Both the position numbers and the translations under genes were made by a program. From NCBI RefSeq assembly GCF_019931195.1, contig NZ_JAIOUO010000004.1, forward strand, positions 186,001-250,000: 64,000 nt of DNA, written 5' to 3'. The notes below the pieces were generated by a model. The model did not search any database. It was given only the letters and a program-made list of their open reading frames with translations, and had not been told where the DNA came from. Source of the stretch: Marinobacter sp. F4216. GTDB taxonomy: Bacteria > Pseudomonadota > Gammaproteobacteria > Pseudomonadales > Oleiphilaceae. Shown one piece after another: positions 1 through 64,000 of the stretch; the first letter of the stretch is position 1; every line of letters begins with the position of its first letter.

Positions 1-22
1 TGAGTTCTTCGGTCGTTACCAT
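1..22 (-). CDS. Start of a gene running off the left edge (partial)
   Basis: On the minus strand an AGGAG motif lies 5 nt before an ATG at 22-20 and the frame stays open to the window edge, reading M-V-T-T-E-E-L. A second ATG directly upstream (25-23) is an alternative start. Only seven residues are visible, so no function can be given. It would lie downstream of, and in the same direction as, the LysR gene. Confidence rests only on the good ribosome binding site. Confidence 0.4.
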
Positions 23-67
23 CATCTCTCCTGCACGCTAATGGGATCTTCGGATCGCAGGCCACAC

Positions 68-985
68 TCACCTGGCGGCTTCTGCCTTGATCCAGGCAAT
101 GAAACTTTGAACAAGCATTGTTCGGGCGGCTCTCTCCGAGGCGATGATATCGTAGCCGATACTCGTTTCCACCACGTCCGTAAAGGGCCGAACCAGAAGA
201 CCTGCAGACACCAGGTCTCGCATAATCGGCAGGCTCCCGAGCACCACTCCCTGCCCCGCGATGGCGGCCTGGACGGCCAGGTTATAGTCGCTGAAACTGA
301 TTCCCCGGCGCGCATCAATACGTTCAACACCCAGTTGGCTAAGCCAGGACTGCCAACTGACGCAGTCCCGGGTCGCCCTCGCCCAGGTCAGGGCCGAGGT
401 ATCCCAGTGAATCAATGTGGCACGGGACAGGTCTGTTAACTGTTTCAAGCCATCCGGCCCCCTGGTCAATGACGGGCTGCAAAACGCGCAGAGTGTTTCG
501 TCAAATAGCCGATGGGCCACCACGCCCTTCTGCGGCGCCGCTCCGAAACGTATCGCCACATCAGCCACGCCCGCCTCCAGGTCCGCGAGGCGCAACGACG
601 AGTCAATCAGCACATCCACATCGGCGTGCAGCGCCCGAAACCGTTCAAGCCGGGGCACCAGCCAGGCAGTGGCAAAAGAGGGTTCGGCCGAAATAATCAG
701 TCGCCGGGGCTGCCTGTATCCACGAATCTGACCAACCGCATCCTCAATCTGCTGGAAGCCAGCGGCCAGAGCATCCAGCCCTGCCCGACCTGCCGGTGTT
801 ACCTTCAGTCCACGGCCACTACGTTCCACCAGTGCAATACCCAGGTGCTCTTCCAGCTTCCGGACGAGCTGCTTCACAGCAGCCGGGGTCACATGGAGCT
901 CCTCGGCCGCTTGAGCAAAACTCAAGTGGCGACAGGTGGTTTCAAAGGCGCGGAGTGCGTTGAGGGAGGGTAGCGGCTGACTCAT
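68..985 (-). CDS. LysR-family transcriptional regulator
   Basis: A 305-residue DNA-binding regulator. Residues about 6-65 form the LysR winged helix-turn-helix (LNALRAFETTCRHLSFAQAA and a following recognition helix around VTPAAVKQLVRKLEE). The rest is the periplasmic-binding-protein-like effector domain. The pattern resembles the GcvA/AmpR branch of the family. It is divergently transcribed from an EamA-type exporter gene starting at 1188, a common arrangement in which the regulator controls the neighbouring transporter; that link is inference. A palindromic T-N11-A LysR-type box lies just upstream of its start. The effector cannot be named from sequence. Confidence 0.9.
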   Translation of the reverse strand: MSQPLPSLNALRAFETTCRHLSFAQAAEELHVTPAAVKQLVRKLEEHLGIALVERSGRGLKVTPAGRAGLDALAAGFQQIEDAVGQIRGYRQPRRLIISAEPSFATAWLVPRLERFRALHADVDVLIDSSLRLADLEAGVADVAIRFGAAPQKGVVAHRLFDETLCAFCSPSLTRGPDGLKQLTDLSRATLIHWDTSALTWARATRDCVSWQSWLSQLGVERIDARRGISFSDYNLAVQAAIAGQGVVLGSLPIMRDLVSAGLLVRPFTDVVETSIGYDIIASERAARTMLVQSFIAWIKAEAAR

Positions 986-990
986 TAGAA

Positions 991-1005
991 GTTAGATTAG
1001 CTAAC
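991..1005. promoter_or_regulatory. Candidate LysR-type operator (T-N11-A palindrome)
   Basis: The 15-nt sequence GTTAG-ATTAG-CTAAC is a perfect inverted repeat with 5-nt arms. It contains the T-N11-A pattern typical of LysR binding sites. It lies 6 nt upstream of the LysR start codon, in the region shared with the divergent transporter gene, as expected for autoregulation. Binding is inferred. Confidence 0.45.
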
Positions 1006-1187
1006 CCCTCGGGGTAGATCAAATGAATTGCATAGACTAAAAAGATAAGCAAAATAACGCCGCTCGCGTGCTCACGCGTTAGAAAAGGTTTTCCTCTCCA
1101 GGACACCGTCCGAGCTATCATCGTTAGCTGGCCTGCGGCCTGTGGAAGACCACCGTCTGGCTCCCCCTGAATTGCGAGGCCTGTCTT

Positions 1188-2090
1188 ATGAACGATGATC
1201 GCCACACCCTACTTGCCTCCGCCATCGTCCTGTTTACCGGCGTACTCTGGGGTATCTACTGGTTACCGGTTCGAGCCCTCGGTGACATGGGACTGACCGG
1301 TGCCTGGGGCACCGCCGCCATTACGGTGGCAACCGTTCTACTGCTGTTACCCATTGCGATTCGGCACCGTCGTCAGCTGAGGCAAACTCATCCCATCGCC
1401 CTTGTCTCCATTGCCGCGGGGGGAGCCGCCTTTGCCCTCTACTCCGTGGGCTTCATGTATGGGCGGGTCGCAATCATTATCCTGCTCTGGTTCCTGAGCC
1501 CGGTCTGGAGCACACTGATCGGCCGCTATGTAATGGGCTGGCCAACACCCCGGTTACGGATTGTTGCCATCGTGTTGGGCCTGGTGGGTCTGTTGATAAT
1601 GCTCGGGGCTGACGGAGGACTACCCTTACCCCAGGGTATTGGTGAGTGGATGGCGCTGATCGCCGGCATCCTGTGGTCATTCTCGACCACCGGCATTCGC
1701 GTGAAATCCAACATTGAGGCAATGCCCGCGACCTTTATCTTTGCCGTTGGTGCAGCCATAACAGCGCTGGTTCTGGCCCCGATACTGGAGCCCGTTCCAA
1801 CCCTAACCAGCACCGAGGCCCCAGCTATGGCCGGACTGGCACTGATCACGGGCGGTCTCTGGTGGGGTCTTAATCTGGTGGCACTGATGTGGGCAACGGC
1901 CCGGCTGGAGCCGGCTCGGGTGTGCATCCTGTTGATGTCAGAGGTGCTTTTTGGTGCATTGTCCGCAGCCGTTCTCGCGGGGGAAACTCTGCATCCGGCC
2001 GAAGTGATTGGCGGCATGATTGTGTTGATTGCCGGGCTTCTGGAAGTCCTTCCGGTTCGCCCCAAGGTTAACCACAAACCGGGCCTGTAA
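1188..2090 (+). CDS. DMT-superfamily (EamA) transporter
   Basis: A 300-residue inner-membrane protein with about ten hydrophobic helices arranged as two EamA repeats (roughly residues 10-140 and 150-290). The GVLWGIYWLPVR motif near the N-terminus and the matching GILWSFSTTGIR in the second half are typical. Family members export amino acids or other metabolites in the drug/metabolite transporter superfamily; the substrate cannot be told here. It is divergent from the LysR regulator, which probably controls it. An inverted repeat (ACCGGGCC...GGCCCGGT) overlaps the stop codon and may form a weak transcript-end hairpin, but no T-tract follows it. Confidence 0.88.
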   Translation: MNDDRHTLLASAIVLFTGVLWGIYWLPVRALGDMGLTGAWGTAAITVATVLLLLPIAIRHRRQLRQTHPIALVSIAAGGAAFALYSVGFMYGRVAIIILLWFLSPVWSTLIGRYVMGWPTPRLRIVAIVLGLVGLLIMLGADGGLPLPQGIGEWMALIAGILWSFSTTGIRVKSNIEAMPATFIFAVGAAITALVLAPILEPVPTLTSTEAPAMAGLALITGGLWWGLNLVALMWATARLEPARVCILLMSEVLFGALSAAVLAGETLHPAEVIGGMIVLIAGLLEVLPVRPKVNHKPGL

Positions 2091-2119
2091 GCGGCCCGGT
2101 TACTGGCAATCACTCCGTA

Positions 2120-2695
2120 CTACCGGTTTTTCAGAGCGCTCAAACCGCGCCAGTCCTCCAGATCCTGCTCCGGCTTTTCGGCGCGAAAGCGCGCGTAAAG
2201 ATCGATGCCAGCCTGATCTTCCAGAATATCCACCTGAACGCCTTTTTCCCGTAGCAGCGCTTCCGTGCCAGAAGCATTCGTCACATCGCCGACCACGGCC
2301 CGATGGAATCCGCGCATATGAATGAGTGTCGCGCACACATCACAGGGGCTCAACGTACTGTAGATCGTGGTGTTGCTGAAATCTATGCGTCCCGCATCCC
2401 GAATAGCAGAGGTTTCCCCATGATTGTACGGGTGCCCTTCCTGGACAAGGGTATTGTGCCCCTTACCCAGAATCTGGTTGGTATCCTTATCAACGATGAC
2501 CGCGCCAATCGGGCAACCTCCTTCGTCATAACTCTTTTGCGCAAGCATCACAGCGATCCGCATGAAGTCCGCATCGGTAAGCGTTCGCGCAAAGTCACTA
2601 TCCATCAACACAGGCAAACTCTTGGTCGGCATGTGGGCAATCGCCCTCAGTGCCTGTTCCGATTTCTGGGAATTCTTGCCGAAGAGGGTATTCAT
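2120..2695 (-). CDS. Fungal-type cytosine deaminase (CMP/dCMP deaminase fold)
   Basis: Zinc-dependent deaminase. The zinc site is visible as H92-G-E94 and P-C118-D-V-C121, and the stretch TLSPCDVCATLIHMRGF strongly resembles yeast Fcy1 (TLSPCDMC). The C-terminal ERAEKPEQ/DLEDW-type tail also looks like Fcy1, so cytosine to uracil is the most likely reaction; a related nucleoside or guanine deaminase is the alternative. The start is unsure. The 191-residue frame lacks a good ribosome binding site. M22 (2632) has a GAGGG about 11 nt upstream, and M31 (2605) would give the roughly 160-residue length usual for the family. The next gene in the same direction, a sulfotransferase, is more than 100 nt upstream, so it is probably a single-gene unit. 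Confidence 0.82.
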   Translation of the reverse strand: MNTLFGKNSQKSEQALRAIAHMPTKSLPVLMDSDFARTLTDADFMRIAVMLAQKSYDEGGCPIGAVIVDKDTNQILGKGHNTLVQEGHPYNHGETSAIRDAGRIDFSNTTIYSTLSPCDVCATLIHMRGFHRAVVGDVTNASGTEALLREKGVQVDILEDQAGIDLYARFRAEKPEQDLEDWRGLSALKNR

Positions 2696-2815
2696 AAGTT
2701 AAGGCCACTATTTGGAGAAACTCATGATGAAAAGCCGGGAACCCGACCACCACTGATTCTCGGAGAAAAGACAAACCGGACCTTAGCTCATGTTCTAACC
2801 GAAAGACACAGCCAC

Positions 2816-3685
2816 TCAAGCACGATTCGATTCATTAAATGCCTCTTTTTTTCTCATTCTCTTGAGAACGTCTCTCTTTCTTAGTGAGTGCCCTTTACCA
2901 TCTGTTTCAATATACTCTTGGGTAAACCGATCAATCCACTTCCTATTCAGGCTTGAGGCTTGCTTTTCCAAGGAGGGTTTTAACTCGACATTGTCAAGAT
3001 ATTCTTTGGGAAGAAAAAAACTCAAAACCTCGCGAGGACTCTTAACAAGCTCTTCGTATACAACTTCAATTACAGGAACATTTATCGACGAAACAAAGAT
3101 ATCCGAGAATATATCCTGCTGCTTAATGGAGTTGATTCGATACTTTATACTTTTGAAAGAGTATACGGGCTCAGCCCTAGCTTGGAATTCACTGCTCCAC
3201 CCCCCCGTTTGAGTCGCGATTTCGTAGGATACCGCTTGAGCCACCACATCTTTTCGCCGAACTCTTACCACGACTTTCTCCGATTGCGGAAAGTATTCTT
3301 CAAGCTTCCAATACAAGGGCAAGTGACGTCCATGTAAATTGATACCGAGCCATCCACTTTCCATAGTTCGGAATCGAATTAGCTGATTAATGAACTTCTC
3401 TTTATCAAGAATGCCTTTTCGTAGACACTTCCATCTTTTTGCAATTATTGGCAGGTAGTTATAGGGCTGGAAGTACTCATGCGCCAAACAGAATCCGGAT
3501 TGGAAGAGCAGATCACAGATCATCGTACTGCCTGACCGTGGGGTGCTCAGAAGAAGAAAAACCCCTTTGATGTCTTGCGCATGCTCTACATCGTATTGCT
3601 TATCGATGAAATCTGACTCAGGGATCTGAGCTATTGCCGATTTCGTCGCCTCTCGGGTAATTCTGATTACGTCATTTTTGGCCAT
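2816..3685 (-). CDS. Stf0-like sulfotransferase
   Basis: A 289-residue soluble protein with the PAPS-binding loop T-P-R-S-G-S-T at residues 48-54 and a second nucleotide-binding element, RRKDVVAQAVSY, at 143-154, followed by TGGWSS. This layout matches the Stf0 family (trehalose 2-sulfotransferase and related carbohydrate or lipid sulfotransferases), which transfers sulfate from 3'-phosphoadenylyl sulfate to a hydroxyl acceptor. The acceptor is unknown and no PAPS synthesis genes are nearby. The gene is visibly AT-richer than its neighbours, with frequent AAA, ATT and TTT codons, which suggests recent acquisition. The start is chosen at the first ATG of a continuous N-terminus; a GGAAGG motif lies 3-8 nt before it. 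Confidence 0.8.
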   Translation of the reverse strand: MAKNDVIRITREATKSAIAQIPESDFIDKQYDVEHAQDIKGVFLLLSTPRSGSTMICDLLFQSGFCLAHEYFQPYNYLPIIAKRWKCLRKGILDKEKFINQLIRFRTMESGWLGINLHGRHLPLYWKLEEYFPQSEKVVVRVRRKDVVAQAVSYEIATQTGGWSSEFQARAEPVYSFKSIKYRINSIKQQDIFSDIFVSSINVPVIEVVYEELVKSPREVLSFFLPKEYLDNVELKPSLEKQASSLNRKWIDRFTQEYIETDGKGHSLRKRDVLKRMRKKEAFNESNRA

Positions 3686-4025
3686 GATCCTTCCTCGCGC
3701 AGAGCGCTAACGCCGAACCCATTTCTGCAGCTTCAAGCGTATGCGACGACCAGAGGTACGCACTCACTCAACTTTTGAAGCTTACTGAGCAATCTAAAGA
3801 TCAAGAACTAGATGTTTCAAACCAAACAAGATGTGAGTCTGAAAGCTAGTACTCAGAGAGAACAGACATGAATAGGTAATACCACTACCTTGGCTGAGAC
3901 TTTGGACATTAAGCAGGGCGCATTAGCTAGCAGTCAAAGTTGTCGTCAAAACGAAACCACTTATCCTTGTCATTACTCAACTGTCTATGTATCAGAGCTC
4001 TTATCACAGGGAACGGGCAAAAGTT
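3686..4025. other. Intergenic stretch without a recognisable gene
   Basis: This 340-nt AT-rich stretch lies between the sulfotransferase start and the left copy of the aceA 3' end. Short open frames occur but none has a ribosome binding site or a recognisable product. It presumably holds the sulfotransferase promoter. I see no tRNA, repeat or insertion sequence in it. Confidence 0.5.
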
Positions 4026-4247
4026 ACAAAAAAGCCCCATCAAACGATGGGGCTTTTCGGGGGCTTCCGGAGTGATCCGGAAGCGACAACTCAGAACCGT
4101 CGATAGCCGAACTGGTTCATGGTGTTGTCTTTACCACCAGCCTTCAGAGCCGCTTCACCAGCGAAGAACTCTTTGTGGTCGTCACCGATGTTGGAACCAG
4201 CCATGTCCTGGTGCTTAACGGTGGCGATACCCTGACGGATTTCCTTA
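4026..4247. repeat. Direct repeat, left copy: duplicated aceA 3' end and terminator
   Basis: These ~222 nt repeat positions 5432-5654 almost exactly. They carry the bidirectional terminator, a second small hairpin and the last ~46 codons of isocitrate lyase. Differences seen: one A fewer in the A-run, a few substitutions after the terminator, an inverted 4-nt loop in the second hairpin, and one T missing at the stop codon, so TAA becomes TAT and the frame runs on as Y-R-R-F. Exact identity ends at 4247; partial similarity continues for about 13 nt. Confidence 0.9.
4034..4053. terminator. Bidirectional terminator (left copy)
   Basis: An 8-bp stem GCCCCATC / GATGGGGC with an AAAC loop, an A-run on the left and a T-run on the right, so it can act on both strands. 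It is a duplicate of the terminator at 5441-5460. Confidence 0.75.
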
Positions 4248-4367
4248 AGCTTTACGGCTGCGGCAAACAGGCCAGCCAACAGCATATGAGGCAGGATATG
4301 GGAAAACGACCGACCCTTTCCAGGCCAGCATGAGCCCGAGAGCACCGGGACGATCACGAACAATCAT
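4091..4367 (-). pseudogene. Bestrophin-like N-terminus, frameshifted and fused to the aceA 3' end
   Basis: On the minus strand GGAG lies 9 nt before an ATG at 4367. The frame reads MIVRDRPGALGLMLAWKGSV, a typical bestrophin-family start (anion channel, M-I-V-R-x-R-P...W-x-G-S). After about 20 codons the expected continuation (SHILPHMLLAGLFAA) is only found in the next frame, so a single-base frameshift lies in the GTTTTCCC run near 4300. From about 4247 the frame passes into the last ~46 codons of isocitrate lyase (KEIRQGIATVKHQDMAG...), then runs past the mutated stop. The remaining ~250 residues of a bestrophin are absent. It cannot make a working channel; it is the scar of a deletion or duplication joining two unrelated genes. 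Confidence 0.75.
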
Positions 4368-4620
4368 GACAAATAACTCCAGGCAGCGAGAGCGGCATGT
4401 TAACACTGCTTGGAGATCTGAGGGTCAGATGATAGGTATGGCCGAAAACGACATCTGACTAGCCAGACCTATGTTAGATGGATTCAAAATGGAATGGGCC
4501 AGCGACGACAGCGAGCAATCCTACACCAACGAAAATCCATTGTTAGCAACAGCGCAGCTGTTGATATCATCGACTGGGAATGCAACCACATTTTGCCGCT
4601 GCTTATGCCAGACAACGGAC

Positions 4621-5127
4621 TCATTCAGTCTTGAGCGAATAGGATATATCCACTGCTTGCGAAATATCCTTGCCGACAGGGGCATGAGCAATCACCCAGT
4701 CAACCAGCTCCTGAATTTCTTCCCGAGGGGCATTTTTAGCTCGAATATCAAAACTGACTCGCATTTCAGAAGACCCCGGAGATATCCCCTCATCCAGAAA
4801 CATTCCACGACCGTCAGACATAGCATCAACTCTCACGACTATCGAATCCAGATCAATCCCACATCGGGCAGCTCTCATCGCCAACAACGTAGCATCACAG
4901 CTGGCAATTGCAGCCCGCATCAACCATCCCGGCGAATTACAGGTGGCAGTACCACCGACCTCTTCGGGCATGTCGGTATAAACAAATCTGCCGTCTGGCG
5001 ATTGAATACGGCACTTGAGCCCATCCTCAACCACTGCCGTGGCACAAACATCGGGCTCTGGTCCGGTTCTGGTCCTCATGTAGGTTTCGACGTTCTCAAC
5101 TGCTTTTCCAATGTGCTGGGTAGTCAT
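4621..5127 (-). CDS. OsmC-like family protein
   Basis: 168 residues from the ATG at 5127 (MTTQHIGKAVENVETYM). A longer open frame upstream has no coding character. The central helix GWLMRAAIASCDATLLAMRAARCGIDLDSIVVRVD and the following strand-rich half match OsmC-like proteins. In that family the cysteine of the central helix (C77 here) is a redox-active thiol. The second catalytic cysteine of classical OsmC/Ohr peroxidases is not obvious, so peroxidase activity is doubtful. The gene lies alone between the two copies of the aceA 3' end, inside the rearranged segment. Confidence 0.72.
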   Translation of the reverse strand: MTTQHIGKAVENVETYMRTRTGPEPDVCATAVVEDGLKCRIQSPDGRFVYTDMPEEVGGTATCNSPGWLMRAAIASCDATLLAMRAARCGIDLDSIVVRVDAMSDGRGMFLDEGISPGSSEMRVSFDIRAKNAPREEIQELVDWVIAHAPVGKDISQAVDISYSLKTE

Positions 5128-5431
5128 CGTTGTCTCACGAAGTAAGTTTTCGTTGTTTCGCACAGAGTCTGGGCAAACCAGGGAAATCCTTACTGGCGTT
5201 GCCCTCGCGATAAGCACTTCCGACGAGCAAAGCTGCCTTCTCAGTATGGACCACCCCTGTCGAAGCGCCCGCCTCGAAACCACTTGTCAGGATCAAACAT
5301 GAGGAAACGCATTTGGGCATCGTCCTGCTGGGTCATTGGTTCGTTGTGAGGCCGAAACTCCAGGATTTCCAGAGTGAGCACCCGAAATTCGAAGCACAGT
5401 TGACGTCCACACTATTCTGGTCCGTACAGGC

Positions 5432-5654
5432 ACAAAAAAAGCCCCATCAAACGATGGGGCTTTTTGGGGCCTCCGGATCACTCCGGAAGCGACAACTCAG
5501 AACCGTCGATTAGCCGAACTGGTTCATGGTGTTGTCTTTACCACCAGCCTTCAGAGCCGCTTCACCAGCGAAGAACTCTTTGTGGTCGTCACCGATGTTG
5601 GAACCAGCCATGTCCTGGTGCTTAACGGTGGCGATACCCTGACGGATTTCCTTA
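5432..5654. repeat. Direct repeat, right copy: native aceA 3' end and terminator
   Basis: This is the original copy, continuous with intact aceA, of the segment repeated at 4026-4247. The TAA stop is intact here, and the second hairpin loop reads TCAC instead of GTGA. Confidence 0.9.
5441..5460. terminator. Bidirectional terminator after aceA
   Basis: Stem GCCCCATC / GATGGGGC with an AAAC loop, flanked by seven A on the left and a T-run on the right. It lies between the OsmC-like gene start and the aceA stop and would end aceA transcription on the minus strand. Confidence 0.8.
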
Positions 5655-7102
5655 CGCTGTACGCCTGCAACGTAGGCCAGCATGCCTTCGTCACCGAAGT
5701 AGCCCTTGGCCAGGTTGTCGGTAGACAGGGCCGCAGTGTGGTAAGTCGGCAGAGTGATCAGGTGGTGGAAGATACCCGCTTCGCGAGATCCGTCACGCTG
5801 GAAGTTCTGACACCACTCGTCGGCCAGCTGGCCCAGTTCGGTGTTGTCGTACTCTTCGCTCATCAGCTTGGCGCGGTCGTAAGCAGATACGTCCTTGCCT
5901 TCTTCCTGCCATGCGTCGAATACCTGCTGACGGAAGTTCAGGGTCCAGTTGAAGGACGGGCTGTTGTTGTAAACCAGCTTGGCATCGGGCACCACTTCAC
6001 GGATGCGGTTAACCATGCTGGCGATCTGGCCAACGTGGGGTTTCTCAGTCTCGATCCACAGCAGGTCAGCGCCGTTCTGCAGGCTGGCGATACAGTCCAT
6101 AACAACACGGTCTTCACCAGAGCCCGGCTTGAACTGGAACAGGCCAGAAGGCAGACGCTTCGGCTTAACCAGCTTGCCGTTTTGCTTGATAACAACGTCG
6201 CCGTTGGCGATGTCGTCAGCGCTTTCAATCACGTCGCCGTCGATGAAGCTGTTGTACTGGTCGCCCAGGTCGCCCGGCTCGTTGGTTACAGCGATCTGCT
6301 TGGTCAGGCCAGCACCCAGGGAGTCGGTACGAGCAACGATAACACCGTCGTCCACACCCAGCTCCAGGAACGCCAGACGAACAGCGTTGATCTTGGCCAG
6401 GAAGTCAGCGTGAGGAACGGTTACTTTACCGTCCTGGTGGCCACACTGCTTCTCGTCAGAAACCTGGTTCTCCAGCTGGATGCAGCAGGCACCGGCTTCG
6501 ATCATTTGCTTGGCCAGCAGGTAAGTCGCTTCGGCGTTACCGAAACCAGCGTCGATGTCGGCAATGATCGGCACAACGTGGGTTTCGTGGTTGTCGATCT
6601 GAGCTTCGATTTCCTTGGCCTTGGCGTCGTCACCGGCTTGCTCAGCTTCGTCCAGAGCGCGGAACAGGTGGTTCAGTTCCCAGGCGTCAGCCTGACGCAG
6701 GAAGGTGTACAGCTCTTCGATCAGGCCAGAAACGGCAGTCTTCTCGTGCATAGACTGGTCAGGCAGGGGACCGAATTCTGAACGCAGGGCGGCTACCATC
6801 CAACCGGACAGGTACAGGTAACGACGCTTGGTGCTGCCGAAATGCTTCTTGATGGAGATCAGCTTCTGCTGACCGATGAAGCCGTGCCAGCATCCCAGAG
6901 ACTGGGTGTACTGGGAAGTGTCCTTGTCGTAGGCTGCCATGTCTTCGCGCATGATCTTGGCGGTGTACTTGGCGATGTCCAGACCAGTCTTGAACTTGTT
7001 CTGGGCGCGCATACGAGCGGCGTGCTTCGGGTTGATGGCGTTCCAGGTCGGGTTCTGCTGAACCAGGGAAGCGATGTGGTCTACATCTTGTGCAAACGGC
7101 AT
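5510..7102 (-). CDS. aceA: Isocitrate lyase
   Basis: A 530-residue enzyme of the glyoxylate shunt that cleaves isocitrate into glyoxylate and succinate, allowing growth on acetate, fatty acids and alkanes. It is the long form known from Pseudomonas-type bacteria. Visible elements are QSLGCWHGFIGQQ near residue 68, the metal-binding ADIDAGFGN (181-189), and the active-site loop K218-Q-C220-G-H222, where K-Q replaces the K-K of the textbook KKCGH signature. AAGGA lies 8 nt before the ATG. It is monocistronic, with a ~240-nt AT-rich upstream region (probable promoter) and a strong terminator after it. Its last 46 codons and terminator are duplicated at 4026-4247. Confidence 0.97.
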   Translation of the reverse strand: MPFAQDVDHIASLVQQNPTWNAINPKHAARMRAQNKFKTGLDIAKYTAKIMREDMAAYDKDTSQYTQSLGCWHGFIGQQKLISIKKHFGSTKRRYLYLSGWMVAALRSEFGPLPDQSMHEKTAVSGLIEELYTFLRQADAWELNHLFRALDEAEQAGDDAKAKEIEAQIDNHETHVVPIIADIDAGFGNAEATYLLAKQMIEAGACCIQLENQVSDEKQCGHQDGKVTVPHADFLAKINAVRLAFLELGVDDGVIVARTDSLGAGLTKQIAVTNEPGDLGDQYNSFIDGDVIESADDIANGDVVIKQNGKLVKPKRLPSGLFQFKPGSGEDRVVMDCIASLQNGADLLWIETEKPHVGQIASMVNRIREVVPDAKLVYNNSPSFNWTLNFRQQVFDAWQEEGKDVSAYDRAKLMSEEYDNTELGQLADEWCQNFQRDGSREAGIFHHLITLPTYHTAALSTDNLAKGYFGDEGMLAYVAGVQRKEIRQGIATVKHQDMAGSNIGDDHKEFFAGEAALKAGGKDNTMNQFG

Positions 7103-7346
7103 GGTTTCGATCCTTTCTAGATGATGTACCGATAAGGTCTGGAGAAGCAGATGCTGCTCCTGCCAACGGGTCGGTTTCTACGTACCCCGATGGCGATGGG
7201 GCTACTTTAGTGGTTTCATTTTTATAATTGAAATTTATATGATCTATTTCCAGCATTTTTTTGGTGAATGGCAAACCATCACCGCATAGCAGTGTTCACG
7301 GAATGAACAGGCGGAGTCATTCGAAAGGACCAAGGGTTCAAAAAGA

Positions 7347-9296
7347 TCATTCAGTTAAACACAGGACCACGAGTTTGTCGGCCTCCTGAAGATCCAGAAA
7401 ATGCTGCCTCGGCGGATTGAGAATCAGGTGGCGGCCTTGTTTATCGGGCCGAGCTCGAAACACGCCAAGAGTGATTTCCCCACCCTCGGCCAGCATTTTC
7501 TTCAGATGGTGAAAATCGACACTCTCCGGCAACGGGTAATCGGCCGGGTCCCGGAACTGGATCTCGGCCCCTCCGGCCGTAAAGAGTTCATCCAGAACAA
7601 CCCTGAGCTCCCGACGCAGCGCCACCTGGGCCAGCACATGGGACAGTATCACCGGGCTCACCAGCATTTCCGCGGGGCTGCCATCCAGAAGGTGTCGGTT
7701 GGCGGGATCACTGAGCTCCAAAATCACCTGAGGTCTGTGCGCCGACGCCGAAAGAACATCTTCCAGCTGCAGATAACCGACCATGGCTCTGGCGTCCGCC
7801 TCTTCCCCGGAAGGCAGGCGATCACTGCTCAGCAGAATCACAGAGTCGTATGTCGATGGCTCCAACTGCCGCAGCTCCCCTTCGAGCATGTAATCGGCCT
7901 CGATATGCCGACAGATCACTGGCGGTGTACTGCTGTATGTCCGAATAGCCAGCTCCCTTTCCTCAGCTGGAACCACCGACACACAGGTCAAATGAAAGCC
8001 AGCACACGGATAACTGGCCAGCTCTGACAACAAGCTGGGAACCCGTCGATTCCACCCGAGAACCAGGATGCGTCGGGGTTCAGAGCTTCGCTCCAGCGTC
8101 ACCGCTCGGGGTTCCTGCAGCCGGACAGCCGCCATACGTTGGCGTTCTGGACTGGCCTCGGTGTCCGCATAGTCCCGGGCCATCAGGATGACACGGTCGT
8201 CAGTGTCGACACGGGTATCCGAGGATGCGACAAGCTGAACATGCCATTCGTGGTGGTTACGCTTGAGTACACCAAGCACAATGGCGCTTGGCCTGGCGGC
8301 AGCAATCTCAGCCAGGGTAAGGCCGGCCATCGACTCTCCCCCTCGAACGAATATTTCGTTACCGCTTCCAGCGGTCAGGAGCTCGTTGTAGACCTCGGAA
8401 AGGCCCGGGTGAAGAAGGTTCTGAGCCATCAGACGGCTGATGGTGGCATCACCGGCAACCACTTCCGCAGCACCTGGGTAGGCCCGCTCAATCACAGCCC
8501 GTTTGCGAATATCCTGGATTTCCGCCACCACGAAGGGCAACGGGGAGCGGGACTGGCGTGCCAACGCTGCTATCGACAATAACGCCTTGACCGTTTCAAC
8601 GTCAGAAGTCACCAGATGGCTGACAGAATCATTGGGCGCGCTGGGCAGAATCACCACCGCCGCATCCAGACAGGCCACTCGATTCAGGGCCTCGGGCTGG
8701 ATCGCCGTGCCCGAGCGCAGGATCACCCGACGCACACGACGACCGATGCCCGGCTGGTTTCGAAGTTCGATCAGCTGATCTGCCGAAGCTTCTTCCGACA
8801 GCACCACAAGATTAAGCCGCTGGGTTTCGTGTTTTTCGAGAAAACGCTTCATGCGACCGGAGGAGGCCAGCAACTCGGACACCAGCGGCAGGCTCTGGCG
8901 GCTCATTCCCAGAACCACCAGATGGTTCTTCAGTGTCACCGGTGTCAGGCCACGTTCCAGATCGGCCATCTTGGCGATCAACCAGCGGGTGAGAATGGCC
9001 ACCAGGGTGCCCATAAACACCACATAGCCGCTGATGGTCAGCAGAGTCGAAACAACCCGCTGCCAATTGCCGACGTCATCGCCCAGATAACCCGGGTCGG
9101 TCAGGCGAAGGAAAGCCCACCAGATGGCCGAGCCTACGCTATCGAACGCCCCTCCAACAGGCAGGACCAGCAAGCCGCCCACCAGCGATATCAGGGCGAT
9201 AAACAGGGCGACCACCATTAGTTGAAAGCCAGCGCCTTTGACCAGTTGGCGTTCTATTACAAACTTGAGTCGATCAAGAATCCTCAACGGCTGCAT
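7347..9296 (-). CDS. CASTOR/POLLUX-type ion channel with two RCK domains
   Basis: 649 residues. Two membrane helices (about 25-47 and 83-107) flank a pore loop with the filter-like stretch RLTDPGYLGDD (64-74). The remainder is cytosolic and contains two NAD-binding RCK/TrkA-like folds beginning at HLVVLGMSRQS (~125) and RILVLGWNRRVP (~405). This is the layout of the bacterial relatives of plant CASTOR/POLLUX/DMI1 channels. The filter lacks the TVGYG sequence of potassium channels, so ion selectivity cannot be assigned. It is divergent from the ChaN-like lipoprotein gene, and no ribosome binding site better than the listed ATG is seen. Confidence 0.82.
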   Translation of the reverse strand: MQPLRILDRLKFVIERQLVKGAGFQLMVVALFIALISLVGGLLVLPVGGAFDSVGSAIWWAFLRLTDPGYLGDDVGNWQRVVSTLLTISGYVVFMGTLVAILTRWLIAKMADLERGLTPVTLKNHLVVLGMSRQSLPLVSELLASSGRMKRFLEKHETQRLNLVVLSEEASADQLIELRNQPGIGRRVRRVILRSGTAIQPEALNRVACLDAAVVILPSAPNDSVSHLVTSDVETVKALLSIAALARQSRSPLPFVVAEIQDIRKRAVIERAYPGAAEVVAGDATISRLMAQNLLHPGLSEVYNELLTAGSGNEIFVRGGESMAGLTLAEIAAARPSAIVLGVLKRNHHEWHVQLVASSDTRVDTDDRVILMARDYADTEASPERQRMAAVRLQEPRAVTLERSSEPRRILVLGWNRRVPSLLSELASYPCAGFHLTCVSVVPAEERELAIRTYSSTPPVICRHIEADYMLEGELRQLEPSTYDSVILLSSDRLPSGEEADARAMVGYLQLEDVLSASAHRPQVILELSDPANRHLLDGSPAEMLVSPVILSHVLAQVALRRELRVVLDELFTAGGAEIQFRDPADYPLPESVDFHHLKKMLAEGGEITLGVFRARPDKQGRHLILNPPRQHFLDLQEADKLVVLCLTE

Positions 9297-9409
9297 CGCT
9301 GCCCCTTTCCAGCAAACTGAATTACATCAGCTTATCCGATACCCGGATGATTTCACGAAACTTTTTCTTGCCGAAGTCTCATTTTGACGGGTTGCCGTAT
9401 ACTGCCTGT

Positions 9410-10414
9410 ATGAAAACATCCTTCCCCGCCCTGTTTCTGATCGCTCACCTGCTCGGCACACTTGGCTGCTCAACCATGACAACCTCTTCAAACCCGGCTC
9501 TCCCGCACGACACGCTCTACGATGCCAGTGTGTTCGATGCGGCTACCGCAACTGCGCTGTCGATCGAACAACTGGCGCAGCAACTGAAAGACACCGACGT
9601 CGTCGTGGTTGGCGAGTACCACGGCCACCAGGGAGCCCACCTGCTGCAATCCCGCCTGCAGGTGGCGTTGCACGGCCAGCGGCCGGAACAGGTGTTGACC
9701 ATGGAGCAGTTCAACCTGGATCACCAGGCCGATGTCGATCGTTACCTGAGGGGGGGAACCGGCGAAACAGAGATGATCGAAGATACCGATGCCTGGCCAA
9801 ACTACCGGGCGTCCTATCGCCCTCTGGTTGAGTTCGCACGTCAACACAGCATCCCGGTTGTCGCGGCCAACGCGCCAGCCGATGTGGTTCGCTGCGTGGG
9901 CAGGAGAGGCGCCGACTATCTGCAAACCCTGTCCTCAGAGGCCCGCATGCAACTACCGGAGACACCTTTCGCCGACACGGAGGGCTACCGTGAGAAATTC
10001 CTGGAGGCGATAGGCCACAGCCACGGGGAGTCCTCTGGCGAGATGAGTGCCCGCATGCAGAACACCTATCGCGCGCAGCTCCTTCGCGACAACACCATGG
10101 CCATGCGAATCCGTCAGGCCCGGGAGCAACACCCCGGGCATCAGGTACTGCATGTCACCGGCACGTTTCACAGTGAGGACCGCCTTGGCACCGTCGGCCT
10201 GCTCGAAGCCATGGCTCCGGATGTGTCAGTCGCCGTTATTTCGCCGGTGTTCCGTGCTGAAAATGGAACGGAGCCAGATATGAAGGAACACGGCAGGAAA
10301 GGCGACTACCTGTATCTCATCCACCCCCTGCCGCCGGAGTTCCGTGATTCGGAGCGGGAAAAAAAGGCCATGCGGGCACGATTCAACCGCAGTGCTGATA
10401 CCGAGTGCGATTGA
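9410..10414 (+). CDS. ChaN-family lipoprotein
   Basis: 334 residues from the ATG at 9410, which begins a lipoprotein signal peptide ending in L-G-C20; an upstream in-frame ATG (9347) would put extra sequence before the signal and is less likely. The mature part has the ChaN/haem-binding uptake fold signatures DVVVVGEYHGHQGAHLLQ and, near the end, HQVLHVTGTFHSEDRLG. Relatives bind haem or act in iron uptake at the outer membrane (Campylobacter ChaN); the exact role here is unknown. It stands alone, and the following macrodomain gene converges on it with 8 nt between stop codons. Confidence 0.85.
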   Translation: MKTSFPALFLIAHLLGTLGCSTMTTSSNPALPHDTLYDASVFDAATATALSIEQLAQQLKDTDVVVVGEYHGHQGAHLLQSRLQVALHGQRPEQVLTMEQFNLDHQADVDRYLRGGTGETEMIEDTDAWPNYRASYRPLVEFARQHSIPVVAANAPADVVRCVGRRGADYLQTLSSEARMQLPETPFADTEGYREKFLEAIGHSHGESSGEMSARMQNTYRAQLLRDNTMAMRIRQAREQHPGHQVLHVTGTFHSEDRLGTVGLLEAMAPDVSVAVISPVFRAENGTEPDMKEHGRKGDYLYLIHPLPPEFRDSEREKKAMRARFNRSADTECD

Positions 10415-10422
10415 TTCGGAAT

Positions 10423-10956
10423 CTAGCCGGCAGGCACCAGTCCCGCCTGGGAAAACGCGTGTCGAAAGGTGCGGTAATCACCTGAGCTGAACAGTACCAG
10501 CCGAACCTGTTTGACGCTCTTCAGGCGGGGAAGCGTATCAGCGATGGCCTGCGCCGTGACCTCGGCGGCCTCCCGCAGCGGATAACCAAACACGCCGGTG
10601 GAAATGGCCGGGAAAGCCACCGAGGACAGGCTGTTCTGCTCCGCCAGCATCAGCGCCTCCCGGTAGCAGGAGGCCAATAATTGGTCCGATGGCTCATCCA
10701 CACCATACACAGGCCCCAGGCAATGGATGACGTGACGGTTGGGCAGTGCATGGGCCGAACTGATCACCGCCTGCCCACACCGGATCGGCGCCAGTGGGCG
10801 GCACTCCTGCGCCAGTCCCGGTCCGGCAGCGGAGTGAATCGCACCCGCCACCCCGGCACCGGGCATGAGCTGGGCATTCGCCGCATTCACGATGGCATCC
10901 ATGTCCGGCTGATCCGCAATATTCCCTTGCACACATTCGACAGTCACCTGACTCAT
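10423..10956 (-). CDS. Macrodomain protein (ADP-ribose hydrolase type)
   Basis: 177 residues, starting at the ATG at 10956, which has GAGGAG 7 nt upstream. The macrodomain hallmarks are AIVNAANAQLMPGAGVAGAIHSAAG (binding of the distal ribose), a GQAVISSAHALPNRHVIHCLGPVYG strand and SVAFPAISTGVFGYP (phosphate loop). It is closest to the YmdB/MacroD type, which removes O-acetyl from O-acetyl-ADP-ribose or ADP-ribose from proteins and nucleic acids. It lies 55 nt downstream of the GH84 gene in the same direction and both have strong ribosome binding sites, so they are probably co-transcribed. Confidence 0.88.
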   Translation of the reverse strand: MSQVTVECVQGNIADQPDMDAIVNAANAQLMPGAGVAGAIHSAAGPGLAQECRPLAPIRCGQAVISSAHALPNRHVIHCLGPVYGVDEPSDQLLASCYREALMLAEQNSLSSVAFPAISTGVFGYPLREAAEVTAQAIADTLPRLKSVKQVRLVLFSSGDYRTFRHAFSQAGLVPAG

Positions 10957-11011
10957 GGCAACGCCTCCTCGGTGCTTGAAATCACTGGCAAACCAACGCC
11001 GTTTGATGTGA

Positions 11012-12079
11012 TTACTGGGTCTGGACCATTTCGTCGGTAACCTGGTAATCACCGTTCAGCCAACGCACCACCTCTCTGGCCGCCGGATGCTCGAATCCCT
11101 CGTAGCGGGTCTTCAGCGATCGCTTTTTCTCATCGCTGATTCGACCCAGGCCAGCATCCTGCAGCACCAGCAAGTCGGCATGAATCTGATCTGCCAGCTC
11201 CAGGCCCAGCACTTCCCGTGCTGCGTGGCGGAAGGAATGCATGTACTGGTAGTCGGGCCCCAGACGATAGGATTCCGCCAGGGTGATGGCCGGAATCTGG
11301 CTCAGTGTGGGCTGCAAGGCCGGATTGATGCCGTGCCCATGCAGGTAGGCCGCGTTGGCCGCCGGTCGGCCGGTAAAGCCACGTAAGTGCAGATGACGGG
11401 ACATCCGATCGCCATCGTTGACCGGGTAGTTGTCCCACAGCACCGGCTTGCGCCCGAGCAGGTCACCCACCTTGCGAAGATGGCCCGGCGTAATCTCCCG
11501 GGAACAGACTTCTTCGCCGGTCCAGAACACATCGATGTCATGGTCCAACAGGCGCCCGAAGTTATAAAGGTAATCCGAAGGCCGGTCCCCGAATACCCGG
11601 TCCAGTACCGGGTCGTCCGAGTAGTAGCTGGGGCAAACGCTGAGGCGCTGAACCGACACCTGGTCCCGCACCCAGTGAACAATATCCGCCTGGGTCTGGG
11701 CCAGGTCTGGCGTGTCAGCGCGCATGTCGTCGAACAAGATGGCGAGTTCTTCGATACCGATGTGCTCCAGCCAGATCAGTTTCTGGGCCAGTGCCTCCCG
11801 GGCAGCATCGTCGAAGTGATTGAAGATCTCATAGGGGCTCAACCCAACGCCAAAGCGGACGCCCTGTTCCCGACAGGTCCGGGCAAAATGTTTCAGCTCC
11901 GCCCGGGCTTCTGGCGGATGGGGTTCCTGCCAGCGCCGACGCAGGAACGGATCCGCCTTGGGAGCGTAAAGATAAAACCCATAGCCATGGGGTGCCAGAG
12001 CCTGAACCAGATGGCGCCGATCCTCCCAACTCCAGAGCGGCCCGTAGAACCCCTCGATCACGCCCAGTGTGATACTCAT
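11012..12079 (-). CDS. GH84 beta-N-acetylglucosaminidase (O-GlcNAcase-like)
   Basis: 355 residues from the ATG at 12079, preceded by AAGGAGGTG. The N-terminus IEGFYGPLWSWEDR and the catalytic Asp pair D117-D118 in AILFDDMRAD are the signature of glycoside hydrolase family 84, which uses substrate-assisted catalysis to remove terminal beta-GlcNAc (bacterial hyaluronidase/NagJ and human O-GlcNAcase). It consists only of the catalytic barrel plus a short helical tail. There is no signal peptide, so the enzyme should be cytosolic, unlike the secreted clostridial members. It heads a two-gene unit with a macrodomain protein. The natural substrate is unknown. Confidence 0.88.
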   Translation of the reverse strand: MSITLGVIEGFYGPLWSWEDRRHLVQALAPHGYGFYLYAPKADPFLRRRWQEPHPPEARAELKHFARTCREQGVRFGVGLSPYEIFNHFDDAAREALAQKLIWLEHIGIEELAILFDDMRADTPDLAQTQADIVHWVRDQVSVQRLSVCPSYYSDDPVLDRVFGDRPSDYLYNFGRLLDHDIDVFWTGEEVCSREITPGHLRKVGDLLGRKPVLWDNYPVNDGDRMSRHLHLRGFTGRPAANAAYLHGHGINPALQPTLSQIPAITLAESYRLGPDYQYMHSFRHAAREVLGLELADQIHADLLVLQDAGLGRISDEKKRSLKTRYEGFEHPAAREVVRWLNGDYQVTDEMVQTQ

Positions 12080-12208
12080 GGCTACACCTCCTTGTATGAA
12101 TTGGCGTGGAAACCGGGCTACGCCGCCAGCTGCGGACAATAACATCGGCCAAGGTTAGGGCCTGTCACCAAAGCCGGCTATTATAGCCACAGGCCCCGGG
12201 AATTATTT

Positions 12209-13258
12209 ATGACCGCATCCACTCAACGACTTGCCAGCCTTGATGCCCTGCGGGGGCTGGCCGCACTGGCGGTGGTGCTGTTTCACTACCTGCCCTATTA
12301 CAACACGCTCTACGGCCATTCCTTCAATTTATCAGACAACAGCGAATGGCTGCTAAGCTTTGGCCGTTACGGGGTCCACGTGTTTTTCATTATCAGTGGC
12401 TTCGTTATTTTCATGACCCTTGAAAAGACCAGCCACGCTCGCTGGTTTGGCTTGGCACGCGCCTTTCGACTGTTACCGGCCCTGTGGGCTGGCATTGCAC
12501 TCACCTACCTGTCGGTCCAGTGGCTGGGTCCTGAAGATCGGGCCGTCAGCTTTGGCACCGCACTGCTGAACACCACCCTGATGCACGAATACCTGGGGGC
12601 CGAACATGTAGATGGCGCCTACTGGAGCCTGGTGATCGAGGTAACCTTCTACGGCTGGATGGCACTGTTGTTCTTCGGCCTGCGCAGCTGGCATCAACTC
12701 AGAACCCTGCTGACACTCTGGGTCGCCATCAGCTACGCTGGCGTAATCTGGTGGAAACAGATTCCCGAGCCACTGGAATTCCTGATCAAAGACCTGCTGT
12801 TCGTCAAATACGCTCCGCTGTTTGTCACCGGCATGCTGATCTACCGCCGCTACCGTCACGGCCCTGGCAGCCACTGGGACACGCTCCTGCTGTTGATGAG
12901 TATCGGCCATGGGCTGGTTGCCTACAAATCGCCCTATAACATCTTTGTCCTGCTCTGCCTCGGGCTGTTTACCCTGGCCGTATTCGGGTGGGCCAACTGG
13001 CTGGCCAACCGTCCGCTGCTCTGGCTGGGCAGTCTCTCCTACAGCCTCTATCTGCTGCACCAGAACATCGGCTATGGCGTGATGGACCTGAGCTACGCGT
13101 CCGGACTGCCCGGCTGGCTGGGGGTGGTGCTGGCGCTGACCACGGCCCTTACGCTGGCAGCACTGGTGCACTACACCATTGAAAAACCCGCCCTTTCAGC
13201 TTTCCGCCGCTGGCGACGCCGAAGCGAGAAGCCGGCGGCATCCGCCCTGACGGAATGA
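12209..13258 (+). CDS. Acyltransferase-3 family membrane protein
   Basis: 349 residues with about ten hydrophobic helices, the whole length being one acyltransferase-3 (OafA/NodX-type) domain. The N-terminal RLASLDALRGLAALAVVLFHY carries the family's R-G-x-A and the probable catalytic His in the first helix, and FFIISGFVIF follows. Such proteins acylate sugars of O-antigen, exopolysaccharide or other envelope glycans using an acyl donor from the cytoplasm. It is transcribed away from the GH84 gene. No glycan cluster is adjacent, so the acceptor is unknown. Confidence 0.88.
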   Translation: MTASTQRLASLDALRGLAALAVVLFHYLPYYNTLYGHSFNLSDNSEWLLSFGRYGVHVFFIISGFVIFMTLEKTSHARWFGLARAFRLLPALWAGIALTYLSVQWLGPEDRAVSFGTALLNTTLMHEYLGAEHVDGAYWSLVIEVTFYGWMALLFFGLRSWHQLRTLLTLWVAISYAGVIWWKQIPEPLEFLIKDLLFVKYAPLFVTGMLIYRRYRHGPGSHWDTLLLLMSIGHGLVAYKSPYNIFVLLCLGLFTLAVFGWANWLANRPLLWLGSLSYSLYLLHQNIGYGVMDLSYASGLPGWLGVVLALTTALTLAALVHYTIEKPALSAFRRWRRRSEKPAASALTE

Positions 13259-13356
13259 CGTGCCTCAAACGCAGTCGTTCCGATTGTTGTCTAGACTGTC
13301 TGTCATCGCCAATGGTCACCCCGTTGCCCGGACAACATCCGCTGTAGGAGCCCACC

Positions 13357-13815
13357 ATGGAAATAAAAACCTATGAGGAGCTGATTGACTGGACGCGCCA
13401 GCTGCATGCCCACCTGGCAAGAAGCCTTCAGGCATCAGCCGAGAAAGCCACGGATGAACGAGCCCGCGCCCTGCTGGATTACATCAGCACCCATGAAGCC
13501 AAGCTGGAACAGGCAGTGGCTGAATTCGAGAAACAGGCCGACCCCAAGGCCATGCATACCCGGCTGTACGATTACGCGAATCACAAGCCCATTGAATCCC
13601 ACCGGACCATTGATACCCACTACGCCGAGCTGGGCTTCTCCGACATCGAACGGGAAGTCTTTGATTTTCATGACCAGGTTATGGACCTGTATGACACCTT
13701 GATCGGCAAGGCAGAAATCCCCGAGGCCAAAGCCCTGCTGGAAGACCTCAAGGCCCTGGAAGAGCACGAGGCCATGCGCCTGGCTCGCCAGATCGGTAGC
13801 GCTGATGACCTGTAG
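13357..13815 (+). CDS. Small helical protein, ferritin-like in character
   Basis: 152 residues, almost entirely amphipathic helix and rich in Glu, His and Asp (STHEAKLEQAVAEFEKQ, DFHDQVMDLYDTLIGK, LKALEEHEAMRLARQ). The spaced E/H residues in four predicted helices recall rubrerythrin or ferritin-like bundles, but I cannot place it in a named family. AGGAG lies 8 nt before the ATG. It is a single gene, separated from the TRAP operon downstream by ~140 nt. Confidence 0.65.
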   Translation: MEIKTYEELIDWTRQLHAHLARSLQASAEKATDERARALLDYISTHEAKLEQAVAEFEKQADPKAMHTRLYDYANHKPIESHRTIDTHYAELGFSDIEREVFDFHDQVMDLYDTLIGKAEIPEAKALLEDLKALEEHEAMRLARQIGSADDL

Positions 13816-13955
13816 CCGCCTAAGACCAAGGTCGTAAACCGCCCCCTTTTTGTTCAGTTTTCCTACTACAATTGCTAACTTGAACGCCCGATAAGCGCTG
13901 GCTCTTTCCCAACGGAATGGGCTTATAAATAAAATGAGTAGAGGTAAGAAGAGCA

Positions 13956-15032
13956 ATGAAGATTCGTTCTGTTCTTTCCGCGGCCGTGCTGGCCGTGAGC
14001 ACTGTGTTCGCATCCACGCAGGCCCTCGCACAGGAAAAATTCACTCTGCGTCTGGCAGAAACCTGGGGCCCGAACTTCCCGATTTTCGGTGAAGCTACCA
14101 AGAACATGGCCGAGATGGCCGAAAAGATGTCCGATGGCCGCCTGCGCATCCGCATCGATTCCTCCAACAAGCATAAGGCTCCGTTCGGCGTCTTCGACAT
14201 GGTCAAGGCCGGCCAGTACGACATGGGCCACTCGGCCTCCTACTACTGGAAAGGCAAGGTGCCCAACACCCTGTTCTTCACCAGCATGCCATTTGGCATG
14301 ACTGCGCAGGAGCAGTATGCCTGGTTCTACTACGGCGATGGCATGGAGCTGATGCAGGAAGTGTATGAGCCCCATAACCTGATGTCCTTCCCGGGTGGCA
14401 ACACCGGCATCCAGATGGGCGGCTGGTTCCGCAAGGAAATCAACTCCATTGACGACCTGCAGGGCCTGAAAATGCGTATTCCGGGCTTTGCCGGCGAAGT
14501 CTTCGCCGAAGTCGGCGTCAGCCCCACCAACATTGCCCCGGGCGAGCTGTACACCGCGCTCGAGCGTAATACCATCGACGCCGTTGAATGGGTAGGCCCG
14601 GCTCTGGACCTGCGTCTGGGCTTCCAGCAGATCGCCGATTACTACTATACCGGCTGGCACGAGCCTGCCACCGAACTGCAATTCCTGGTGAACAAGAAGA
14701 CCTGGGAAAAGCTGCCGGCTGACCTGCAGGAGATCCTGCGTATCTCGATGCGTACCGCCGCCTACGACATGCTGATCCAATCCCAGCATGAAAATGCCAA
14801 GGCCTGGGCCACCATCAAAGAAGAGCATCCGGAGCTGCAGGTTAAGCAATTCCCGGAAGAGGTGTTTGAAGCCATGTACAAGGCTAACAAGAAGCTTCTG
14901 AAAGAAGCGGCTGAGGGTGACGAACTGGCGTCCCGGATTGTTGCCTCCCAGGAGGAATATCTGGAGAAGTCCCGCGCTTACACGGATATTTCCGAGCGCG
15001 CATACCTCAACACCATGGCTGAAGTCGAGTAA
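13956..15032 (+). CDS. dctP: TRAP transporter solute-binding protein (DctP family)
   Basis: 358 residues with a cleavable signal peptide (1 to about 25, ending A-L-A-Q). The mature protein has the DctP/TakP fold; the stretch GLKMRIPGFAGEVFAEVGVSPTNIAPGELYTALERNTIDAVEWVGP carries the conserved Arg that clamps a carboxylate ligand. The overall sequence resembles the branch that binds 2-oxo acids or other organic acids, but the ligand is not certain. It is the first gene of a dctP-dctQ-dctM operon. A terminator-like hairpin after it probably makes it more abundant than the two membrane components. Confidence 0.93.
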   Translation: MKIRSVLSAAVLAVSTVFASTQALAQEKFTLRLAETWGPNFPIFGEATKNMAEMAEKMSDGRLRIRIDSSNKHKAPFGVFDMVKAGQYDMGHSASYYWKGKVPNTLFFTSMPFGMTAQEQYAWFYYGDGMELMQEVYEPHNLMSFPGGNTGIQMGGWFRKEINSIDDLQGLKMRIPGFAGEVFAEVGVSPTNIAPGELYTALERNTIDAVEWVGPALDLRLGFQQIADYYYTGWHEPATELQFLVNKKTWEKLPADLQEILRISMRTAAYDMLIQSQHENAKAWATIKEEHPELQVKQFPEEVFEAMYKANKKLLKEAAEGDELASRIVASQEEYLEKSRAYTDISERAYLNTMAEVE

Positions 15033-15045
15033 GATAGAGGCCGTC

Positions 15046-15078
15046 AAAGAGCCGGGATCGCTCTGAGCGATCCCGGTT
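15046..15078 (+). terminator. Hairpin between dctP and dctQ (partial terminator or mRNA stabiliser)
   Basis: A 12-13-bp stem CCGGGATCGCTC / GAGCGATCCCGG with a short loop, followed by TTTTGTTGTTT. It lies within the operon, so it most likely reduces read-through or protects the 3' end of dctP mRNA. Confidence 0.75.
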
Positions 15079-15152
15079 TTGTTGTTTATAGGGAGTCGAT
15101 CGACGACGACCAGAGAGCAAAACGCACCAGACCGCGAGGCGGAGGGTTTTTG

Positions 15153-15698
15153 ATGCAGTGGATAATTAAACTCGACGAAGGCCTCGGCCGTTTATCCACG
15201 TTCTGTGGGTGGATTGCCTGTATTGCCATGATCCTGATGACGGCCAACGTGTTTTACGATGTGGTCGCCCGATACCTGTTTAACTCGGTTTCCATCGGAA
15301 TGCAGGAAATGGAGTGGCATCTCTATTCCGTTGTCTTCCTGTTAGGTATCCCCTACGCCCTGCGGGCCGATGGCCACGTTCGGGTGGACGTGTTCTACGC
15401 CAGATGGGGTAACAAGGCCAAGGCCTGGGTCAACCTGATCGGCGCCGTCATTTTTGTGCTGCCCTTTGCTTACCTGATCGGCACCTACGGTTACGAGTTC
15501 GCCCTGGACTCCTACAAGATGGGCGAAAGCAGTGGTGACCCCGGTGGCCTGCCGCATCGCTTCATCATCAAAGCGGTTATTCCTTTTTCTGCCTTTTTCA
15601 TCGCCACCGCCGGCCTGGGCATGATCACCCTCGCCCTACGGGTTATGTCCGGTGAGAAAAGCTACGAAGTCGAGCACAGCGCAGGAGGTCTGGCATGA
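15153..15698 (+). CDS. dctQ: TRAP transporter small membrane subunit (DctQ family)
   Basis: 181 residues from the ATG at 15153, which has GGAGGG 6 nt upstream; a TTG directly before it is not needed. Four membrane helices, with the family pattern FYDVVARYLFNSVSIGMQEMEWHLYSVVFLLG in the first half. It forms the membrane complex of the TRAP carrier with DctM and accepts ligand from DctP. Its stop codon overlaps the dctM start (ATGA), showing translational coupling. Confidence 0.92.
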   Translation: MQWIIKLDEGLGRLSTFCGWIACIAMILMTANVFYDVVARYLFNSVSIGMQEMEWHLYSVVFLLGIPYALRADGHVRVDVFYARWGNKAKAWVNLIGAVIFVLPFAYLIGTYGYEFALDSYKMGESSGDPGGLPHRFIIKAVIPFSAFFIATAGLGMITLALRVMSGEKSYEVEHSAGGLA

Positions 15699-16990
15699 TC
15701 GGAATCATCATGTTTGGTGTCGCCCTCGTCATGCTGATGCTGGGCTTCCCGGTGGCGTTCACCTTTGGTGGCGTGGCCCTGTTCTTCGGTGTCCTTGCTG
15801 AGGGCATGGATCTGTTTGCCTTCATGCCCTTCCGCATCATGAGCGTGATGCAGAATACCGTATTGATGGCCGTGCCCCTGTTCATTTTCATGGGAGTGGT
15901 GCTGCAGCGCACCCGACTGGCTGAACAACTGCTGACCTCCATGGGCCGGCTGTTTGGCGGACTGCCCGGGGGCCTGGCCATTTCGACCATTCTGGTAGGG
16001 GCGCTGCTGGCCGCATCAACCGGTGTGGTGGGCGCCAGCGTGGTGGCCATGGGTCTGATTTCCCTGCCGGTCATGCTGGCCCACAAGTACGACAAACGCC
16101 TGAGTACCGGTACCATCTGTGCCTCCGGTACCCTGGGGCAAATTGTTCCACCCTCCATCATCCTGATCATCCTTGGGGATGTACTGGGGCTGCCCGTGGG
16201 CGATCTGTTCAGGGCCGCCGTCTGGCCAGGAGTGGTGCTGATTGGCCTGTACATCATCTATATTCTGATCCTTACCCGGCTCAAGCCGGAAACCGCCCCG
16301 GCCATGCCCGAGGACCCGACGCGCTCCCGCAAGCAGGAAATCGTCTCGGCCCTGCTGGCGATCATCCCGCCACTGGCACTGATCATCGTGGTGCTGGGCT
16401 CCATCTTCAGCGGCATCGCCACGCCGACCGAATCTTCGGCCCTGGGCGGCGTTGGTGCAATCATCCTGGCGATAATCTACCGCCAGTTCTCCTTCAAGAT
16501 GGTCTGGGACAGCGCCAAGGACACGGTGAAAGTCACAGCAATGGTGTTCGCCATCCTGATCGGGGCAACGGCCTTCTCCATGGTGTTCAGCTACACCGGT
16601 GGCGACTACCTCCTGGAAGACTGGCTGCACGCGCTGCCAGGCGAGCAGTGGGGCTTCATTATTCTGGCCATGCTGGTGATTCTGGTGCTGGGCTTTTTCA
16701 TCGACTTCGTGGAGATTTCCTTCATCATCGTACCAATCCTGGCGCCGGTGGCCGAAGCCATGGGCATCAATATGCTCTGGTTCGCCATCCTGATTGCCAT
16801 GAACCTGCAAACCAGCTTCCTGACCCCACCCTTCGGGTTCTCGCTGTTCTACCTGAAAGGGGTGGCCCCACCGGAAGTACGAACGGTAGACATCTACCGG
16901 GGCATTATTCCGTTTATTGCCATACAGATACTGGTCCTGGCACTGATCGTGATCTTCCCGGAATGGTTCGGGATGAGTTCAACCTACTGA
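15695..16990 (+). CDS. dctM: TRAP transporter large permease (DctM family)
   Basis: A 431-residue inner-membrane carrier with about twelve hydrophobic helices and the DctM hallmarks STGVVGASVVAMGLISLPVM and GTLGQIVPPSIILIILGD in the first half and LQTSFLTPPFGFSLFYLKG near the end. It drives sodium-coupled uptake of the acid delivered by DctP. It overlaps dctQ by 4 nt and is followed by a strong terminator, closing the operon. Confidence 0.94.
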   Translation: MIGIIMFGVALVMLMLGFPVAFTFGGVALFFGVLAEGMDLFAFMPFRIMSVMQNTVLMAVPLFIFMGVVLQRTRLAEQLLTSMGRLFGGLPGGLAISTILVGALLAASTGVVGASVVAMGLISLPVMLAHKYDKRLSTGTICASGTLGQIVPPSIILIILGDVLGLPVGDLFRAAVWPGVVLIGLYIIYILILTRLKPETAPAMPEDPTRSRKQEIVSALLAIIPPLALIIVVLGSIFSGIATPTESSALGGVGAIILAIIYRQFSFKMVWDSAKDTVKVTAMVFAILIGATAFSMVFSYTGGDYLLEDWLHALPGEQWGFIILAMLVILVLGFFIDFVEISFIIVPILAPVAEAMGINMLWFAILIAMNLQTSFLTPPFGFSLFYLKGVAPPEVRTVDIYRGIIPFIAIQILVLALIVIFPEWFGMSSTY

Positions 16991-17000
16991 CGCCAACTGG

Positions 17001-17032
17001 AACCGGGCTCCTGGAGCCCGGTTTTTTTTGGC
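17001..17032 (+). terminator. Terminator of the dctPQM operon
   Basis: Stem AACCGGGCTCC / GGAGCCCGGTT with a short loop, followed by eight T, 11 nt after the dctM stop. Confidence 0.88.
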
Positions 17033-17084
17033 CTTGAGCACCCTGCCCTTGCACTACCTACATTCCTTTCTGGCCTATTCCAAC

Positions 17085-17112
17085 CTGACAAAACTGGACC
17101 TTTTTCTATACT
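17085..17112 (+). promoter_or_regulatory. Sigma-70-type promoter for the methyltransferase-flavoprotein operon
   Basis: CTGACA (17085-17090), a 16-nt spacer and TATACT (17107-17112) closely match the -35 and -10 consensus. It lies about 100 nt upstream of the first gene and after the preceding operon's terminator. Confidence 0.6.
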
Positions 17113-17213
17113 TAACTTAGGCATGGCGATTCTCAGACCCGTAGTCGGGCCAAGCCCTTACGCAGCGTCCTCCGCCAGCACGGCGTTGAGATCAGGAAGG
17201 GAGAAATGGATTT

Positions 17214-18527
17214 ATGACCGAGAATACCGCTCAGAAAACCGAGCAGACGAGATCGGCAGGCAAGGCCCACGTGCTGACCCTTCCTACCGAGGCCCGCAAC
17301 GCCGACCGACAGCCCCATACGTACGAACGCTGGCTGGTCGCCAAGCTCATGCGTATGGCGGGCTCGCCACCCATCCGCTTCCGGCTGTGGAATGGCGATG
17401 TGATCGAGCCCGAGAAGGCCGAGGCCCAGTTCGTCATCCATTTAAAAGATCCCAAAGCCCTCTACTCCCTGGTGGCCAATCCCAACCTGGCCTTTGGCGA
17501 CCTGTACAGCGCAGGCCGGCTGGACGTGGAAGGCGATTTGCCCGAATTAATGGAAGCCCTGTACCGTTCGGTACACCGGGCCAAACAACAGTGGCCACGC
17601 TGGCTGGATGCCGTGTGGCGCAACCACAACCCGCGCTCCACCGGCATCAGTGAAGCCAAGGAAAACATTCATCACCACTACGACCTGGGCAACGAGTTTT
17701 ACCGCCTTTGGCTGGACCAGGCCGCTATGCAGTACACCTGCGCCTACTACGAAAAACCGGACCTGACACTAGAACAAGCTCAGCTGGCCAAGCTGGAACA
17801 TGTATGCCGGAAACTGCGCCTGAAACCCGGCATGACCGTCGTGGAGGCCGGTTGCGGCTGGGGTGGTCTGGCTCGTTACATGGCCCGCCACTATGGCGTG
17901 AAGGTGTACTCCTATAACATCTCCAGGGCGCAACTGGATTATGCCCGCGAGGAATCGCGCCGGCAGGGACTGGATCATCTGGTGACCTACGTCGAGGACG
18001 ATTACCGGAACATTGCGGGCGAATACGATGCCTTCGTCTCCATCGGCATGCTGGAACACGTTGGTAAGGACAACTTTCCCGCCCTGGCCGAGCTGATCAA
18101 ACGCAGCCTGAAGCCGGGGGGGCTGGCACTGCTGCACAGCATCGGCCGAAACCGCCCCATGCTGATGAACGCCTGGATCGAGAAACGCATCTTTCCCGGC
18201 GCCTACCCGCCGAGCATCGGCGAATTCATGTCCATTTGCGAACACTCGGATTTCTCCGTACTGGATGTGGAGAACCTTCGGTTGCATTACGCCCAGACGC
18301 TTAGGCACTGGATGGAACGCTTTACCGAGAATCAGGCCCGGGTCACCGACATGTACGACGCCCATTTCACCCGGGCATGGCAGATGTACCTGGCCGGCTC
18401 CATCGCCGCCTTCCGGGCGGGTTCCCTGCAATTGTTCCAGGTGGTGTTTACCCACGGTGGCAACAACCAGCTGCCGCAAAACCGGTGTGACATCTACAGC
18501 TCGCCTGCCGCGCCGGAGGATGTCTGA
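17214..18527 (+). CDS. Cyclopropane-fatty-acid-synthase-type SAM methyltransferase
   Basis: 437 residues. The N-terminal ~130 residues form the lipid-binding part of CFA synthases. The Rossmann domain has the SAM motif VVEAGCGWGGLARYMARHYG (~203) and the family motifs ENIHHHYDLGNEFYRLWLD, MQYTCAYY and FVSIGMLEHVG. It would methylenate or methylate the double bond of a phospholipid acyl chain. A three-codon ATG-GAT-TTA-TGA sits just before and overlaps the start. The stop overlaps the ATG of a flavoprotein by one base, so the two are coupled. That partnership suggests a modified product (methyl-branched, furan or other) and not a plain cyclopropane, which is inference. Confidence 0.88.
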   Translation: MTENTAQKTEQTRSAGKAHVLTLPTEARNADRQPHTYERWLVAKLMRMAGSPPIRFRLWNGDVIEPEKAEAQFVIHLKDPKALYSLVANPNLAFGDLYSAGRLDVEGDLPELMEALYRSVHRAKQQWPRWLDAVWRNHNPRSTGISEAKENIHHHYDLGNEFYRLWLDQAAMQYTCAYYEKPDLTLEQAQLAKLEHVCRKLRLKPGMTVVEAGCGWGGLARYMARHYGVKVYSYNISRAQLDYAREESRRQGLDHLVTYVEDDYRNIAGEYDAFVSIGMLEHVGKDNFPALAELIKRSLKPGGLALLHSIGRNRPMLMNAWIEKRIFPGAYPPSIGEFMSICEHSDFSVLDVENLRLHYAQTLRHWMERFTENQARVTDMYDAHFTRAWQMYLAGSIAAFRAGSLQLFQVVFTHGGNNQLPQNRCDIYSSPAAPEDV

Positions 18528-19651
18528 TGGAGTACTACGACCTGATCATCGTGGGTGCGGGCCCCGCGGGCTCCACCCTTGCCCATCGGTTGCAAAACAC
18601 CGGCAAGCGGGTGCTGATCATCGACAAACAGACCTTTCCCCGGGACAAGACCTGCGCCGGCTGGGTCACCCCAGCAGTCTTCGAATCCCTGGACATCGAC
18701 CTGAATGATTACCGGAAGGGCCGGACCCTGCAGCCCATCCAACGATTCCGCATTGGCATGATGGGGCAGCCGGCGGTAGAAAATGACCACCACAAAGTGG
18801 TCAGCTACGGCATCCGGCGGTGTGAATTCGATGCGTACCTGCTTGACCGGGTGGCGTCTCCGAAAGCACTTGCCACACAGGTCAAATCGATTGAACGCCA
18901 GTCTGGCAACTGGGTGATCAACAACACCTGGGAAGCGCCCCTGCTGATTGGTGCCGGTGGTCATTTCTGCCCGGTCGCCCGTTTGCTGGGTGAGGGCCCC
19001 GGCAGCCACGAGACCATCGTCGCTGCCAAAGAAGTCGAATTCGAAATGACTCACGAGCAGGCAGAACTGTGCCAGGCCCGGGGCGACACGCCGGAACTCT
19101 GGTTTTGTAAAGACCTCAAGGGCTACGCCTGGGTATTCCGTAAGGGCAACTACCTGAACATCGGACTGGGCCGGGAGGATAACCAGAAGCTGACCGACCA
19201 CCTGGAAAGCTTTGTTGAAGAAATGAAAGCTTCCGGGCGCATCCCGAACGACCTCCCCGGCCGTTTTAAAGGCCACGCCTACCTTCTTTACGCCCACGCC
19301 GAACGCCCGCTGGTGGACGACGGCATTATGCTGATTGGTGACTCCGCCGGACTGGCCTACACCCAGAGCGGTGAAGGCATTCGCCCTGCCATTGAGTCCG
19401 CCATGATGGCCGCTGACGTCATACGCGATGCCTCGGACTACTCGGCGGCGTCCCTGCAGGTATACGGCGACGCCATCGCCGAGCGCTTTGGCACCCGGGC
19501 CACCGACATGGAACCCGCCTGGCAAGTACCGGACTGGGTCAAAATGCCCCTGGCCAGCGCGCTGATGCGCTCACACTGGTTCACTCGCAAGGTGGTAACG
19601 GAGAAATGGTTCCTGCACCAGGAAACACCGCCGCTGAAACGGGCGGTGTGA
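18527..19651 (+). CDS. FAD-dependent oxidoreductase, geranylgeranyl-reductase family
   Basis: 374 residues. The FAD-binding dinucleotide motif DLIIVGAGPAGSTLAHRL starts at residue 5, and the second FAD contact is DDGIMLIGDSAGLAYTQSGEGIRPAIESAMMAADVI. A C-A-G-W motif near residue 43 matches the CxGW seen in geranylgeranyl-reductase-family members. Those enzymes oxidise or reduce isoprenoid or acyl-chain double bonds. Here the gene is translationally fused in expression to a CFA-type methyltransferase, suggesting that both act on the same membrane acyl chain. The exact reaction is not known. A terminator follows. Confidence 0.85.
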   Translation: MEYYDLIIVGAGPAGSTLAHRLQNTGKRVLIIDKQTFPRDKTCAGWVTPAVFESLDIDLNDYRKGRTLQPIQRFRIGMMGQPAVENDHHKVVSYGIRRCEFDAYLLDRVASPKALATQVKSIERQSGNWVINNTWEAPLLIGAGGHFCPVARLLGEGPGSHETIVAAKEVEFEMTHEQAELCQARGDTPELWFCKDLKGYAWVFRKGNYLNIGLGREDNQKLTDHLESFVEEMKASGRIPNDLPGRFKGHAYLLYAHAERPLVDDGIMLIGDSAGLAYTQSGEGIRPAIESAMMAADVIRDASDYSAASLQVYGDAIAERFGTRATDMEPAWQVPDWVKMPLASALMRSHWFTRKVVTEKWFLHQETPPLKRAV

Positions 19652-19672
19652 TCTCCTCCCTCAATCAACGTA

Positions 19673-19702
19673 AAAAAGGCGGCCCCATGGCCGCCTTTTT
19701 TA
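19673..19702. terminator. Bidirectional terminator between the flavoprotein gene and dps
   Basis: Stem GGCGGCC / GGCCGCC with a CCAT loop, six A before and six T after. It serves the plus-strand operon and the convergent dps gene. Confidence 0.88.
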
Positions 19703-19721
19703 GCTTATTAGAAAGGATGTG

Positions 19722-20195
19722 TTACTGACCCAAGTAACTGCGATACATCCAAACGGTTTTTTCCTGCTGGGAAATGTAATCACTCATCAGAGCAACGGTA
19801 CCTTCATCTTCCGCCTCGCCGGCAAGACTGAGCAGATCGCGTTGTTTGGCAATCAGCGTCGCAAAACTCTCTGCGATGTAGCCGACCGCCTCCTTGCCGT
19901 TCGACACGTCTTTGCGTTCGGGAACGGCTGACGCCTGGATGTAATCACTGTAGGCGTGGGCCGGTGTGTGTCCGAGCGTCAGAACACGCTCTGCAATCTC
20001 ATCGATCTTCAGTAGCAAATCGGTATAGAGCTCTTCAAACTTCACGTGCAGTTCGAAAAAGTTATCCCCTTTGATGTTCCAGTGATAACCGCGCACGTTC
20101 ATGTAGAAGATCTGATAGTTTGCCAGCAGATCGTTCAGGGCCTCTGTCAAACCGGCTGTTTTGTCCGTATCCAATCCGATGAAATTCTTGGTCAT
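19722..20195 (-). CDS. dps: Dps-family DNA-binding ferritin
   Basis: A 157-residue four-helix mini-ferritin that oxidises and stores iron and protects DNA from peroxide. The inter-subunit ferroxidase ligands are visible as H38 in GYHWNIKG, H50, D65 and E69 in KIDEIAER, with the 27- and 4-residue spacings of known Dps proteins. AAGGAG lies just before the ATG. It is monocistronic. An OxyR-like half-site and a TAATGT -10 hexamer lie upstream. The N-terminus is short, without a lysine-rich tail, so DNA binding may be weak. Confidence 0.94.
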   Translation of the reverse strand: MTKNFIGLDTDKTAGLTEALNDLLANYQIFYMNVRGYHWNIKGDNFFELHVKFEELYTDLLLKIDEIAERVLTLGHTPAHAYSDYIQASAVPERKDVSNGKEAVGYIAESFATLIAKQRDLLSLAGEAEDEGTVALMSDYISQQEKTVWMYRSYLGQ

Positions 20196-20285
20196 GGTTG
20201 GCTCCTTCTGCTTTCCGCTGAATCAATAAGCCTCACATTACGGACCCAAGGCTTGTTGAGCCAGTGAAGTTAGCCAATCCACCGG

Positions 20286-20300
20286 ATAGTTGCACCCTAT
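20286..20300 (-). promoter_or_regulatory. Candidate OxyR half-site upstream of dps
   Basis: The sequence is ATAG-N7-CTAT, the core of an OxyR recognition half. On the minus strand it is followed 7 nt later by a weaker ATTG-containing half that abuts a plausible -35; a TAATGT -10 lies ~17 nt further on. The order operator, -35, -10, dps fits peroxide activation but the match is imperfect. Confidence 0.35.
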
Positions 20301-20345
20301 GACAATCCGGCTTTAAATAGTTTTATAATTACTTTATCCGAGTCA

Positions 20346-21800
20346 TCAGACGCCGGGACCACACTCCATGCAACCTTCTGCCGGCTCCTGTCCGATACTC
20401 AGGTTGCGGTTCAGCTGCTTCAAAGCGGTCCTTAAACCCTCCTCCACCACCGGATGGTAGAACGGCATCTCGAGCATCTCACTGACCGTTAATCGCCGTT
20501 GCACGGACCACGCCAGCAGATGGGCCATATGCTCGGCTGCCGGTGCAAACAGCTCGGCGCCCAGAAACTGTCCGGTTCCCTGCCGGGCGTACACCCGCAG
20601 CAAGCCCCGGTTCTTGCCCATGATCAGGCTCCGCCCCTGGTCTTCAAACGACACTTCCCCTACCGCAAAACAACCTTTGTACTCCTCATCCACCTCATCC
20701 AGCGTCAGCCCCACGGAGGCGATCTGGGGATCCGTAAACACAATCGCCAGCGGCGTCCGGCGGAGCCCGGCGCGCACCTCCGGATAGGCAGCGGCATTGT
20801 CCCCGGCAATACGTCCTTCATCAGCGGCCTCGTGCAACAGCGGCTTCAGCTGGTTGGCATCGCCGGCAATGAAGATATGACTGTCGCCACACCGCATGGT
20901 GTAGCGATCAAAACTTGGTACCCCGCTGTCCTCCAGATCAACACCAGCGTTCTGGATATCCAATCCATCCACATTGGGCTGCCGCCCGGTAGCCGCCAGC
21001 ACGTAGTCAAAGGTTTCGGTAATCTGCCCCTGTTCCGGGTGCCGGTAAGTGATTGCGACCCCATCGTCTGTGCGCTCCAGGTGCTTAACGTCCGCGTCGG
21101 GGTCGAGAGGAAATTCTTGATTGAAGGTTCCCAGGGCGTATTCCCTGATCGCATCATCCCGGATCGGTCCGACCGCGCCACCGAGGCCAAACATGCGCAC
21201 CCGAACCCCAAGCCGGCTTAACGCCTGCCCCAATTCCAGCCCGATCACGCCCGGGCCAAACACCGCGACGGAGTCCGGCAAATCCTGCCATTCAAAGATA
21301 TTGTCATTGATCACCAGACGGTCCCGGGCTTCCTCGAGCATTTTGGGAACCGCTGACCGGGACCCGGTGGCGATAATGATCCGCTCGGCCTGGATTTCCA
21401 GATCAGACGTACGGTCACGTTCCACCATCAACCGGTGTGGATCCACGAACCGGGCATGGCCCAGCACCCGATGCTCCTCGGGCAGCTTCTCGACCGAGCG
21501 GATCACGCCCTCCACAAACTGATCCCGCTCCCGGCGAACCCGGTTCATAACCGCTTGCCCGTCTATCCGAACCTGTCCGGCCGTGACACCAAAGAGCGAG
21601 GCGTTCGCCATCTGATGCGCGCTATCAGCGGCGGCGATCAACAGCTTGCTGGGCATACACCCCACCCGGGCGCAGGTAGTACCGTACTGGCCCGCCTCGA
21701 TCATCACCACCCGGTCGGTTACCTTTCGCACACGCTGGTAGGCCACCAGGCCAGCCGTGCCCGAGCCAATAATCGCGACATCCACATCACGCTTTTCCAT
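20346..21800 (-). CDS. Dihydrolipoamide-dehydrogenase-like flavoprotein disulfide reductase
   Basis: 484 residues from the ATG at 21800, which has AAGGAG 9 nt upstream; a longer frame upstream is not coding-like. It has the FAD motif VAIIGSGTAGLVAYQRV, the redox-active disulfide C-A-R-V-G-C in TTCARVGCMPSKLLIAAAD, the NAD-binding VAVFGPGVIGLELGQALSRLG, and the C-terminal His-Glu dyad in YHPVVEEGL. No 2-oxo acid dehydrogenase genes are nearby, so it is a stand-alone member of the Lpd/mercuric reductase family of unknown partner. The tail ends in EGCMECGPGV, with an extra Cys pair. Confidence 0.85.
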   Translation of the reverse strand: MEKRDVDVAIIGSGTAGLVAYQRVRKVTDRVVMIEAGQYGTTCARVGCMPSKLLIAAADSAHQMANASLFGVTAGQVRIDGQAVMNRVRRERDQFVEGVIRSVEKLPEEHRVLGHARFVDPHRLMVERDRTSDLEIQAERIIIATGSRSAVPKMLEEARDRLVINDNIFEWQDLPDSVAVFGPGVIGLELGQALSRLGVRVRMFGLGGAVGPIRDDAIREYALGTFNQEFPLDPDADVKHLERTDDGVAITYRHPEQGQITETFDYVLAATGRQPNVDGLDIQNAGVDLEDSGVPSFDRYTMRCGDSHIFIAGDANQLKPLLHEAADEGRIAGDNAAAYPEVRAGLRRTPLAIVFTDPQIASVGLTLDEVDEEYKGCFAVGEVSFEDQGRSLIMGKNRGLLRVYARQGTGQFLGAELFAPAAEHMAHLLAWSVQRRLTVSEMLEMPFYHPVVEEGLRTALKQLNRNLSIGQEPAEGCMECGPGV

Positions 21801-21971
21801 CCAATACTCTCCTTGCCGGTGATCCGGTAACGGGATGCTCGTCGGCAACCCGGGTGTCTTTTCAGTATAGAAGCCGTTGCAACCCATCCGGAGATCCGGG
21901 GCGGACACGCCCGGCGAATTGGCTTAAGCTGTCGCCCTGCTAAAACGACGGCCAGAGGAGATGGAAACGGC

Positions 21972-22643
21972 GTGCAAAACTATTGGGCGGAATTCGTGAC
22001 GGTAGCCGTGGTGCACTTGCTGGCAGTGGCCAGCCCGGGGCCGGATTTTGCCGTGATGCTGAGGCAAGCTCTGAGCCAGAGCCGCAGCAACGCCCTGCTA
22101 ACGGCTCCGGGAATTGGCCTGGGCATTCTGGTGCACGTAAGCTATTCGCTGCTGGGAATAGGGCTGCTGATACAACAGTCGGTATGGTTGTTTAATGTGC
22201 TCAAGGTCGTCGGCGCCCTCTACCTCACCTGGATCGCCCTGCAATGCCTGAAGGCCAGGGCTGGCGATGTGCAACTGGAAAGCGCAACGGGACGCGGACA
22301 GACCGGCTTCGCGGCGTTTCGGCTGGGGTTCCTGACCAACACCCTCAACCCCAAAGCGACCCTGTTTTTTGTATCCCTGTTTTCCGTGGTGATCAGTCCG
22401 GATACCCCGGTGCTGATGCAGGCCGGCTACGGTCTATACATGGCGCTGGCCACAGGCCTGTGGTTTTCCCTGGTGGCGGTTTGCTTCACCATGCCCAGGG
22501 TGCGACAGCAGTTCACGCGCTTCGGCCACTGGCTCGACCGCCTCATGGGTGGCGTGCTCCTGCTGCTTGCCGGGCAGCTCCTGCTGGCTACAGTGAGCGG
22601 ATCAGAGCCTCCGTCTGCGCCCAGCCCAGACACGGATCGGTAA
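21972..22643 (+). CDS. LysE/RhtB-family exporter
   Basis: 223 residues, GTG start with AGAGGAG 11 nt upstream. Five to six membrane helices and the family motif near the N-terminus (LLAVASPGPDFAVMLRQALSQSRSNALLTAPGIGLG), with the internal FRLGFLTNTLNPKATLFFVSLF. Members export amino acids such as lysine, homoserine or threonine. Its 3' end overlaps the convergent DAHP synthase gene by 56 nt. Confidence 0.87.
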   Translation: MQNYWAEFVTVAVVHLLAVASPGPDFAVMLRQALSQSRSNALLTAPGIGLGILVHVSYSLLGIGLLIQQSVWLFNVLKVVGALYLTWIALQCLKARAGDVQLESATGRGQTGFAAFRLGFLTNTLNPKATLFFVSLFSVVISPDTPVLMQAGYGLYMALATGLWFSLVAVCFTMPRVRQQFTRFGHWLDRLMGGVLLLLAGQLLLATVSGSEPPSAPSPDTDR

Positions 22644-23643
22644 TCGAGCAGCCGTAGATCAGGTCCTCGCCATCGTTCTGGCGGCCTGGCTCGAGGAAGC
22701 TTTCCAGCATCAATCCCCGAATATGGCGCAGTCCGTTACGCTGCTGTTCCATCACCTGCCGGGCAATATCCACCTGACGCTCGGCCTGCTTGCAGGCGTT
22801 GTCATGACTGCAATCGACCATGACCGACGTCAGCAGTTCATGTTCGGCAAGATTGGCCGCAGCCGCAGCAATACTGTCAGCATCGTAGTTGGTGATGCCC
22901 CGACCGCCCCGCAACACCAGATGGGTGTCCGGGTTGCCACTGGTGCTGATCATGGCTGGCGCACCGGTGGCGGATACGCCCATATGATGATGGGGATGCG
23001 CCGCCGATTTCATGGCATTGATGGCAACACTGACCCCGCCATCGGTTCCGTTCTTGAAGCCCACGGGCATTGGCAAGCCGCTGACCATTTCACGGTGTAC
23101 CTGGGATTCTGTGGTGCGGGCACCGATGGCCGTCCAGCTCACCAGATCACCCAGGTAATCCATAGCGAAGGGACTCAGTGCTTCGGTGGCGAGTGGTAAG
23201 CCCATGGCAGACAGGTTAGACAGCAGCCGGCGGGACCGGACCAGACCACTGTGTATATCACCGCTGCCGGTGCGCTCAGGATCGTACAGCAGACCTTTCC
23301 AGCCAACACTGGTACGGGGCTTTTCCAGGTAGGCCCGCATCACGATAAGGAAGCGGTCACTTACCTCGTCCGCCAGGCGCTTGAGCTTTTCACCGTATTC
23401 CAGCGCCGCCACTTCGTCGTGAATGGAGCAAGGCCCGACCACCAGCAAGGTACGGTGATCATCGCCCCGAAGGATGTTTCGAATCGCCGACCGATGCTTC
23501 GCAATCCGTTGCGCCACGCCAGCTTCCAGTGGCATGGCCGCCCGCAGGGCTTCCGGTGTCGGCAGTGCAGTTTCCGTGCGCCGTCCTTTCATGGCTTCAG
23601 ACGCTACCTCGTTCAGTACCTCGGTGCTTGGCGGCATGTTCAT
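22588..23643 (-). CDS. 3-deoxy-7-phosphoheptulonate synthase (class I DAHP synthase)
   Basis: 351 residues from M-N-M at 23643. It catalyses the first step of the shikimate pathway, condensing phosphoenolpyruvate with erythrose 4-phosphate. Visible features are VVGPCSIHD, MRAYLEKPRTSVGWKG, GARTTESQVHREM, PVGFKNGTDG and VMVDCSHDNACK, all typical of AroF/AroG/AroH enzymes. Which aromatic amino acid inhibits it cannot be read reliably. Upstream lies a 19-codon leader peptide with eight aromatic codons and a terminator hairpin directly before the gene, so expression is probably set by ribosome-mediated attenuation. The 3' end overlaps the convergent LysE gene. Confidence 0.94.
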   Translation of the reverse strand: MNMPPSTEVLNEVASEAMKGRRTETALPTPEALRAAMPLEAGVAQRIAKHRSAIRNILRGDDHRTLLVVGPCSIHDEVAALEYGEKLKRLADEVSDRFLIVMRAYLEKPRTSVGWKGLLYDPERTGSGDIHSGLVRSRRLLSNLSAMGLPLATEALSPFAMDYLGDLVSWTAIGARTTESQVHREMVSGLPMPVGFKNGTDGGVSVAINAMKSAAHPHHHMGVSATGAPAMISTSGNPDTHLVLRGGRGITNYDADSIAAAAANLAEHELLTSVMVDCSHDNACKQAERQVDIARQVMEQQRNGLRHIRGLMLESFLEPGRQNDGEDLIYGCSITDPCLGWAQTEALIRSL

Positions 23644-23674
23644 GTCAGTGGTCCCATTTCCCTGTGTCAGAATC

Positions 23675-23711
23675 AAAAAAGCCCCGGCTGGGCTACCAGT
23701 CGGGGCTTTTT
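23675..23711 (-). terminator. Attenuator hairpin in the DAHP synthase leader
   Basis: A GC-rich stem GCCCCG / CGGGGC extended by CCAG/CTGG-type pairs, followed on the minus strand by six T. It stands upstream of the DAHP synthase start codon and downstream of the leader peptide, the position of a transcription attenuator. A separate 7-bp hairpin (GGCAGCC / GGCTGCC, 23721-23748) lies between it and the leader stop. Confidence 0.8.
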
Positions 23712-23775
23712 GAATCCGGTGGCAGCCTGGTTTGTCTGCCGGGCTGCCTTCCTCGTTGTTCGTTTGATGAAGATC

Positions 23776-23835
23776 TTACGGGCGGCCCGGGCTCTGGCTA
23801 AAATAAAAGCCATAACCAAACCACCAAGAAAACAC
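23776..23835 (-). CDS. Aromatic leader peptide for DAHP synthase attenuation
   Basis: Nineteen codons from a GTG at 23835: MFSWWFGYGFYFSQSPGRP, then TAA. Eight of 19 residues are Phe, Trp or Tyr, including W-W and F-Y-F. An AGG motif lies 7 nt before the GTG. The same frame is open further upstream to an ATG at 23913 (MKTTHATCQ...), so a longer peptide is possible. A -10-like TATATT with TTGCCA 18 nt before it lies around 23919-23950. Ribosome stalling at these codons when aromatic tRNAs are uncharged would favour read-through of the terminator at 23675-23711, as in trp and pheA leaders. Confidence 0.75.
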   Translation of the reverse strand: MFSWWFGYGFYFSQSPGRP

Positions 23836-23999
23836 AGCAGCGCCTGCCGCCTTCAGGTTTTCACCGAAAGCGCTCAGAACGTTCAATTGACAGGTAGCGT
23901 GTGTCGTCTTCATGCTGATCAATATATACCCTGCATTTCGGGCTTGGCAACCCCGAAAGCCCAAAGATCCGAATTCGTCGACCAAAGACGGGACCGCTC

Positions 24000-24812
24000 A
24001 TGACTGATGTTCAAAACGTTCGCCTATGGAACCGGCCTTCGATTCTGACCCTGGCCACCGCCCTGCTGCTCGCACTCTCCCTGACGGGAAACACGGCTCA
24101 GGCGCAAACAGACACACGAATCTACGACGTACAGAATCGCGCTGCTGAAGACATCGCAAGCCAGATCCGTGATCTCTACCAGGACACATCCATGACCGTC
24201 ACCGCAAGGGGGCAGCGGCTCGTGGTTCGGGGGGACAGCCAGATTCTGGAGGAAGTTGGCACACTGGTCACCGTGCTGGACGTGGCGCCGGTTCAACTGA
24301 GAGTGACGGTTCGATCCAGGGAGGATATTGGCGGTAAACGCTCCGGCGCGGGAGTCTCCGGCTCCTCCAACCAGCTGACACTGAATGCCGAACGCAAGGT
24401 CATCAGCACCAGCAGCTCCCGACAGCGAAGCCTGATTGTGCAGGACGGTCAGTCCGCCCACATCACCTCCGGCCAGGTCCGTACCCTGCCCTTCGCCATT
24501 CAGGGAGGGCGCAACCCGGCGGCCATACTGGAACGGGTTGAGACCCGCAGCGGTTTCCTGGTCAGCCCGCAGATGATTTCCGACCAGGCGATTGAGTTGA
24601 ACATTATGTCGTTCGAGGAAGACCCCGCGGCCCTACCGGGCTACGACACCGAAGCGGTGGTTACCATGCGGCGGGTAGAGCCCGGCCAATGGGTGTCACT
24701 GGGCAGCACATCAACCCAAACGAGCAATCGGCAATCCGGCATAACGTACAGTGTGAATGGCAATCAGGCCCAGTCCATGAGCTACGAAGTGAAAGTAGAT
24801 ATCCTGCCCTGA
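24000..24812 (+). CDS. Secretin-like periplasmic protein (N0/N1 domains plus short beta part)
   Basis: 270 residues with a signal peptide (to about residue 36, ending A-Q-A-Q). DTRIYDVQNRAAEDIASQIRDLYQD...ARGQRLVVRGDSQILEEVGTLVTVLDVAPVQLRVTVR resembles the N0/NolW-type modules of type II/III secretion and pilus secretins, and the second half has secretin-domain-like strands (QSAHITSGQVRTLP...). It is about half the length of a real secretin, and no other secretion or pilus genes are adjacent. It may be a stand-alone pilotin-like or degenerate secretin, function unknown. It is divergent from the DAHP synthase leader. Confidence 0.68.
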   Translation: MTDVQNVRLWNRPSILTLATALLLALSLTGNTAQAQTDTRIYDVQNRAAEDIASQIRDLYQDTSMTVTARGQRLVVRGDSQILEEVGTLVTVLDVAPVQLRVTVRSREDIGGKRSGAGVSGSSNQLTLNAERKVISTSSSRQRSLIVQDGQSAHITSGQVRTLPFAIQGGRNPAAILERVETRSGFLVSPQMISDQAIELNIMSFEEDPAALPGYDTEAVVTMRRVEPGQWVSLGSTSTQTSNRQSGITYSVNGNQAQSMSYEVKVDILP

Positions 24813-24815
24813 CGG

Positions 24816-25307
24816 TCAGGCATGAAGTTCATGCAGAAGCACGTCCCGGGCCTCGTTGATCTTGGCCGCTAAATAGTCGTTTCCGCCGCGGTCCGGGTGG
24901 AGCTTCTGTATCAGCCGGCGGTGGGCAGCAACGATCTCGTCCTCGCCACAACCAGGGGCGACGCCAAGAACCTCGCAAGCCTCCGACCGGGTCATCATCG
25001 AACGGTCAACCGGACCCTGTTGCCGGCCCTGCCTGGGGCCATGACTACCCGGCCCCAGATGTTCTTTGACGCGAGGCACCAGCGACAGCAACCCCGGCAG
25101 TTTGCGCAATAAGGGAATAAGTGCTGCGACGGCGGCAGTTAACACGTGCACCCTGCCGGTCAGCACCATAAACAGCAGCAGCGCCCCACCAGCCACCAAC
25201 GCGATTTTCCAGACAGCGTCCTTTTTCTTCTCCGGGCTGAGCGCCCCCCACTTCTTGAGGATAACGAAGGCGGCGGCCGTCAGTGCGATGCCCAGAATCC
25301 AGTGCAT
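24816..25307 (-). CDS. Membrane-anchored J-domain protein
   Basis: 163 residues from the ATG at 25307, which has AAGGG 6-7 nt upstream. Two hydrophobic helices occupy roughly residues 1-18 and 33-63. A basic Gly-rich linker follows, then a C-terminal J domain (~105-163) with the H-P-D motif in IQKLHPDRGG. It would stimulate an Hsp70 (DnaK-type) partner at the inner membrane, like the Pam18/DjlB-type proteins. Its stop codon lies 3 nt from the convergent secretin-like gene. Confidence 0.82.
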   Translation of the reverse strand: MHWILGIALTAAAFVILKKWGALSPEKKKDAVWKIALVAGGALLLFMVLTGRVHVLTAAVAALIPLLRKLPGLLSLVPRVKEHLGPGSHGPRQGRQQGPVDRSMMTRSEACEVLGVAPGCGEDEIVAAHRRLIQKLHPDRGGNDYLAAKINEARDVLLHELHA

Positions 25308-25596
25308 GGTCAATCCCTTGGAAACAAACAGATACGTATTGTGTCACTTGAAGATGCCACGGTTCCAGCACAAAGCCAATCGCACAACCAATCCATTCGT
25401 ACTGGTCTGTACGTAATGGGGCGGGCAATCGAGTGACAAAACCAGGCCCGTTTTGTAGGATGCTACCCTTTTCAGGGCAGATGCCAATCAGCAAAGACCT
25501 TGAGGTGGTTGCGGTTACCAGGCCGTGACAGCGCCGGTCTGTTGATTGGCCTGAACTCTTAACCAGACTGAACTCCGTTTTTCAGGACCCGTCATT

Positions 25597-26700
25597 ATGC
25601 GCACAGCTTCCCGCTTCGTGATCGTACTCATTTTTCTCGGTGCCGTTCTCGGTGGCATCTTTGGCTACAAGTTCTACCAGTTCAGCCAGTTCAAGGAGAT
25701 GATGAGCAAGCCGCAGCCGCCGGTTCAGATTTCCGCGGTTGACGCGACAAAGGAATTCTGGACTCCGGCCATCAAAGCCGTTGGCAGCATCGAGGCGGTG
25801 AATGGTGTTCAGGTGGCCAACGAGGTGCCGGGTGTTATTCAGTCCATCAATTTTGAATCCGGCGACTCCGTCAAACAGGGCGACGTCCTGATCCGACTGA
25901 ACACCGACATCGATGAAGCGGCGCTGAGAACCCGTCGTGCAGAGGCGGAGCTGGCCGCTCAGGAATTCAAGCGCGTGTCGGACCTGCTACCCAAGCGGGC
26001 GGTATCCCAGTCCCAGTATGACGAAGCCAAGGCCAACTTTGACGCAGCCCGGGCCAGGGTTAACGAAGCCGAGGCCACGCTGAGCAAGAAGGTGATTCGC
26101 GCTCCGTTCGACGGCACCCTCGGCATTCGCATGGTGGACCAGGGCGAATACATCGCCACCGGCACGCCGATTGTCGAGGTCAACATGCTGGACCCGATCT
26201 ACGTGGATTACACACTGTCTGAAAAGAACCTGCCGGAAGTGGCCACCGGCTACCCGGTGGTTGCCACCGTAGCAGCGGTACCGGACCAGCAGTTTGCCGG
26301 TGAAGTCAGCGCCATTAACACCTCGGTGAACCCGGAAACCCGTACAGTGCGTATCCGCGCCACCGTGAGCAACGACGGCAACCAGCTGCGCCCGGGCATG
26401 TTCGCCACCGTGATGACCCGCCAGCCGAAAGACGACGAAGTGATTACCGTGCCTCGTACTGCGGTGTCCTACAACACCTACGGTGACTTTGTCTTTGTGG
26501 TGGAGGAAAACGACGAGGGCATTCTGGTGGTGAACCGTCGGACCGTGGACACCGGTGAGACCCGAGAAGGCCGTGTCGCGGTTCTGTCCGGCCTGGAAGA
26601 AGGCGAGACTGTGGTGTCCAAGGGTCTGCTCCGCCTGCGCGCCGGCCAGTCGGTGGAAATTCAGCAGGAGGCGGATGCCGCCGCGGAGGCCACTGACTGA
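25597..26700 (+). CDS. RND efflux periplasmic adaptor (membrane fusion protein)
   Basis: 367 residues with one N-terminal membrane helix (res ~7-28), a biotinyl-lipoyl-like hairpin (VANEVPGVIQSINFESGDSVKQGDVLIRLN), a coiled-coil arm (~105-155), the paired lipoyl half (VIRAPFDGTLGIRMVDQGEYIATGTPIVEV) and beta-barrel domains. This is the MexA/AcrA order, in the branch that pairs with HAE1 pumps without an outer-membrane gene nearby. Its stop overlaps the pump start by one base (TGATG), so the two are co-translated. Confidence 0.93.
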   Translation: MRTASRFVIVLIFLGAVLGGIFGYKFYQFSQFKEMMSKPQPPVQISAVDATKEFWTPAIKAVGSIEAVNGVQVANEVPGVIQSINFESGDSVKQGDVLIRLNTDIDEAALRTRRAEAELAAQEFKRVSDLLPKRAVSQSQYDEAKANFDAARARVNEAEATLSKKVIRAPFDGTLGIRMVDQGEYIATGTPIVEVNMLDPIYVDYTLSEKNLPEVATGYPVVATVAAVPDQQFAGEVSAINTSVNPETRTVRIRATVSNDGNQLRPGMFATVMTRQPKDDEVITVPRTAVSYNTYGDFVFVVEENDEGILVVNRRTVDTGETREGRVAVLSGLEEGETVVSKGLLRLRAGQSVEIQQEADAAAEATD

Positions 26701-29700
26701 TGAAATTCACCGACATATTTATCCACCGTCCAGTATTGTCGACGGTGGTCAGCCTGTTGATCCTGCTGCTCGGTGCCCGGGCCGCACTGGAAATGGAAAT
26801 CCGCCAGTACCCGGAGCTGGAAAGCACTACAGTGACGGTGACCACCGCCTATCCTGGCGCCAGCTCGGATCTGGTCAAGGGATTCATCACCACACCGCTG
26901 CAGCAGGCCATTGCCGAGGCCAGTGGCATTGATTACCTGACCTCGACCAGCTCCCAGGGCGTTTCCACCATCGAAGCAAATATGGTGCTGAACTACGATG
27001 CCAACGATGCGCTGGCGGAAATCCAGGCCAAGGTGGCCAGTCAGCGTAACGTGCTGCCTGCCGAAGCCCAGGATCCGGTGATCACCTCCACCACTGGCGA
27101 TTCCACGGCCCTGATGTACATCGCCTTTTACAGCGAAGAGCTGGCCGTACCGCAGATCACCGATTACCTCACCCGGGTGGTTCAGCCCCGCTTGCAGGCA
27201 CTGTCCGGCGTGGGCAAGGCCGACCTGATCGGCCGCAAGTACGCGCTGCGAGTCTGGCTGGATCCGGAGCGGTTGGCCGCGGTGGACATGACCCCACCAG
27301 AAGTGGCCGCCAAACTGCGGGCCAACAACTACCAGGCAGGCGTCGGCAACACCAAAGGCAAGTACACGGAAATCGCCTTGACCAGCGACACCGATGTCGC
27401 GGATCCGGATCAGTTCCGCCAGCTGGTGGTGAAGCAATCCGGCGGCACCCAGATCCGCCTGCAGGACATTGCCCGGGTGGAACTGGGCTCGGAATCCTAT
27501 GATCAGCTCGCGCTTTATAAGGGCCAGCCCGCTACGTACGTGGCTATCGAACTGGCCCCCGGCGCGAACCCACTGACCGTCGCCGGACTGGTGAAAGATA
27601 CCCTGCCGGACATTGAGAGCCAGCTGCCTTCAGGCCTGAAAGTACGCCTGTCTTACGATGCCTCCGAGTTTATTGACGACTCCATCAACGAGGTAATCAA
27701 GACGCTGCTGGAAGCCATGGTTATTGTGTTGGTGGTGGTGTTCCTGTGCCTGGGTTCAATCCGGGCGGCCATCGTTCCCTCTGTGGCGGTTCCCCTGTCG
27801 CTGATCGGGGGCGCCTTCGTCATGTTGCTGCTTGGTTTCTCCCTCAACCTGCTGACTCTGCTATCCATGGTGCTGGCCATCGGTCTGGTGGTGGACGACG
27901 CCATCATCATGGTGGAAAACGTGCACCGGCACATCGAGCAGGGAGCCTCCCGCTTCGATGCAGCGATTCAGGGCGCGCGGGAAATGGCAGTGCCCATTAT
28001 TGCAATGACCACCACCCTGGTGGCGGTCTATGCCCCGATTGGTTTCATGGGCGGCCTCGTCGGTTCTCTGTTCACCGAGTTTGCCTTTACCCTCGCCGGT
28101 GCTGTGGTCATTTCCGGTATCGTAGCGCTGACTCTGTCGCCCATGCTGTCCGGCAAGGTGCTCAAGCCTCACGGCGAATCCGGCATGTTCGAGCAGGTAG
28201 TCGAACGCTCCTTCAACGGCCTCGCCAACGGCTACAAGAAAGCGCTTGGTTCCATGATGGAAACCAAGTCGGTGGTGGTATTTTTCGCCCTGGTCGTCCT
28301 GGCATCCATCTACTTCATGGCCATGATGAGCAAGAGTGAACTGGCCCCCACCGAAGACCAGAGCATTTTGTTCTATCAGGGCCTCGGTCCTCAGACAGCA
28401 ACCCTGGATTACCTGCAGGAACACGGTGATGAGATGCAGGACCGCATGTCCCAGCTTCCGGGGTACAGCGAGGACTTCATGATCATCGGCTTTACCGGAC
28501 CGAATGCCGTGTTCGGTGGTTACAAGCTCGAGCCCTGGAGTCAACGAGAGGTCTCGCAGTTCGAGGTTCAGCCCATGCTGGATGCCGAACTTAAGAAAGT
28601 AACGGGGCTGCAGACGGCCGTGTTCCCGCGCCCCTCCCTGCCGGGTGCGGGCGGCGGCCTGCCGTTCCAGTTCGTGATCACCACCGGCAACGATTATGCC
28701 CAGCTCGATCAGGTGGCCAGTGAAATACTCGGCGAGGCGATGGGCAGTGGCAACTTCATGTTCCTGCGCAAGTCGATCAACTTCGACCGTCCCGTCACCC
28801 GTATTCATGTGGACCGGGACCGGGTCGCGGACCTTGGCCTGTCCATGCAGGATGTCGGTCAGGTACTTTCCAGCATGCTTGGCGGCGGCTACATCAACCG
28901 CTTCAGCATGGAAGGTCGCTCTTATCAGGTGATTCCTCAGGTGGAGCAAAGCTTCCGTCTGGACGAACAGGCCCTGAACGACTACTACGTACGAGCCGAT
29001 TCGGGCGAACTGGTTCCGCTCGGCAGCGTGGTCAGCTTCAACCGGGACATCGAACCCTCGAGCCGAACCCAGCTGAACCAGCAGAACTCGGTCACCCTCG
29101 AAGGCGTGGTTATGCCGGGCGTGGCAGCCGGTGACGCCATGGCGTTCATGGAAAGCACCGCAGCGGAAGTTCTGCCCCAGGGCTTCACTTACGATTACAC
29201 CGGCCAGAGCCGCCAGTTGGCGAATCAGGGCAGCGCCCTGGTGGTGACCTTCTTCCTGTCACTGCTGGTCATCTACCTGGTGCTGGCCGCCCAGTTCGAA
29301 AGCTGGCGTGATCCGTTCATCATCCTGGTGTCGGTCCCCATGTCGGTGGCGGGCGCCATGGCCTTTATCGTGCTCGGCTTTACCAGCATGAACATTTACA
29401 GCCAGGTAGGTTTGATCACCCTGATCGGGGTGGTTTCCAAGAACGGCATCCTGATCGTTGAGTTCGCCAACAAGCTGCAGATTGAGCAGGGCCTCAGCAA
29501 AACCAAGGCCGTGGTGGAAGCGGCAGCCATCCGGCTGCGTCCGATCATCATGACCTCACTGGCGCTGATCTTCGCCATGATCCCGCTGCTGATCGCCATC
29601 GGCCCCGGAGCGGAGAGCCGGTTTGCCATCGGCCTTACCATCAGCGCGGGCCTTGGCATAGGTACCCTGTTCACCATCTTCGTGCTGCCAGCGTTCTACA

Positions 29701-29738
29701 TACTGCTGGCCCGGGACCACAGCAAAACGGCTCACTGA
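26700..29738 (+). CDS. RND-family efflux permease (HAE1 type)
   Basis: A 1012-residue, twelve-helix proton-driven pump of the inner membrane. It begins FTDIFIHRPVLSTVVSLLILLLGA. The helix 4 proton-relay Asp pair is in GLVVDDAIIMVENV, and the second half contains ISQVGLITLIGVVSKNGILIVEFAN-like and RPIIMTSLALIFAMIPL stretches. It exports hydrophobic or amphipathic compounds through a tripartite complex with the adaptor upstream and a TolC-type channel encoded elsewhere. Substrates are unknown. A terminator follows immediately. Confidence 0.95.
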   Translation: MKFTDIFIHRPVLSTVVSLLILLLGARAALEMEIRQYPELESTTVTVTTAYPGASSDLVKGFITTPLQQAIAEASGIDYLTSTSSQGVSTIEANMVLNYDANDALAEIQAKVASQRNVLPAEAQDPVITSTTGDSTALMYIAFYSEELAVPQITDYLTRVVQPRLQALSGVGKADLIGRKYALRVWLDPERLAAVDMTPPEVAAKLRANNYQAGVGNTKGKYTEIALTSDTDVADPDQFRQLVVKQSGGTQIRLQDIARVELGSESYDQLALYKGQPATYVAIELAPGANPLTVAGLVKDTLPDIESQLPSGLKVRLSYDASEFIDDSINEVIKTLLEAMVIVLVVVFLCLGSIRAAIVPSVAVPLSLIGGAFVMLLLGFSLNLLTLLSMVLAIGLVVDDAIIMVENVHRHIEQGASRFDAAIQGAREMAVPIIAMTTTLVAVYAPIGFMGGLVGSLFTEFAFTLAGAVVISGIVALTLSPMLSGKVLKPHGESGMFEQVVERSFNGLANGYKKALGSMMETKSVVVFFALVVLASIYFMAMMSKSELAPTEDQSILFYQGLGPQTATLDYLQEHGDEMQDRMSQLPGYSEDFMIIGFTGPNAVFGGYKLEPWSQREVSQFEVQPMLDAELKKVTGLQTAVFPRPSLPGAGGGLPFQFVITTGNDYAQLDQVASEILGEAMGSGNFMFLRKSINFDRPVTRIHVDRDRVADLGLSMQDVGQVLSSMLGGGYINRFSMEGRSYQVIPQVEQSFRLDEQALNDYYVRADSGELVPLGSVVSFNRDIEPSSRTQLNQQNSVTLEGVVMPGVAAGDAMAFMESTAAEVLPQGFTYDYTGQSRQLANQGSALVVTFFLSLLVIYLVLAAQFESWRDPFIILVSVPMSVAGAMAFIVLGFTSMNIYSQVGLITLIGVVSKNGILIVEFANKLQIEQGLSKTKAVVEAAAIRLRPIIMTSLALIFAMIPLLIAIGPGAESRFAIGLTISAGLGIGTLFTIFVLPAFYILLARDHSKTAH

Positions 29739-29753
29739 TCAAGGTCGAACTAA

Positions 29754-29791
29754 AAGCCCGGTCACTGCAAAGTGCACCGGGCTTTTTTTCA
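29754..29791 (+). terminator. Terminator of the RND efflux operon
   Basis: Stem AAAAGCCCGGT / ACCGGGCTTTT with inner pairs CACTG-type, followed by a run of seven T, 15 nt after the pump stop. Confidence 0.85.
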
Positions 29792-29886
29792 GCATTCAGA
29801 AAAGGACAAGCACCTTTCTACCCTCTGGCCAATAAGTTAGGCTGTTATCGCATCCTCCCATGCATTACTGAGAGCAAGCCAACGTC

Positions 29887-30201
29887 GTGACTCTGGGTTC
29901 CCTATTCTGGCTTTTCCTGGCCGGCTTTGCCGTCTGGTACTGGTGGCGGGCCAAGGCCATCAAGGATTTTGTCCTGCAAGCCGCACATCGATACTGCAAG
30001 AGTATGGATGTGATGCTGCTGGACGATGCCGTCTACCTGCGTGGCTTGTGGTTCAAGCGGGACGACAACGGTCGTATCCGGGTCTGGCGCCGTTTCCTGT
30101 TCGACTTTACCTCCACCGGCGAAGAGCGCTACACTGGTCGGGTCATCATGCTCGGCCAGCGCATCCTGCACATGGAACTGGACCCCCACCGCTTTTCCTG
30201 A
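29887..30201 (+). CDS. DUF3301 family protein
   Basis: 104 residues, GTG start. One N-terminal membrane helix (LFWLFLAGFAVWYWWRAK) is followed by a basic, cytosolic-looking domain with FVLQAAHRYCKSMDVMLLDDAVYLRGLWFKRDDNGRIRVWRRFLFDFTSTGEERYTGRV, which is the DUF3301 pattern common in gammaproteobacteria. No function is known for the family. It stands between the efflux and lipase units. Confidence 0.82.
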   Translation: MTLGSLFWLFLAGFAVWYWWRAKAIKDFVLQAAHRYCKSMDVMLLDDAVYLRGLWFKRDDNGRIRVWRRFLFDFTSTGEERYTGRVIMLGQRILHMELDPHRFS

Positions 30202-30313
30202 GCCCTCCCCCAAATGGGCGATACCCGCCTCTCCCCCATCGGCGAATACTTGATCCCGCATTAAAGACCGATGGCTGCATGGGCAGCCGTTACAAAAACA
30301 ACAGGAGTCAATT

Positions 30314-31240
30314 ATGCGTTCCCGTATGACCGCAGCGATTACGCTGGGGCTCGTATTGCTGTCAGCCTCATTCTTTTCACACGCAAGCTATACCAACACC
30401 CGCTACCCCATCGTGCTTGTCCACGGCGTTACCGGATTCGACACCATCGGCGGCCTGATCAACTATTTCCACACCATTCCCTGGAACCTGAGACGCAGCG
30501 GTGCCACCGTGCATAACGCCAGCGTCTCGTTCGTCAACAGCAGTGAGAAGCGCGGCCAGCAACTGGCCAGTTTCGTCAACAGTCTTGGCTACTCCAAGGT
30601 CAACCTGATGGCACACAGCCAGGGCGCGCCCACCTCCCGGGTCACCGCCTCGCTGATTCCTCACAAGATCGCCTCCATCACCTCCATCAACGGGGTGAAC
30701 AAGGGTTCCAAGGTAGCCGACGTGATTCGCGGCATCATTCCACCTGGCAGTTATGTGGAAGGTGGCGCGGATGCCATTGCCCGCGCCCTGGGCGACATTG
30801 TGAACGAGCTGTCCGACGCCAATAACCCGCAGGATGGTGTTGCTGCGCTGGAAACCCTGACCACACGGGGTACCACCGCGCTGAACGACGCTCTTGGCTG
30901 GAAAGGCGTGAACAAATCCTCTTGCTCCGGCACGTCCGAAGACGTCTGGATCAACGGCAACAAGATCAAGTTCTTCTCCTGGACCGGCCGAGGCATCTGG
31001 ACCAACATTCTGGACGTTTCCGACCCGTTCCTTGGCATCACCTCCAAGGCTTTCGGCAGTGAGCCCAGCGATGGTCTGGTTGGCGTCTGCGCAACCATGA
31101 TGGGCCGTGTCATCGGCACCCATTACGACATGAACCACGTGGATGCCATCAACCATATCCTGGGCAATCGTTCGATCTGGGTAAACCCGGTCTCCCTGTA
31201 CCGCAACCAGGCTAATCGTCTGAAAAACCGCGGCCTGTAA
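30314..31240 (+). CDS. lipA: Secreted triacylglycerol lipase (subfamily I.1/I.2)
   Basis: 308 residues with a signal peptide ending around S-H-A-S25. It hydrolyses long-chain triglycerides after Sec export and type II secretion. Visible elements are the oxyanion-hole motif VLVHGVTGFDTI, the nucleophile elbow A-H-S102-Q-G in MAHSQGAPTSR, the calcium/acid region DPFLG...SDGLVG, a catalytic His in THYDMNHVDAINH, and two Cys (CSG, GVCAT) for the conserved disulfide. Pseudomonas lipases usually have GHSHG; the Q here is seen in other I.1-type lipases. The foldase gene follows after 12 nt. Confidence 0.92.
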   Translation: MRSRMTAAITLGLVLLSASFFSHASYTNTRYPIVLVHGVTGFDTIGGLINYFHTIPWNLRRSGATVHNASVSFVNSSEKRGQQLASFVNSLGYSKVNLMAHSQGAPTSRVTASLIPHKIASITSINGVNKGSKVADVIRGIIPPGSYVEGGADAIARALGDIVNELSDANNPQDGVAALETLTTRGTTALNDALGWKGVNKSSCSGTSEDVWINGNKIKFFSWTGRGIWTNILDVSDPFLGITSKAFGSEPSDGLVGVCATMMGRVIGTHYDMNHVDAINHILGNRSIWVNPVSLYRNQANRLKNRGL

Positions 31241-31252
31241 TTCGAGGTAGGC

Positions 31253-32359
31253 ATGAGACATCGTCCGTTGTTAAACCGTCGATGGCTCTCCGGCATCGCA
31301 CTGTCAGCCCTGGTGGCTGGCAGTGCCATGTGGTTCCACCTGTCGGAGACCCGTACCGAAGTTCCGTTCGAACCGGGCGTTACCCGTGAGGTTCCCCAAC
31401 CGGCGCCCCCCCCGGCCAAGTCAGCGCCGGAAACGCTGGAAGCCTGGCTGGGGAATCCTGACCAGTTTGCCGACGTGGTGGCAGCACGCACCCCGGCATC
31501 CCTCGGGCCCAGGCCCTTCGCCACCTCCCTTGAGGGTACCGAAATCGATGGCGCCCTGAAGGCTGACCACAACGGCGAACTGATCGTCGATCTCGAAACC
31601 CGGGATTTTTTCGACTACTTCATGAGTACCGTCGGCGAGGTGCCGCCGGAGGTTGCCCTGGAACAGGTCCGTGCACTTGCCTACAACAACTTGCCGGAAT
31701 CAGCCGCCAGGCAGGCGATGGCAATACTGGATCAGTACCTGCATTTCAAAGAACAGGCGGTACTGATGCAGCAAAGGCCGCTCGACCCGTCACGACAGAG
31801 TGATCCTGCCTACCAACGGGAGATGCTGCAGCAGGCGTTTGCCGAACTCAGGCAACTCAGGCAATCCATTTTCAGTCCGGATGTTCATCAGGCCTTCTTT
31901 GGCCTGGAGGAAGCGTATGGCGAATACACCCTGGCAACGATCGACCTCGCCAGCCGCGAGGACCTCGGTACCGAAGCCAAGGCGGCGCTCGCCACCTGGC
32001 ACCGGAACCAGTTACCGGAACCCCTGCGAGTCACCGAACAGGAAATGCTGGCAAGCCAGCAGGAAAATCTGCAGCGCATGGACATCATCGAAAGCTCGGT
32101 GTCAGCGGAATCCGCAGGTCAGCAACTGCTGGAGCGCGGCATGTCTCCGGTCGCTGCCGCCGAAGTGACCTCTTACCTGAACCAACGGGATGCGTTTGAA
32201 AAGCGCTTTGACCAGTTCAAGATCGCACTGTCTCAACTGGAGACCTCTGGCCTCGCCCCGGACGATGAGTCCAGCCAGACCGAGGAACTGATTCAGCGTT
32301 ACTTCCCGGACCAGAAGCTTCAGACCTGGGCCAGGCTCCAGCTTTTGAGCAGTAATTGA
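31253..32359 (+). CDS. lifO: Lipase-specific foldase (lipase chaperone)
   Basis: 368 residues. An N-terminal membrane anchor (about 12-28) is followed by a Pro/Ala-rich linker and an extended helical periplasmic domain. The diagnostic motif R117-x-x-F-D-Y-F-M-S-T-x-G-E129 is present. It folds LipA in the periplasm before secretion, so lipase and foldase must be made together; the 12-nt gap in one operon fits. The last ~200 residues are almost all helical, as in the Burkholderia and Pseudomonas proteins. Confidence 0.92.
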   Translation: MRHRPLLNRRWLSGIALSALVAGSAMWFHLSETRTEVPFEPGVTREVPQPAPPPAKSAPETLEAWLGNPDQFADVVAARTPASLGPRPFATSLEGTEIDGALKADHNGELIVDLETRDFFDYFMSTVGEVPPEVALEQVRALAYNNLPESAARQAMAILDQYLHFKEQAVLMQQRPLDPSRQSDPAYQREMLQQAFAELRQLRQSIFSPDVHQAFFGLEEAYGEYTLATIDLASREDLGTEAKAALATWHRNQLPEPLRVTEQEMLASQQENLQRMDIIESSVSAESAGQQLLERGMSPVAAAEVTSYLNQRDAFEKRFDQFKIALSQLETSGLAPDDESSQTEELIQRYFPDQKLQTWARLQLLSSN

Positions 32360-32436
32360 TCAGAATGTGGACCCACTCCCGCCCAATGTTCGACAGCCAA
32401 CGTACACTGACAAGGCCAGGGACAGGGCGGGCACAC

Positions 32437-33849
32437 GTGGACACGCAGGTTATTCGATCTCAGCAGGCAGCGGGCTTCCGCCGCCTGCGCTTCAGTCAGG
32501 AACTGGAACCCCGGTATCAGGAGTTCCGCGCTTCCGTGGTTCGTGACCGGGCCAGGCTGGTGTCTGCCGCTGGCCTGATGCTGTTCTCGTCCTTCATCCT
32601 CGCCGATCTGTTGCTCCTTCCTGCCGAACTGGCAAGCGTCACCATCGCTATCCGGCTGTGGCTGACACTGCCAACGATTACGGTGGTCTGGTGGCTGTCC
32701 TTCTGCCACAAGCCGGCCAACATCCTGTTCGAACATCTTTACACCCTGGCCTATCTCATCGGCGGGCTGAGCGTTGTGGCCATTATTGCCGCGGCCCGGG
32801 TCCGGGACTTTCCTCTGCCCTACGAGGGTATGCTGCTGATACTGATGTTCGGCTACTTCGCCATGGGCCTGCCGTTTTTCGCGGTGTCCATTGCCTCGGC
32901 CCTCATCATCGCCACCTATGTTGCCGCGGAGTTAGCCACCGGGCATCCCGTCACGCCCCTGCTGGTCAACCTGTTTTTCATCCTGACCGCCAACACCATT
33001 GGCATGGTGGGTTCCTGGCTGAGCGAATATCGGCACCGCGCCCACTTCCTCGACCAGAAGCTGATCGAGTTACTGCACCAGAGTGCAAAAGAAGAGAGCG
33101 AGCAAAAGGGACGATTGATTTCCGTGGCCAGCCACGACCTACGGCAGCCGCTGAATGTCATCGCATTGATGCTGGACAATCTCTCGCAAGCCCGACTGTC
33201 GGCCACTCACCTGTCCCTGATCCAGCGGCTTCAGCGCACTGTGGGGCATTTCCGCCAGCTGCTGAGCAACGTGCTCGACGTTTCCAGGCTGCATGAAGGC
33301 ATGGTTTGTCCCCAGAACGAAGGTTTCACACTCACCCCGCTGATCGGACAACTGATTGACCTGACCGTGGATCAGGCAGCGATCCACCGAATAACCCTGA
33401 AGCAGGACACCATCCCGGCCAACCTGAGGGTCCATGCCGATCCGGATCTGCTGCTGCGGGTCCTGCAGAATCTGGTATTCAATGCCATTGATCACAGCGG
33501 GGGCCGTAATATACGTGTCTCTGCCAATCAGCGCGGTGATACGGTGCGGATAGAGATCAGCGATGATGGCGGCGGGCTGGATGACCGAATCAAACCGGAC
33601 GTATTCAAACCCTACATCCGTGGCGAACATGGGCCGGACCACCCCGCCGGCCTGGGTCTCGGACTGGCCATTGTGCAACAGCTGACACAGATGATGGGAG
33701 GGCGCTGCGGCGTTCGTTCATACCCTACCCAGGGCAGCAGCTTCTGGGTGGAACTGGCGGTCGCACCACCCCCTGACGAAACGGCGGCGACCGCCGATGC
33801 GGCGGGTGACGTGCCCCTCAGATCCAACCCATCTGCCGTGCCTGATTAA
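32437..33849 (+). CDS. Membrane sensor histidine kinase
   Basis: 470 residues from a GTG at 32437 with a GGGCGGG-type site upstream; the frame is open back to 32356 with an ATG at 32365, so the start is uncertain. About six membrane helices (res ~40-195) are followed by a HisKA domain with the phospho-acceptor H in VASHDLRQPLNVIALML. The HATPase domain has NAIDHSGG (N box), EISDDGGGLDD (G1) and GLGLGLAIVQ (G2). The stimulus is unknown. Its 3' end overlaps a convergent response regulator by 32 nt. The pair adjoins the lipase operon and may control it, which is inference. Confidence 0.87.
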   Translation: MDTQVIRSQQAAGFRRLRFSQELEPRYQEFRASVVRDRARLVSAAGLMLFSSFILADLLLLPAELASVTIAIRLWLTLPTITVVWWLSFCHKPANILFEHLYTLAYLIGGLSVVAIIAAARVRDFPLPYEGMLLILMFGYFAMGLPFFAVSIASALIIATYVAAELATGHPVTPLLVNLFFILTANTIGMVGSWLSEYRHRAHFLDQKLIELLHQSAKEESEQKGRLISVASHDLRQPLNVIALMLDNLSQARLSATHLSLIQRLQRTVGHFRQLLSNVLDVSRLHEGMVCPQNEGFTLTPLIGQLIDLTVDQAAIHRITLKQDTIPANLRVHADPDLLLRVLQNLVFNAIDHSGGRNIRVSANQRGDTVRIEISDDGGGLDDRIKPDVFKPYIRGEHGPDHPAGLGLGLAIVQQLTQMMGGRCGVRSYPTQGSSFWVELAVAPPPDETAATADAAGDVPLRSNPSAVPD

Positions 33850-34477
33850 CACACTCGGTTCGGTTGTGAACGCCCATGAGGGTAAAGATGGCCTTCAGGT
33901 GGGTTTTAACCGTGTGCTCGGTCAGATTCAGGCTCTGGCAAATTCGCTTGTTCGGAAACCCCTGCGCCAGCAAAAACAACACTTGCGTCTGACGAGGCGT
34001 AAGACCATGGACCTGATCCGTCGTCCGAGCACGGCCCGGGAAATAATCGGCTCCCTGACTGATACTCCGGCACATGGCGACCAGTGCCGTTCGGCCCGCC
34101 GACTTGGGCACAAACCCCCGCGCTCCGGCCGCCCTGGCAGCCCGGACCGTGGTTTCATCCTCGGAACTCGAAATGACCACCACCGGTACATCCAGCCCAC
34201 GAGCCACAACCCGTGGCAACAACATAAGGCCGGTTTCCCCCTGTAGGGAAACGTCCAGCAACACCAAGTCGACAGCCTGGCTTGATAAAACGTTTACCGC
34301 CTCGTCGACGGAGCTGGCTGTATATACCGCACCCGTCAGGCCGGCCTGTTTCATCAGGCCACCCAGCCCCTGGGAAAACAACGAGTGATCATCAACAATC
34401 AGAACCCGGCCCAATGGCAGGCCCGGCCCAATCCCCGGGTTCCCTTTGGGTTGGGTTTCGGCCATGGAGTGTCTCAT
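33818..34477 (-). CDS. NarL/FixJ-type response regulator
   Basis: 219 residues from the ATG at 34477 (GGAGG 4 nt upstream; another ATG at 34465 has better spacing). The receiver domain (~20-140) carries DDH, the phospho-acceptor Asp in LVLLDVSLQGE and the conserved VISSSEDE and K in FVPKSA. The C-terminal LuxR helix-turn-helix is GLTPRQTQVLFLLAQGFPNKRICQSLNLTEHTVKTHLKAIF. Most likely the partner of the convergent histidine kinase. The N-terminal 20 residues are a Pro/Gly-rich extension. Confidence 0.88.
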   Translation of the reverse strand: MRHSMAETQPKGNPGIGPGLPLGRVLIVDDHSLFSQGLGGLMKQAGLTGAVYTASSVDEAVNVLSSQAVDLVLLDVSLQGETGLMLLPRVVARGLDVPVVVISSSEDETTVRAARAAGARGFVPKSAGRTALVAMCRSISQGADYFPGRARTTDQVHGLTPRQTQVLFLLAQGFPNKRICQSLNLTEHTVKTHLKAIFTLMGVHNRTECVNQARQMGWI

Positions 34478-34726
34478 GATACCTCCGCATATTGTGATTG
34501 TTAGATACTGCGGACCACCCACTATAGGCCAGCACCGTGTTTATCACCCGGAGCCATTTAACACTTTTTGACAATTAATCAAGCAACCCGTCATGACGAG
34601 TGTCAGCCCTCGGATACCGACCAAAGTCTCACTCGAAATACGGCAACCACGTACCCCGGCCTTGCTAACAAGCGGCGCTTGGTTTCATATACTGATTCGG
34701 TCACTTTTTCACCACAGGCTGGGAAT

Positions 34727-36022
34727 ATGGATATCCACACCGAACATCGCTATGCCATTAACCTGAATGTCCGGGGCATTCAGCCGTCTTCCACCCTTCG
34801 CATCAATGAACTGAGCAACCACCTGAAGGCGGAGGGCAAGGACATCATCAAGCTGGGCCTGGGGCAGTCGCCCTTCCCGGTACCCGAACGGGTAGTCAGG
34901 GCACTGCAGGACCACGCCCAGGAAAAGGACTACCTGCCAGTTAAAGGACTGAAGGGCCTACGCCAAGCAATTTCCGGGTACATCAACCGGAAAGCCAAAC
35001 TCAGCAGTAGCTGGGAGGACGTACTCATTGGCCCGGGCTCCAAGGAGCTGCTGTTCATCCTGCAGCTGGCCTACTACGGTGACCTGCTCATTCCCCGGCC
35101 AAGCTGGGTCTCCTATGCCCCGCAAGCGCGGATCATTGGCCGCTCCGTGCACTGGCTGCCAACCCACGCCGAGAACAACTGGCAACTGACCGCTGAAGAA
35201 CTGGATATCATCTGCCGGGATGACCCCACACGCCCCCGCATCCTGATTCTCAATTACCCGTCCAACCCCACGGGCTGCACCTACACGGAAGAACAGCTAC
35301 TGGCGATTGCCAACGTTGCCCGCAAGTACCGGCTGATTCTGCTCTCGGACGAAATCTACGGTGAGGTGCATTTCGAGGGCAAACACAAATCCATCGCCCG
35401 CTATTACCCCGAGGGCACCATCATCAGCACCGGCCTGAGCAAGTGGGCAGGGGCCGGTGGCTGGCGCCTGGGCACCTTCATCTTCCCGCCCGAGCTGCGG
35501 CCGCTGCTGGACGCCATGGCCATTATTGCCAGCGAGACGTTCACCTCCACCAGCGCCCCCATCCAGTACGCCGCCATTCCGGCGTTCGAGGGCGGCGATG
35601 ACATCGAGGAATACCTGGTTCAGTCGCGACGGGTGCTCAAGGTGATCGGGGAGTATGTGCATCGAAGACTCTGTGACATGGGCGCCGAGGTTCAGAAACC
35701 CGAGGGTGCCTTCTACCTGTTCCCGAACTTTTCCAGCTTCCGGGAGATCCTCGCCAAACGGGACATCAAGACCAGCCAGGCCTTTTGTCAGGCGCTGCTT
35801 GAAAGCACCGGCGTGGCGACTCTGCCCGCCAGTGATTTCGGCTTCGTGCCCGATCATCTGGGGGCCCGGCTGGCGTTCGTCGACTTTGACGGCGCACAGG
35901 CACTGACCATGGCAGCGTCCGAGTTTGGCGATTGCGACCTGAACGATGAATTCGTCCAGAAAGCCTGCCCGCGCATCGTCATGGCCATGGATAAAATGGA
36001 GCGCTGGCTGGGCAGCCTCTGA
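34727..36022 (+). CDS. Class I/II PLP-dependent aminotransferase
   Basis: 431 residues from the ATG at 34727 (weak GGGA site). Fold-type I aminotransferase: LGLGQSPFPVPERVVRAL near the start, ILNYPSNPTGCTYTEEQL (PLP/substrate N and Y), ILLSDEIYGEVHF (PLP Asp) and the Schiff-base Lys in STGLSKWAGAGGWRLG, plus the C-terminal Arg in GARLAFVDFDG that binds the substrate carboxylate. It is close to aspartate-type or aromatic/branched transaminases; the substrate cannot be assigned. It is followed after ~50 nt by an inositol-monophosphatase-family gene in the same direction. Confidence 0.87.
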   Translation: MDIHTEHRYAINLNVRGIQPSSTLRINELSNHLKAEGKDIIKLGLGQSPFPVPERVVRALQDHAQEKDYLPVKGLKGLRQAISGYINRKAKLSSSWEDVLIGPGSKELLFILQLAYYGDLLIPRPSWVSYAPQARIIGRSVHWLPTHAENNWQLTAEELDIICRDDPTRPRILILNYPSNPTGCTYTEEQLLAIANVARKYRLILLSDEIYGEVHFEGKHKSIARYYPEGTIISTGLSKWAGAGGWRLGTFIFPPELRPLLDAMAIIASETFTSTSAPIQYAAIPAFEGGDDIEEYLVQSRRVLKVIGEYVHRRLCDMGAEVQKPEGAFYLFPNFSSFREILAKRDIKTSQAFCQALLESTGVATLPASDFGFVPDHLGARLAFVDFDGAQALTMAASEFGDCDLNDEFVQKACPRIVMAMDKMERWLGSL

Positions 36023-36073
36023 CCCGCCCGTGCTAGACTGGTGCCCTCAATTTGACTGCATTCTGGGGGCACC

Positions 36074-36898
36074 GTGACCAACCCGACATCCGTCACCGAG
36101 ATCACCGATTTCGCCGAAACCATCGCCCGGGAAGCGGGTGAGCTGATTGTTCGTGAACGGGAACAGAATACCCTGCGCACGGATTACAAGGCACAAACGG
36201 AACTGGTGACCCACGCGGATGTGCTGGCGGATCAGCTCATCACCGACGCCATCCGGAAACGTTTTCCCGGGCACCGGATTCTGTCCGAGGAAACCATGCC
36301 GGACCTGAGCCAGGCCGAGCATCTGGACACGCCGCTGTGGATCGTCGACCCCATCGACGGCACCGTTAACTACGCCTACGGACACCCCCAGGTGGCGGTG
36401 TCGATAGCCTATGCGGAAATGGGGCGGGTTCAGGCGGGTGTGGTGCATGCGCCCTTCGCTGGCGAGACCTTCCGGGGTACACGCGGCGATGGCGCGACAC
36501 TGAACGGCAAAGTTATTCAGCACAGTGGCGCGACCGAACTGCGCCAATCTCTGTTTGCCACTGGCTTCCCCTACACCAAGGACAACCTTGAGCCATTGAT
36601 CAAACGGCTGGATGCGATGATTCACCAGTGTCGGGATCTGCGCCGGATTGGCTCCGCGGCACTGGATATCTGCTGGGTGGCGTGTGGCCGACTGGATATC
36701 TACTACGAAAACGTCAGCCCCTGGGACTTTGCCGCTGCCCGCCTGATCGCGCTGGAGGCGGGAGCAACCGCAGGGCATTTCAGCGACGTCCCGGACGGCT
36801 ACCCGGCAGACCTGTGGGGACGGGATATCCTGATCTCCGCCCCGGACATCTGGCAGGGCGCGCGCGAATTGCTAAGATCCGCGTCCGGTTACGCGTAG
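36074..36898 (+). CDS. Inositol-monophosphatase-family phosphatase
   Basis: 274 residues, GTG start after GGGGG. Metal-binding motifs of the Li+-sensitive phosphatase family are visible: EE in ILSEETM, WIVDPIDGTVNYAYG (D-P-x-D-G-T), and PWDFAAARLIALEAGA (W-D). Substrates in the family include inositol-1-phosphate, histidinol phosphate, fructose-1,6-bisphosphate and PAP. SuhB proper is a little more conserved, so this looks like a paralogue. It overlaps the convergent slmA gene by 10 nt. Confidence 0.87.
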   Translation: MTNPTSVTEITDFAETIAREAGELIVREREQNTLRTDYKAQTELVTHADVLADQLITDAIRKRFPGHRILSEETMPDLSQAEHLDTPLWIVDPIDGTVNYAYGHPQVAVSIAYAEMGRVQAGVVHAPFAGETFRGTRGDGATLNGKVIQHSGATELRQSLFATGFPYTKDNLEPLIKRLDAMIHQCRDLRRIGSAALDICWVACGRLDIYYENVSPWDFAAARLIALEAGATAGHFSDVPDGYPADLWGRDILISAPDIWQGARELLRSASGYA

Positions 36899-37491
36899 GC
36901 CGGTTGTTCCCAGACGCTGTCGACCATCAGGCCCCAGCTCTCGTCCAGATCAGCCGATGGCAGGCGGCTGAAGGATGAGCGGATAAAGCGCTGGATTTTA
37001 CCTTCGACAAACACCAGCACGAACTCGGCACCCCGTGCCGGACTGGTCCGGGGCCGAACGCCCTGGCGAATCTCGCCTTCCTTCAGAACCTGCCGGACCT
37101 GGGTTTCGAGGCGCTCGAAGAACTGGGATGCCCGTTTGCGCAGGGCCTCGTTCTCGCCCATCAGGGCATCACCGGTCAGCACACAGCACAGGCCCGGATT
37201 CCGCTCGGCAAACAGCAGGACCAGATGCACCAGCTGCTGCAGACGCACGGCAACATCGTCCTGCTCCTGCAGAATCGTCTGGCAACGGGTAAACACTGCC
37301 TCTTCCGCGAATTCGATCAACGCCTCGAACATCTTTCGCTTGCTGGGAAAGTGCCGGTACAGCGCGGCCTCGGTAACGCCAACGGATTTGGCCAGGCCAG
37401 CGGTGGTAATGCGGGCGCCCGGGTCGTTTTCTAGCAACTCCACCAGGGCGTGGAGAATCGCCTCGCGGCGACTGGTTTTTTGGTCGGTCAT
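36889..37491 (-). CDS. slmA: Nucleoid occlusion factor SlmA (TetR-like)
   Basis: A 200-residue TetR-fold DNA-binding protein. The N-terminal HTH includes ITTAGLAKSVGVTEAALYRHFPSKRKMFEALIEF, and the body motif FAERNPGLCCVLTGDALMGENEALRKRASQFFERLE is characteristic of SlmA. SlmA bound to its chromosomal sites blocks FtsZ ring assembly over the nucleoid. The C-terminus ends SADLDESWGLMVDSVWEQPAYA-like, normal length for the family. Confidence 0.92.
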   Translation of the reverse strand: MTDQKTSRREAILHALVELLENDPGARITTAGLAKSVGVTEAALYRHFPSKRKMFEALIEFAEEAVFTRCQTILQEQDDVAVRLQQLVHLVLLFAERNPGLCCVLTGDALMGENEALRKRASQFFERLETQVRQVLKEGEIRQGVRPRTSPARGAEFVLVFVEGKIQRFIRSSFSRLPSADLDESWGLMVDSVWEQPAYA

Positions 37492-37578
37492 GACAGGACT
37501 GCAGTGCTCTGTTGTTCGTTGGCCGAGCCGACTCAGCAGCCGGCCCAGAAATTCTTATGAGGGGAATTGTGCACCAGA

Positions 37579-38388
37579 TCAGAAAAAGGTGCCATCAATG
37601 GGCGACGATGCACTGGCATAGAGTTTCTTGGGCATGCGCCCGGCAAGGTAAGCTTCCCGTCCTGCATCAATGGCATAGCGCATGGCACGGGCCATCCGGA
37701 CGGGATCTTTGGCCTGGGCAATAGCGGTATTCATCAATACCCCATCACACCCCAGTTCCATGGCAATGGTCGCATCCGAGGCCGTTCCCACGCCCGCATC
37801 CACCAGCACCGGCACCCGGGCATTCTCGACGATCAGGCGAATATTGTAACGGTTCTGGATACCCAGCCCCGAGCCAATGGGGGCGCCCAGCGGCATGATG
37901 GCGACGCACCCCATTTCTTCCAGCCGCTTGGCCAGCAACGGATCATCGGAGCAATAGACCATGACCTTGAAGCCATCGTTCACCAGCGCTTCGGCCGCCA
38001 GCAGGGTTTCCGTCATGTCCGGATACAGGGTTTTCTCTTCCCCCAGCACTTCCAGTTTGACCAGATCATGGCCATCCAGCAGTTCACGGGCCAGTTTGCA
38101 GGTACGAACGGCGTCTTTTGCGGTGTAGCAGCCGGCGGTATTGGGCAGGATGGTGTATCGGGCCGGCGAGATCACATCCAGCAGGTTGGGTTCGTCCGGG
38201 TTCTGGCCAAGGTTGGCCCGTCGCACGGCCACGGTAACAATGTTTGCTCCACTGGCTTCGATGGCCTGTCCGGTTTCGGCCAGGTCCCGGTACTTTCCGG
38301 TACCCACCAGGAGCCGGGAAGCGAACGTCTGGCCGGCAATGCGCAACGGATTGTCTTCAGGCAACGTATTCGATTGGGATTCGCTCAT
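37579..38388 (-). CDS. thiG: Thiazole synthase
   Basis: 269 residues from the ATG at 38388, with AAGGAAGG 5 nt upstream. It makes the thiazole phosphate of thiamine from deoxyxylulose phosphate, dehydroglycine and ThiS thiocarboxylate. The TIM barrel has LLVGTGKY near the N-terminus (the Schiff-base Lys and GTGKY), [37 protein letters not shown] and [31 protein letters not shown]. It lies directly after thiS in one unit, an order seen in pseudomonads. Confidence 0.95.
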
Positions 38389-38448
38389 AACCTTCCTTGC
38401 GTCTTCGAATGTATTGAGAGTCACTGCATGTGGGAAAGAGCTCAGGAA

Positions 38449-38649
38449 TCAGCCGCCACCAATAGCCTGGACCACCTCCACCCGGTCGCCCTCGCTGAGG
38501 GTAAAATCACCATGTTGGCTGCGCGGCACGATGTCCTCGTTAACCTCCACAGCCAGACGTTTTCCGGCGAGTGCCATCTGTTCTATCAGCGTCGAGACGG
38601 TCGCGCGGGAAGGTAGCTCCATCGATTCGCCATTCACGTGTACCAGCAT
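38449..38649 (-). CDS. thiS: ThiS sulfur carrier protein
   Basis: 66 residues from the ATG at 38649 (GAGG 8 nt upstream). Ubiquitin-like fold ending in the Gly-Gly that is thiocarboxylated (...EVVQAIGGG). The strand pattern MLVHVNGESMELPSRATVSTL and VAVEVNEDIVPRSQH is typical. It supplies sulfur to ThiG, which is encoded 60 nt downstream. A longer upstream frame to 38751 is not part of the protein. Confidence 0.92.
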   Translation of the reverse strand: MLVHVNGESMELPSRATVSTLIEQMALAGKRLAVEVNEDIVPRSQHGDFTLSEGDRVEVVQAIGGG

Positions 38650-38693
38650 CCGGTTTACCTCGTTGCCATCGTATCCAGCCAGCGGCTGAACCA

Positions 38694-39107
38694 TCACGGT
38701 GCCCGGCGTAACGCCGCCACAATAATCAGTGCCCAGCCGGCCATCAAGCAAATCCCGCCCAGGGGAGTGACCGGGCCAACCCAGCGCATGTCGGTCAGCA
38801 CCAGCAAATACAAACTGCCGCTAAACATCAGGATGCCCGCCAGAAACAAACCTGCGGCCATCATCAGCAAACGCCGGTTCAATCCGTTGGCCGACAGCAG
38901 CGCGACCAGCACCAGCGCAATGGCATGGTAGAACTGGTAAGTGACCGCGGTGTCGAATACCTCAAGCCCACGTCCTTCGAGTACCCCCCGCAGGGCATGG
39001 GCACCCATGGCGCCGGCAATGACCGACAACAGCGCCAGAAATGCGCCCAACACCAAAGGCAAACGCATCAGACGAGGGTTGTCGGCGGCCACAGGTTCAG
39101 CAGTCAC
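38694..39107 (-). CDS. DUF423 (YgdD-like) membrane protein
   Basis: 137 residues with four predicted membrane helices. The DUF423 signature is present: GAFLALLSVIAGAMGAHALRG, YQFYHAIALVLVALL, LFLAGILMFSGSLYLLVLT and GPVTPLGGICLMAGW. The family is widespread but its role is unknown. It overlaps the end of apaH by 11 nt, consistent with co-transcription in an rsmA-apaH-DUF423-thiS-thiG direction. Confidence 0.9.
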   Translation of the reverse strand: MTAEPVAADNPRLMRLPLVLGAFLALLSVIAGAMGAHALRGVLEGRGLEVFDTAVTYQFYHAIALVLVALLSANGLNRRLLMMAAGLFLAGILMFSGSLYLLVLTDMRWVGPVTPLGGICLMAGWALIIVAALRRAP

Positions 39108-39897
39108 AGTGCAGCTTCTCGCCGGTATCCAGATTCATGATGGTCAGGGCCCCGCCCCAGACACAGCCCGTGTCCAGGCCGATGAAGCGATCCTGCCCGG
39201 TCTCTCCTTCCAGCGCCGCCCAGTGACCAAACACGATCCGGACGTCGTCCTCCCGGGGGAACTCGAACCAGGGGGCATAGCCTTCGGGGGCGGTGTCGAC
39301 ACCCTCCTTGGAACTCAGTTCCAGCGCGCCGTGCTCGTCGATAAAACGCATTCGGGTGAAATAGTTGGTGACAACCCGCCAGCGCTCGGCACCCTCAAGC
39401 TTCTTGCTCCACCGGTCCGGCTCGTTACCGTACATGTGTGTGAAATACTCTTCGGCTTGCCTGCTCCGAATCACCGACTCCACCTCTTGCGCCAACGACA
39501 CCGCCTGTTTGACGCTCCAGATATGGGGAATACCGGCATGGGCCATTACCAGGTTTCGTTTCTTGTCGTGGATACACAGCCGTTGTTGCCGGAGCCAATC
39601 CACCAGCCTGTCATGGTCGGGGGCGTCAAGAATGTCAGCAAAGGTATCTTTCTTGCGGGGCTGATGGCCGCCGATGGCAACCGCCAGCAGATGCAGATCG
39701 TGATTACCCAGCACCACCTGGGCGGACTCACCCATCTGCTCGATAAATCGCAGGGTTTCCAGGGACGACGGCCCGCGGTTAATCAGGTCCCCGGCCACCC
39801 AGAGCCGGTCCCGGGACGGCGAGAAAGACACCTTGCCCAACACTTCCCGAAGCCGGTCATAGCAGCCCTGAATGTCGCCAATGGCGTAGTCAGTCAT
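39097..39897 (-). CDS. apaH: Symmetrical bis(5'-nucleosyl)-tetraphosphatase
   Basis: 266 residues. Calcineurin-like phosphoesterase that splits Ap4A into two ADP. Metal motifs are GDIQGCYD (res 7-14), GDLINRGP (~36) and GNHDLHL (~63), with His near FGHWAALEG at the C-terminus. It overlaps the end of rsmA by 8 nt. In most gammaproteobacteria apaG lies between rsmA and apaH; here it does not. Confidence 0.95.
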
Positions 39898-40723
39898 TAC
39901 TTACATCCGATACGTCTTCACTATCGCCTTTGTGTTCAGCCAGAAAGTCGGCAATACGCACATAATCCGCCAGTGTGAGGTTCTCCGGGCGCAGCCCGTC
40001 ATTGATGCCCATGCCCTGGAGCTGCTCGGCGGTCACCAGGCCACCCAGGGCCTTGCGCAGGGTCTTGCGGCGGGCGTTAAAGGCGGTGCGGACCACGGCC
40101 TGTAGCACCGTGAGGTCTTTGGCCGGATGAGGCAAGGTTTCATGGGGCACCAGCCGGACAATGGCGGAATCCACTTTCGGCGCCGGTCGGAAGGCCCCTG
40201 GCCCCACTTCGAACAGTGGCTGAACCTTGCAGAAATACTGGGCCATGATACCCAGCCGGCCATAGTTGTTATCGCCGGGTATCGCCGCCAGCCGCTGTAC
40301 CACTTCCTTTTGCAGCATGAAATGCATGTCTTTCACCACGCCGGCCTGCTCAAGCAAATGGAAAATCAAGGGCGTGGAGATGTTGTACGGCAGGTTGCCG
40401 ACGATCCGAAGCGGCTTGCCATCCCGAACCAGCTGGCTGAAATCGAACTTCAGCGCGTCGGCTTCGTGGATTCGGAACTCCGGGTAATTGAAAAACTTGG
40501 TGCGCAGTACCGGGATCAGGTCGCGATCCAGCTCCACCACCTGCAGGGACGGATTGACCGCCAGAATCTCTTCGGTCAGGGCGCCCAGCCCGGGCCCGAT
40601 CTCCACCATGGTGTCGTCGGGTTTGGGGTTGATCGACCGGACGATGCGTTCGATCACCCCGGGGTCATGGAGGAAGTTCTGGCCAAACCGTTTTCTGGCC
40701 TGGTGGCCGCCTTTGTTACTCAC
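39890..40723 (-). CDS. rsmA: 16S rRNA dimethyladenosine transferase
   Basis: 277 residues from a GTG at 40723, preceded by GAGG at 9 nt; the GTGA overlaps the pdxA stop. It dimethylates A1518 and A1519 of 16S rRNA. The N-terminal [14 protein letters not shown] motif [33 protein letters not shown] (catalytic NLPY) and the C-terminal helical domain are all present. Longer upstream starts would add nonsense residues. Confidence 0.95.
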
Positions 40724-41730
40724 GAATCCAATCCTCGGTTCACGTTTTTTCGGCTCCGGGCCATGTGGGCGCCAACACGGATGGCGGTGTGCAGGCTGCC
40801 GGCATCGGCCTTGCCAGTCCCGGCCAGATCCAGCGCGGTACCATGGTCCACCGACGTCCTGACAATGGGCAGGCCGAGGGTGACATTCACCGCGCGGCCA
40901 AAACCCTGGTACTTCAGCACGGGCAGGCCCTGGTCGTGGTACATCGCCAACGCCGCATCGGCCTGGTCCAGCCAATGGGGCGTGAACAAGGTATCCGCCG
41001 GCAACGGCCCGATCAGCTTCAGACCCTCGGCACGCAGACGCTCCAGAGTAGGTTCGATGGTATCCAGCTCTTCGCGACCGAGGTGTCCGCCCTCACCCGC
41101 ATGGGGATTCAGACCAGCCACCAGGATGCGCGGCTGTTCGATGCCGAAGAAGGTTCTAAGATCGGCATCAAGGATTCGGGCCACCTGTATCAGCCGCTCC
41201 GGGGTAATGGCCGCTGGCACATCCTTGAGCGGCAGGTGAGTCGTCACCAGCGCCACCCTGAGGTCGTCGGTAGCCAGCATCATCACCACCCGCTCCACAC
41301 CACACAGTTCCTGCAGGAACTCGGTGTGGCCACTGAACTCGATACCTGCCTCGTTGATCACACCTTTGTGCACCGGCGCCGTCACCATGCCGTCGAACTC
41401 ACCGTTCAGGCAGCCGCGGGCTGCAGTCTCCAGGGTTTTCAGTACATAAGCGCTGTTGGCGGGATCCAGTTTGCCGGCATCGACAGAGTGGCAACCGGCA
41501 ATATCCAGCACCGACAGACTGCCGGCAGCCTGGGAGGGCGCATCACCTGGCGCCCAGTCATGCCAATTGACCGTCACACCCAGCAAACGAGCGCGGGCAG
41601 CCAGCAGTTCTTTGCTGGCCACCACCACAAGCCCTGCCTCACGGGGCTGGGCCGCAAGCTGCAGGCAAAGCTCCGGGCCTATGCCACCGGGCTCGCCGGC
41701 GGTCAGCGCCAGGGTCACAGGATCAGTCAT
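40720..41730 (-). CDS. pdxA: 4-hydroxythreonine-4-phosphate dehydrogenase
   Basis: 336 residues. An NAD-dependent enzyme of pyridoxal phosphate synthesis. It has [15 protein letters not shown] at the N-terminus, the metal/substrate His in [14 protein letters not shown] and [25 protein letters not shown], and [42 protein letters not shown] near the end. It overlaps the surA stop by 4 nt (ATGA) and rsmA by 4 nt (GTGA), so the three are coupled. Confidence 0.96.
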
Positions 41731-43070
41731 GATTCGCCGCCGGCTTCCTCAGCAGTATCGTTATCAGCGTAATCACCCTTGAACTCGATAAAGGCCTCGT
41801 CCTGGATTTCTCTCAACCAGTTCTGCAGTTCGGCCTCGAACTTGCGACGATAGATCGCCTGACGCGCTTCGGACTGGCGCATTTCGCCACTCACATCCTT
41901 CTGACGGCGTTCCTGAACCTGAAGAATGTGCCATCCGAACTGGGACCGGAATGGGCCCTTCAGTTCACCGATGTTGGCTTCCAGCATGGCCTGCTCAAAC
42001 TCGGGAACCATCTGCCCCCGGCTCACCCAGTCCAGATTTCCGCCATCGGAGCCTGAGACCGGATCGTCCGAGAATTCCCTGGCCAGCTCCGCAAAGTCGG
42101 CACCCTGCTCCAGTCGACGGTACAGGTCGCGAATTTTGGCTTCAGCCTGAGCGTCCGTCACCGCCTCGGATGGACGAATCAGGATGTGGCGCGTCTTGTG
42201 TTGTTCTACCAGCTGCGCCTGATCACCACCGCGACGGTCCAACACCATCACCAGGTAAAAACCGCTGTTGTTCTCAAGGACTCGGGAAGGAACACCCACC
42301 GATAGGTCCGGTACCACCGGCGCAATCAGGGAGGGCAACTGGCTCTCTGTCCGCCAGCCCATATCACCACCCTCAAGGGCATTGCTGGCATCGGATTCCG
42401 CCACGGCAACCTCACGGAAATCCCGTCCGTCGATAATCTCCTCGCGCAGGGCCTCGGCCTTGGTCCGGGCTTCGGCCACGGACTCCTCACTGCCCGGATC
42501 TTCCGCTTCAATCAGGATATAGGCCAGACGGTACTCGGCACTACTCTCACCCCGACTTTCCAGGGCGGCCAGGTAATTGTCGACTTCCCGGTCCGTGACC
42601 CGCACCCGATTGCCCACCCGGCGCTGCTGGACTCGGCTGATCAGCATCTCGGTGCGGATCTGGTCCCGGGCCTGGCGAAAAGTCACACCTTCGGTGGCCA
42701 GTTGCTGTTCGAACTGGTCCATGCTCATGCCATTGCGGCGCATGATGTTGGCCATGGTTTCGTTCAGTTCGTTGTCGCTGATGCGCATGCCCATTCTGTC
42801 GGCCATCTGTAACTGAATGGACTCGACAATCAGCTGGTCCAGCACCCGACTCTCGAGTACTTCCCGTGGCGGCAGACCGGTGCCCTGAGCCTGCAGGCGG
42901 CTGACAATGGTGCCAATTCGATTTTCCAGCTCGGTCTGGAGGACCACGTCGTCATCCACGATAGCAACCACTTGATCCAACAGCTTGCGCTCTGCCTGTG
43001 CATACACACTCAGCGAGGTCAGCGCGATCAGCAACAATGTTTGGACAACGTGGCGAACAGTCGCCTTCAT
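41727..43070 (-). CDS. surA: Periplasmic chaperone/peptidyl-prolyl isomerase SurA
   Basis: 447 residues from the ATG at 43070 (AGAGG upstream), beginning with a signal peptide that ends S-V-Y-A-Q-A. An N-terminal SurA domain follows (res ~30-170), then two parvulin domains (about 175-275 and 290-390), the second with [20 protein letters not shown] and [12 protein letters not shown], and a C-terminal helix. It escorts outer-membrane proteins, including LptD encoded just upstream. Its extreme C-terminus is acidic ([12 protein letters not shown]). Confidence 0.95.
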
Positions 43071-43129
43071 AGACACCTCTTGTTAATAATGAACTGCGGG
43101 CGGAATACCCGGTTTAGTCATGACGGGAA

Positions 43130-45496
43130 TCAGGGAGTTCCAAACCGGCGACGTTCCCGCTCATCAAACCCGTATATGGCATCGGCGATGTTGCTGGAAG
43201 CACCTCCGGTGCCGCCCAGCCCCTTGAGCTGAATCTGGAACAACAGACGCGTATCCAGTTCGCGATCGTCGGTCAGGTAATTCTGGTGCACCACCTGGAA
43301 GCTCCAGCAACAGTTGTTGTACTCCAGGCCAGCCAGCGATCCGACGGTGCGATCCAGCCTGGAGTCATACACCCAGCGGCCGATCAGACTAACACGATCT
43401 GTGACCGGAACAACCGCCGCCAGATCGGACTGTTCAATCTCGCTCTTGCGATAGGTGTGCCCCACGCTGGCCAGGTACCGGTAGTCGTCGGAATAATAGA
43501 CGAGCTGGCTGCGGCCTTCTTCGGTTTCACCGGTTTCAGCATCCCAGAGGCCGGAGGAACGTATCTCGAGATTATCCACCGGATACACGGCCAGCTCGCC
43601 GGCCAAGGGTGACCGGCTGCGAGTCGCATCGCCCTGGCCGAATAACGTGACCTCACGGTCCCGGAAATACTGGACCTGTCCAATGCTGAACCGGGCCCGC
43701 TCGGCCCCCGTCATCAGGTCGTTGAAGCGGCTGGTGAGTGCGACTGTCAGCTGATTGGCGTCACCAACCCGGTCGCCGCCGGTGAAGCGGTCCGGCCGGA
43801 ACAGCTGATCGAAGCGGAAGGTCTGCAGGTCGGTATCGAAGTCCGGGATGTCGTTCTGATCCGCATCGGCATCGGCCCAGGCGTAATACAGACGAGGCTC
43901 GAGGCTCTGGTTGTACGGCGTACCAAACAGGCTGGACCGGCGGTCGAAATAAAGACCGCTGTCCCACTCGGCGATGGGCACGGTACGGTCGAAACTGCTG
44001 TCACCCAGAGTGTAATCCTCCAGGTCGTAACGGGTGTAGTCCACGCTGACCGAGGGCCGGGCAAAGCCCCAGATCGCGCGCATGGGCACCGCCAGCTCCG
44101 GCACCGCGCGAATGCGTTGTCCGTTCGCCCGGTCCAGCCCGGCGAGGTTCTCGTTTTCCCGTTCGAACCAGGTGTACTGACTCTCCAAACCGGCCTCCAG
44201 CCAGCCGATATCCCGGACCGTGCCGTACAGCACATCCGGCAGCTGGGCATAGGGTTTGTCCACATCGGTAATGCGGTCGGCGATGGTCTGATAATCGCTG
44301 AGGTACGCATCAAAATACTGAACCCGGTCCCGATAGCGGAAGCCGCCACGGCGCTCAAGATGGGTGGCCTGATTGATGTCCAGACTCCGGTTCAGGTCAC
44401 TCAGATAATCCTCGTCGCTGACCACCGAGTAGTCACCATAACCAACCCAGCCGCTGCTGAACCGGGCCCGTGTGGTGGCATCCAGAGCCCAGCGCTCCCC
44501 CCCTTCCCCCGGGTTCTCCTGTTTGAAATAGGAGTCATTGCCGATGTAACCGACCTGCAGGGTGGTTTGCCCCAGCGAAGTCAGGTAACGGCCTTCCACC
44601 TCGGTAAACAGGCCCCGGCCGTGAATGTAATGGGGTGTCAGGGTGGCATCGTAATGGGGGGCCAGGTTCAGGTAATAAGGCAGCGCGATGAATCCACCGC
44701 TGTCGGCGCTCGACGAGCCAAACTGGGGGTACAGGAAACCGGTCTTTCGACGGTCATCGATAGGAAAGCTGGCCCAGGGCCAGTAGAACACCGGCACATC
44801 CAGCACCTCCAGGCGCAGATGCTTTGCCGTACCGAAGCCTTCGGCCCGATCCAGCTCGATGTCCGACGCCACAATCGCCCAGTCATTCTGGCCCGGGCCG
44901 CAGGTGGTCAGCATGCCATCCTGAATCAGTACCAGATTATTGCTGAGCCGGGTAAGGCTACCGGCGCTGCCCCGCATTTCCTGTTCGTGGAGAAGGAAGG
45001 TGGCGGTATTCAGATCGAATTGCCCGGAGTCCACATCGTACCGGGCCGAGTCACCGGTCATCAGGAAGCCTTCACCCCGGCTGACCAGGCCGCCATCCAC
45101 CGACACCGTACCTTCGGTCTGGCTGTATCGCGCCTGGGAGCCCTGCACCTCAAAGCTGCCCTGCCGTACCCGAACATCGCCTTCCAGGTAGAGCGTCTGG
45201 TCAATCTCATAACGCGCACTCAAACCGCTGGCCTGCAGCGGTTGGCCACTGTTGTCCACGCGCCCCTGCGGGGTATCCGTCACCGCGCCCGACGGCAGAT
45301 AGCCGCCCTCGCAAAACACTGGCAGTTCCGCACGAACGGATTCCGGCAATTCGGCCCTCTGCCGCCAGTCAATTTCTGCCGCCGACGATGACGTTTGTTC
45401 CTGCGCCAGGGCAACCGACACTCCGCCCAGCGCAGCCAGCGCAAGGCTCCCTAACCGGGACACTGAGGTCAGCAGACGGCGTTGTGAGATTGGCAC
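43130..45496 (-). CDS. lptD: LPS-assembly outer-membrane protein LptD
   Basis: 788 residues. A signal peptide (to ~31) is followed by an N-terminal jellyroll domain (~60-230; GSQARYSQTEGTVSVDGGLVSRGEGFLMTGDSARYDVDSG) and a large 26-strand beta-barrel (DDRRKTGFLYPQFGSSS..., many aromatic-ended strands). It inserts LPS into the outer leaflet with LptE. Conserved Cys are present (FCEGGYL, TTCGPGQND, CC in YNNCCWSF), for the inter-domain disulfides. It heads the lptD-surA-pdxA-rsmA-apaH unit and is divergent from amgK. Confidence 0.95.
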   Translation of the reverse strand: MPISQRRLLTSVSRLGSLALAALGGVSVALAQEQTSSSAAEIDWRQRAELPESVRAELPVFCEGGYLPSGAVTDTPQGRVDNSGQPLQASGLSARYEIDQTLYLEGDVRVRQGSFEVQGSQARYSQTEGTVSVDGGLVSRGEGFLMTGDSARYDVDSGQFDLNTATFLLHEQEMRGSAGSLTRLSNNLVLIQDGMLTTCGPGQNDWAIVASDIELDRAEGFGTAKHLRLEVLDVPVFYWPWASFPIDDRRKTGFLYPQFGSSSADSGGFIALPYYLNLAPHYDATLTPHYIHGRGLFTEVEGRYLTSLGQTTLQVGYIGNDSYFKQENPGEGGERWALDATTRARFSSGWVGYGDYSVVSDEDYLSDLNRSLDINQATHLERRGGFRYRDRVQYFDAYLSDYQTIADRITDVDKPYAQLPDVLYGTVRDIGWLEAGLESQYTWFERENENLAGLDRANGQRIRAVPELAVPMRAIWGFARPSVSVDYTRYDLEDYTLGDSSFDRTVPIAEWDSGLYFDRRSSLFGTPYNQSLEPRLYYAWADADADQNDIPDFDTDLQTFRFDQLFRPDRFTGGDRVGDANQLTVALTSRFNDLMTGAERARFSIGQVQYFRDREVTLFGQGDATRSRSPLAGELAVYPVDNLEIRSSGLWDAETGETEEGRSQLVYYSDDYRYLASVGHTYRKSEIEQSDLAAVVPVTDRVSLIGRWVYDSRLDRTVGSLAGLEYNNCCWSFQVVHQNYLTDDRELDTRLLFQIQLKGLGGTGGASSNIADAIYGFDERERRRFGTP

Positions 45497-45714
45497 AGTA
45501 ACAGGTCCCTGTTGCAGAAAAGTGGGCCGGGTAAGAAATTCAGGCGCCTAGTTTACACGGGCCCTGAAGGCTTGTTAACGGAAACACCACCACTTGTGTA
45601 TCGCCGTATTCCGCATGGTGTACCTGCCACCTGACGCGACTGGTCAGCGTCCGGCCGGTCTGCTAACTTTCGCTGACAGCGATTCGCCAACACTTCAGGA
45701 TAGCAGTCCCCACC

Positions 45715-46749
45715 ATGGATTCCCGTCTGCAGATGCTGACCGACTGGGTCAGACAGTTTTCCGGCCTTGAGCAGGCCGAAGCCGAGCCGGTTTCCGGCGA
45801 TGCCAGTTTTCGCCGTTACTTCCGGGTTCATCGCCGGGGGGGGGCAGGGCAGTCCACGCCCCTGATCGTCATGGACGCACCGCCTGAACACGAGGATTGC
45901 GTACCGTTCGTGACACTGGCCGGGCACTGGCACCAGCATGGTGTTGGTGTGCCCGATATTCTGCAGGAGGACCTGGACCTGGGCTTCCTGCTGCTGGAGG
46001 ACCTGGGCGACGACCTGATGCTCGGCCAGCTCAACGAACAGACCGCCGACCGGCTTTATCGGGGTGCGCTGACCGAACTGGTGGACATCCAGCGGCTCAA
46101 GTCACCGGAAACCTACTCTCTGCCCCGATACGACGAAGCCTTGCTGGATCGTGAAATGGCCCTGTTTCCGGACTGGCTGCTGGAACAATATCTGGGGCTC
46201 TCGCTGGGCAACAGTGAACGCGCCCTGCTGGACACCACCTTTGCCTTTCTGCGGGAAAGTGCCCTTGCCCAGCCCGAGGTAACCGTGCATCGGGACTACC
46301 ACTCCCGCAACCTGCTGGTTCGCCCCGGCACCGACCGCCCTGGCGTCATCGATTTTCAGGATGCCGTCACCGGCCCGATCACGTACGACGCGGTCTCTCT
46401 GTTAAAAGATTGCTATATCCAGTGGCCCGAAGAAAACATCTGCGACTGGCTGGAGATCTTCCGCACTCAAAGTGCCGATGCTGGCCTGCACCGGGCGGAT
46501 CCGGAGACCTTCCGTCAATGGTTTGAGCTCATGGGTATGCAGCGCCACCTCAAAGCCGCCGGCATTTTCGCCCGCCTGTGCATCCGTGACGGCAAGCAGG
46601 GCTACCTGGGCGACATCCCCCGAACCGTGGGTTACCTGAAGACCGCCAGCAGTCGCCAGCCTGCGCTCCGGCACTTCCATGAATGGCTAGTAGACAAGGT
46701 GATCCCGGCGATCGAGCAACGCATTGCCCCGCTGCCGGAGCAGCCATGA
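45715..46749 (+). CDS. amgK: N-acetylmuramate/N-acetylglucosamine kinase
   Basis: A 344-residue aminoglycoside-phosphotransferase-fold kinase. FRRYFRVH, a glycine-poor ATP loop, LLLEDLGDDLMLGQL, the catalytic HRDYHSRNLLVRPGTDRPGVIDFQDAVTGPITYDAVSLLKDCY and WP in the C-lobe match AmgK. In pseudomonads AmgK phosphorylates MurNAc at the anomeric position in a cell-wall recycling bypass of de novo UDP-MurNAc synthesis. The next gene, overlapping by 4 nt (ATGA), is murU, which confirms the pathway. Its position beside lptD is the order found in Pseudomonas. Confidence 0.9.
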   Translation: MDSRLQMLTDWVRQFSGLEQAEAEPVSGDASFRRYFRVHRRGGAGQSTPLIVMDAPPEHEDCVPFVTLAGHWHQHGVGVPDILQEDLDLGFLLLEDLGDDLMLGQLNEQTADRLYRGALTELVDIQRLKSPETYSLPRYDEALLDREMALFPDWLLEQYLGLSLGNSERALLDTTFAFLRESALAQPEVTVHRDYHSRNLLVRPGTDRPGVIDFQDAVTGPITYDAVSLLKDCYIQWPEENICDWLEIFRTQSADAGLHRADPETFRQWFELMGMQRHLKAAGIFARLCIRDGKQGYLGDIPRTVGYLKTASSRQPALRHFHEWLVDKVIPAIEQRIAPLPEQP

Positions 46750-47426
46750 GAGCCATCGTCCTGGCTGCGGGCAAGGGCGAACGGATGCGACCGTTAACCC
46801 TGACCACCCCCAAGCCCCTGCTGGAAGCCGGCGGCAAACCGCTGATCGTCCACCATCTGGAGCACCTTCAACGGGCAGGCTTCCGGGACGTGGTCATCAA
46901 CCACGCATGGCTGGGTTCAAAAATCGAGCAGGCACTCGGTAACGGCGAACAGTTTGGCCTGCAACTTCATTACTCCCGCGAGGGCGAACCGCTGGAAACC
47001 GCCGGTGGCATTGCCCGGGCACTGCCCATGCTGGCAGACGAACACAACGAGTGGTTTCTGGTGGTGAACGGCGATGTGTGGAGCGACTTTGAATTCGCCC
47101 GCCTGAGCCCGCCTGCACAGGGCGATGCCCTGCTGGTGATGACCGACAACCCCGACCACCATCCCGACGGGGACTTTCACCTTGGCGAAGACGGTCTACT
47201 GGTTGAAGATAAGTCGCCGAAACTGACATATACTGGCATCAGCCTGCTGCATCGACGACTGTTCGATGGCCTGGACGACCAGTCCGGCAAACTGGGACCC
47301 GTGTTGCGCCAGGCGATGAACAATAAACGTGTACACGGCCTCTACCATTCGGGAAAATGGGTGGACGTTGGCACCCCGGAACGACTCAGGGAACTGGACG
47401 AACAACTCCAGCACAGGGAGCTTTAA
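46746..47426 (+). CDS. murU: N-acetylmuramate-1-phosphate uridylyltransferase
   Basis: A 226-residue nucleotidyltransferase with the signature MRAIVLAAGKGERMRPLTLTTPKPLLEAGGKPLI, then VVNGDVWSDF (metal Asp), TYTGISLLHRRLF and HSGKWVDVGTPERLRELD. It converts MurNAc-1-phosphate to UDP-MurNAc, completing the recycling branch begun by AmgK. It is shorter than glucose-1-phosphate thymidylyltransferases, as expected for MurU. Confidence 0.9.
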   Translation: MRAIVLAAGKGERMRPLTLTTPKPLLEAGGKPLIVHHLEHLQRAGFRDVVINHAWLGSKIEQALGNGEQFGLQLHYSREGEPLETAGGIARALPMLADEHNEWFLVVNGDVWSDFEFARLSPPAQGDALLVMTDNPDHHPDGDFHLGEDGLLVEDKSPKLTYTGISLLHRRLFDGLDDQSGKLGPVLRQAMNNKRVHGLYHSGKWVDVGTPERLRELDEQLQHREL

Positions 47427-47429
47427 AGA

Positions 47430-48191
47430 ATGGAGGAAAGCCCGCAGCAGCCGGCCCTGCCGCGCCGCCTGGAGGCGGAATTTACCAGTCTGTTGCGGGA
47501 GCTGTCCGCCTGTGGGCACCAGACCACCACACTGCTGGAACGAGTCGGCCTGCCTTTCTGGTGCCGTCAGTCACTGTTCTTTTTTCTCGGTTACATTGCC
47601 AAATCCGAAGGCCGGGTGACCGAAGCCGACATCACCTACGCCGAGGGACTGATCAAGGCGCTCCGCCTGTCTCGGCGCCAGCGCCGGAAAGCCATAGGCT
47701 GGTTTCAGGACGGAAAAACCGTTGAGGATCTGCCTGCGCGAAGCGGCCTTGCCGTGCGGATCACCCGACGACTGATGCCGGTGCCCTCGCTCATTACAGC
47801 CTTCTGTCTTTGCCATGCCTCGCAACTGAAGGGCCGCCCCACCCGGGCCCGCCGTTACCGCTGTGAAGACGCCATTGACCAGATGGGCCTGCCCGTTATC
47901 GTCAGCGACGACATCTTTGACAGCTACGCCCGCAAGATCTGGATTCGCCACGCCGAAAACCTGGCCCCACCGGTCAGTTACGAACAGGCCTGCAATCTTC
48001 TGGGCGTAACCCGGCGGGACTCACTGCCCATCATCAAACGCGCCTACAAAAAGAAGGTGTCAGGCTGCCATCCTGACAAATTGTCACAACAAGGTGTCAC
48101 TCCCGAAGAAGCCGAACTGGCGAAACAACGCTTGCTGACCTATCAACAGGCCTGGGAACTGGTCAAGCGCCGTCATCGTGTTGCCAGGTGA
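47430..48191 (+). CDS. DjlA-like co-chaperone (TerB-like plus J domain)
   Basis: 253 residues, starting 3 nt after murU. The first ~140 residues include a TerB-like helical region (LFFFLGYIAKSEGRVTEADITYAEGLIKAL), and a C-terminal J domain (SYEQACNLLGVTRRDSLPIIKRAYKKKVSGCHPDKLSQQG) has the H-P-D motif. DjlA itself has an N-terminal membrane helix; here the N-terminus is polar, so a soluble form is likely. It would stimulate DnaK. Placement after amgK-murU suggests the same transcript. Confidence 0.84.
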   Translation: MEESPQQPALPRRLEAEFTSLLRELSACGHQTTTLLERVGLPFWCRQSLFFFLGYIAKSEGRVTEADITYAEGLIKALRLSRRQRRKAIGWFQDGKTVEDLPARSGLAVRITRRLMPVPSLITAFCLCHASQLKGRPTRARRYRCEDAIDQMGLPVIVSDDIFDSYARKIWIRHAENLAPPVSYEQACNLLGVTRRDSLPIIKRAYKKKVSGCHPDKLSQQGVTPEEAELAKQRLLTYQQAWELVKRRHRVAR

Positions 48192-48325
48192 ACGGCGCTT
48201 TTTGCCCATCCGGCACTGAGAAATCACCGGGCATGCTGTTAAACTAAGCCGCGATTTCACATGGCATGGACGGCCGACCACTGATTCTGAACGGATTCGC
48301 GCACACAGTTATCGAGAGAGCCTTC

Positions 48326-49009
48326 ATGAACCCATATCTCATCGCACCATCTATCCTGTCTGCCGATTTCGCCCGACTCGGAGAAGAGGTTGATCACGTT
48401 CTCGCGGCCGGCGCGGATATCGTTCATTTCGATGTCATGGACAACCACTACGTCCCCAACCTGACCATCGGCCCCATGGTGTGCGAGGCCCTGCGCAAGC
48501 ACGGCGTTACCGCCCCCATCGATGTACACCTGATGGTCTCCCCGGTCGACGACCTGATCCGCATGTTCATTGATGCTGGCGCCACTTACATCACCTTCCA
48601 CCCGGAAGCCAGCAACCACATCGACCGCTCCCTCCAGCTGATCCGTGACGGTGGCTGCAAGGCTGGCCTCGTGTTCAACCCGGCCACACCACTGCATTAC
48701 ATGGACCACGTCATGGACAAGCTCGACATGGTGTTGCTGATGTCCGTCAACCCGGGCTTTGGCGGGCAGAAGTTCATTCCGGGCACCCTTGACAAACTGC
48801 GGGAAGCGCGCCGACGAATCGATGAGAGCAACTTCAACATCCGTCTGGAAATCGATGGCGGGGTGAAAACCGACAACATCCGTGAGATTGCCGAAGCCGG
48901 CGCAGACACCTTTGTCGCCGGCTCGGCAATCTTCAACACCGATGACTACAAAGCCACCATCGATGCCATGCGCCTGGAACTGGAGCAGGCTCGCGGGAGC
49001 CTTGCCTGA
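48326..49009 (+). CDS. rpe: Ribulose-phosphate 3-epimerase
   Basis: 227 residues from the ATG at 48326 (GAGAG upstream). A TIM barrel that interconverts ribulose 5-phosphate and xylulose 5-phosphate. It has [32 protein letters not shown] (metal His and catalytic Asp), [21 protein letters not shown] and [12 protein letters not shown]. It is immediately followed by gph (1-nt overlap, TGATG), an order conserved in gammaproteobacteria. Confidence 0.95.
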
Positions 49010-49698
49010 TGAGTCTGTCTGGCCTGTTTAACCCCCGGTGGCCCGGTGTCGCCCTGTTTGACCTGGACGGAACTCTGGTCGACAGCGCACCAGACCTGAC
49101 CGCCGCCGTCGACCAGATGCTGGCACATTTGGGTCGGTCTCCCGCCGGCATTGACCGTGTCCGCCAGTGGGTGGGTCTGGGCTCACCGGTCCTGGTTCGC
49201 CGGGCTCTGGCCGGCGACATTAACTGGGAACCGCCCCGGCCCAAAGACGATGCCCTGTTCAACGATGCACTGAACATTTTCTACCACTGCTATGGGCAGA
49301 TAAACGGCCAGCACGCCAAGGTCTACGAGGGTGTTGAGTCCTGCATCTACAGGCTCAAGGAACATGGCTGTCGACTGGGCGTGGTCACCAACAAGCCAGA
49401 GCAGTTTGTGTCACCTCTCCTGAAACGACTGAGACTTGACCACCATTTCGACATCCAGATCGGTGGCGACACCCTGCCCCAGAAGAAGCCCCATCCATCG
49501 CCCCTGCTCCATGCGATGGAAGTGCTCGGCGGCACCCGGGGCACCACGGTGATGGTGGGCGATTCGGCCGCGGACGTGTCGGCGGCGCAAGCCGCGGGCA
49601 TCCCCTGCGTGGCGGTTCGATACGGGTACAATTTCGGCAAGCCGGTGGACTCGCTGGGCGCCGACGCTGTTGTTGATTCACTGGCCGAGCTTTTGTAA
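49009..49698 (+). CDS. gph: Phosphoglycolate phosphatase
   Basis: A 229-residue HAD-superfamily phosphatase. The nucleophile Asp is in VALFDLDGTLVDSAPDL, motif II in GVVTNKP and motif III/IV in KKPHPSPLLHAM and VMVGDSAADVSAAQAAG. It removes phosphate from 2-phosphoglycolate formed in DNA repair. It overlaps rpe by one base and precedes the trp leader region. Confidence 0.94.
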   Translation: MSLSGLFNPRWPGVALFDLDGTLVDSAPDLTAAVDQMLAHLGRSPAGIDRVRQWVGLGSPVLVRRALAGDINWEPPRPKDDALFNDALNIFYHCYGQINGQHAKVYEGVESCIYRLKEHGCRLGVVTNKPEQFVSPLLKRLRLDHHFDIQIGGDTLPQKKPHPSPLLHAMEVLGGTRGTTVMVGDSAADVSAAQAAGIPCVAVRYGYNFGKPVDSLGADAVVDSLAELL

Positions 49699-49745
49699 GC
49701 TCCCGAGACACTTACACTGACCTTCTGATCTGGGAGATTCCTGCC

Positions 49746-49826
49746 GTGCAGGGACTGAAGCTGACAGCGAGGCGAGGCGTTCTGACCTCCCGCGCAACAC
49801 GATGGTGGCGATGGCGCAACGGCTGA
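49746..49826 (+). CDS. trp leader peptide
   Basis: A 26-codon frame from GTG (49746) to TGA (49826), with GGGAG 9 nt before the GTG. It ends in R-W-W-R-W-R-N-G: three Trp codons within four positions. It lies between gph and trpE, the position of trp attenuation leaders in gammaproteobacteria. Downstream (49838-49872) a stem CAGAC / GTCTG extended by TGCG / CGCA can form, but I see no T-tract, so whether control is by terminator or by another RNA switch is unclear. Confidence 0.8.
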
Positions 49827-49938
49827 TGAAAGCCCTGCGGCAGACCGGCACGCGCCCGTCTGTTGCGCACTCACCCGGCAGGCACCGGCACAGGCCGACC
49901 CGCCAAGGAAAGCAGTTCAGACTCCAGGAAACCCGATC

Positions 49939-51426
49939 ATGACACCCGAGCAGTTTGCCAAGCTCACACAAGACGGCTTTAACCGCATTCCCGTTCACCG
50001 CGAAGTCCTCGCGGACCTCGACACACCACTGAGTACCTACCTGAAACTGGCCAGCGGCCCCTACTCCTACCTGTTCGAATCCGTTCAGGGCGGTGAAAAG
50101 TGGGGCCGTTACTCGATCATCGGCCTGCCCAGCCAGGAAGTACTGAAAGTGTTTGATCAGCGGATTGAAGTGCGCCGGTACGGTGAGCTGGTGGAAGAAG
50201 CGGAAGTCGAGGATCCGCTCGCTTTTGTCGAGCAATACCAGGCTCGGTTCCGGGCACCGGATCTGGACCACCTGCCCCGATTCAATGGTGGCCTGGTGGG
50301 CTACTTTGGCTACGACACCGTTCGCTATATCGAAAAGCGGCTTCGCCAGACCTGTCCGCCGGACAAGATCGGCACGCCGGACATCCTGCTGATGGTGTCT
50401 GATGAAATCGTCGTATTCGATAACCTGCGGGGCAAACTGCACCTGATCGTGCACGCCGATCCCGCCATTGAGGGCGCCTTCGAACACGCCCAGGCTCGCA
50501 TCAACGAACTGGAAAACCGCCTGCATCGCCAGACCTCTGACGCACCGCGCACCCCCGAGCACCTGCGCGGCAAGGCTGTGGATGAGAGCGACTTTGTGTC
50601 CGGTTTCAGTCAGGAAAAATTCGAAGCCGCCGTGGGCAAAATCAAGGAATACGTGCTGGATGGCGATGTCATGCAGACCGTCATCTCCCAACGCATGTCC
50701 ATCCCCTTCGAAGCACCACCCCTCAACCTGTATCGCTCATTGCGCGTGCTCAATCCGTCCCCCTACATGTACTTCCTTGACCTTGAGGATTTCCACATTG
50801 TTGGCTCGTCACCGGAAATCCTGGCCCGGGTCGAAGACGACGAAGTGACGGTGCGCCCCATTGCCGGCACCCGCAAACGCGGCGCCACCGACGCCGAAGA
50901 CAAGGCGCTGGAAGCGGAACTGCTGGCCGACCCGAAAGAGATCGCCGAACACCTGATGCTGATTGACCTGGGCCGGAACGACGCCGGGCGAGTGTCGGAA
51001 ACCGGCACCGTCAAGCTAACCGACAAGATGATCGTCGAACGCTATTCACACGTGATGCATATCGTCTCCAATGTGACTGGCCGATTGAAGGAAGGCACCA
51101 GTTGCCTGGACGTACTGCGGGCGACCCTGCCGGCCGGCACCCTCAGTGGCGCACCGAAGATCCGCGCCATGGAGATCATTGACGAGCTGGAACCGGTCAA
51201 GCGGGGCGTTTACGGCGGTGCTGTCGGGTACCTGTCGTTCAACGGCAACATGGACACCGCCATTGCCATCCGCACCGCGGTGATCAAGGACAACACCCTG
51301 CACATTCAGGCAGGGGCCGGCGTGGTGGCGGATTCCGTGCCCCGCCTTGAGTGGAAGGAAACCATGAACAAAGGTCGCGCCATTTTCCGCGCAGTCGCCA
51401 TGACCTACAACGATTTCGACCACTGA
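49939..51426 (+). CDS. trpE: Anthranilate synthase component I
   Basis: 495 residues. Converts chorismate with ammonia from TrpG to anthranilate. The N-terminal Trp-binding region holds [26 protein letters not shown]. The catalytic C-terminal part has [77 protein letters not shown] and [18 protein letters not shown]. Upstream lies the trp leader peptide. trpG, trpD and trpC follow; trpF, trpB and trpA are not in this window, as in Pseudomonas-type genomes. Confidence 0.96.
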
Positions 51427-51441
51427 GGCGGAGGAAAGATT

Positions 51442-52020
51442 ATGTTGCTGATGATCGATAACTACGATTCCTTCACCTACAACGTGGTGCAGTACCTGGC
51501 GGAACTGGGCGCGGACGTGCAGGTATACCGGAACGACGAAATCACCATCGAAGAAATCGAAGCCCTGGCGCCGGAGCGTCTGGTAATTTCACCGGGCCCC
51601 TGTACGCCCAACGAGGCGGGCATTTCCATGGAGGCCATCCGTCACTTTGCCGGCAAGCTGCCGATTCTGGGTATCTGCCTGGGGCACCAGTCCATCGGAC
51701 AGGTGTTTGGCGGTGACGTCATCCGTGCCGGCAAGGTCATGCACGGCAAGGTGTCCCCGGTGTATCACCAGGACACCGGCGTGTTCCGTGGCCTGAACAA
51801 CCCGCTGCAGGCCACCCGCTACCACAGCCTGGTGATCGACAAGAACACCCTGCCCGACTGCCTGGAAGTGACCGCCTGGACCCGCCACGACGACGGCTCC
51901 GTCGAGGAAATCATGGGTGTGCGACACAAGACCCTGCCCATTGAAGGGGTGCAGTTCCACCCCGAATCCATCATGACCGAACAGGGACACGAATTGCTGC
52001 GCAACTTCCTGCGAAGCTGA
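51442..52020 (+). CDS. trpG: Anthranilate synthase component II (glutamine amidotransferase)
   Basis: 192 residues. It hydrolyses glutamine and passes ammonia to TrpE. The class I amidotransferase triad is visible: Cys in [16 protein letters not shown], His and Glu in [12 protein letters not shown]. The N-terminal [18 protein letters not shown] is typical. GGAGG lies 7-8 nt before the ATG, and the gene starts 15 nt after trpE. Confidence 0.96.
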
Positions 52021-52046
52021 ACCTGACCATCAAGAGGCCGCAACAC

Positions 52047-53075
52047 ATGGATATGAAACAAGCACTCAATCGGATCGCCTCAAACCTGGACCTGTCCCGG
52101 GACGAAATGAAACAGGTGATGCGCGTTGTCATGCAGGGGGAAGCCACCGACGCCCAGATTGGCGCCTTCCTGATGGGGCTGCGCATGAAGAGCGAGACCA
52201 TCGACGAAATCACCGGCGCCACCGAAGTGATGCGCGAGCTGGCCACCGGCGTTGACGTCAGCGCCGAGCCGCTGATCGATATCGTCGGCACCGGCGGCGA
52301 TGGCGCCAACCTGTTCAACGTGTCCTCGGCTGCCGCGTTTGTCGTTGCTGCGGCAGGCGGTCACGTGGCCAAGCACGGTAACCGGGGCGTGTCGTCCAGC
52401 AGCGGCAGCGCCGACCTGATCGAGAAGGCCGGCATCAACCTGAACATGACGCCGGAACAGGTGGCCCGCGCCATCGAGGAAATCGGTGTCGGCTTCATGT
52501 TTGCTCCGGCCCACCACGGCGCCATGAAGCACGCCATCGGCCCGCGCAAGGAAATGGGCTGCCGGACCATCTTTAACATTCTCGGCCCCATGACCAACCC
52601 GGCCGGGGTCAAGCGCCAGCTGCTGGGTGTATTCACCCGCGAACTCTGCCGCCCGATGGCAGAGGTTCTTCAGCGCCTCGGTTCCGAGCACATCATGGTG
52701 GTGTGCGCCCGTGATGGCCTGGACGAAATCAGCCTGGCCAGCCCGACGTATGTGGCCGAACTGAAAGACGGCGAAATCACCGAATACGAGATCACCCCGG
52801 AAGACCTGGGCATCCAGAGCCAGTCACTGGTAGGGCTCAGTGTGGATTCGGCCGAGGAATCCCTGAAACTGATCCGTGCCGCTTTCGGCCGCGGCCACGA
52901 CGACATGGCCGAAAAGGCCCGCGACATGATCGCCCTGAACGCCGGTGCCGCTATTTATGTGGCTGGTTTGGCGGACACCCCGAAAGCGGGCGTGGACATG
53001 GCCCTGGACGCCATCGGCTCTGGCCTGGCGGCGGGCAAGATGTCCGAGCTGGCTGATTTTTCCAAGTGTTTTTGA
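52047..53075 (+). CDS. trpD: Anthranilate phosphoribosyltransferase
   Basis: 342 residues. Transfers phosphoribose from PRPP to anthranilate. It has the helical N-terminal domain, [52 protein letters not shown] (PRPP/Mg site), [41 protein letters not shown] and the DD/E region DGLDEIS. It lies 26 nt after trpG and 12 nt before trpC. Confidence 0.96.
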
Positions 53076-53087
53076 GCGACAGCTGAC

Positions 53088-53909
53088 ATGACCGACCGAC
53101 ACAACGACCGTACCCCCACCATCCTGCGCAAGATCGTCGAGCGCAAATGGGAGGAAATCGCCGAGCGTAAACCTCGGGCATCGCTGGAAGATCTAAAAGC
53201 TCGTGCCGGAGACCAGCCGCCAGCCCGCGGGTTCGCAGCTGCCATGGCACAGCGCATCGGTGAGCGTCAGCCGGCGGTCATTGCTGAGATCAAAAAAGCG
53301 TCCCCCAGCAAAGGCGTACTCCGGGATCCGTTTGAACCTGCCCCCATTGCGGAGAGCTACGAGCAAGGCGGCGCCACCTGCCTGTCCGTGCTGACCGACA
53401 GGGACTTTTTCCAGGGCAGTGAAGACTACCTGCAGGCCGCACGCGCTGCCTGTTCATTACCGGTCATCCGCAAGGACTTCATGGTGGCGCCCTATCAGGT
53501 CTACGAAAGCCGGGCCATCGGCGCCGACTGCATCCTGCTGATCGCCGCCTGCCTGACCAAAGACCAGATGCAGGAACTGGAAGGCATCGCCCACGAGATC
53601 GGGCTGGACGTGCTGGTGGAAGTCCACAACGACGAAGAAATGGACGACGCCCTGACCCTCACCACTCCATTGGTGGGTATCAACAACCGCAACCTGCACA
53701 CCTTCGAGGTGTCATTGGACACCACTTACACATTGCACGAGCGGATTGGTTCTGAGCGACTGGCGGTCACCGAAAGCGGCATCATGACCCGCGAAGACGT
53801 CATGGCCATGACTGACAGAGGGATTTACGGTTTCCTGGTGGGCGAATCGTTCATGCGGGCCCAAGAGCCCGGACAGAAACTAAAAGAACTGTTTTTCCCG
53901 GCAGACTGA
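53088..53909 (+). CDS. trpC: Indole-3-glycerol-phosphate synthase
   Basis: 273 residues. Monofunctional TIM barrel closing the pyrrole ring of tryptophan precursor. [18 protein letters not shown] carries the catalytic Lys, [80 protein letters not shown] and [13 protein letters not shown] follow. The trp operon ends here, followed by a large inverted repeat. Confidence 0.95.
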
Positions 53910-53927
53910 AAACCATAGTCTGCACAA

Positions 53928-54030
53928 GCCAGAGGGTCAGGCCTTCGAAAATCGTACTGCGCCAAGGATGGCGCAGTCGAGCGTACAAGGATGTATTCAC
54001 AGCGTATTTTCGAAGGCCTGACCCTCTGGC
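53928..54030. repeat. MITE-like element: 25-bp perfect inverted repeat around a 53-nt core
   Basis: The arms 53928-53952 and 54006-54030 are exact reverse complements. The 53-nt core contains its own hairpin TGCGCCA / TGGCGCA with an AGGA loop, then GCGTACAAGGATGTATTCACAGCG. The core looks like a short dispersed repeat I associate with Marinobacter-type genomes (from memory). The arms could be a terminal repeat of a small mobile element or a long palindrome that ends trpC transcription; T-runs are absent. It contains no coding frame of note. Confidence 0.7.
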
Positions 54031-54069
54031 GTTACCTCGATTCTTTAATTACACAGTGCCTAGCCAACC

Positions 54070-54684
54070 TCAACTCTCCGGCTCCGCCAACGCCTCCTGC
54101 AACAATGCCAGCAAATGCTCCGGCATACCCTCTGCCAGCGTCAAAGCTGCCTCATGGCCCCGCGGTGACATTTTGCCCCAGGTCCGGCGCACAATCCGTA
54201 GCCATTTCTCCCGATCGTAGTCCGCCTTCTCCTCGTAGAAACCGGCGAAATACTTCTCCAGAAACACCATGCACGCCACGTCCTCCAGCAACTGGGTGTC
54301 CGCATCCTTGCGCAGTTCCCGCTTGGTCAGAATGGTTTCCACCCGCTCACACTCGGCGGCGTCATAGCCGCACTCGGCCATAATCTCCGCCGCCCGCTGG
54401 CCATGCATGCGACCACAGGCCTGACGCCACTGGTAATAGGCTTTGCGCCCTTCCGGGTAGTCACTGCGCGGCATGGTCCAGCGCTCAATGTGCTGGGCCC
54501 GGCAGGCAATCTGCATGCGCTCCGACGGGTTGGGCTCCAGGGCAAACAGCCAGCGGGTCATATGCTCACTGTAAGCCAGCTCACGTGGCACCGCCTCGCC
54601 ATCCAGCAATTCCTCGTTGGGGTCTGCCCGGTTGGCTCTGTCGATTTTTTCCAATGCACAGGTCAGTTGTGCCGAGGCGGTCAT
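54070..54684 (-). CDS. DUF4202 domain protein
   Basis: 204 residues. RAQHIERWTMPRSDYPEGRKAYYQWRQACGRMHGQRAAEIM and ERVETILTKRELRKDADTQLLEDVACMVFLEKYFAGF are the DUF4202 pattern, found in bacteria and eukaryotes. The spaced His/Asp suggest an HD-phosphohydrolase-like metal site, but no activity is established for the family as far as I know. Only ~45 nt separate it from the next gene upstream in the same direction, a glutathione S-transferase. Confidence 0.82.
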   Translation of the reverse strand: MTASAQLTCALEKIDRANRADPNEELLDGEAVPRELAYSEHMTRWLFALEPNPSERMQIACRAQHIERWTMPRSDYPEGRKAYYQWRQACGRMHGQRAAEIMAECGYDAAECERVETILTKRELRKDADTQLLEDVACMVFLEKYFAGFYEEKADYDREKWLRIVRRTWGKMSPRGHEAALTLAEGMPEHLLALLQEALAEPES

Positions 54685-54728
54685 GCCTTACTCCTGGTCG
54701 TTCGCTGTTTGGATATGTAAGCCCGGAT

Positions 54729-55394
54729 TTACCGGGTCACCATGGTCTGGGCATGCTTGATCAGTTCATCCGGCTTCTTCGGCCGTTCGGGGCGGTGAAT
54801 CCCTCTCTGGCAACCCGGACGCTCATAGAGCTCGTCCATCCAGCGCTTCAGATATGCCAAGCCGTCGATGGAGACCCCGGACCAGTTGTAGGTCCGCACC
54901 CAGCACCAGTTGGCAAAGTCAGCGATGGTAACTTCGTCTCCCGCCAGATACGGGGATTCTGCCAGCCGGGTGTCCAACACCTCAAACAGGCGCCGGCACT
55001 CGTGGTGGTAACGATCGATGGCCGCCGGTATTTTCTCCGGAAAATACCGGTAAAACACATTCGCCTGCCCCATCATCGGACCAACGCCGCCCATCTGGAA
55101 CATCAGCCACTGCAATGCCCGTGAACGCACCTTTGGGTCAGCCGGGTAAAACTGGCCGTATTTTTCGGCCAGATAAATCATGATGGCCCCGGACTCGACT
55201 ACCACAAAGTCGTCGTTATCCCGATCCACAATCACCGGGATCCGACCATTCGGATTCATAGCCAGGAATTCTGGTGTCTTCTGATCGCCCTTGGACAGAT
55301 CAACCGGAATCAGGTTGTACTCAACCCCTAACTCCTCGAGCAAAACAGACACCTTGTAGCCGTTCGGCGTGGGTGCGGTATACAGATCAATCAC
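54729..55394 (-). CDS. Glutathione S-transferase, YfcG/Nu-class-like
   Basis: 221 residues from a GTG at 55394, with GGAGG 5 nt upstream. The thioredoxin-like N-domain [56 protein letters not shown] and the motif [18 protein letters not shown] match YfcG/YghU disulfide-bond oxidoreductases, which bind GSSG without Cys at the active site (T-x-N-G-Y-K). A C-terminal helical domain follows. It is second in a two-GST tandem. Confidence 0.86.
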
Positions 55395-55420
55395 AGCGTC
55401 CTCCTGTGGACAACTCAACA

Positions 55421-56038
55421 TCAAACCTGGGCGGATGGTCGTGCGCTGATACGCTCATACCAGGCCTGGAGATTCGTTTGCTCGGGCTTGATACGGACCT
55501 TGATCACCCGGGCAAAGGCAACGGTGACAAAAGCATTGATATCGGCGGCTGTGAACCGGTCCAAACAGATGTACTCTTTTCCCTCAAGCTGGTCGTTCAG
55601 AAACGCCATGAACTTCTCGACCTGCTGCACACACTCTGCACCCCATTCCTTGACGGGATTCATTCGATCCTTGAAGTAACCGGTACTGTGCTGGAAGCCC
55701 ATGCCGGTAGGCAGGAAGAAAAACAGCTCAATCCAGCGCAGCCACTGTTCCAGATAGGCCTTTTCCAGGGGGGTGTCGCCCAGCAAGCTGGGAGCATTGG
55801 GGTAGGCCTCTTCAAAGTAGCGGCAGATGGCCATGGTTTCGGCGATGCAGGAGCCATCGTCCAGCTCCATGACCGGGACTTTCTTCATCGGGTTACGGAC
55901 GACATATTCCGGGGTCAGGTTTTCGCCTTTTTCGATATCCACCTGAATGAACTCGGCCTGATCCAGCAGACCTTTTTCCGCCATGAACATGCGAACGCGG
56001 CGGGGATTCGGTGCGGTACTGGTTTCGAATATTTTCAT
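55421..56038 (-). CDS. Glutathione S-transferase family protein
   Basis: 205 residues from the ATG at 56038 (GGAG 9 nt upstream; an in-frame ATG at 56053 is less likely). N-domain [22 protein letters not shown]...[38 protein letters not shown] has the cis-Pro (VPVMEL) and the E-T (SNAIL-like) glutathione contact. The C-domain is helical. The substrate is unknown. It starts the tandem with the YfcG-like GST, 26 nt apart. Confidence 0.84.
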
Positions 56039-56182
56039 TGTTTTTGACTCCATTCCGGGCAGGTATCTGATGGACAGACGTTCAAATCAGGCTTGAGCCT
56101 GCCGGGAACCAGCGGGCGCGTCAAGCGGGGGAAAACGGCCCCGTGGCCCCCGAATCTTTTACATTTCAAAAAATCTTTAGGG

Positions 56183-56226
56183 TTGTAACTTTTTTCAGGT
56201 TCTCTATCCTGAAGAGTGAACATTCA
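56183..56226 (+). promoter_or_regulatory. Promoter and candidate operator for the betaine ABC operon
   Basis: TTGTAA (56183-56188), a 16-nt spacer and TATCCT (56205-56210) form a sigma-70-like promoter. Overlapping its -10 is the inverted repeat TTCAGG-N8-CCTGAA (56194-56213). At the expected start lies TGAACATTCA (56217-56226), similar to the core of BetI-type (TetR) operators, TGAAC-GTTCA. Regulation by such a repressor is inferred. Confidence 0.42.
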
Positions 56227-56353
56227 AAACGGGATCAAAGACTTGAGCGAACAATCCTGGTTTCTCACAAGACGTCTTCCCCTGATCGGTTCCGATCACA
56301 GTCCCGTAATTTCCCTACACCTCAACATAAATTCAAGAGTGACAGGAGAAGTC

Positions 56354-57325
56354 ATGCGTAAACTTACATCTGCTGTATTGCTATGCGCCGCTGCTGCACC
56401 GTCTATGGCACAAGCCAACGAGTGTGGCCAGGTTTCCATTACCGAAATGAACTGGGCTTCCGCCTCGGTGGTAACCAACGTGGCAAAATTCATCATGGAA
56501 CAAGGCTATGGCTGCGACGTCGCCGTGGTTCCGTCTGACACTGTGCCTGCCGTCACCTCTGTTGCGGAAAACGGCGAGCCGGACATCGTCACCGAGCTGT
56601 GGCTGAACTCCGCTGGTGAGGCGTATACCCGTCTTGAAGATGCCGGCAAAGTAGAGCGACTGAGCGAGGTTCTGTCTCCCGGTGGAGTCGAGGGCTGGTG
56701 GATCCCGACCTACCTGGTGGAAAAGCACCCGGAACTGAAAACCATCGAAGGCATCATGGCCAATCCAGAGCTGGTTGACGCGCAGTTCAACAACTGCCCG
56801 GACGGCTGGGGCTGCCGTATCGTAAACGACAACCTGGTTGAAGCCCTGGACCTGGAAGCTTCCGGTATCGAAGTGTTCAACCACGGCTCTGGTGAAACCC
56901 TGGCGTCCTCCATGGCCGCTGCGGTACAGGACGGAGAACCCTGGTTCGGCTACTACTGGGGCCCGACCGTTCCGCTGGGCAAGTTCGACATGACCCGCGT
57001 AGATCTGGGTGAGTACGATGCCGACGCGCATCTTGCCAACCAGAGCAAAGACAACGAAAACCCGAAAGTGTCTGACTTCCCGGCTGCGCCGGTTCTGACC
57101 TCCGTCACCACTGACTTCCGCGAGCGGGAGCCGGCGGTTGCTGACATGCTCAGCAAAATGACCTTCAAGACCGACACCATGAGCGCTGTCCTGGCCTGGA
57201 AGAGCGAAAACAACGCTTCCGCCGAGGAAGCCGCGGTGTACTTCCTGAGCAACAACACCGATACCTGGAAGGAGTGGCTGAACGATTCAGCCCAACAGAA
57301 GCTTGCCTCGATTCTGGGCAACTAA
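56354..57325 (+). CDS. Glycine betaine/choline ABC transporter substrate-binding protein
   Basis: 323 residues from the ATG at 56354 (AGGAG 5 nt upstream) with a signal peptide ending A-Q-A. The OpuAC/ProX fold shows the Trp-rich ligand region (ITEMNWASASVVTNVAKFIMEQGYGCDV, ELWLNSAG, VEGWWIPTYL, EPWFGYYWGP), whose aromatic residues cage the quaternary ammonium. It is the first gene of a binding protein-permease-ATPase operon for osmoprotectant uptake. Glycine betaine is the likely ligand; choline or DMSP is possible. Confidence 0.9.
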   Translation: MRKLTSAVLLCAAAAPSMAQANECGQVSITEMNWASASVVTNVAKFIMEQGYGCDVAVVPSDTVPAVTSVAENGEPDIVTELWLNSAGEAYTRLEDAGKVERLSEVLSPGGVEGWWIPTYLVEKHPELKTIEGIMANPELVDAQFNNCPDGWGCRIVNDNLVEALDLEASGIEVFNHGSGETLASSMAAAVQDGEPWFGYYWGPTVPLGKFDMTRVDLGEYDADAHLANQSKDNENPKVSDFPAAPVLTSVTTDFREREPAVADMLSKMTFKTDTMSAVLAWKSENNASAEEAAVYFLSNNTDTWKEWLNDSAQQKLASILGN

Positions 57326-57426
57326 TCCTTCCACTCCAAGACAGGGCCTCTAACGGCCCTGTCTGCTTCCAAGCGATCCCATTGATGCTTACCTGGCGAC
57401 TCTCACGCGCAGGAAACGGATAGATC

Positions 57427-58461
57427 ATGGCTACTTACGATTTTGTTTTTTCATCACTGGGTCTGGATGACTGGTGTTCTGCGGGCAAGAGTGACGGCCC
57501 CATGTCCATGGCGGACCTGTTATCCAAGGCCAATGGTGGCAAGCAGGAGGACACGTCGATCTGGGACCTGCCGTTCCCCTCCATGGACGCCTTGAACGAA
57601 GCTTGCCCCGCGTTCCCCCAATCCCGGGAACTGACCAAAGGGCTGGAGCAAGGCTTCCTCGACATCAAGGACAGCCTCAGCGTTGTACTCGACCCCATTA
57701 CCCAACCACTGAGCTGGGCACTGGATGGCACCCTGTATGCCATGCTCAGCGCGCCCTGGTGGATTGTGATTCCCCTGTTGCTCGCCGTGGTGTTGGTGGT
57801 CAGTAAATCCTGGAAGCTGGTCACCTTCGTTGCGATCAGTTTTTTCACCCTGGCGTTTATTGATTACTACGAATACGCCATGCAGACCCTGGCCATCATA
57901 TTCGTCTGCGCCTTCATATGTGTGTTACTTGGGGTGCCGATCGGTATCGCCATGTCCCGAAGCGACACGCTGCAGCGCATGACCATACCGATACTCGACA
58001 TGCTGCAGACCCTGCCGCCCTTCGTGTACCTGATTCCGCTGATCTTCCTGTTCAGCGTGACCGAGTCCAAGCTGTATGGCATTGCCATCATCCTGTACGC
58101 CATCGTTCCGGTTATCCGCCTGACCAACCTCGGGATACGACTGGTGGACAAGGATGTGATTGAGGCCGCCGATGCCTTCGGTATGACCCCGCGACAGAAA
58201 CTGTTCAAGGTACAGATCCCTCTCGCACTGCCGAACATCATGGCAGGGGTAAACCAGACCATCATGATGAGCCTGGCCATGGTGGTGATTGCCTCACTGG
58301 TATCGGCACCGGGTCTGGGTGTACTGGTACTGCGAGGCATCCGCAATCTTGAGTTGGGTGTAGGCCTGGTTTCCGGCCTCGGCATCGTAGCGCTGGCCGT
58401 CATTCTCGACCGCGTCACCAAGGCATCTCTTGCGCGCATCAATGCCGCCCAGAAGCAGTAA
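57427..58461 (+). CDS. Glycine betaine ABC transporter permease (ProW/OpuAB type)
   Basis: 344 residues. About 100 polar N-terminal residues (MADLLSKANGGKQEDTSIWDLPFPSMDAL...) precede the membrane part, as in ProW. Six or so helices follow, with the BPD-transporter EAA loop IEAADAFGMTPRQKLFKVQIPLALPNIMAGVNQTIMMSLAMVVIASL. It forms the channel with the ATPase encoded 10 nt downstream. Confidence 0.92.
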   Translation: MATYDFVFSSLGLDDWCSAGKSDGPMSMADLLSKANGGKQEDTSIWDLPFPSMDALNEACPAFPQSRELTKGLEQGFLDIKDSLSVVLDPITQPLSWALDGTLYAMLSAPWWIVIPLLLAVVLVVSKSWKLVTFVAISFFTLAFIDYYEYAMQTLAIIFVCAFICVLLGVPIGIAMSRSDTLQRMTIPILDMLQTLPPFVYLIPLIFLFSVTESKLYGIAIILYAIVPVIRLTNLGIRLVDKDVIEAADAFGMTPRQKLFKVQIPLALPNIMAGVNQTIMMSLAMVVIASLVSAPGLGVLVLRGIRNLELGVGLVSGLGIVALAVILDRVTKASLARINAAQKQ

Positions 58462-58471
58462 GGATCGAGAC

Positions 58472-59530
58472 ATGGCAAACGACATCAAGATTTCCATCAA
58501 GAATCTGTACAAGATCTTCGGTCCGACACCGGACGTGGGACTGGAATACGTCAAGCGCGGCATGGACAAGAACGACCTGCTGGAGAAGCAGAATCACGTG
58601 CTTGGCCTGAAAGACATCAACGTGGACATGCGAGAGGGCGAGATCACCGTGATCATGGGGCTGTCCGGCTCCGGCAAGTCCACGCTGATCCGCCACCTGA
58701 ACCGCCTGATCGAACCCACGGCTGGCGAAATCCGGTTCGACGGCGAGGATGTGCTGGACTACGGCGAGGAAGACCTGCGCAAGCTCCGCCGCGAGCGCAT
58801 GTCCATGGTATTCCAGAAGTTCGCCCTGCTGCCCCACCGCACGGTTCTGGAGAACGCCGGCATGGCCATGGACGTTCGTGGTTTCAAGACGGCGGACTTC
58901 GAGAGCGAGGCCCGCAAGTGGCTGGCCCGGGTCGGTCTGGAAGGCAACGAAAACCAGTACCCCCACCAGTTGTCTGGCGGTATGCAGCAGCGGGTCGGCA
59001 TCGCCCGTGCCCTGGTGTCCAACGCGCCGGTGATGCTGATGGACGAGGCCTTCTCGGCGCTGGACCCGCTGATCCGCTCGGACATGCAGGACCTGCTGCT
59101 GGAATTGCAGGAAGAGTTGCAAAAAACCATCGTGTTCATCACCCACGACCTGGATGAGGCCCTCAAGCTGGCTGACCACCTGGTCATACTGAAGGATGGC
59201 GAAGTAGTCCAGCAGGGCGACCCGCAGGATATCCTGCTGAATCCGAACGATCCTTACATCGTCGACTTCATCAGTGACATCAACCGCGCCCGCGTACTGC
59301 GGACCCGGTCGGTGATGACCGAAGGCGTCGATGACAGCCTGCAATTCGCCGGGGATGTGTCTGACCAGGACAATCTGGAAACCGTGCTTTCCCGCTCCGG
59401 CGGCGATACTTCGCTGACTTTCCGGGTCATGCGAGAGAATGAACCGGTGGGTACCCTGGACATGAAAGCTCTGACCAGGGCCTTGGTGCCAACCGAAGCC
59501 TCCAGCGAACGGGAAAAGCGCTCAGCCTGA
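58472..59530 (+). CDS. Glycine betaine ABC transporter ATP-binding protein (ProV/OpuAA type)
   Basis: 352 residues from the ATG at 58472. The characteristic N-terminus of ProV proteins (KNLYKIFGPTPDVGLEYVKRGMDKNDLLEKQNHVLGLKDINVDM) is followed by Walker A GLSGSGKST, Q-loop VFQKFALLPHRT, signature LSGGMQQR, Walker B VMLMDEAFSALDP and H-loop ITHDLDEA. The C-terminal part after ~280 is shorter than in E. coli ProV and only weakly CBS-like, so osmotic sensing may differ. A terminator follows. Confidence 0.93.
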   Translation: MANDIKISIKNLYKIFGPTPDVGLEYVKRGMDKNDLLEKQNHVLGLKDINVDMREGEITVIMGLSGSGKSTLIRHLNRLIEPTAGEIRFDGEDVLDYGEEDLRKLRRERMSMVFQKFALLPHRTVLENAGMAMDVRGFKTADFESEARKWLARVGLEGNENQYPHQLSGGMQQRVGIARALVSNAPVMLMDEAFSALDPLIRSDMQDLLLELQEELQKTIVFITHDLDEALKLADHLVILKDGEVVQQGDPQDILLNPNDPYIVDFISDINRARVLRTRSVMTEGVDDSLQFAGDVSDQDNLETVLSRSGGDTSLTFRVMRENEPVGTLDMKALTRALVPTEASSEREKRSA

Positions 59531-59546
59531 GTGCTTTCCCCGAACA

Positions 59547-59580
59547 AAAGCCCCCGACGTTCCGGCGCCAGGGCTTTTTT
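59547..59580 (+). terminator. Terminator of the betaine ABC operon
   Basis: AAAAGCCCCCG...CAGGGCTTTTTT stem, with an imperfect GC-rich loop and six T, ~20 nt after the ATPase stop. Confidence 0.78.
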
Positions 59581-59606
59581 ATGTATTCAGCCCGGGGGAT
59601 CCGGCG

Positions 59607-59873
59607 CTATCGAAGCTGGCTGTCTTTGCTGCCTCTGCGATTGATGCCCCCGGCGCGGGTATCCTGCTTTTCATGGGCCGACTGGCAGTCTATGCACAAC
59701 CGGACGCCGGGAATCGCCTTGCGCCGGGCCTCCGGAATCGGGGCGTCACATTCATCGCACTGCGTGGCGCTCTCGCCCCCGGCCAACTGACGGCGTGCGC
59801 GCTCAATCTCGTCTTCAACGCTTGCGTCGATCTGCTCCTGAACCGCGCCATCACGCGACCATCCGCCAGCCAT
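59607..59873 (-). CDS. DksA/TraR-family C4 zinc-finger protein
   Basis: 88 residues from the ATG at 59873, preceded by GGGGG. The Zn finger C-D-E-C-D-A-P-I-P-E-A-R-R-K-A-I-P-G-V-R-L-C-I-D-C matches the short TraR/YbiI-like members. It lacks the long coiled coil of DksA, so it may bind RNA polymerase's secondary channel like TraR, or have another role. It converges on the betaine operon terminator. Confidence 0.85.
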   Translation of the reverse strand: MAGGWSRDGAVQEQIDASVEDEIERARRQLAGGESATQCDECDAPIPEARRKAIPGVRLCIDCQSAHEKQDTRAGGINRRGSKDSQLR

Positions 59874-59966
59874 AGTTCCCCCATACTCTGGATGCCTGTA
59901 TCCATTAAAAGGTAGCATCCAGATGCGAATACACCGGAGTTAACGCTGCCGTCATCAGGAGACATC

Positions 59967-60287
59967 ATGTCGTATACCAGCCACTACACACCCGAAACCC
60001 TGAGCCGTGACGAGCTGGACCAGAGTTCTGGCCCCATGGTGATCGAGTTCGGCGCTAACTGGTGCGGGATCTGCCGGGGTGCGCAGGCGGCGATCAGGGC
60101 GGCCTTGGACAATCACCCCGACGTCCCGCATGTAAAGGTTGAAGATGGCAAAGGCCGCAGATTGGGGCGGACGTTTGGCGTTCAACTGTGGCCGTCGCTG
60201 ATTTTTTTGAAGGATGGTGAAGAAATGGCGCGGGTCGTCCGCCCGGAAAGCAGCAGCGAGATCGAACGTGCACTGCTAAAAATTTAG
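59967..60287 (+). CDS. Thioredoxin-family protein
   Basis: 106 residues of a single thioredoxin fold. The active site is W-C-G-I-C in EFGANWCGICRGAQAA (instead of WCGPC) and the cis-Pro lies in QLWPSLIFLKDGEE. No signal peptide, so cytosolic. The Ile in place of Pro should make it less reducing than thioredoxin 1. It is divergent from the zinc-finger gene. Confidence 0.88.
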   Translation: MSYTSHYTPETLSRDELDQSSGPMVIEFGANWCGICRGAQAAIRAALDNHPDVPHVKVEDGKGRRLGRTFGVQLWPSLIFLKDGEEMARVVRPESSSEIERALLKI

Positions 60288-60378
60288 TGCTGCTGCCAGA
60301 ATGACTGGCCCCTGGTCAAAACCTGGCGGTAGTCAGTCAAAACCTCCGTTTGCCTTTGCAGGAGTACCAGCGGCCTCA

Positions 60379-61365
60379 TCACTCGCCGGCCCGATCAACC
60401 TGGTCGGAGGGAAATGCCTTGATCACGTCCCCTTCCGGGGTCGCCAGCAGGAGTTCGCCAAAACGCCCGATCCGAATGGAGGATGCCCGACTCAGGAGCT
60501 CCAGGAAGCGTTCTTCCTGCAACATGAGCTCCGGGGAACAGGCCATTCGTGAGCTGGCCATCTGACTGAAGCTCACACCACCTTCCTGATCCATCAGGTA
60601 GGTTCCGGAATACCGATTACAGGAAGCCGTGCCGGCTACCCGGTTACCGTTCAAAAAGCTGATGCTCATGCGCGAACGATTAATGATGTCAGCACCCGCC
60701 AGCTTACCCACCACCCATTCAGCCCCCATATACAAGCGTTCTGGATTGCCGCCACAGCCCACGTAGATGTCCTCGTCCACCGACAACCACACCTGATTGG
60801 GATACTGGGCACCCGACATAGAGTCCTGGCAAACCTGCCGGGTCACCGTCAGCTTCACGTTCATGCCTGCGCCGGCCGCGATGAACTGGCGACCGTATCG
60901 ATCCGTTTTGTCCAGCTTGGCGGGCAAGCGCAGTGTGGTGTCCCGCTCAAATGGCCGGTTGAGGATTAACTCGTCCCCGATCACCCGGGCCTGCCAATAG
61001 GGCTCATTGCCCACTGCCCGGAACGGCATCTCTATGGCCCCCGGGGGGAGGCATTCCGGATATTGCTGGCCTCGAATGGTCAGCAAGGCGGTATCGCCGG
61101 TGCGCAGGAAGCGGGTACTTTCGTTGCCCGGGGCCACGAACAGTTCGCCCGCATCGCTTTCGGCGGGCTTCACGAGCAGCTGGTTGTCCTGATACGCAAT
61201 AGTGAGCAGTGGATTCTCATCGTTCGACAGAACCGTGATATCCAGCTGACCACAGGCGTAGCCTTCTTCCACCTTGATCTCGGGTTCCGGCGAGCTCTGG
61301 CAGGCAGACAACAACAGGCCAACCATGGCGAGAAAGGGAAACGCCCGAAGGCCTGGTAGGTGCAT
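60379..61365 (-). CDS. META-domain (HslJ-like) lipoprotein
   Basis: 328 residues from the ATG at 61365 (AAGGA upstream). Lipoprotein signal with the lipobox L-L-S-A-C. Middle part: COG3650-like beta-rich region (MPFRAVGNEPYWQARVIGDELILNRPFE, and a repeated VTRQVCQDSMSG pattern). C-terminal META domain: LNGNRVAGTASCNRYSGTYLMDQEGGVSFSQMASSRMACSPELMLQEERFLELLSRA. Probably an outer-membrane lipoprotein; function unknown (HslJ relates to heat and novobiocin response). It is divergent from a GST gene. Confidence 0.85.
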   Translation of the reverse strand: MHLPGLRAFPFLAMVGLLLSACQSSPEPEIKVEEGYACGQLDITVLSNDENPLLTIAYQDNQLLVKPAESDAGELFVAPGNESTRFLRTGDTALLTIRGQQYPECLPPGAIEMPFRAVGNEPYWQARVIGDELILNRPFERDTTLRLPAKLDKTDRYGRQFIAAGAGMNVKLTVTRQVCQDSMSGAQYPNQVWLSVDEDIYVGCGGNPERLYMGAEWVVGKLAGADIINRSRMSISFLNGNRVAGTASCNRYSGTYLMDQEGGVSFSQMASSRMACSPELMLQEERFLELLSRASSIRIGRFGELLLATPEGDVIKAFPSDQVDRAGE

Positions 61366-61518
61366 AATCGGATTCCTTGATATCGAAGCCATTGGAAACA
61401 GTGTAAGCCCCATACCCGCGGCAAGCCATTTGTTGGACGCTGGCGATACTTCCGGTCGGGGCCTTCTTATCTTCCGGCCAGCCGATTAAGCTAGTACCAA
61501 AGCATCAGGAGGTTACCC

Positions 61519-62268
61519 ATGGCTATCAAGCTGTACCAGTTCGCCATTTCCCATTACTGCGAAAAAGTCCGCTGGGCACTGGACTTCAAGGGTCTCAAGT
61601 ACCAGACCGTTACGCTCCTGCCCGGCCAGCACATCAAGACCATCCGGCAGTTGACCAGGGGGAAGACCTCCTCGGTACCGGTATTGGAGCACGATGGCCA
61701 TGTTGTGCAGGACTCCCCGAAGATTCTGGACTACCTGGATGAAACCTTTCCAGACAATCCACTGACCCCAGCCGATCCGGAGCTCAGGGAACAGGCGCTG
61801 GCCTGGGAGCAGCGGCTGGACGCCGAGGCAGGCCCGGCCGTACGCTGCTATGCCTACCACCATTTCCTGAAGCGCCCGAAAGTGGTCATCCCGATGCTCG
61901 CCGCCGGTACCCCCTTCTACAACCGCTATCTGCTGAGCCTGATCTTCAGTCGGGTGGAGGAGATGATGCGCCAGTGGATGAAGATCAACGAGAAAACCTC
62001 AGAACAGTCTCGACTGGTCATGGAACAACTGCTGACGGACCTGACGGAAGCCTATCAGAACAGCCCGTTCCTCGTGGGCGACAGCTTCACCCGTGCAGAC
62101 CTGACGGCTTCGGCCATGTTTTCCCCCATGTTCCAGCCAGCCGCTTTCCCGGTGCCCTGGCCCAAGCCCGAGAAGATTCCGGCGGATGTCTCCGGCTGGC
62201 TGAACCAATGGCAGGAGCAGCTCCAGGTACTGTCCAACCTGTACGAACGGAATCGCCAAGCCGGGTAA
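61519..62268 (+). CDS. Glutathione S-transferase family protein
   Basis: 249 residues with AGGAGG upstream. N-domain IKLYQFAISHYCEKVRWALDFKGLKYQTVTLLPGQHIKTIRQLT has a Cys at the start of the first helix (S-H-Y-C-E-K-V), a Cys-type catalytic position as in omega- or beta-like classes, and SSVPVLEHDGHVVQDSPKILDYLDE has the cis-Pro and D-S contact. The C-domain is helical. Its substrate is unknown. Confidence 0.84.
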   Translation: MAIKLYQFAISHYCEKVRWALDFKGLKYQTVTLLPGQHIKTIRQLTRGKTSSVPVLEHDGHVVQDSPKILDYLDETFPDNPLTPADPELREQALAWEQRLDAEAGPAVRCYAYHHFLKRPKVVIPMLAAGTPFYNRYLLSLIFSRVEEMMRQWMKINEKTSEQSRLVMEQLLTDLTEAYQNSPFLVGDSFTRADLTASAMFSPMFQPAAFPVPWPKPEKIPADVSGWLNQWQEQLQVLSNLYERNRQAG

Positions 62269-62380
62269 ACCCGCCCGGGTGTCGCAAACCGCCACCGGCT
62301 GTGTCGGAAAACGACAACGCAGCCGGAGCGTGTCCGTGCCAGAATAACACCACATAATAAGAGTAAAACGGATACACCCC

Positions 62381-63352
62381 ATGGCCATCACCGACATGTT
62401 GCTGGCTGTCCTTGAGGACAGCGGACTGATGCCTCTCTGGCAGATGGTTGCCCCCTGGCTTGCCCTGGACGAACGCCAGTTGATCTTTGTGATCGCGACA
62501 CCAGTGTTCATCGCCATCACCCTGTGGGAATACCTGCGCATACGGCATAATCCGGCGCTGATGGACGGGCGCGAGGCCATACGCAATTTTGCCCTGGGCG
62601 CCGGCTACCAGACCACGGAACTGCTGTTCGCCGGGCTGATTGCCTTTCCGGTCTATGCCCTGTGCTATCACTACCGCTTGTTTGACCTCGAATTGAACGC
62701 GCTGACGGCGTTTCTGACCTTTATCGGCGTGGAATTCTGCTTTTACTGGATGCACCGGACCAGTCACCGGGTGCGCTGGTTCTGGGCGGCGCACATTGTC
62801 CACCACTCCTCGGAGCGCATGAACTTTTCCACCGCCATGCGCCAGAACGCCACCAATATTTTCAACGGCAACTGGCTTTTCTACCTGCCCCTGGCTCTGC
62901 TGGGCTTCAATCCGGTCTGGATAGGCGTGGCCTACGCCCTGTCGCTGGTCTACCAGTTCTTCATCCACACCACCCTGGTTGGACAGTTGCCGGGCTGGAT
63001 TGAACTGATCTTCAATACGCCAAGCCACCATCGGGTCCATCACGGCCGAAATCGGGGCTATATTGACCGCAACTTTGGCGGCGTACTGATCATCTGGGAC
63101 CGTCTCTTTGGCACCTTTACTGCCGAAGACAGCCAGGAGCCGCCAACATACGGCGTCACTACACCGCCCCCGTCCAACAACCTGCTGGTTCTGTGGACTC
63201 ACGAATACGTCGACCTGTTCCGTGACATGGCTCAGCCGGGAAGATTAATGTTACGGATCAAACACCTATGGAAACCGCCGGAATGGAAACGCCCGGCTTC
63301 GCCAAACTCAGGGACCGCCCATGCACGAACACCCGTTAACACTGACCAGTGA
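62381..63352 (+). CDS. Sterol desaturase / fatty acid hydroxylase family protein
   Basis: A 323-residue membrane di-iron enzyme. The eight-His pattern is seen in FCFYWMHRTSHRVRWFWAAHIVHHSSERMNFST and NTPSHHRVHHGRNRGYIDRNFGG. About four membrane helices precede and separate the motifs. Family members hydroxylate or desaturate sterols, fatty acids, carotenoids or alkylglycerols (mammalian AGMO is in the group). The substrate is unknown; bacteria of this type generally lack sterols. It overlaps the next gene by 32 nt, suggesting joint translation with a lipase-like hydrolase. Confidence 0.87.
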   Translation: MAITDMLLAVLEDSGLMPLWQMVAPWLALDERQLIFVIATPVFIAITLWEYLRIRHNPALMDGREAIRNFALGAGYQTTELLFAGLIAFPVYALCYHYRLFDLELNALTAFLTFIGVEFCFYWMHRTSHRVRWFWAAHIVHHSSERMNFSTAMRQNATNIFNGNWLFYLPLALLGFNPVWIGVAYALSLVYQFFIHTTLVGQLPGWIELIFNTPSHHRVHHGRNRGYIDRNFGGVLIIWDRLFGTFTAEDSQEPPTYGVTTPPPSNNLLVLWTHEYVDLFRDMAQPGRLMLRIKHLWKPPEWKRPASPNSGTAHARTPVNTDQ

Positions 63353-64000
63353 GGACGATCACCTCATCAAAGGCACGACCTTTACCACCGATCGCCCTCA
63401 AGCCGTTCTGGTCATTGCCCACGGCATGGCTGAACACAATGGACGATACGCGGATTTTGCCCGCTGGCTGGGCCAGCACGGAATTGCGGCAATTACCTTC
63501 AATCATCGGGGCCACGGCCCGGACTGCTCACCGAAAGATCTGGGGCATTACAGCGACCGGGACGGCTGGCACAAGGTAACGGACGACTTGCACCGGGTGC
63601 TGACCCATGCCCGGCAGCAGTTTCCGGGAATACCGGTCATCCTGCTGGGACACAGCATGGGCTCGTTCATCGCCCAAAGCTGCCTTCAGCAGCACGGCAA
63701 TGCGGCGGATGCCCTGATCCTGAGCGCCACCAACCGGATCAACAAGCCCGAACTACTGGCCTACCGGACACTGATCATCGGGCTCAAGAAGGTGTTCGGC
63801 AAACGCCATCAAAGCCCGATACTGGCCAACCTGTCCTTCGGTCGCTTCAACAAGCACTTTGTTCCGGCCCGAACGGACGCGGATTGGCTTAGCCGTGACC
63901 CAGACCAGGTGGATGCCTATCTGGCCGACCCCCTGTGTGGCTTTAATTGCACCAACGGCCTGTGGCACGACCTGGTTCAGGGCATGCTGTCTATCAACCC
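63321..64000 (+). CDS. Alpha/beta hydrolase, monoacylglycerol-lipase-like (runs off the right edge)
   Basis: The ATG at 63321 opens MHEHPLTLTSEDDHLIKGTTF, and the frame continues to the window end (~226 codons seen). It has the oxyanion motif VIAHGMAEHNGRYADFARWL, NHRGHG and the nucleophile elbow G-H-S-M-G in VILLGHSMGSFIAQ, all as in the serine aminopeptidase S33/monoacylglycerol lipase group. The C-terminus with the acid and His is outside the window. The start lies inside the end of the desaturase gene. Confidence 0.85.
   Translation, partial: MHEHPLTLTSEDDHLIKGTTFTTDRPQAVLVIAHGMAEHNGRYADFARWLGQHGIAAITFNHRGHGPDCSPKDLGHYSDRDGWHKVTDDLHRVLTHARQQFPGIPVILLGHSMGSFIAQSCLQQHGNAADALILSATNRINKPELLAYRTLIIGLKKVFGKRHQSPILANLSFGRFNKHFVPARTDADWLSRDPDQVDAYLADPLCGFNCTNGLWHDLVQGMLSIN

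Follow-up and report, generated by a model that had tools for sequence, protein, structure and literature searches.

A Phe-, Trp- and Tyr-Rich Leader Peptide and a Predicted His-Like Attenuator Upstream of a DAHP Synthase Gene in Marinobacter and Other Pseudomonadales

A Predicted Attenuator Upstream of the DAHP Synthase Gene

The DAHP synthase gene in the analysed stretch of Marinobacter DNA (64 kb, hereafter the window) is preceded by a region that most probably works as a ribosome-mediated transcription attenuator and controls this gene through a chain of six RNA segments resembling that of the his operon. We put the probability of this reading at roughly 0.87. Ribosome-mediated attenuation had already been proposed in the original prediction, and it is now supported by the coding constraint on the leader ORF, the conserved terminator, the co-varying alternative helices and a simulation of ribosome stalling, although this support is weaker in some relatives.

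The source genome has a size of 3.66 Mb and belongs to the genus Marinobacter, which is placed in the order Pseudomonadales in NCBI. The product of the structural gene matched TIGR00034 (aroFGH) with 429.3 bits (curated cut-off 173.2) at an E-value of 8e-129. The features of the locus are collected in Table 1.

Table 1. Features of the leader region and the DAHP synthase gene in the window.
Feature	Position	Strand	Remarks
-35 element TTGCCA	23945..23950	minus	together with the -10 element, 10/12 consensus matches
-10 element TATATT	23921..23926	minus	ends 7 nt 5' of the leader ATG
Leader ORF, 45 codons, MKTTHATCQLNVLSAFGENLKAAGAAVFSWWFGYGFYFSQSPGRP and stop	23776..23913	minus	ATG 23913, stop 23778-23776
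Aromatic codon block FSWWFGYGFYF (codons 28-38)	23800..23832	minus	overlaps segment A
Segment B, CCGGGCCGCC, final codons of the leader ORF	23781..23790	minus	partner C in the predicted antitermination state
Segment C, GGCAGCCCGG	23739..23748	minus	predicted partner B or D
Segment D, around GGCUGCCA	23720..23730	minus	predicted partner C (protector hairpin) or E (antiterminator)
Segment E, UGGUAGCC	23691..23698	minus	within the terminator (5' arm and loop)
Intrinsic terminator, E:F hairpin and T run (six T)	23675..23711	minus	-23.4 kcal/mol
DAHP synthase, type I (aroF/G/H family)	22588..23643	minus	first ATG 23643; longest ORF from TTG 23676

The two promoter elements are spaced as TTGCCA-18-TATATT (23950-23921, minus strand), and most of the distinct Marinobacter regions (80 in total) were seen by eye to have either TTGCCA or TTGCAA at -35. 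The arms of the C:D protector hairpin (23748-23739 and 23730-23721) lie between the aromatic block and the ATG of the DAHP synthase gene, which in the window comes directly after the leader terminator. The predicted hairpin and the strong intrinsic terminator upstream of the structural gene were thus borne out (Table 1). Meanwhile, no Rfam family reached its gathering score in the window, the trp, phe and his leader families included.

According to the proposed mechanism, the leader ATG or a position beside it would be the start of transcription, and the polymerase would be trailed by a ribosome. When the charging of Phe-, Tyr- or Trp-tRNA falls short, the ribosome would stall in codons 28-38 and leave segment B free; B would then pair with C and D with E, no terminator would form and the DAHP synthase gene would be transcribed. 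With all three tRNAs charged, the ribosome would move over B, the C:D hairpin would form, followed by E:F, and transcription would stop. If the leader is not translated, segment A would fold onto B, likewise favouring termination. We infer both the stalling and the sensing of Phe, Tyr and Trp individually from sequence and folding.

The Leader Peptide Is Encoded by a Conserved 45-Codon ORF

The sequence FSWWFGYGFYF was the sole site with at least eight F, W or Y per 11 codons in the six frames of the 64 kb window. No such site occurred in 100 first-order Markov simulations of the window, and sites with at least seven per 11 codons arose at 0.010 per 64 kb. The aromatic codon run is thus beyond chance expectation, which argues against an ordinary terminator that merely stands next to a chance aromatic-rich ORF. 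The conservation of the peptide, the terminator and the alternative pairings across families argues against it as well. What can be said for this explanation is that a terminator scan is weak when taken alone (five terminator-like sites in 3 kb vs. 2.8 expected), and we give it practically no credence.

The original prediction described a 19-residue aromatic peptide. Its eight F, W or Y residues were confirmed, but the 19 residues from GTG 23835 (VFSWWFGYGFYFSQSPGRP) are only the C-terminal end of the conserved ORF that starts at ATG 23913. The start at GTG 23835 was rejected because both coding constraint and whole-codon length changes reach up to this ATG. The coding constraint was estimated on 58 Marinobacter leaders of 45 codons, 53 of which were distinct. 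For these 53 sequences, the shifted frames had pN/pS ratios of 1.09 and 0.77, compared with 0.44 for the frame of the ORF; in this frame, the ratio was also below 1 upstream of GTG 23835 (0.54 and 0.51) and amounted to 0.21 in codons 27-38. The length of the leader changed by whole codons only (43-49 aa) in the 80 distinct Marinobacter regions. These were obtained from 112 of 116 regions, among which one species may occur repeatedly; L059, L128 and L144 were left out for their start pattern and L002 as a paralog.

Synonymous change was low from codon 27 onward (pS of 0.18 and 0.11 vs. 0.43 in codons 16-26), which suggests that an RNA constraint is superimposed on the code from this codon on. 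Codons 39-45 are only weakly constrained at the amino acid level (pN/pS of 0.77), yet little change was seen at all three codon positions; conservation of RNA segment B would produce such a pattern. As a separate observation, codons 2-13 (23910-23875, minus strand) contain no aromatic codon, and C8, Q9, N11 and V12 are nearly fixed among the 53 distinct Marinobacter sequences. No NCBIfam family matched the three leader peptides searched, and no Pfam family matched the two searched.

Such fixed residues could also be read as traces of a TnaC-like arrest of the nascent peptide, in which the signal for the ribosome would be a small molecule, such as a free aromatic amino acid, and not an empty tRNA. 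Besides the four residues near the N-terminus within Marinobacter, the invariant G35 and the nearly invariant F38-S39 in the diverse leaders of profile A2 would fit an arrest peptide. Against it stand the low change at all positions of codons 39-45 despite their pN/pS ratio, and the aromatic residues themselves, whose number and order vary between leaders (FSWW, FFWW, YWCSSEFFF, YYFGYWF). To our knowledge, the known arrest peptides show no such variation in residue number or order. We therefore regard peptide arrest as improbable and keep to a ribosome that reads tRNA charging.

The distance from the -10 element to the leader ATG is 6-7 nt in the Marinobacter regions, as expected of a leaderless or near-leaderless message. 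The ORF apparently has a leaderless ATG start, the start site being judged from this spacing. By eye, GGAG stands 5' of the ATG in the loci of family f20 (L070-L074 and others), and the leaders of Marinobacter, L068, L071 and L147 look leaderless. A switch of the start mode within one attenuator family is possible.

Alternative RNA Pairings Co-Vary

In the predicted chain, C:D is mutually exclusive with B:C and with D:E, and D:E is mutually exclusive with the terminator. An alignment-free swap test was used for the examination of these pairings. For this, each segment was paired with its own partner and with the partners of 16 other representatives. The sample consisted of 17 of the 43 representatives and covered five families and 15 genera (g45 and g96 twice); swaps within a family were included, and the hairpin arms of L068 and L149 were set by hand.

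The native B:C duplexes had an energy of -19.6 kcal/mol vs. -16.1 kcal/mol for the swapped ones and beat the median of their row in 13 of 17 cases. The corresponding values were -16.6 vs. -13.2 kcal/mol (16/17) for D:E and -16.8 vs. -13.1 kcal/mol (12/17) for C:D. For each of the three pairings, none of 20000 permutations was as good (p=5e-5). As the representatives share descent, these p-values serve as a guide only, and more reliance can be placed on the negative controls. The pairings B:D and C:E were tried as extra alternatives and rejected, being without co-variation (p=0.38 and p=0.84, respectively; 8/17 each).

The RNA letters vary between families, and the pairings recur. The D:E helix is formed by GGCUGCCA/UGGUAGCC in Marinobacter, and by GACUGCCA/UGGCAGUC in L068, L154 and L162. 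Helices containing one mismatch each are formed by GGGUCGCC/GGCAACCC in L072 and by GGGACGCC/GGCUUCCC in L156. We conclude that D:E and B:C, as predicted pairings, co-vary and that the antiterminator excludes the terminator. A local hairpin GGCU..AGCC within the aromatic codons, suggested by the Marinobacter sequence, was also considered and dropped, as by eye it is missing from most of the f20 and f43 leaders (GGGUAUUGGUUUAGCC).

Predicted Selection Between the Two States by the Position of the Ribosome

The window leader was folded with a ribosome halted at each codon and with the RNA extending through segment E. With codons 24-37 in the P-site, the probability of D:E was 0.93-0.99, and from P-site codon 38 through the stop codon that of C:D was 0.87-1.00. 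When the footprint (12-20 nt) and the transcript end (five values) were varied, the last antiterminating P-site codon ranged from 35 to 38. The simulated boundary between the on and off states thus lies at the end of the aromatic block or no more than about two codons from it; in several settings F38, the last aromatic codon, ended up on the terminating side. As a tRNA-starved ribosome waits with the hungry codon in the A-site, stalls in the block would antiterminate. In slightly longer transcripts, the P-site codons 27-29 included one or two that turned terminating.

With segment B shuffled, the probability of D:E averaged 0.16 instead of 0.98 and was below 0.5 in 257 of 300 shuffles. In the window leader folded with no ribosome, C:D reached 0.72 vs. 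0.26 for D:E. D:E also formed at many stall positions 5' of the aromatic block, which means that the block is not the sole antiterminating place. When the full terminator was present, termination was always favoured in equilibrium folding of the window leader; the switch must therefore be kinetic. In other attenuators, switching is likewise a matter of timing.

The scan was extended to 27 of the 43 representatives. Stalls at aromatic codons were antiterminating in 169 of 194 cases, and codons past the last aromatic codon were terminating in only 118 of 178. With the ribosome at the stop codon, termination was favoured in 17 of the 27 sequences and antitermination in 9, and one was undecided. 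None of the aromatic codons was antiterminating in L147 (0/7) and L075 (0/8). In several f20 leaders, segment C starts so near the stop codon that a ribosome standing there would cover it, and these leaders may rely on the release of the ribosome instead.

Distribution of the Leader

The leader was found in all 35 genomes of the same genus that have readable upstream DNA. Two of the 37 Marinobacter genomes were left out, namely G015 (paralog only) and G027 (cut by a contig end). In G015, which is 99%-complete, the paralogous DAHP synthase gene was found and the leader-controlled one was not. The terminator hairpin was present in all 42 folded representatives and, by eye, in L078. The check on relatives for a loss of the peptide and the terminator thus revealed no such loss (35/35 and 42/42, respectively).

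When named genomes were scanned with an alignment of the leader peptides, 64 loci were obtained, all of them labelled Marinobacter. Within the order, profile A2, built from diverse leaders, matched 56 of 390 genomes at E <=6e-5, the next value following after a gap at 0.0016. The matches fell into families f1 (18), f7 (2), f20 (15), f38 (6) and f43 (15). Profile A1 matched 137 of the 390 genomes at E <=1; as many of these matches are plainly due to chance, the counts given here rest on A2. A DAHP synthase gene was located downstream of the leader in 32 of 34 loci of the first set and in 9 of 12 further loci. The loci without it (L150 and L165 in the first set, L212, L214 and L215 in the second) are all weak matches with E-values of 4e-4 or worse.

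At the class level, 15 of 369 genomes matched at E <=0.05. Besides G000 and G055, the loci of G588 and G642 were inspected, and the remaining 11 matches are weaker. G588, a genome from outside the order, has the leader with a DAHP synthase gene behind it; G642 has a leader match without this gene. No such leader was found upstream of 14 paralogous or more distant DAHP synthase genes (L002, L039-L051), and one Pseudomonas-type leader found no match in a plasmid collection. Given its absence from these 14 genes and its presence in 56 of 390 genomes of the order, the leader is tied to one type of DAHP synthase and is by no means a general feature of either the order or the class.

Relation to the Pseudomonas sRNA P15

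The Rfam model RF00627 (Pseudomonas sRNA P15) matched 7 of the 13 genomes tested, once each, and in five of them the match was over the gathering score. All seven matches overlapped a leader found by the A2 peptide profile, with a DAHP synthase gene downstream. At the gathering score, the model also gave 4 hits among 20 loci. The match spans the end of the leader ORF, the next hairpin and the terminator. In view of the overlap in all seven genomes, P15 is probably the terminated attenuator RNA of the DAHP synthase leader. As the Pseudomonas model matches in family f20, we call this family pseudomonad-like.

No match to P15 (gathering threshold 70 bits) was found in the window or in the whole genome G000, nor at E up to 1 in the Marinobacter locus L001. 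Six genomes of families f1, f7 and f38 gave no match either, locus L154 (f38) scoring only 22.8 bits (E 0.58). Since the model does not match, the Marinobacter leader is not filed under P15; judged by its sequence, it occupies the homologous position without being a member of the P15 family, and the link consists of the peptide, the place and the switch.

In PMC2375449, P15 is listed with the sRNAs that Livny et al. detected; it is catalogued as an sRNA gene, and the accessible text describes no leader peptide or link to DAHP synthase. Its detection as an sRNA in P. aeruginosa would suit an element that is mainly a gene of a trans-acting small RNA, with its ORF and its location ahead of the DAHP synthase gene being incidental, and attenuator RNAs can indeed act in trans, as described for rnTrpL of S. 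meliloti in the text available from PMC7298713. A cis role is argued for by the coding constraint on the ORF, by the co-varying antiterminator and by the constant place upstream of the DAHP synthase gene in five families and one genome of another order. We consider a mainly trans-acting sRNA to be very improbable, and the cis-acting attenuator remains the preferred reading.

Which Amino Acids Are Sensed

Phe, Trp and Tyr all occur within the last 20 residues of the leader in 80 of 80 Marinobacter regions and in 41 of 41 other loci; among the latter, the leaders of L156 and L159 were read separately, and both contain the three residues. The order G-Y-W-F-S is seen in the majority of leaders from families f20 and f43. 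The claim that one leader mixes all three aromatic amino acids therefore holds for the relatives as well as for the window, and we infer that all three are sensed. Since all three branches are entered through DAHP synthase, an OR gate would be a sensible arrangement at this place.

Alternatively, the same attenuator may respond to one or two amino acids, for instance Phe alone, with the other aromatic codons being neutral. In Marinobacter, F38 and Y37 (53/53 distinct sequences each) are nearest to the switch point. A precedent is the AroR peptide of C. glutamicum, which has Phe-Tyr-Phe while its operon is unaffected by the availability of tyrosine, as stated in the accessible part of a review (PMC11802643). 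The retention of Phe, Tyr and Trp without exception in the 80 Marinobacter regions and the 41 other loci speaks against such a restriction, as do the recurring G-Y-W-F-S order and the fact that codons for all three amino acids fall in the antiterminating range. We hold a response limited to one or two amino acids to be possible, if rather unlikely.

Neighbouring Small ORFs

A second small ORF, often rich in Y, W and F (e.g., MNTTYYRYYRNSDWRFSS...), was seen between the terminator and the DAHP synthase gene in 25 of 41 non-Marinobacter loci (L070, L072-L074, L076, L077, L079, L080, L146, L148, L151, L153-L157, L159, L160, L162, L204, L206-L208, L210 and L211), together with the nucleotide motif GATTTA[GC]C. 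In the non-Marinobacter loci inspected by eye, no T-run terminator was present 3' of this ORF, which is perhaps a translational second step.

Three proposals can be taken together: an OR gate for the three aromatic amino acids at the pathway entry in several families of Pseudomonadales, P15 as its terminated product, and the second small ORF, present in many genera, as a serial second step of ribosome sensing. For this combined reading we see the chances as evenly balanced.

Elsewhere in the window, a small ORF ending in RWWRWRNG and a stop codon (49746-49826, plus strand) lies before trpE (49939-51426). This ORF is a candidate trpL-like leader, judging by its sequence. No T-run terminator was obvious behind it by eye.

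Discussion

The enterobacterial his attenuator consists of six segments, in which the pairings A:B, C:D and E:F alternate with B:C and D:E. The computed pairings of the window leader form the same chain. The his leader peptide has 16 residues, seven of them encoded by His codons, and starts behind a Shine-Dalgarno sequence; unlike it, the window leader has mixed F, W and Y codons within 45 codons. Ribosome-mediated attenuation through aromatic codons is likewise used by trpL and pheL of E. coli and by peTrpL of S. meliloti. These leaders deal with one amino acid each and belong to a terminal branch, whereas the window leader precedes the common first step. The trpL transcript of S. meliloti starts at its ATG, as is proposed for the window leader, according to the available text of PMC7298713 on trpL.

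Leaders before DAHP synthase genes are not unprecedented, as far as the accessible parts of the papers on C. glutamicum aroR and the Acholeplasma uORF show. The first of them, aroR, precedes the DAHP synthase gene aroF and also combines an aromatic leader peptide with attenuation (PMC11802643, PMC4046766). It is actinobacterial, contains F-Y-F and, in the portions available from these two sources, responds to the limitation of Phe and not of Tyr; the likeness to the window leader is one of description only. In Acholeplasma, the uORFC-13-1 motif before aroF likewise comprises a uORF with Phe codon(s) and a terminator before a DAHP synthase gene; it belongs to another phylum, represents another motif, and phenylalanine alone is noted in the accessible text (PMC8632094). 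The same text mentions an older attenuator proposal for E. coli aroF. A table in PMC2659441, another paper available in part, cites for E. coli aroF an "attenuator sensing tyr-tRNA", and RNA-motif candidates before aroF and aroH of Shewanella are given there as gammaproteobacterial DAHP synthase genes with a predicted 5' regulatory RNA. Both cases come from another order, the available part of that paper describes no leader peptide with three aromatic amino acids, and here, too, the likeness is by description only. Regarding protein-based control, the synthesis of DAHP synthase in E. coli is repressed by TyrR and TrpR, as noted in the part of PMC11802643 at hand.

The kind of attenuator is thus known. 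Among the matches listed from the open-licence literature, no description of the three-amino-acid leader of Pseudomonadales, its his-like switch or the link to P15 was found, and earlier print may exist. Panina 2001 and Vitreschak 2004 reportedly deal with gammaproteobacterial attenuators, and an earlier prediction in these works is possible. The main text of PMC2965389 contains 0 mentions of aroF and DAHP.

DAHP synthase determines how much material enters the synthesis of every aromatic amino acid. A 45-codon gene is added here to a stretch that would otherwise be called intergenic. If the proposed reading is true, one RNA leader would monitor simultaneously how far three tRNAs are charged, and the Rfam sRNA family P15 would gain a concrete, testable role. 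For metabolic engineers of Pseudomonas and Marinobacter, the leader would then be a likely brake to remove.
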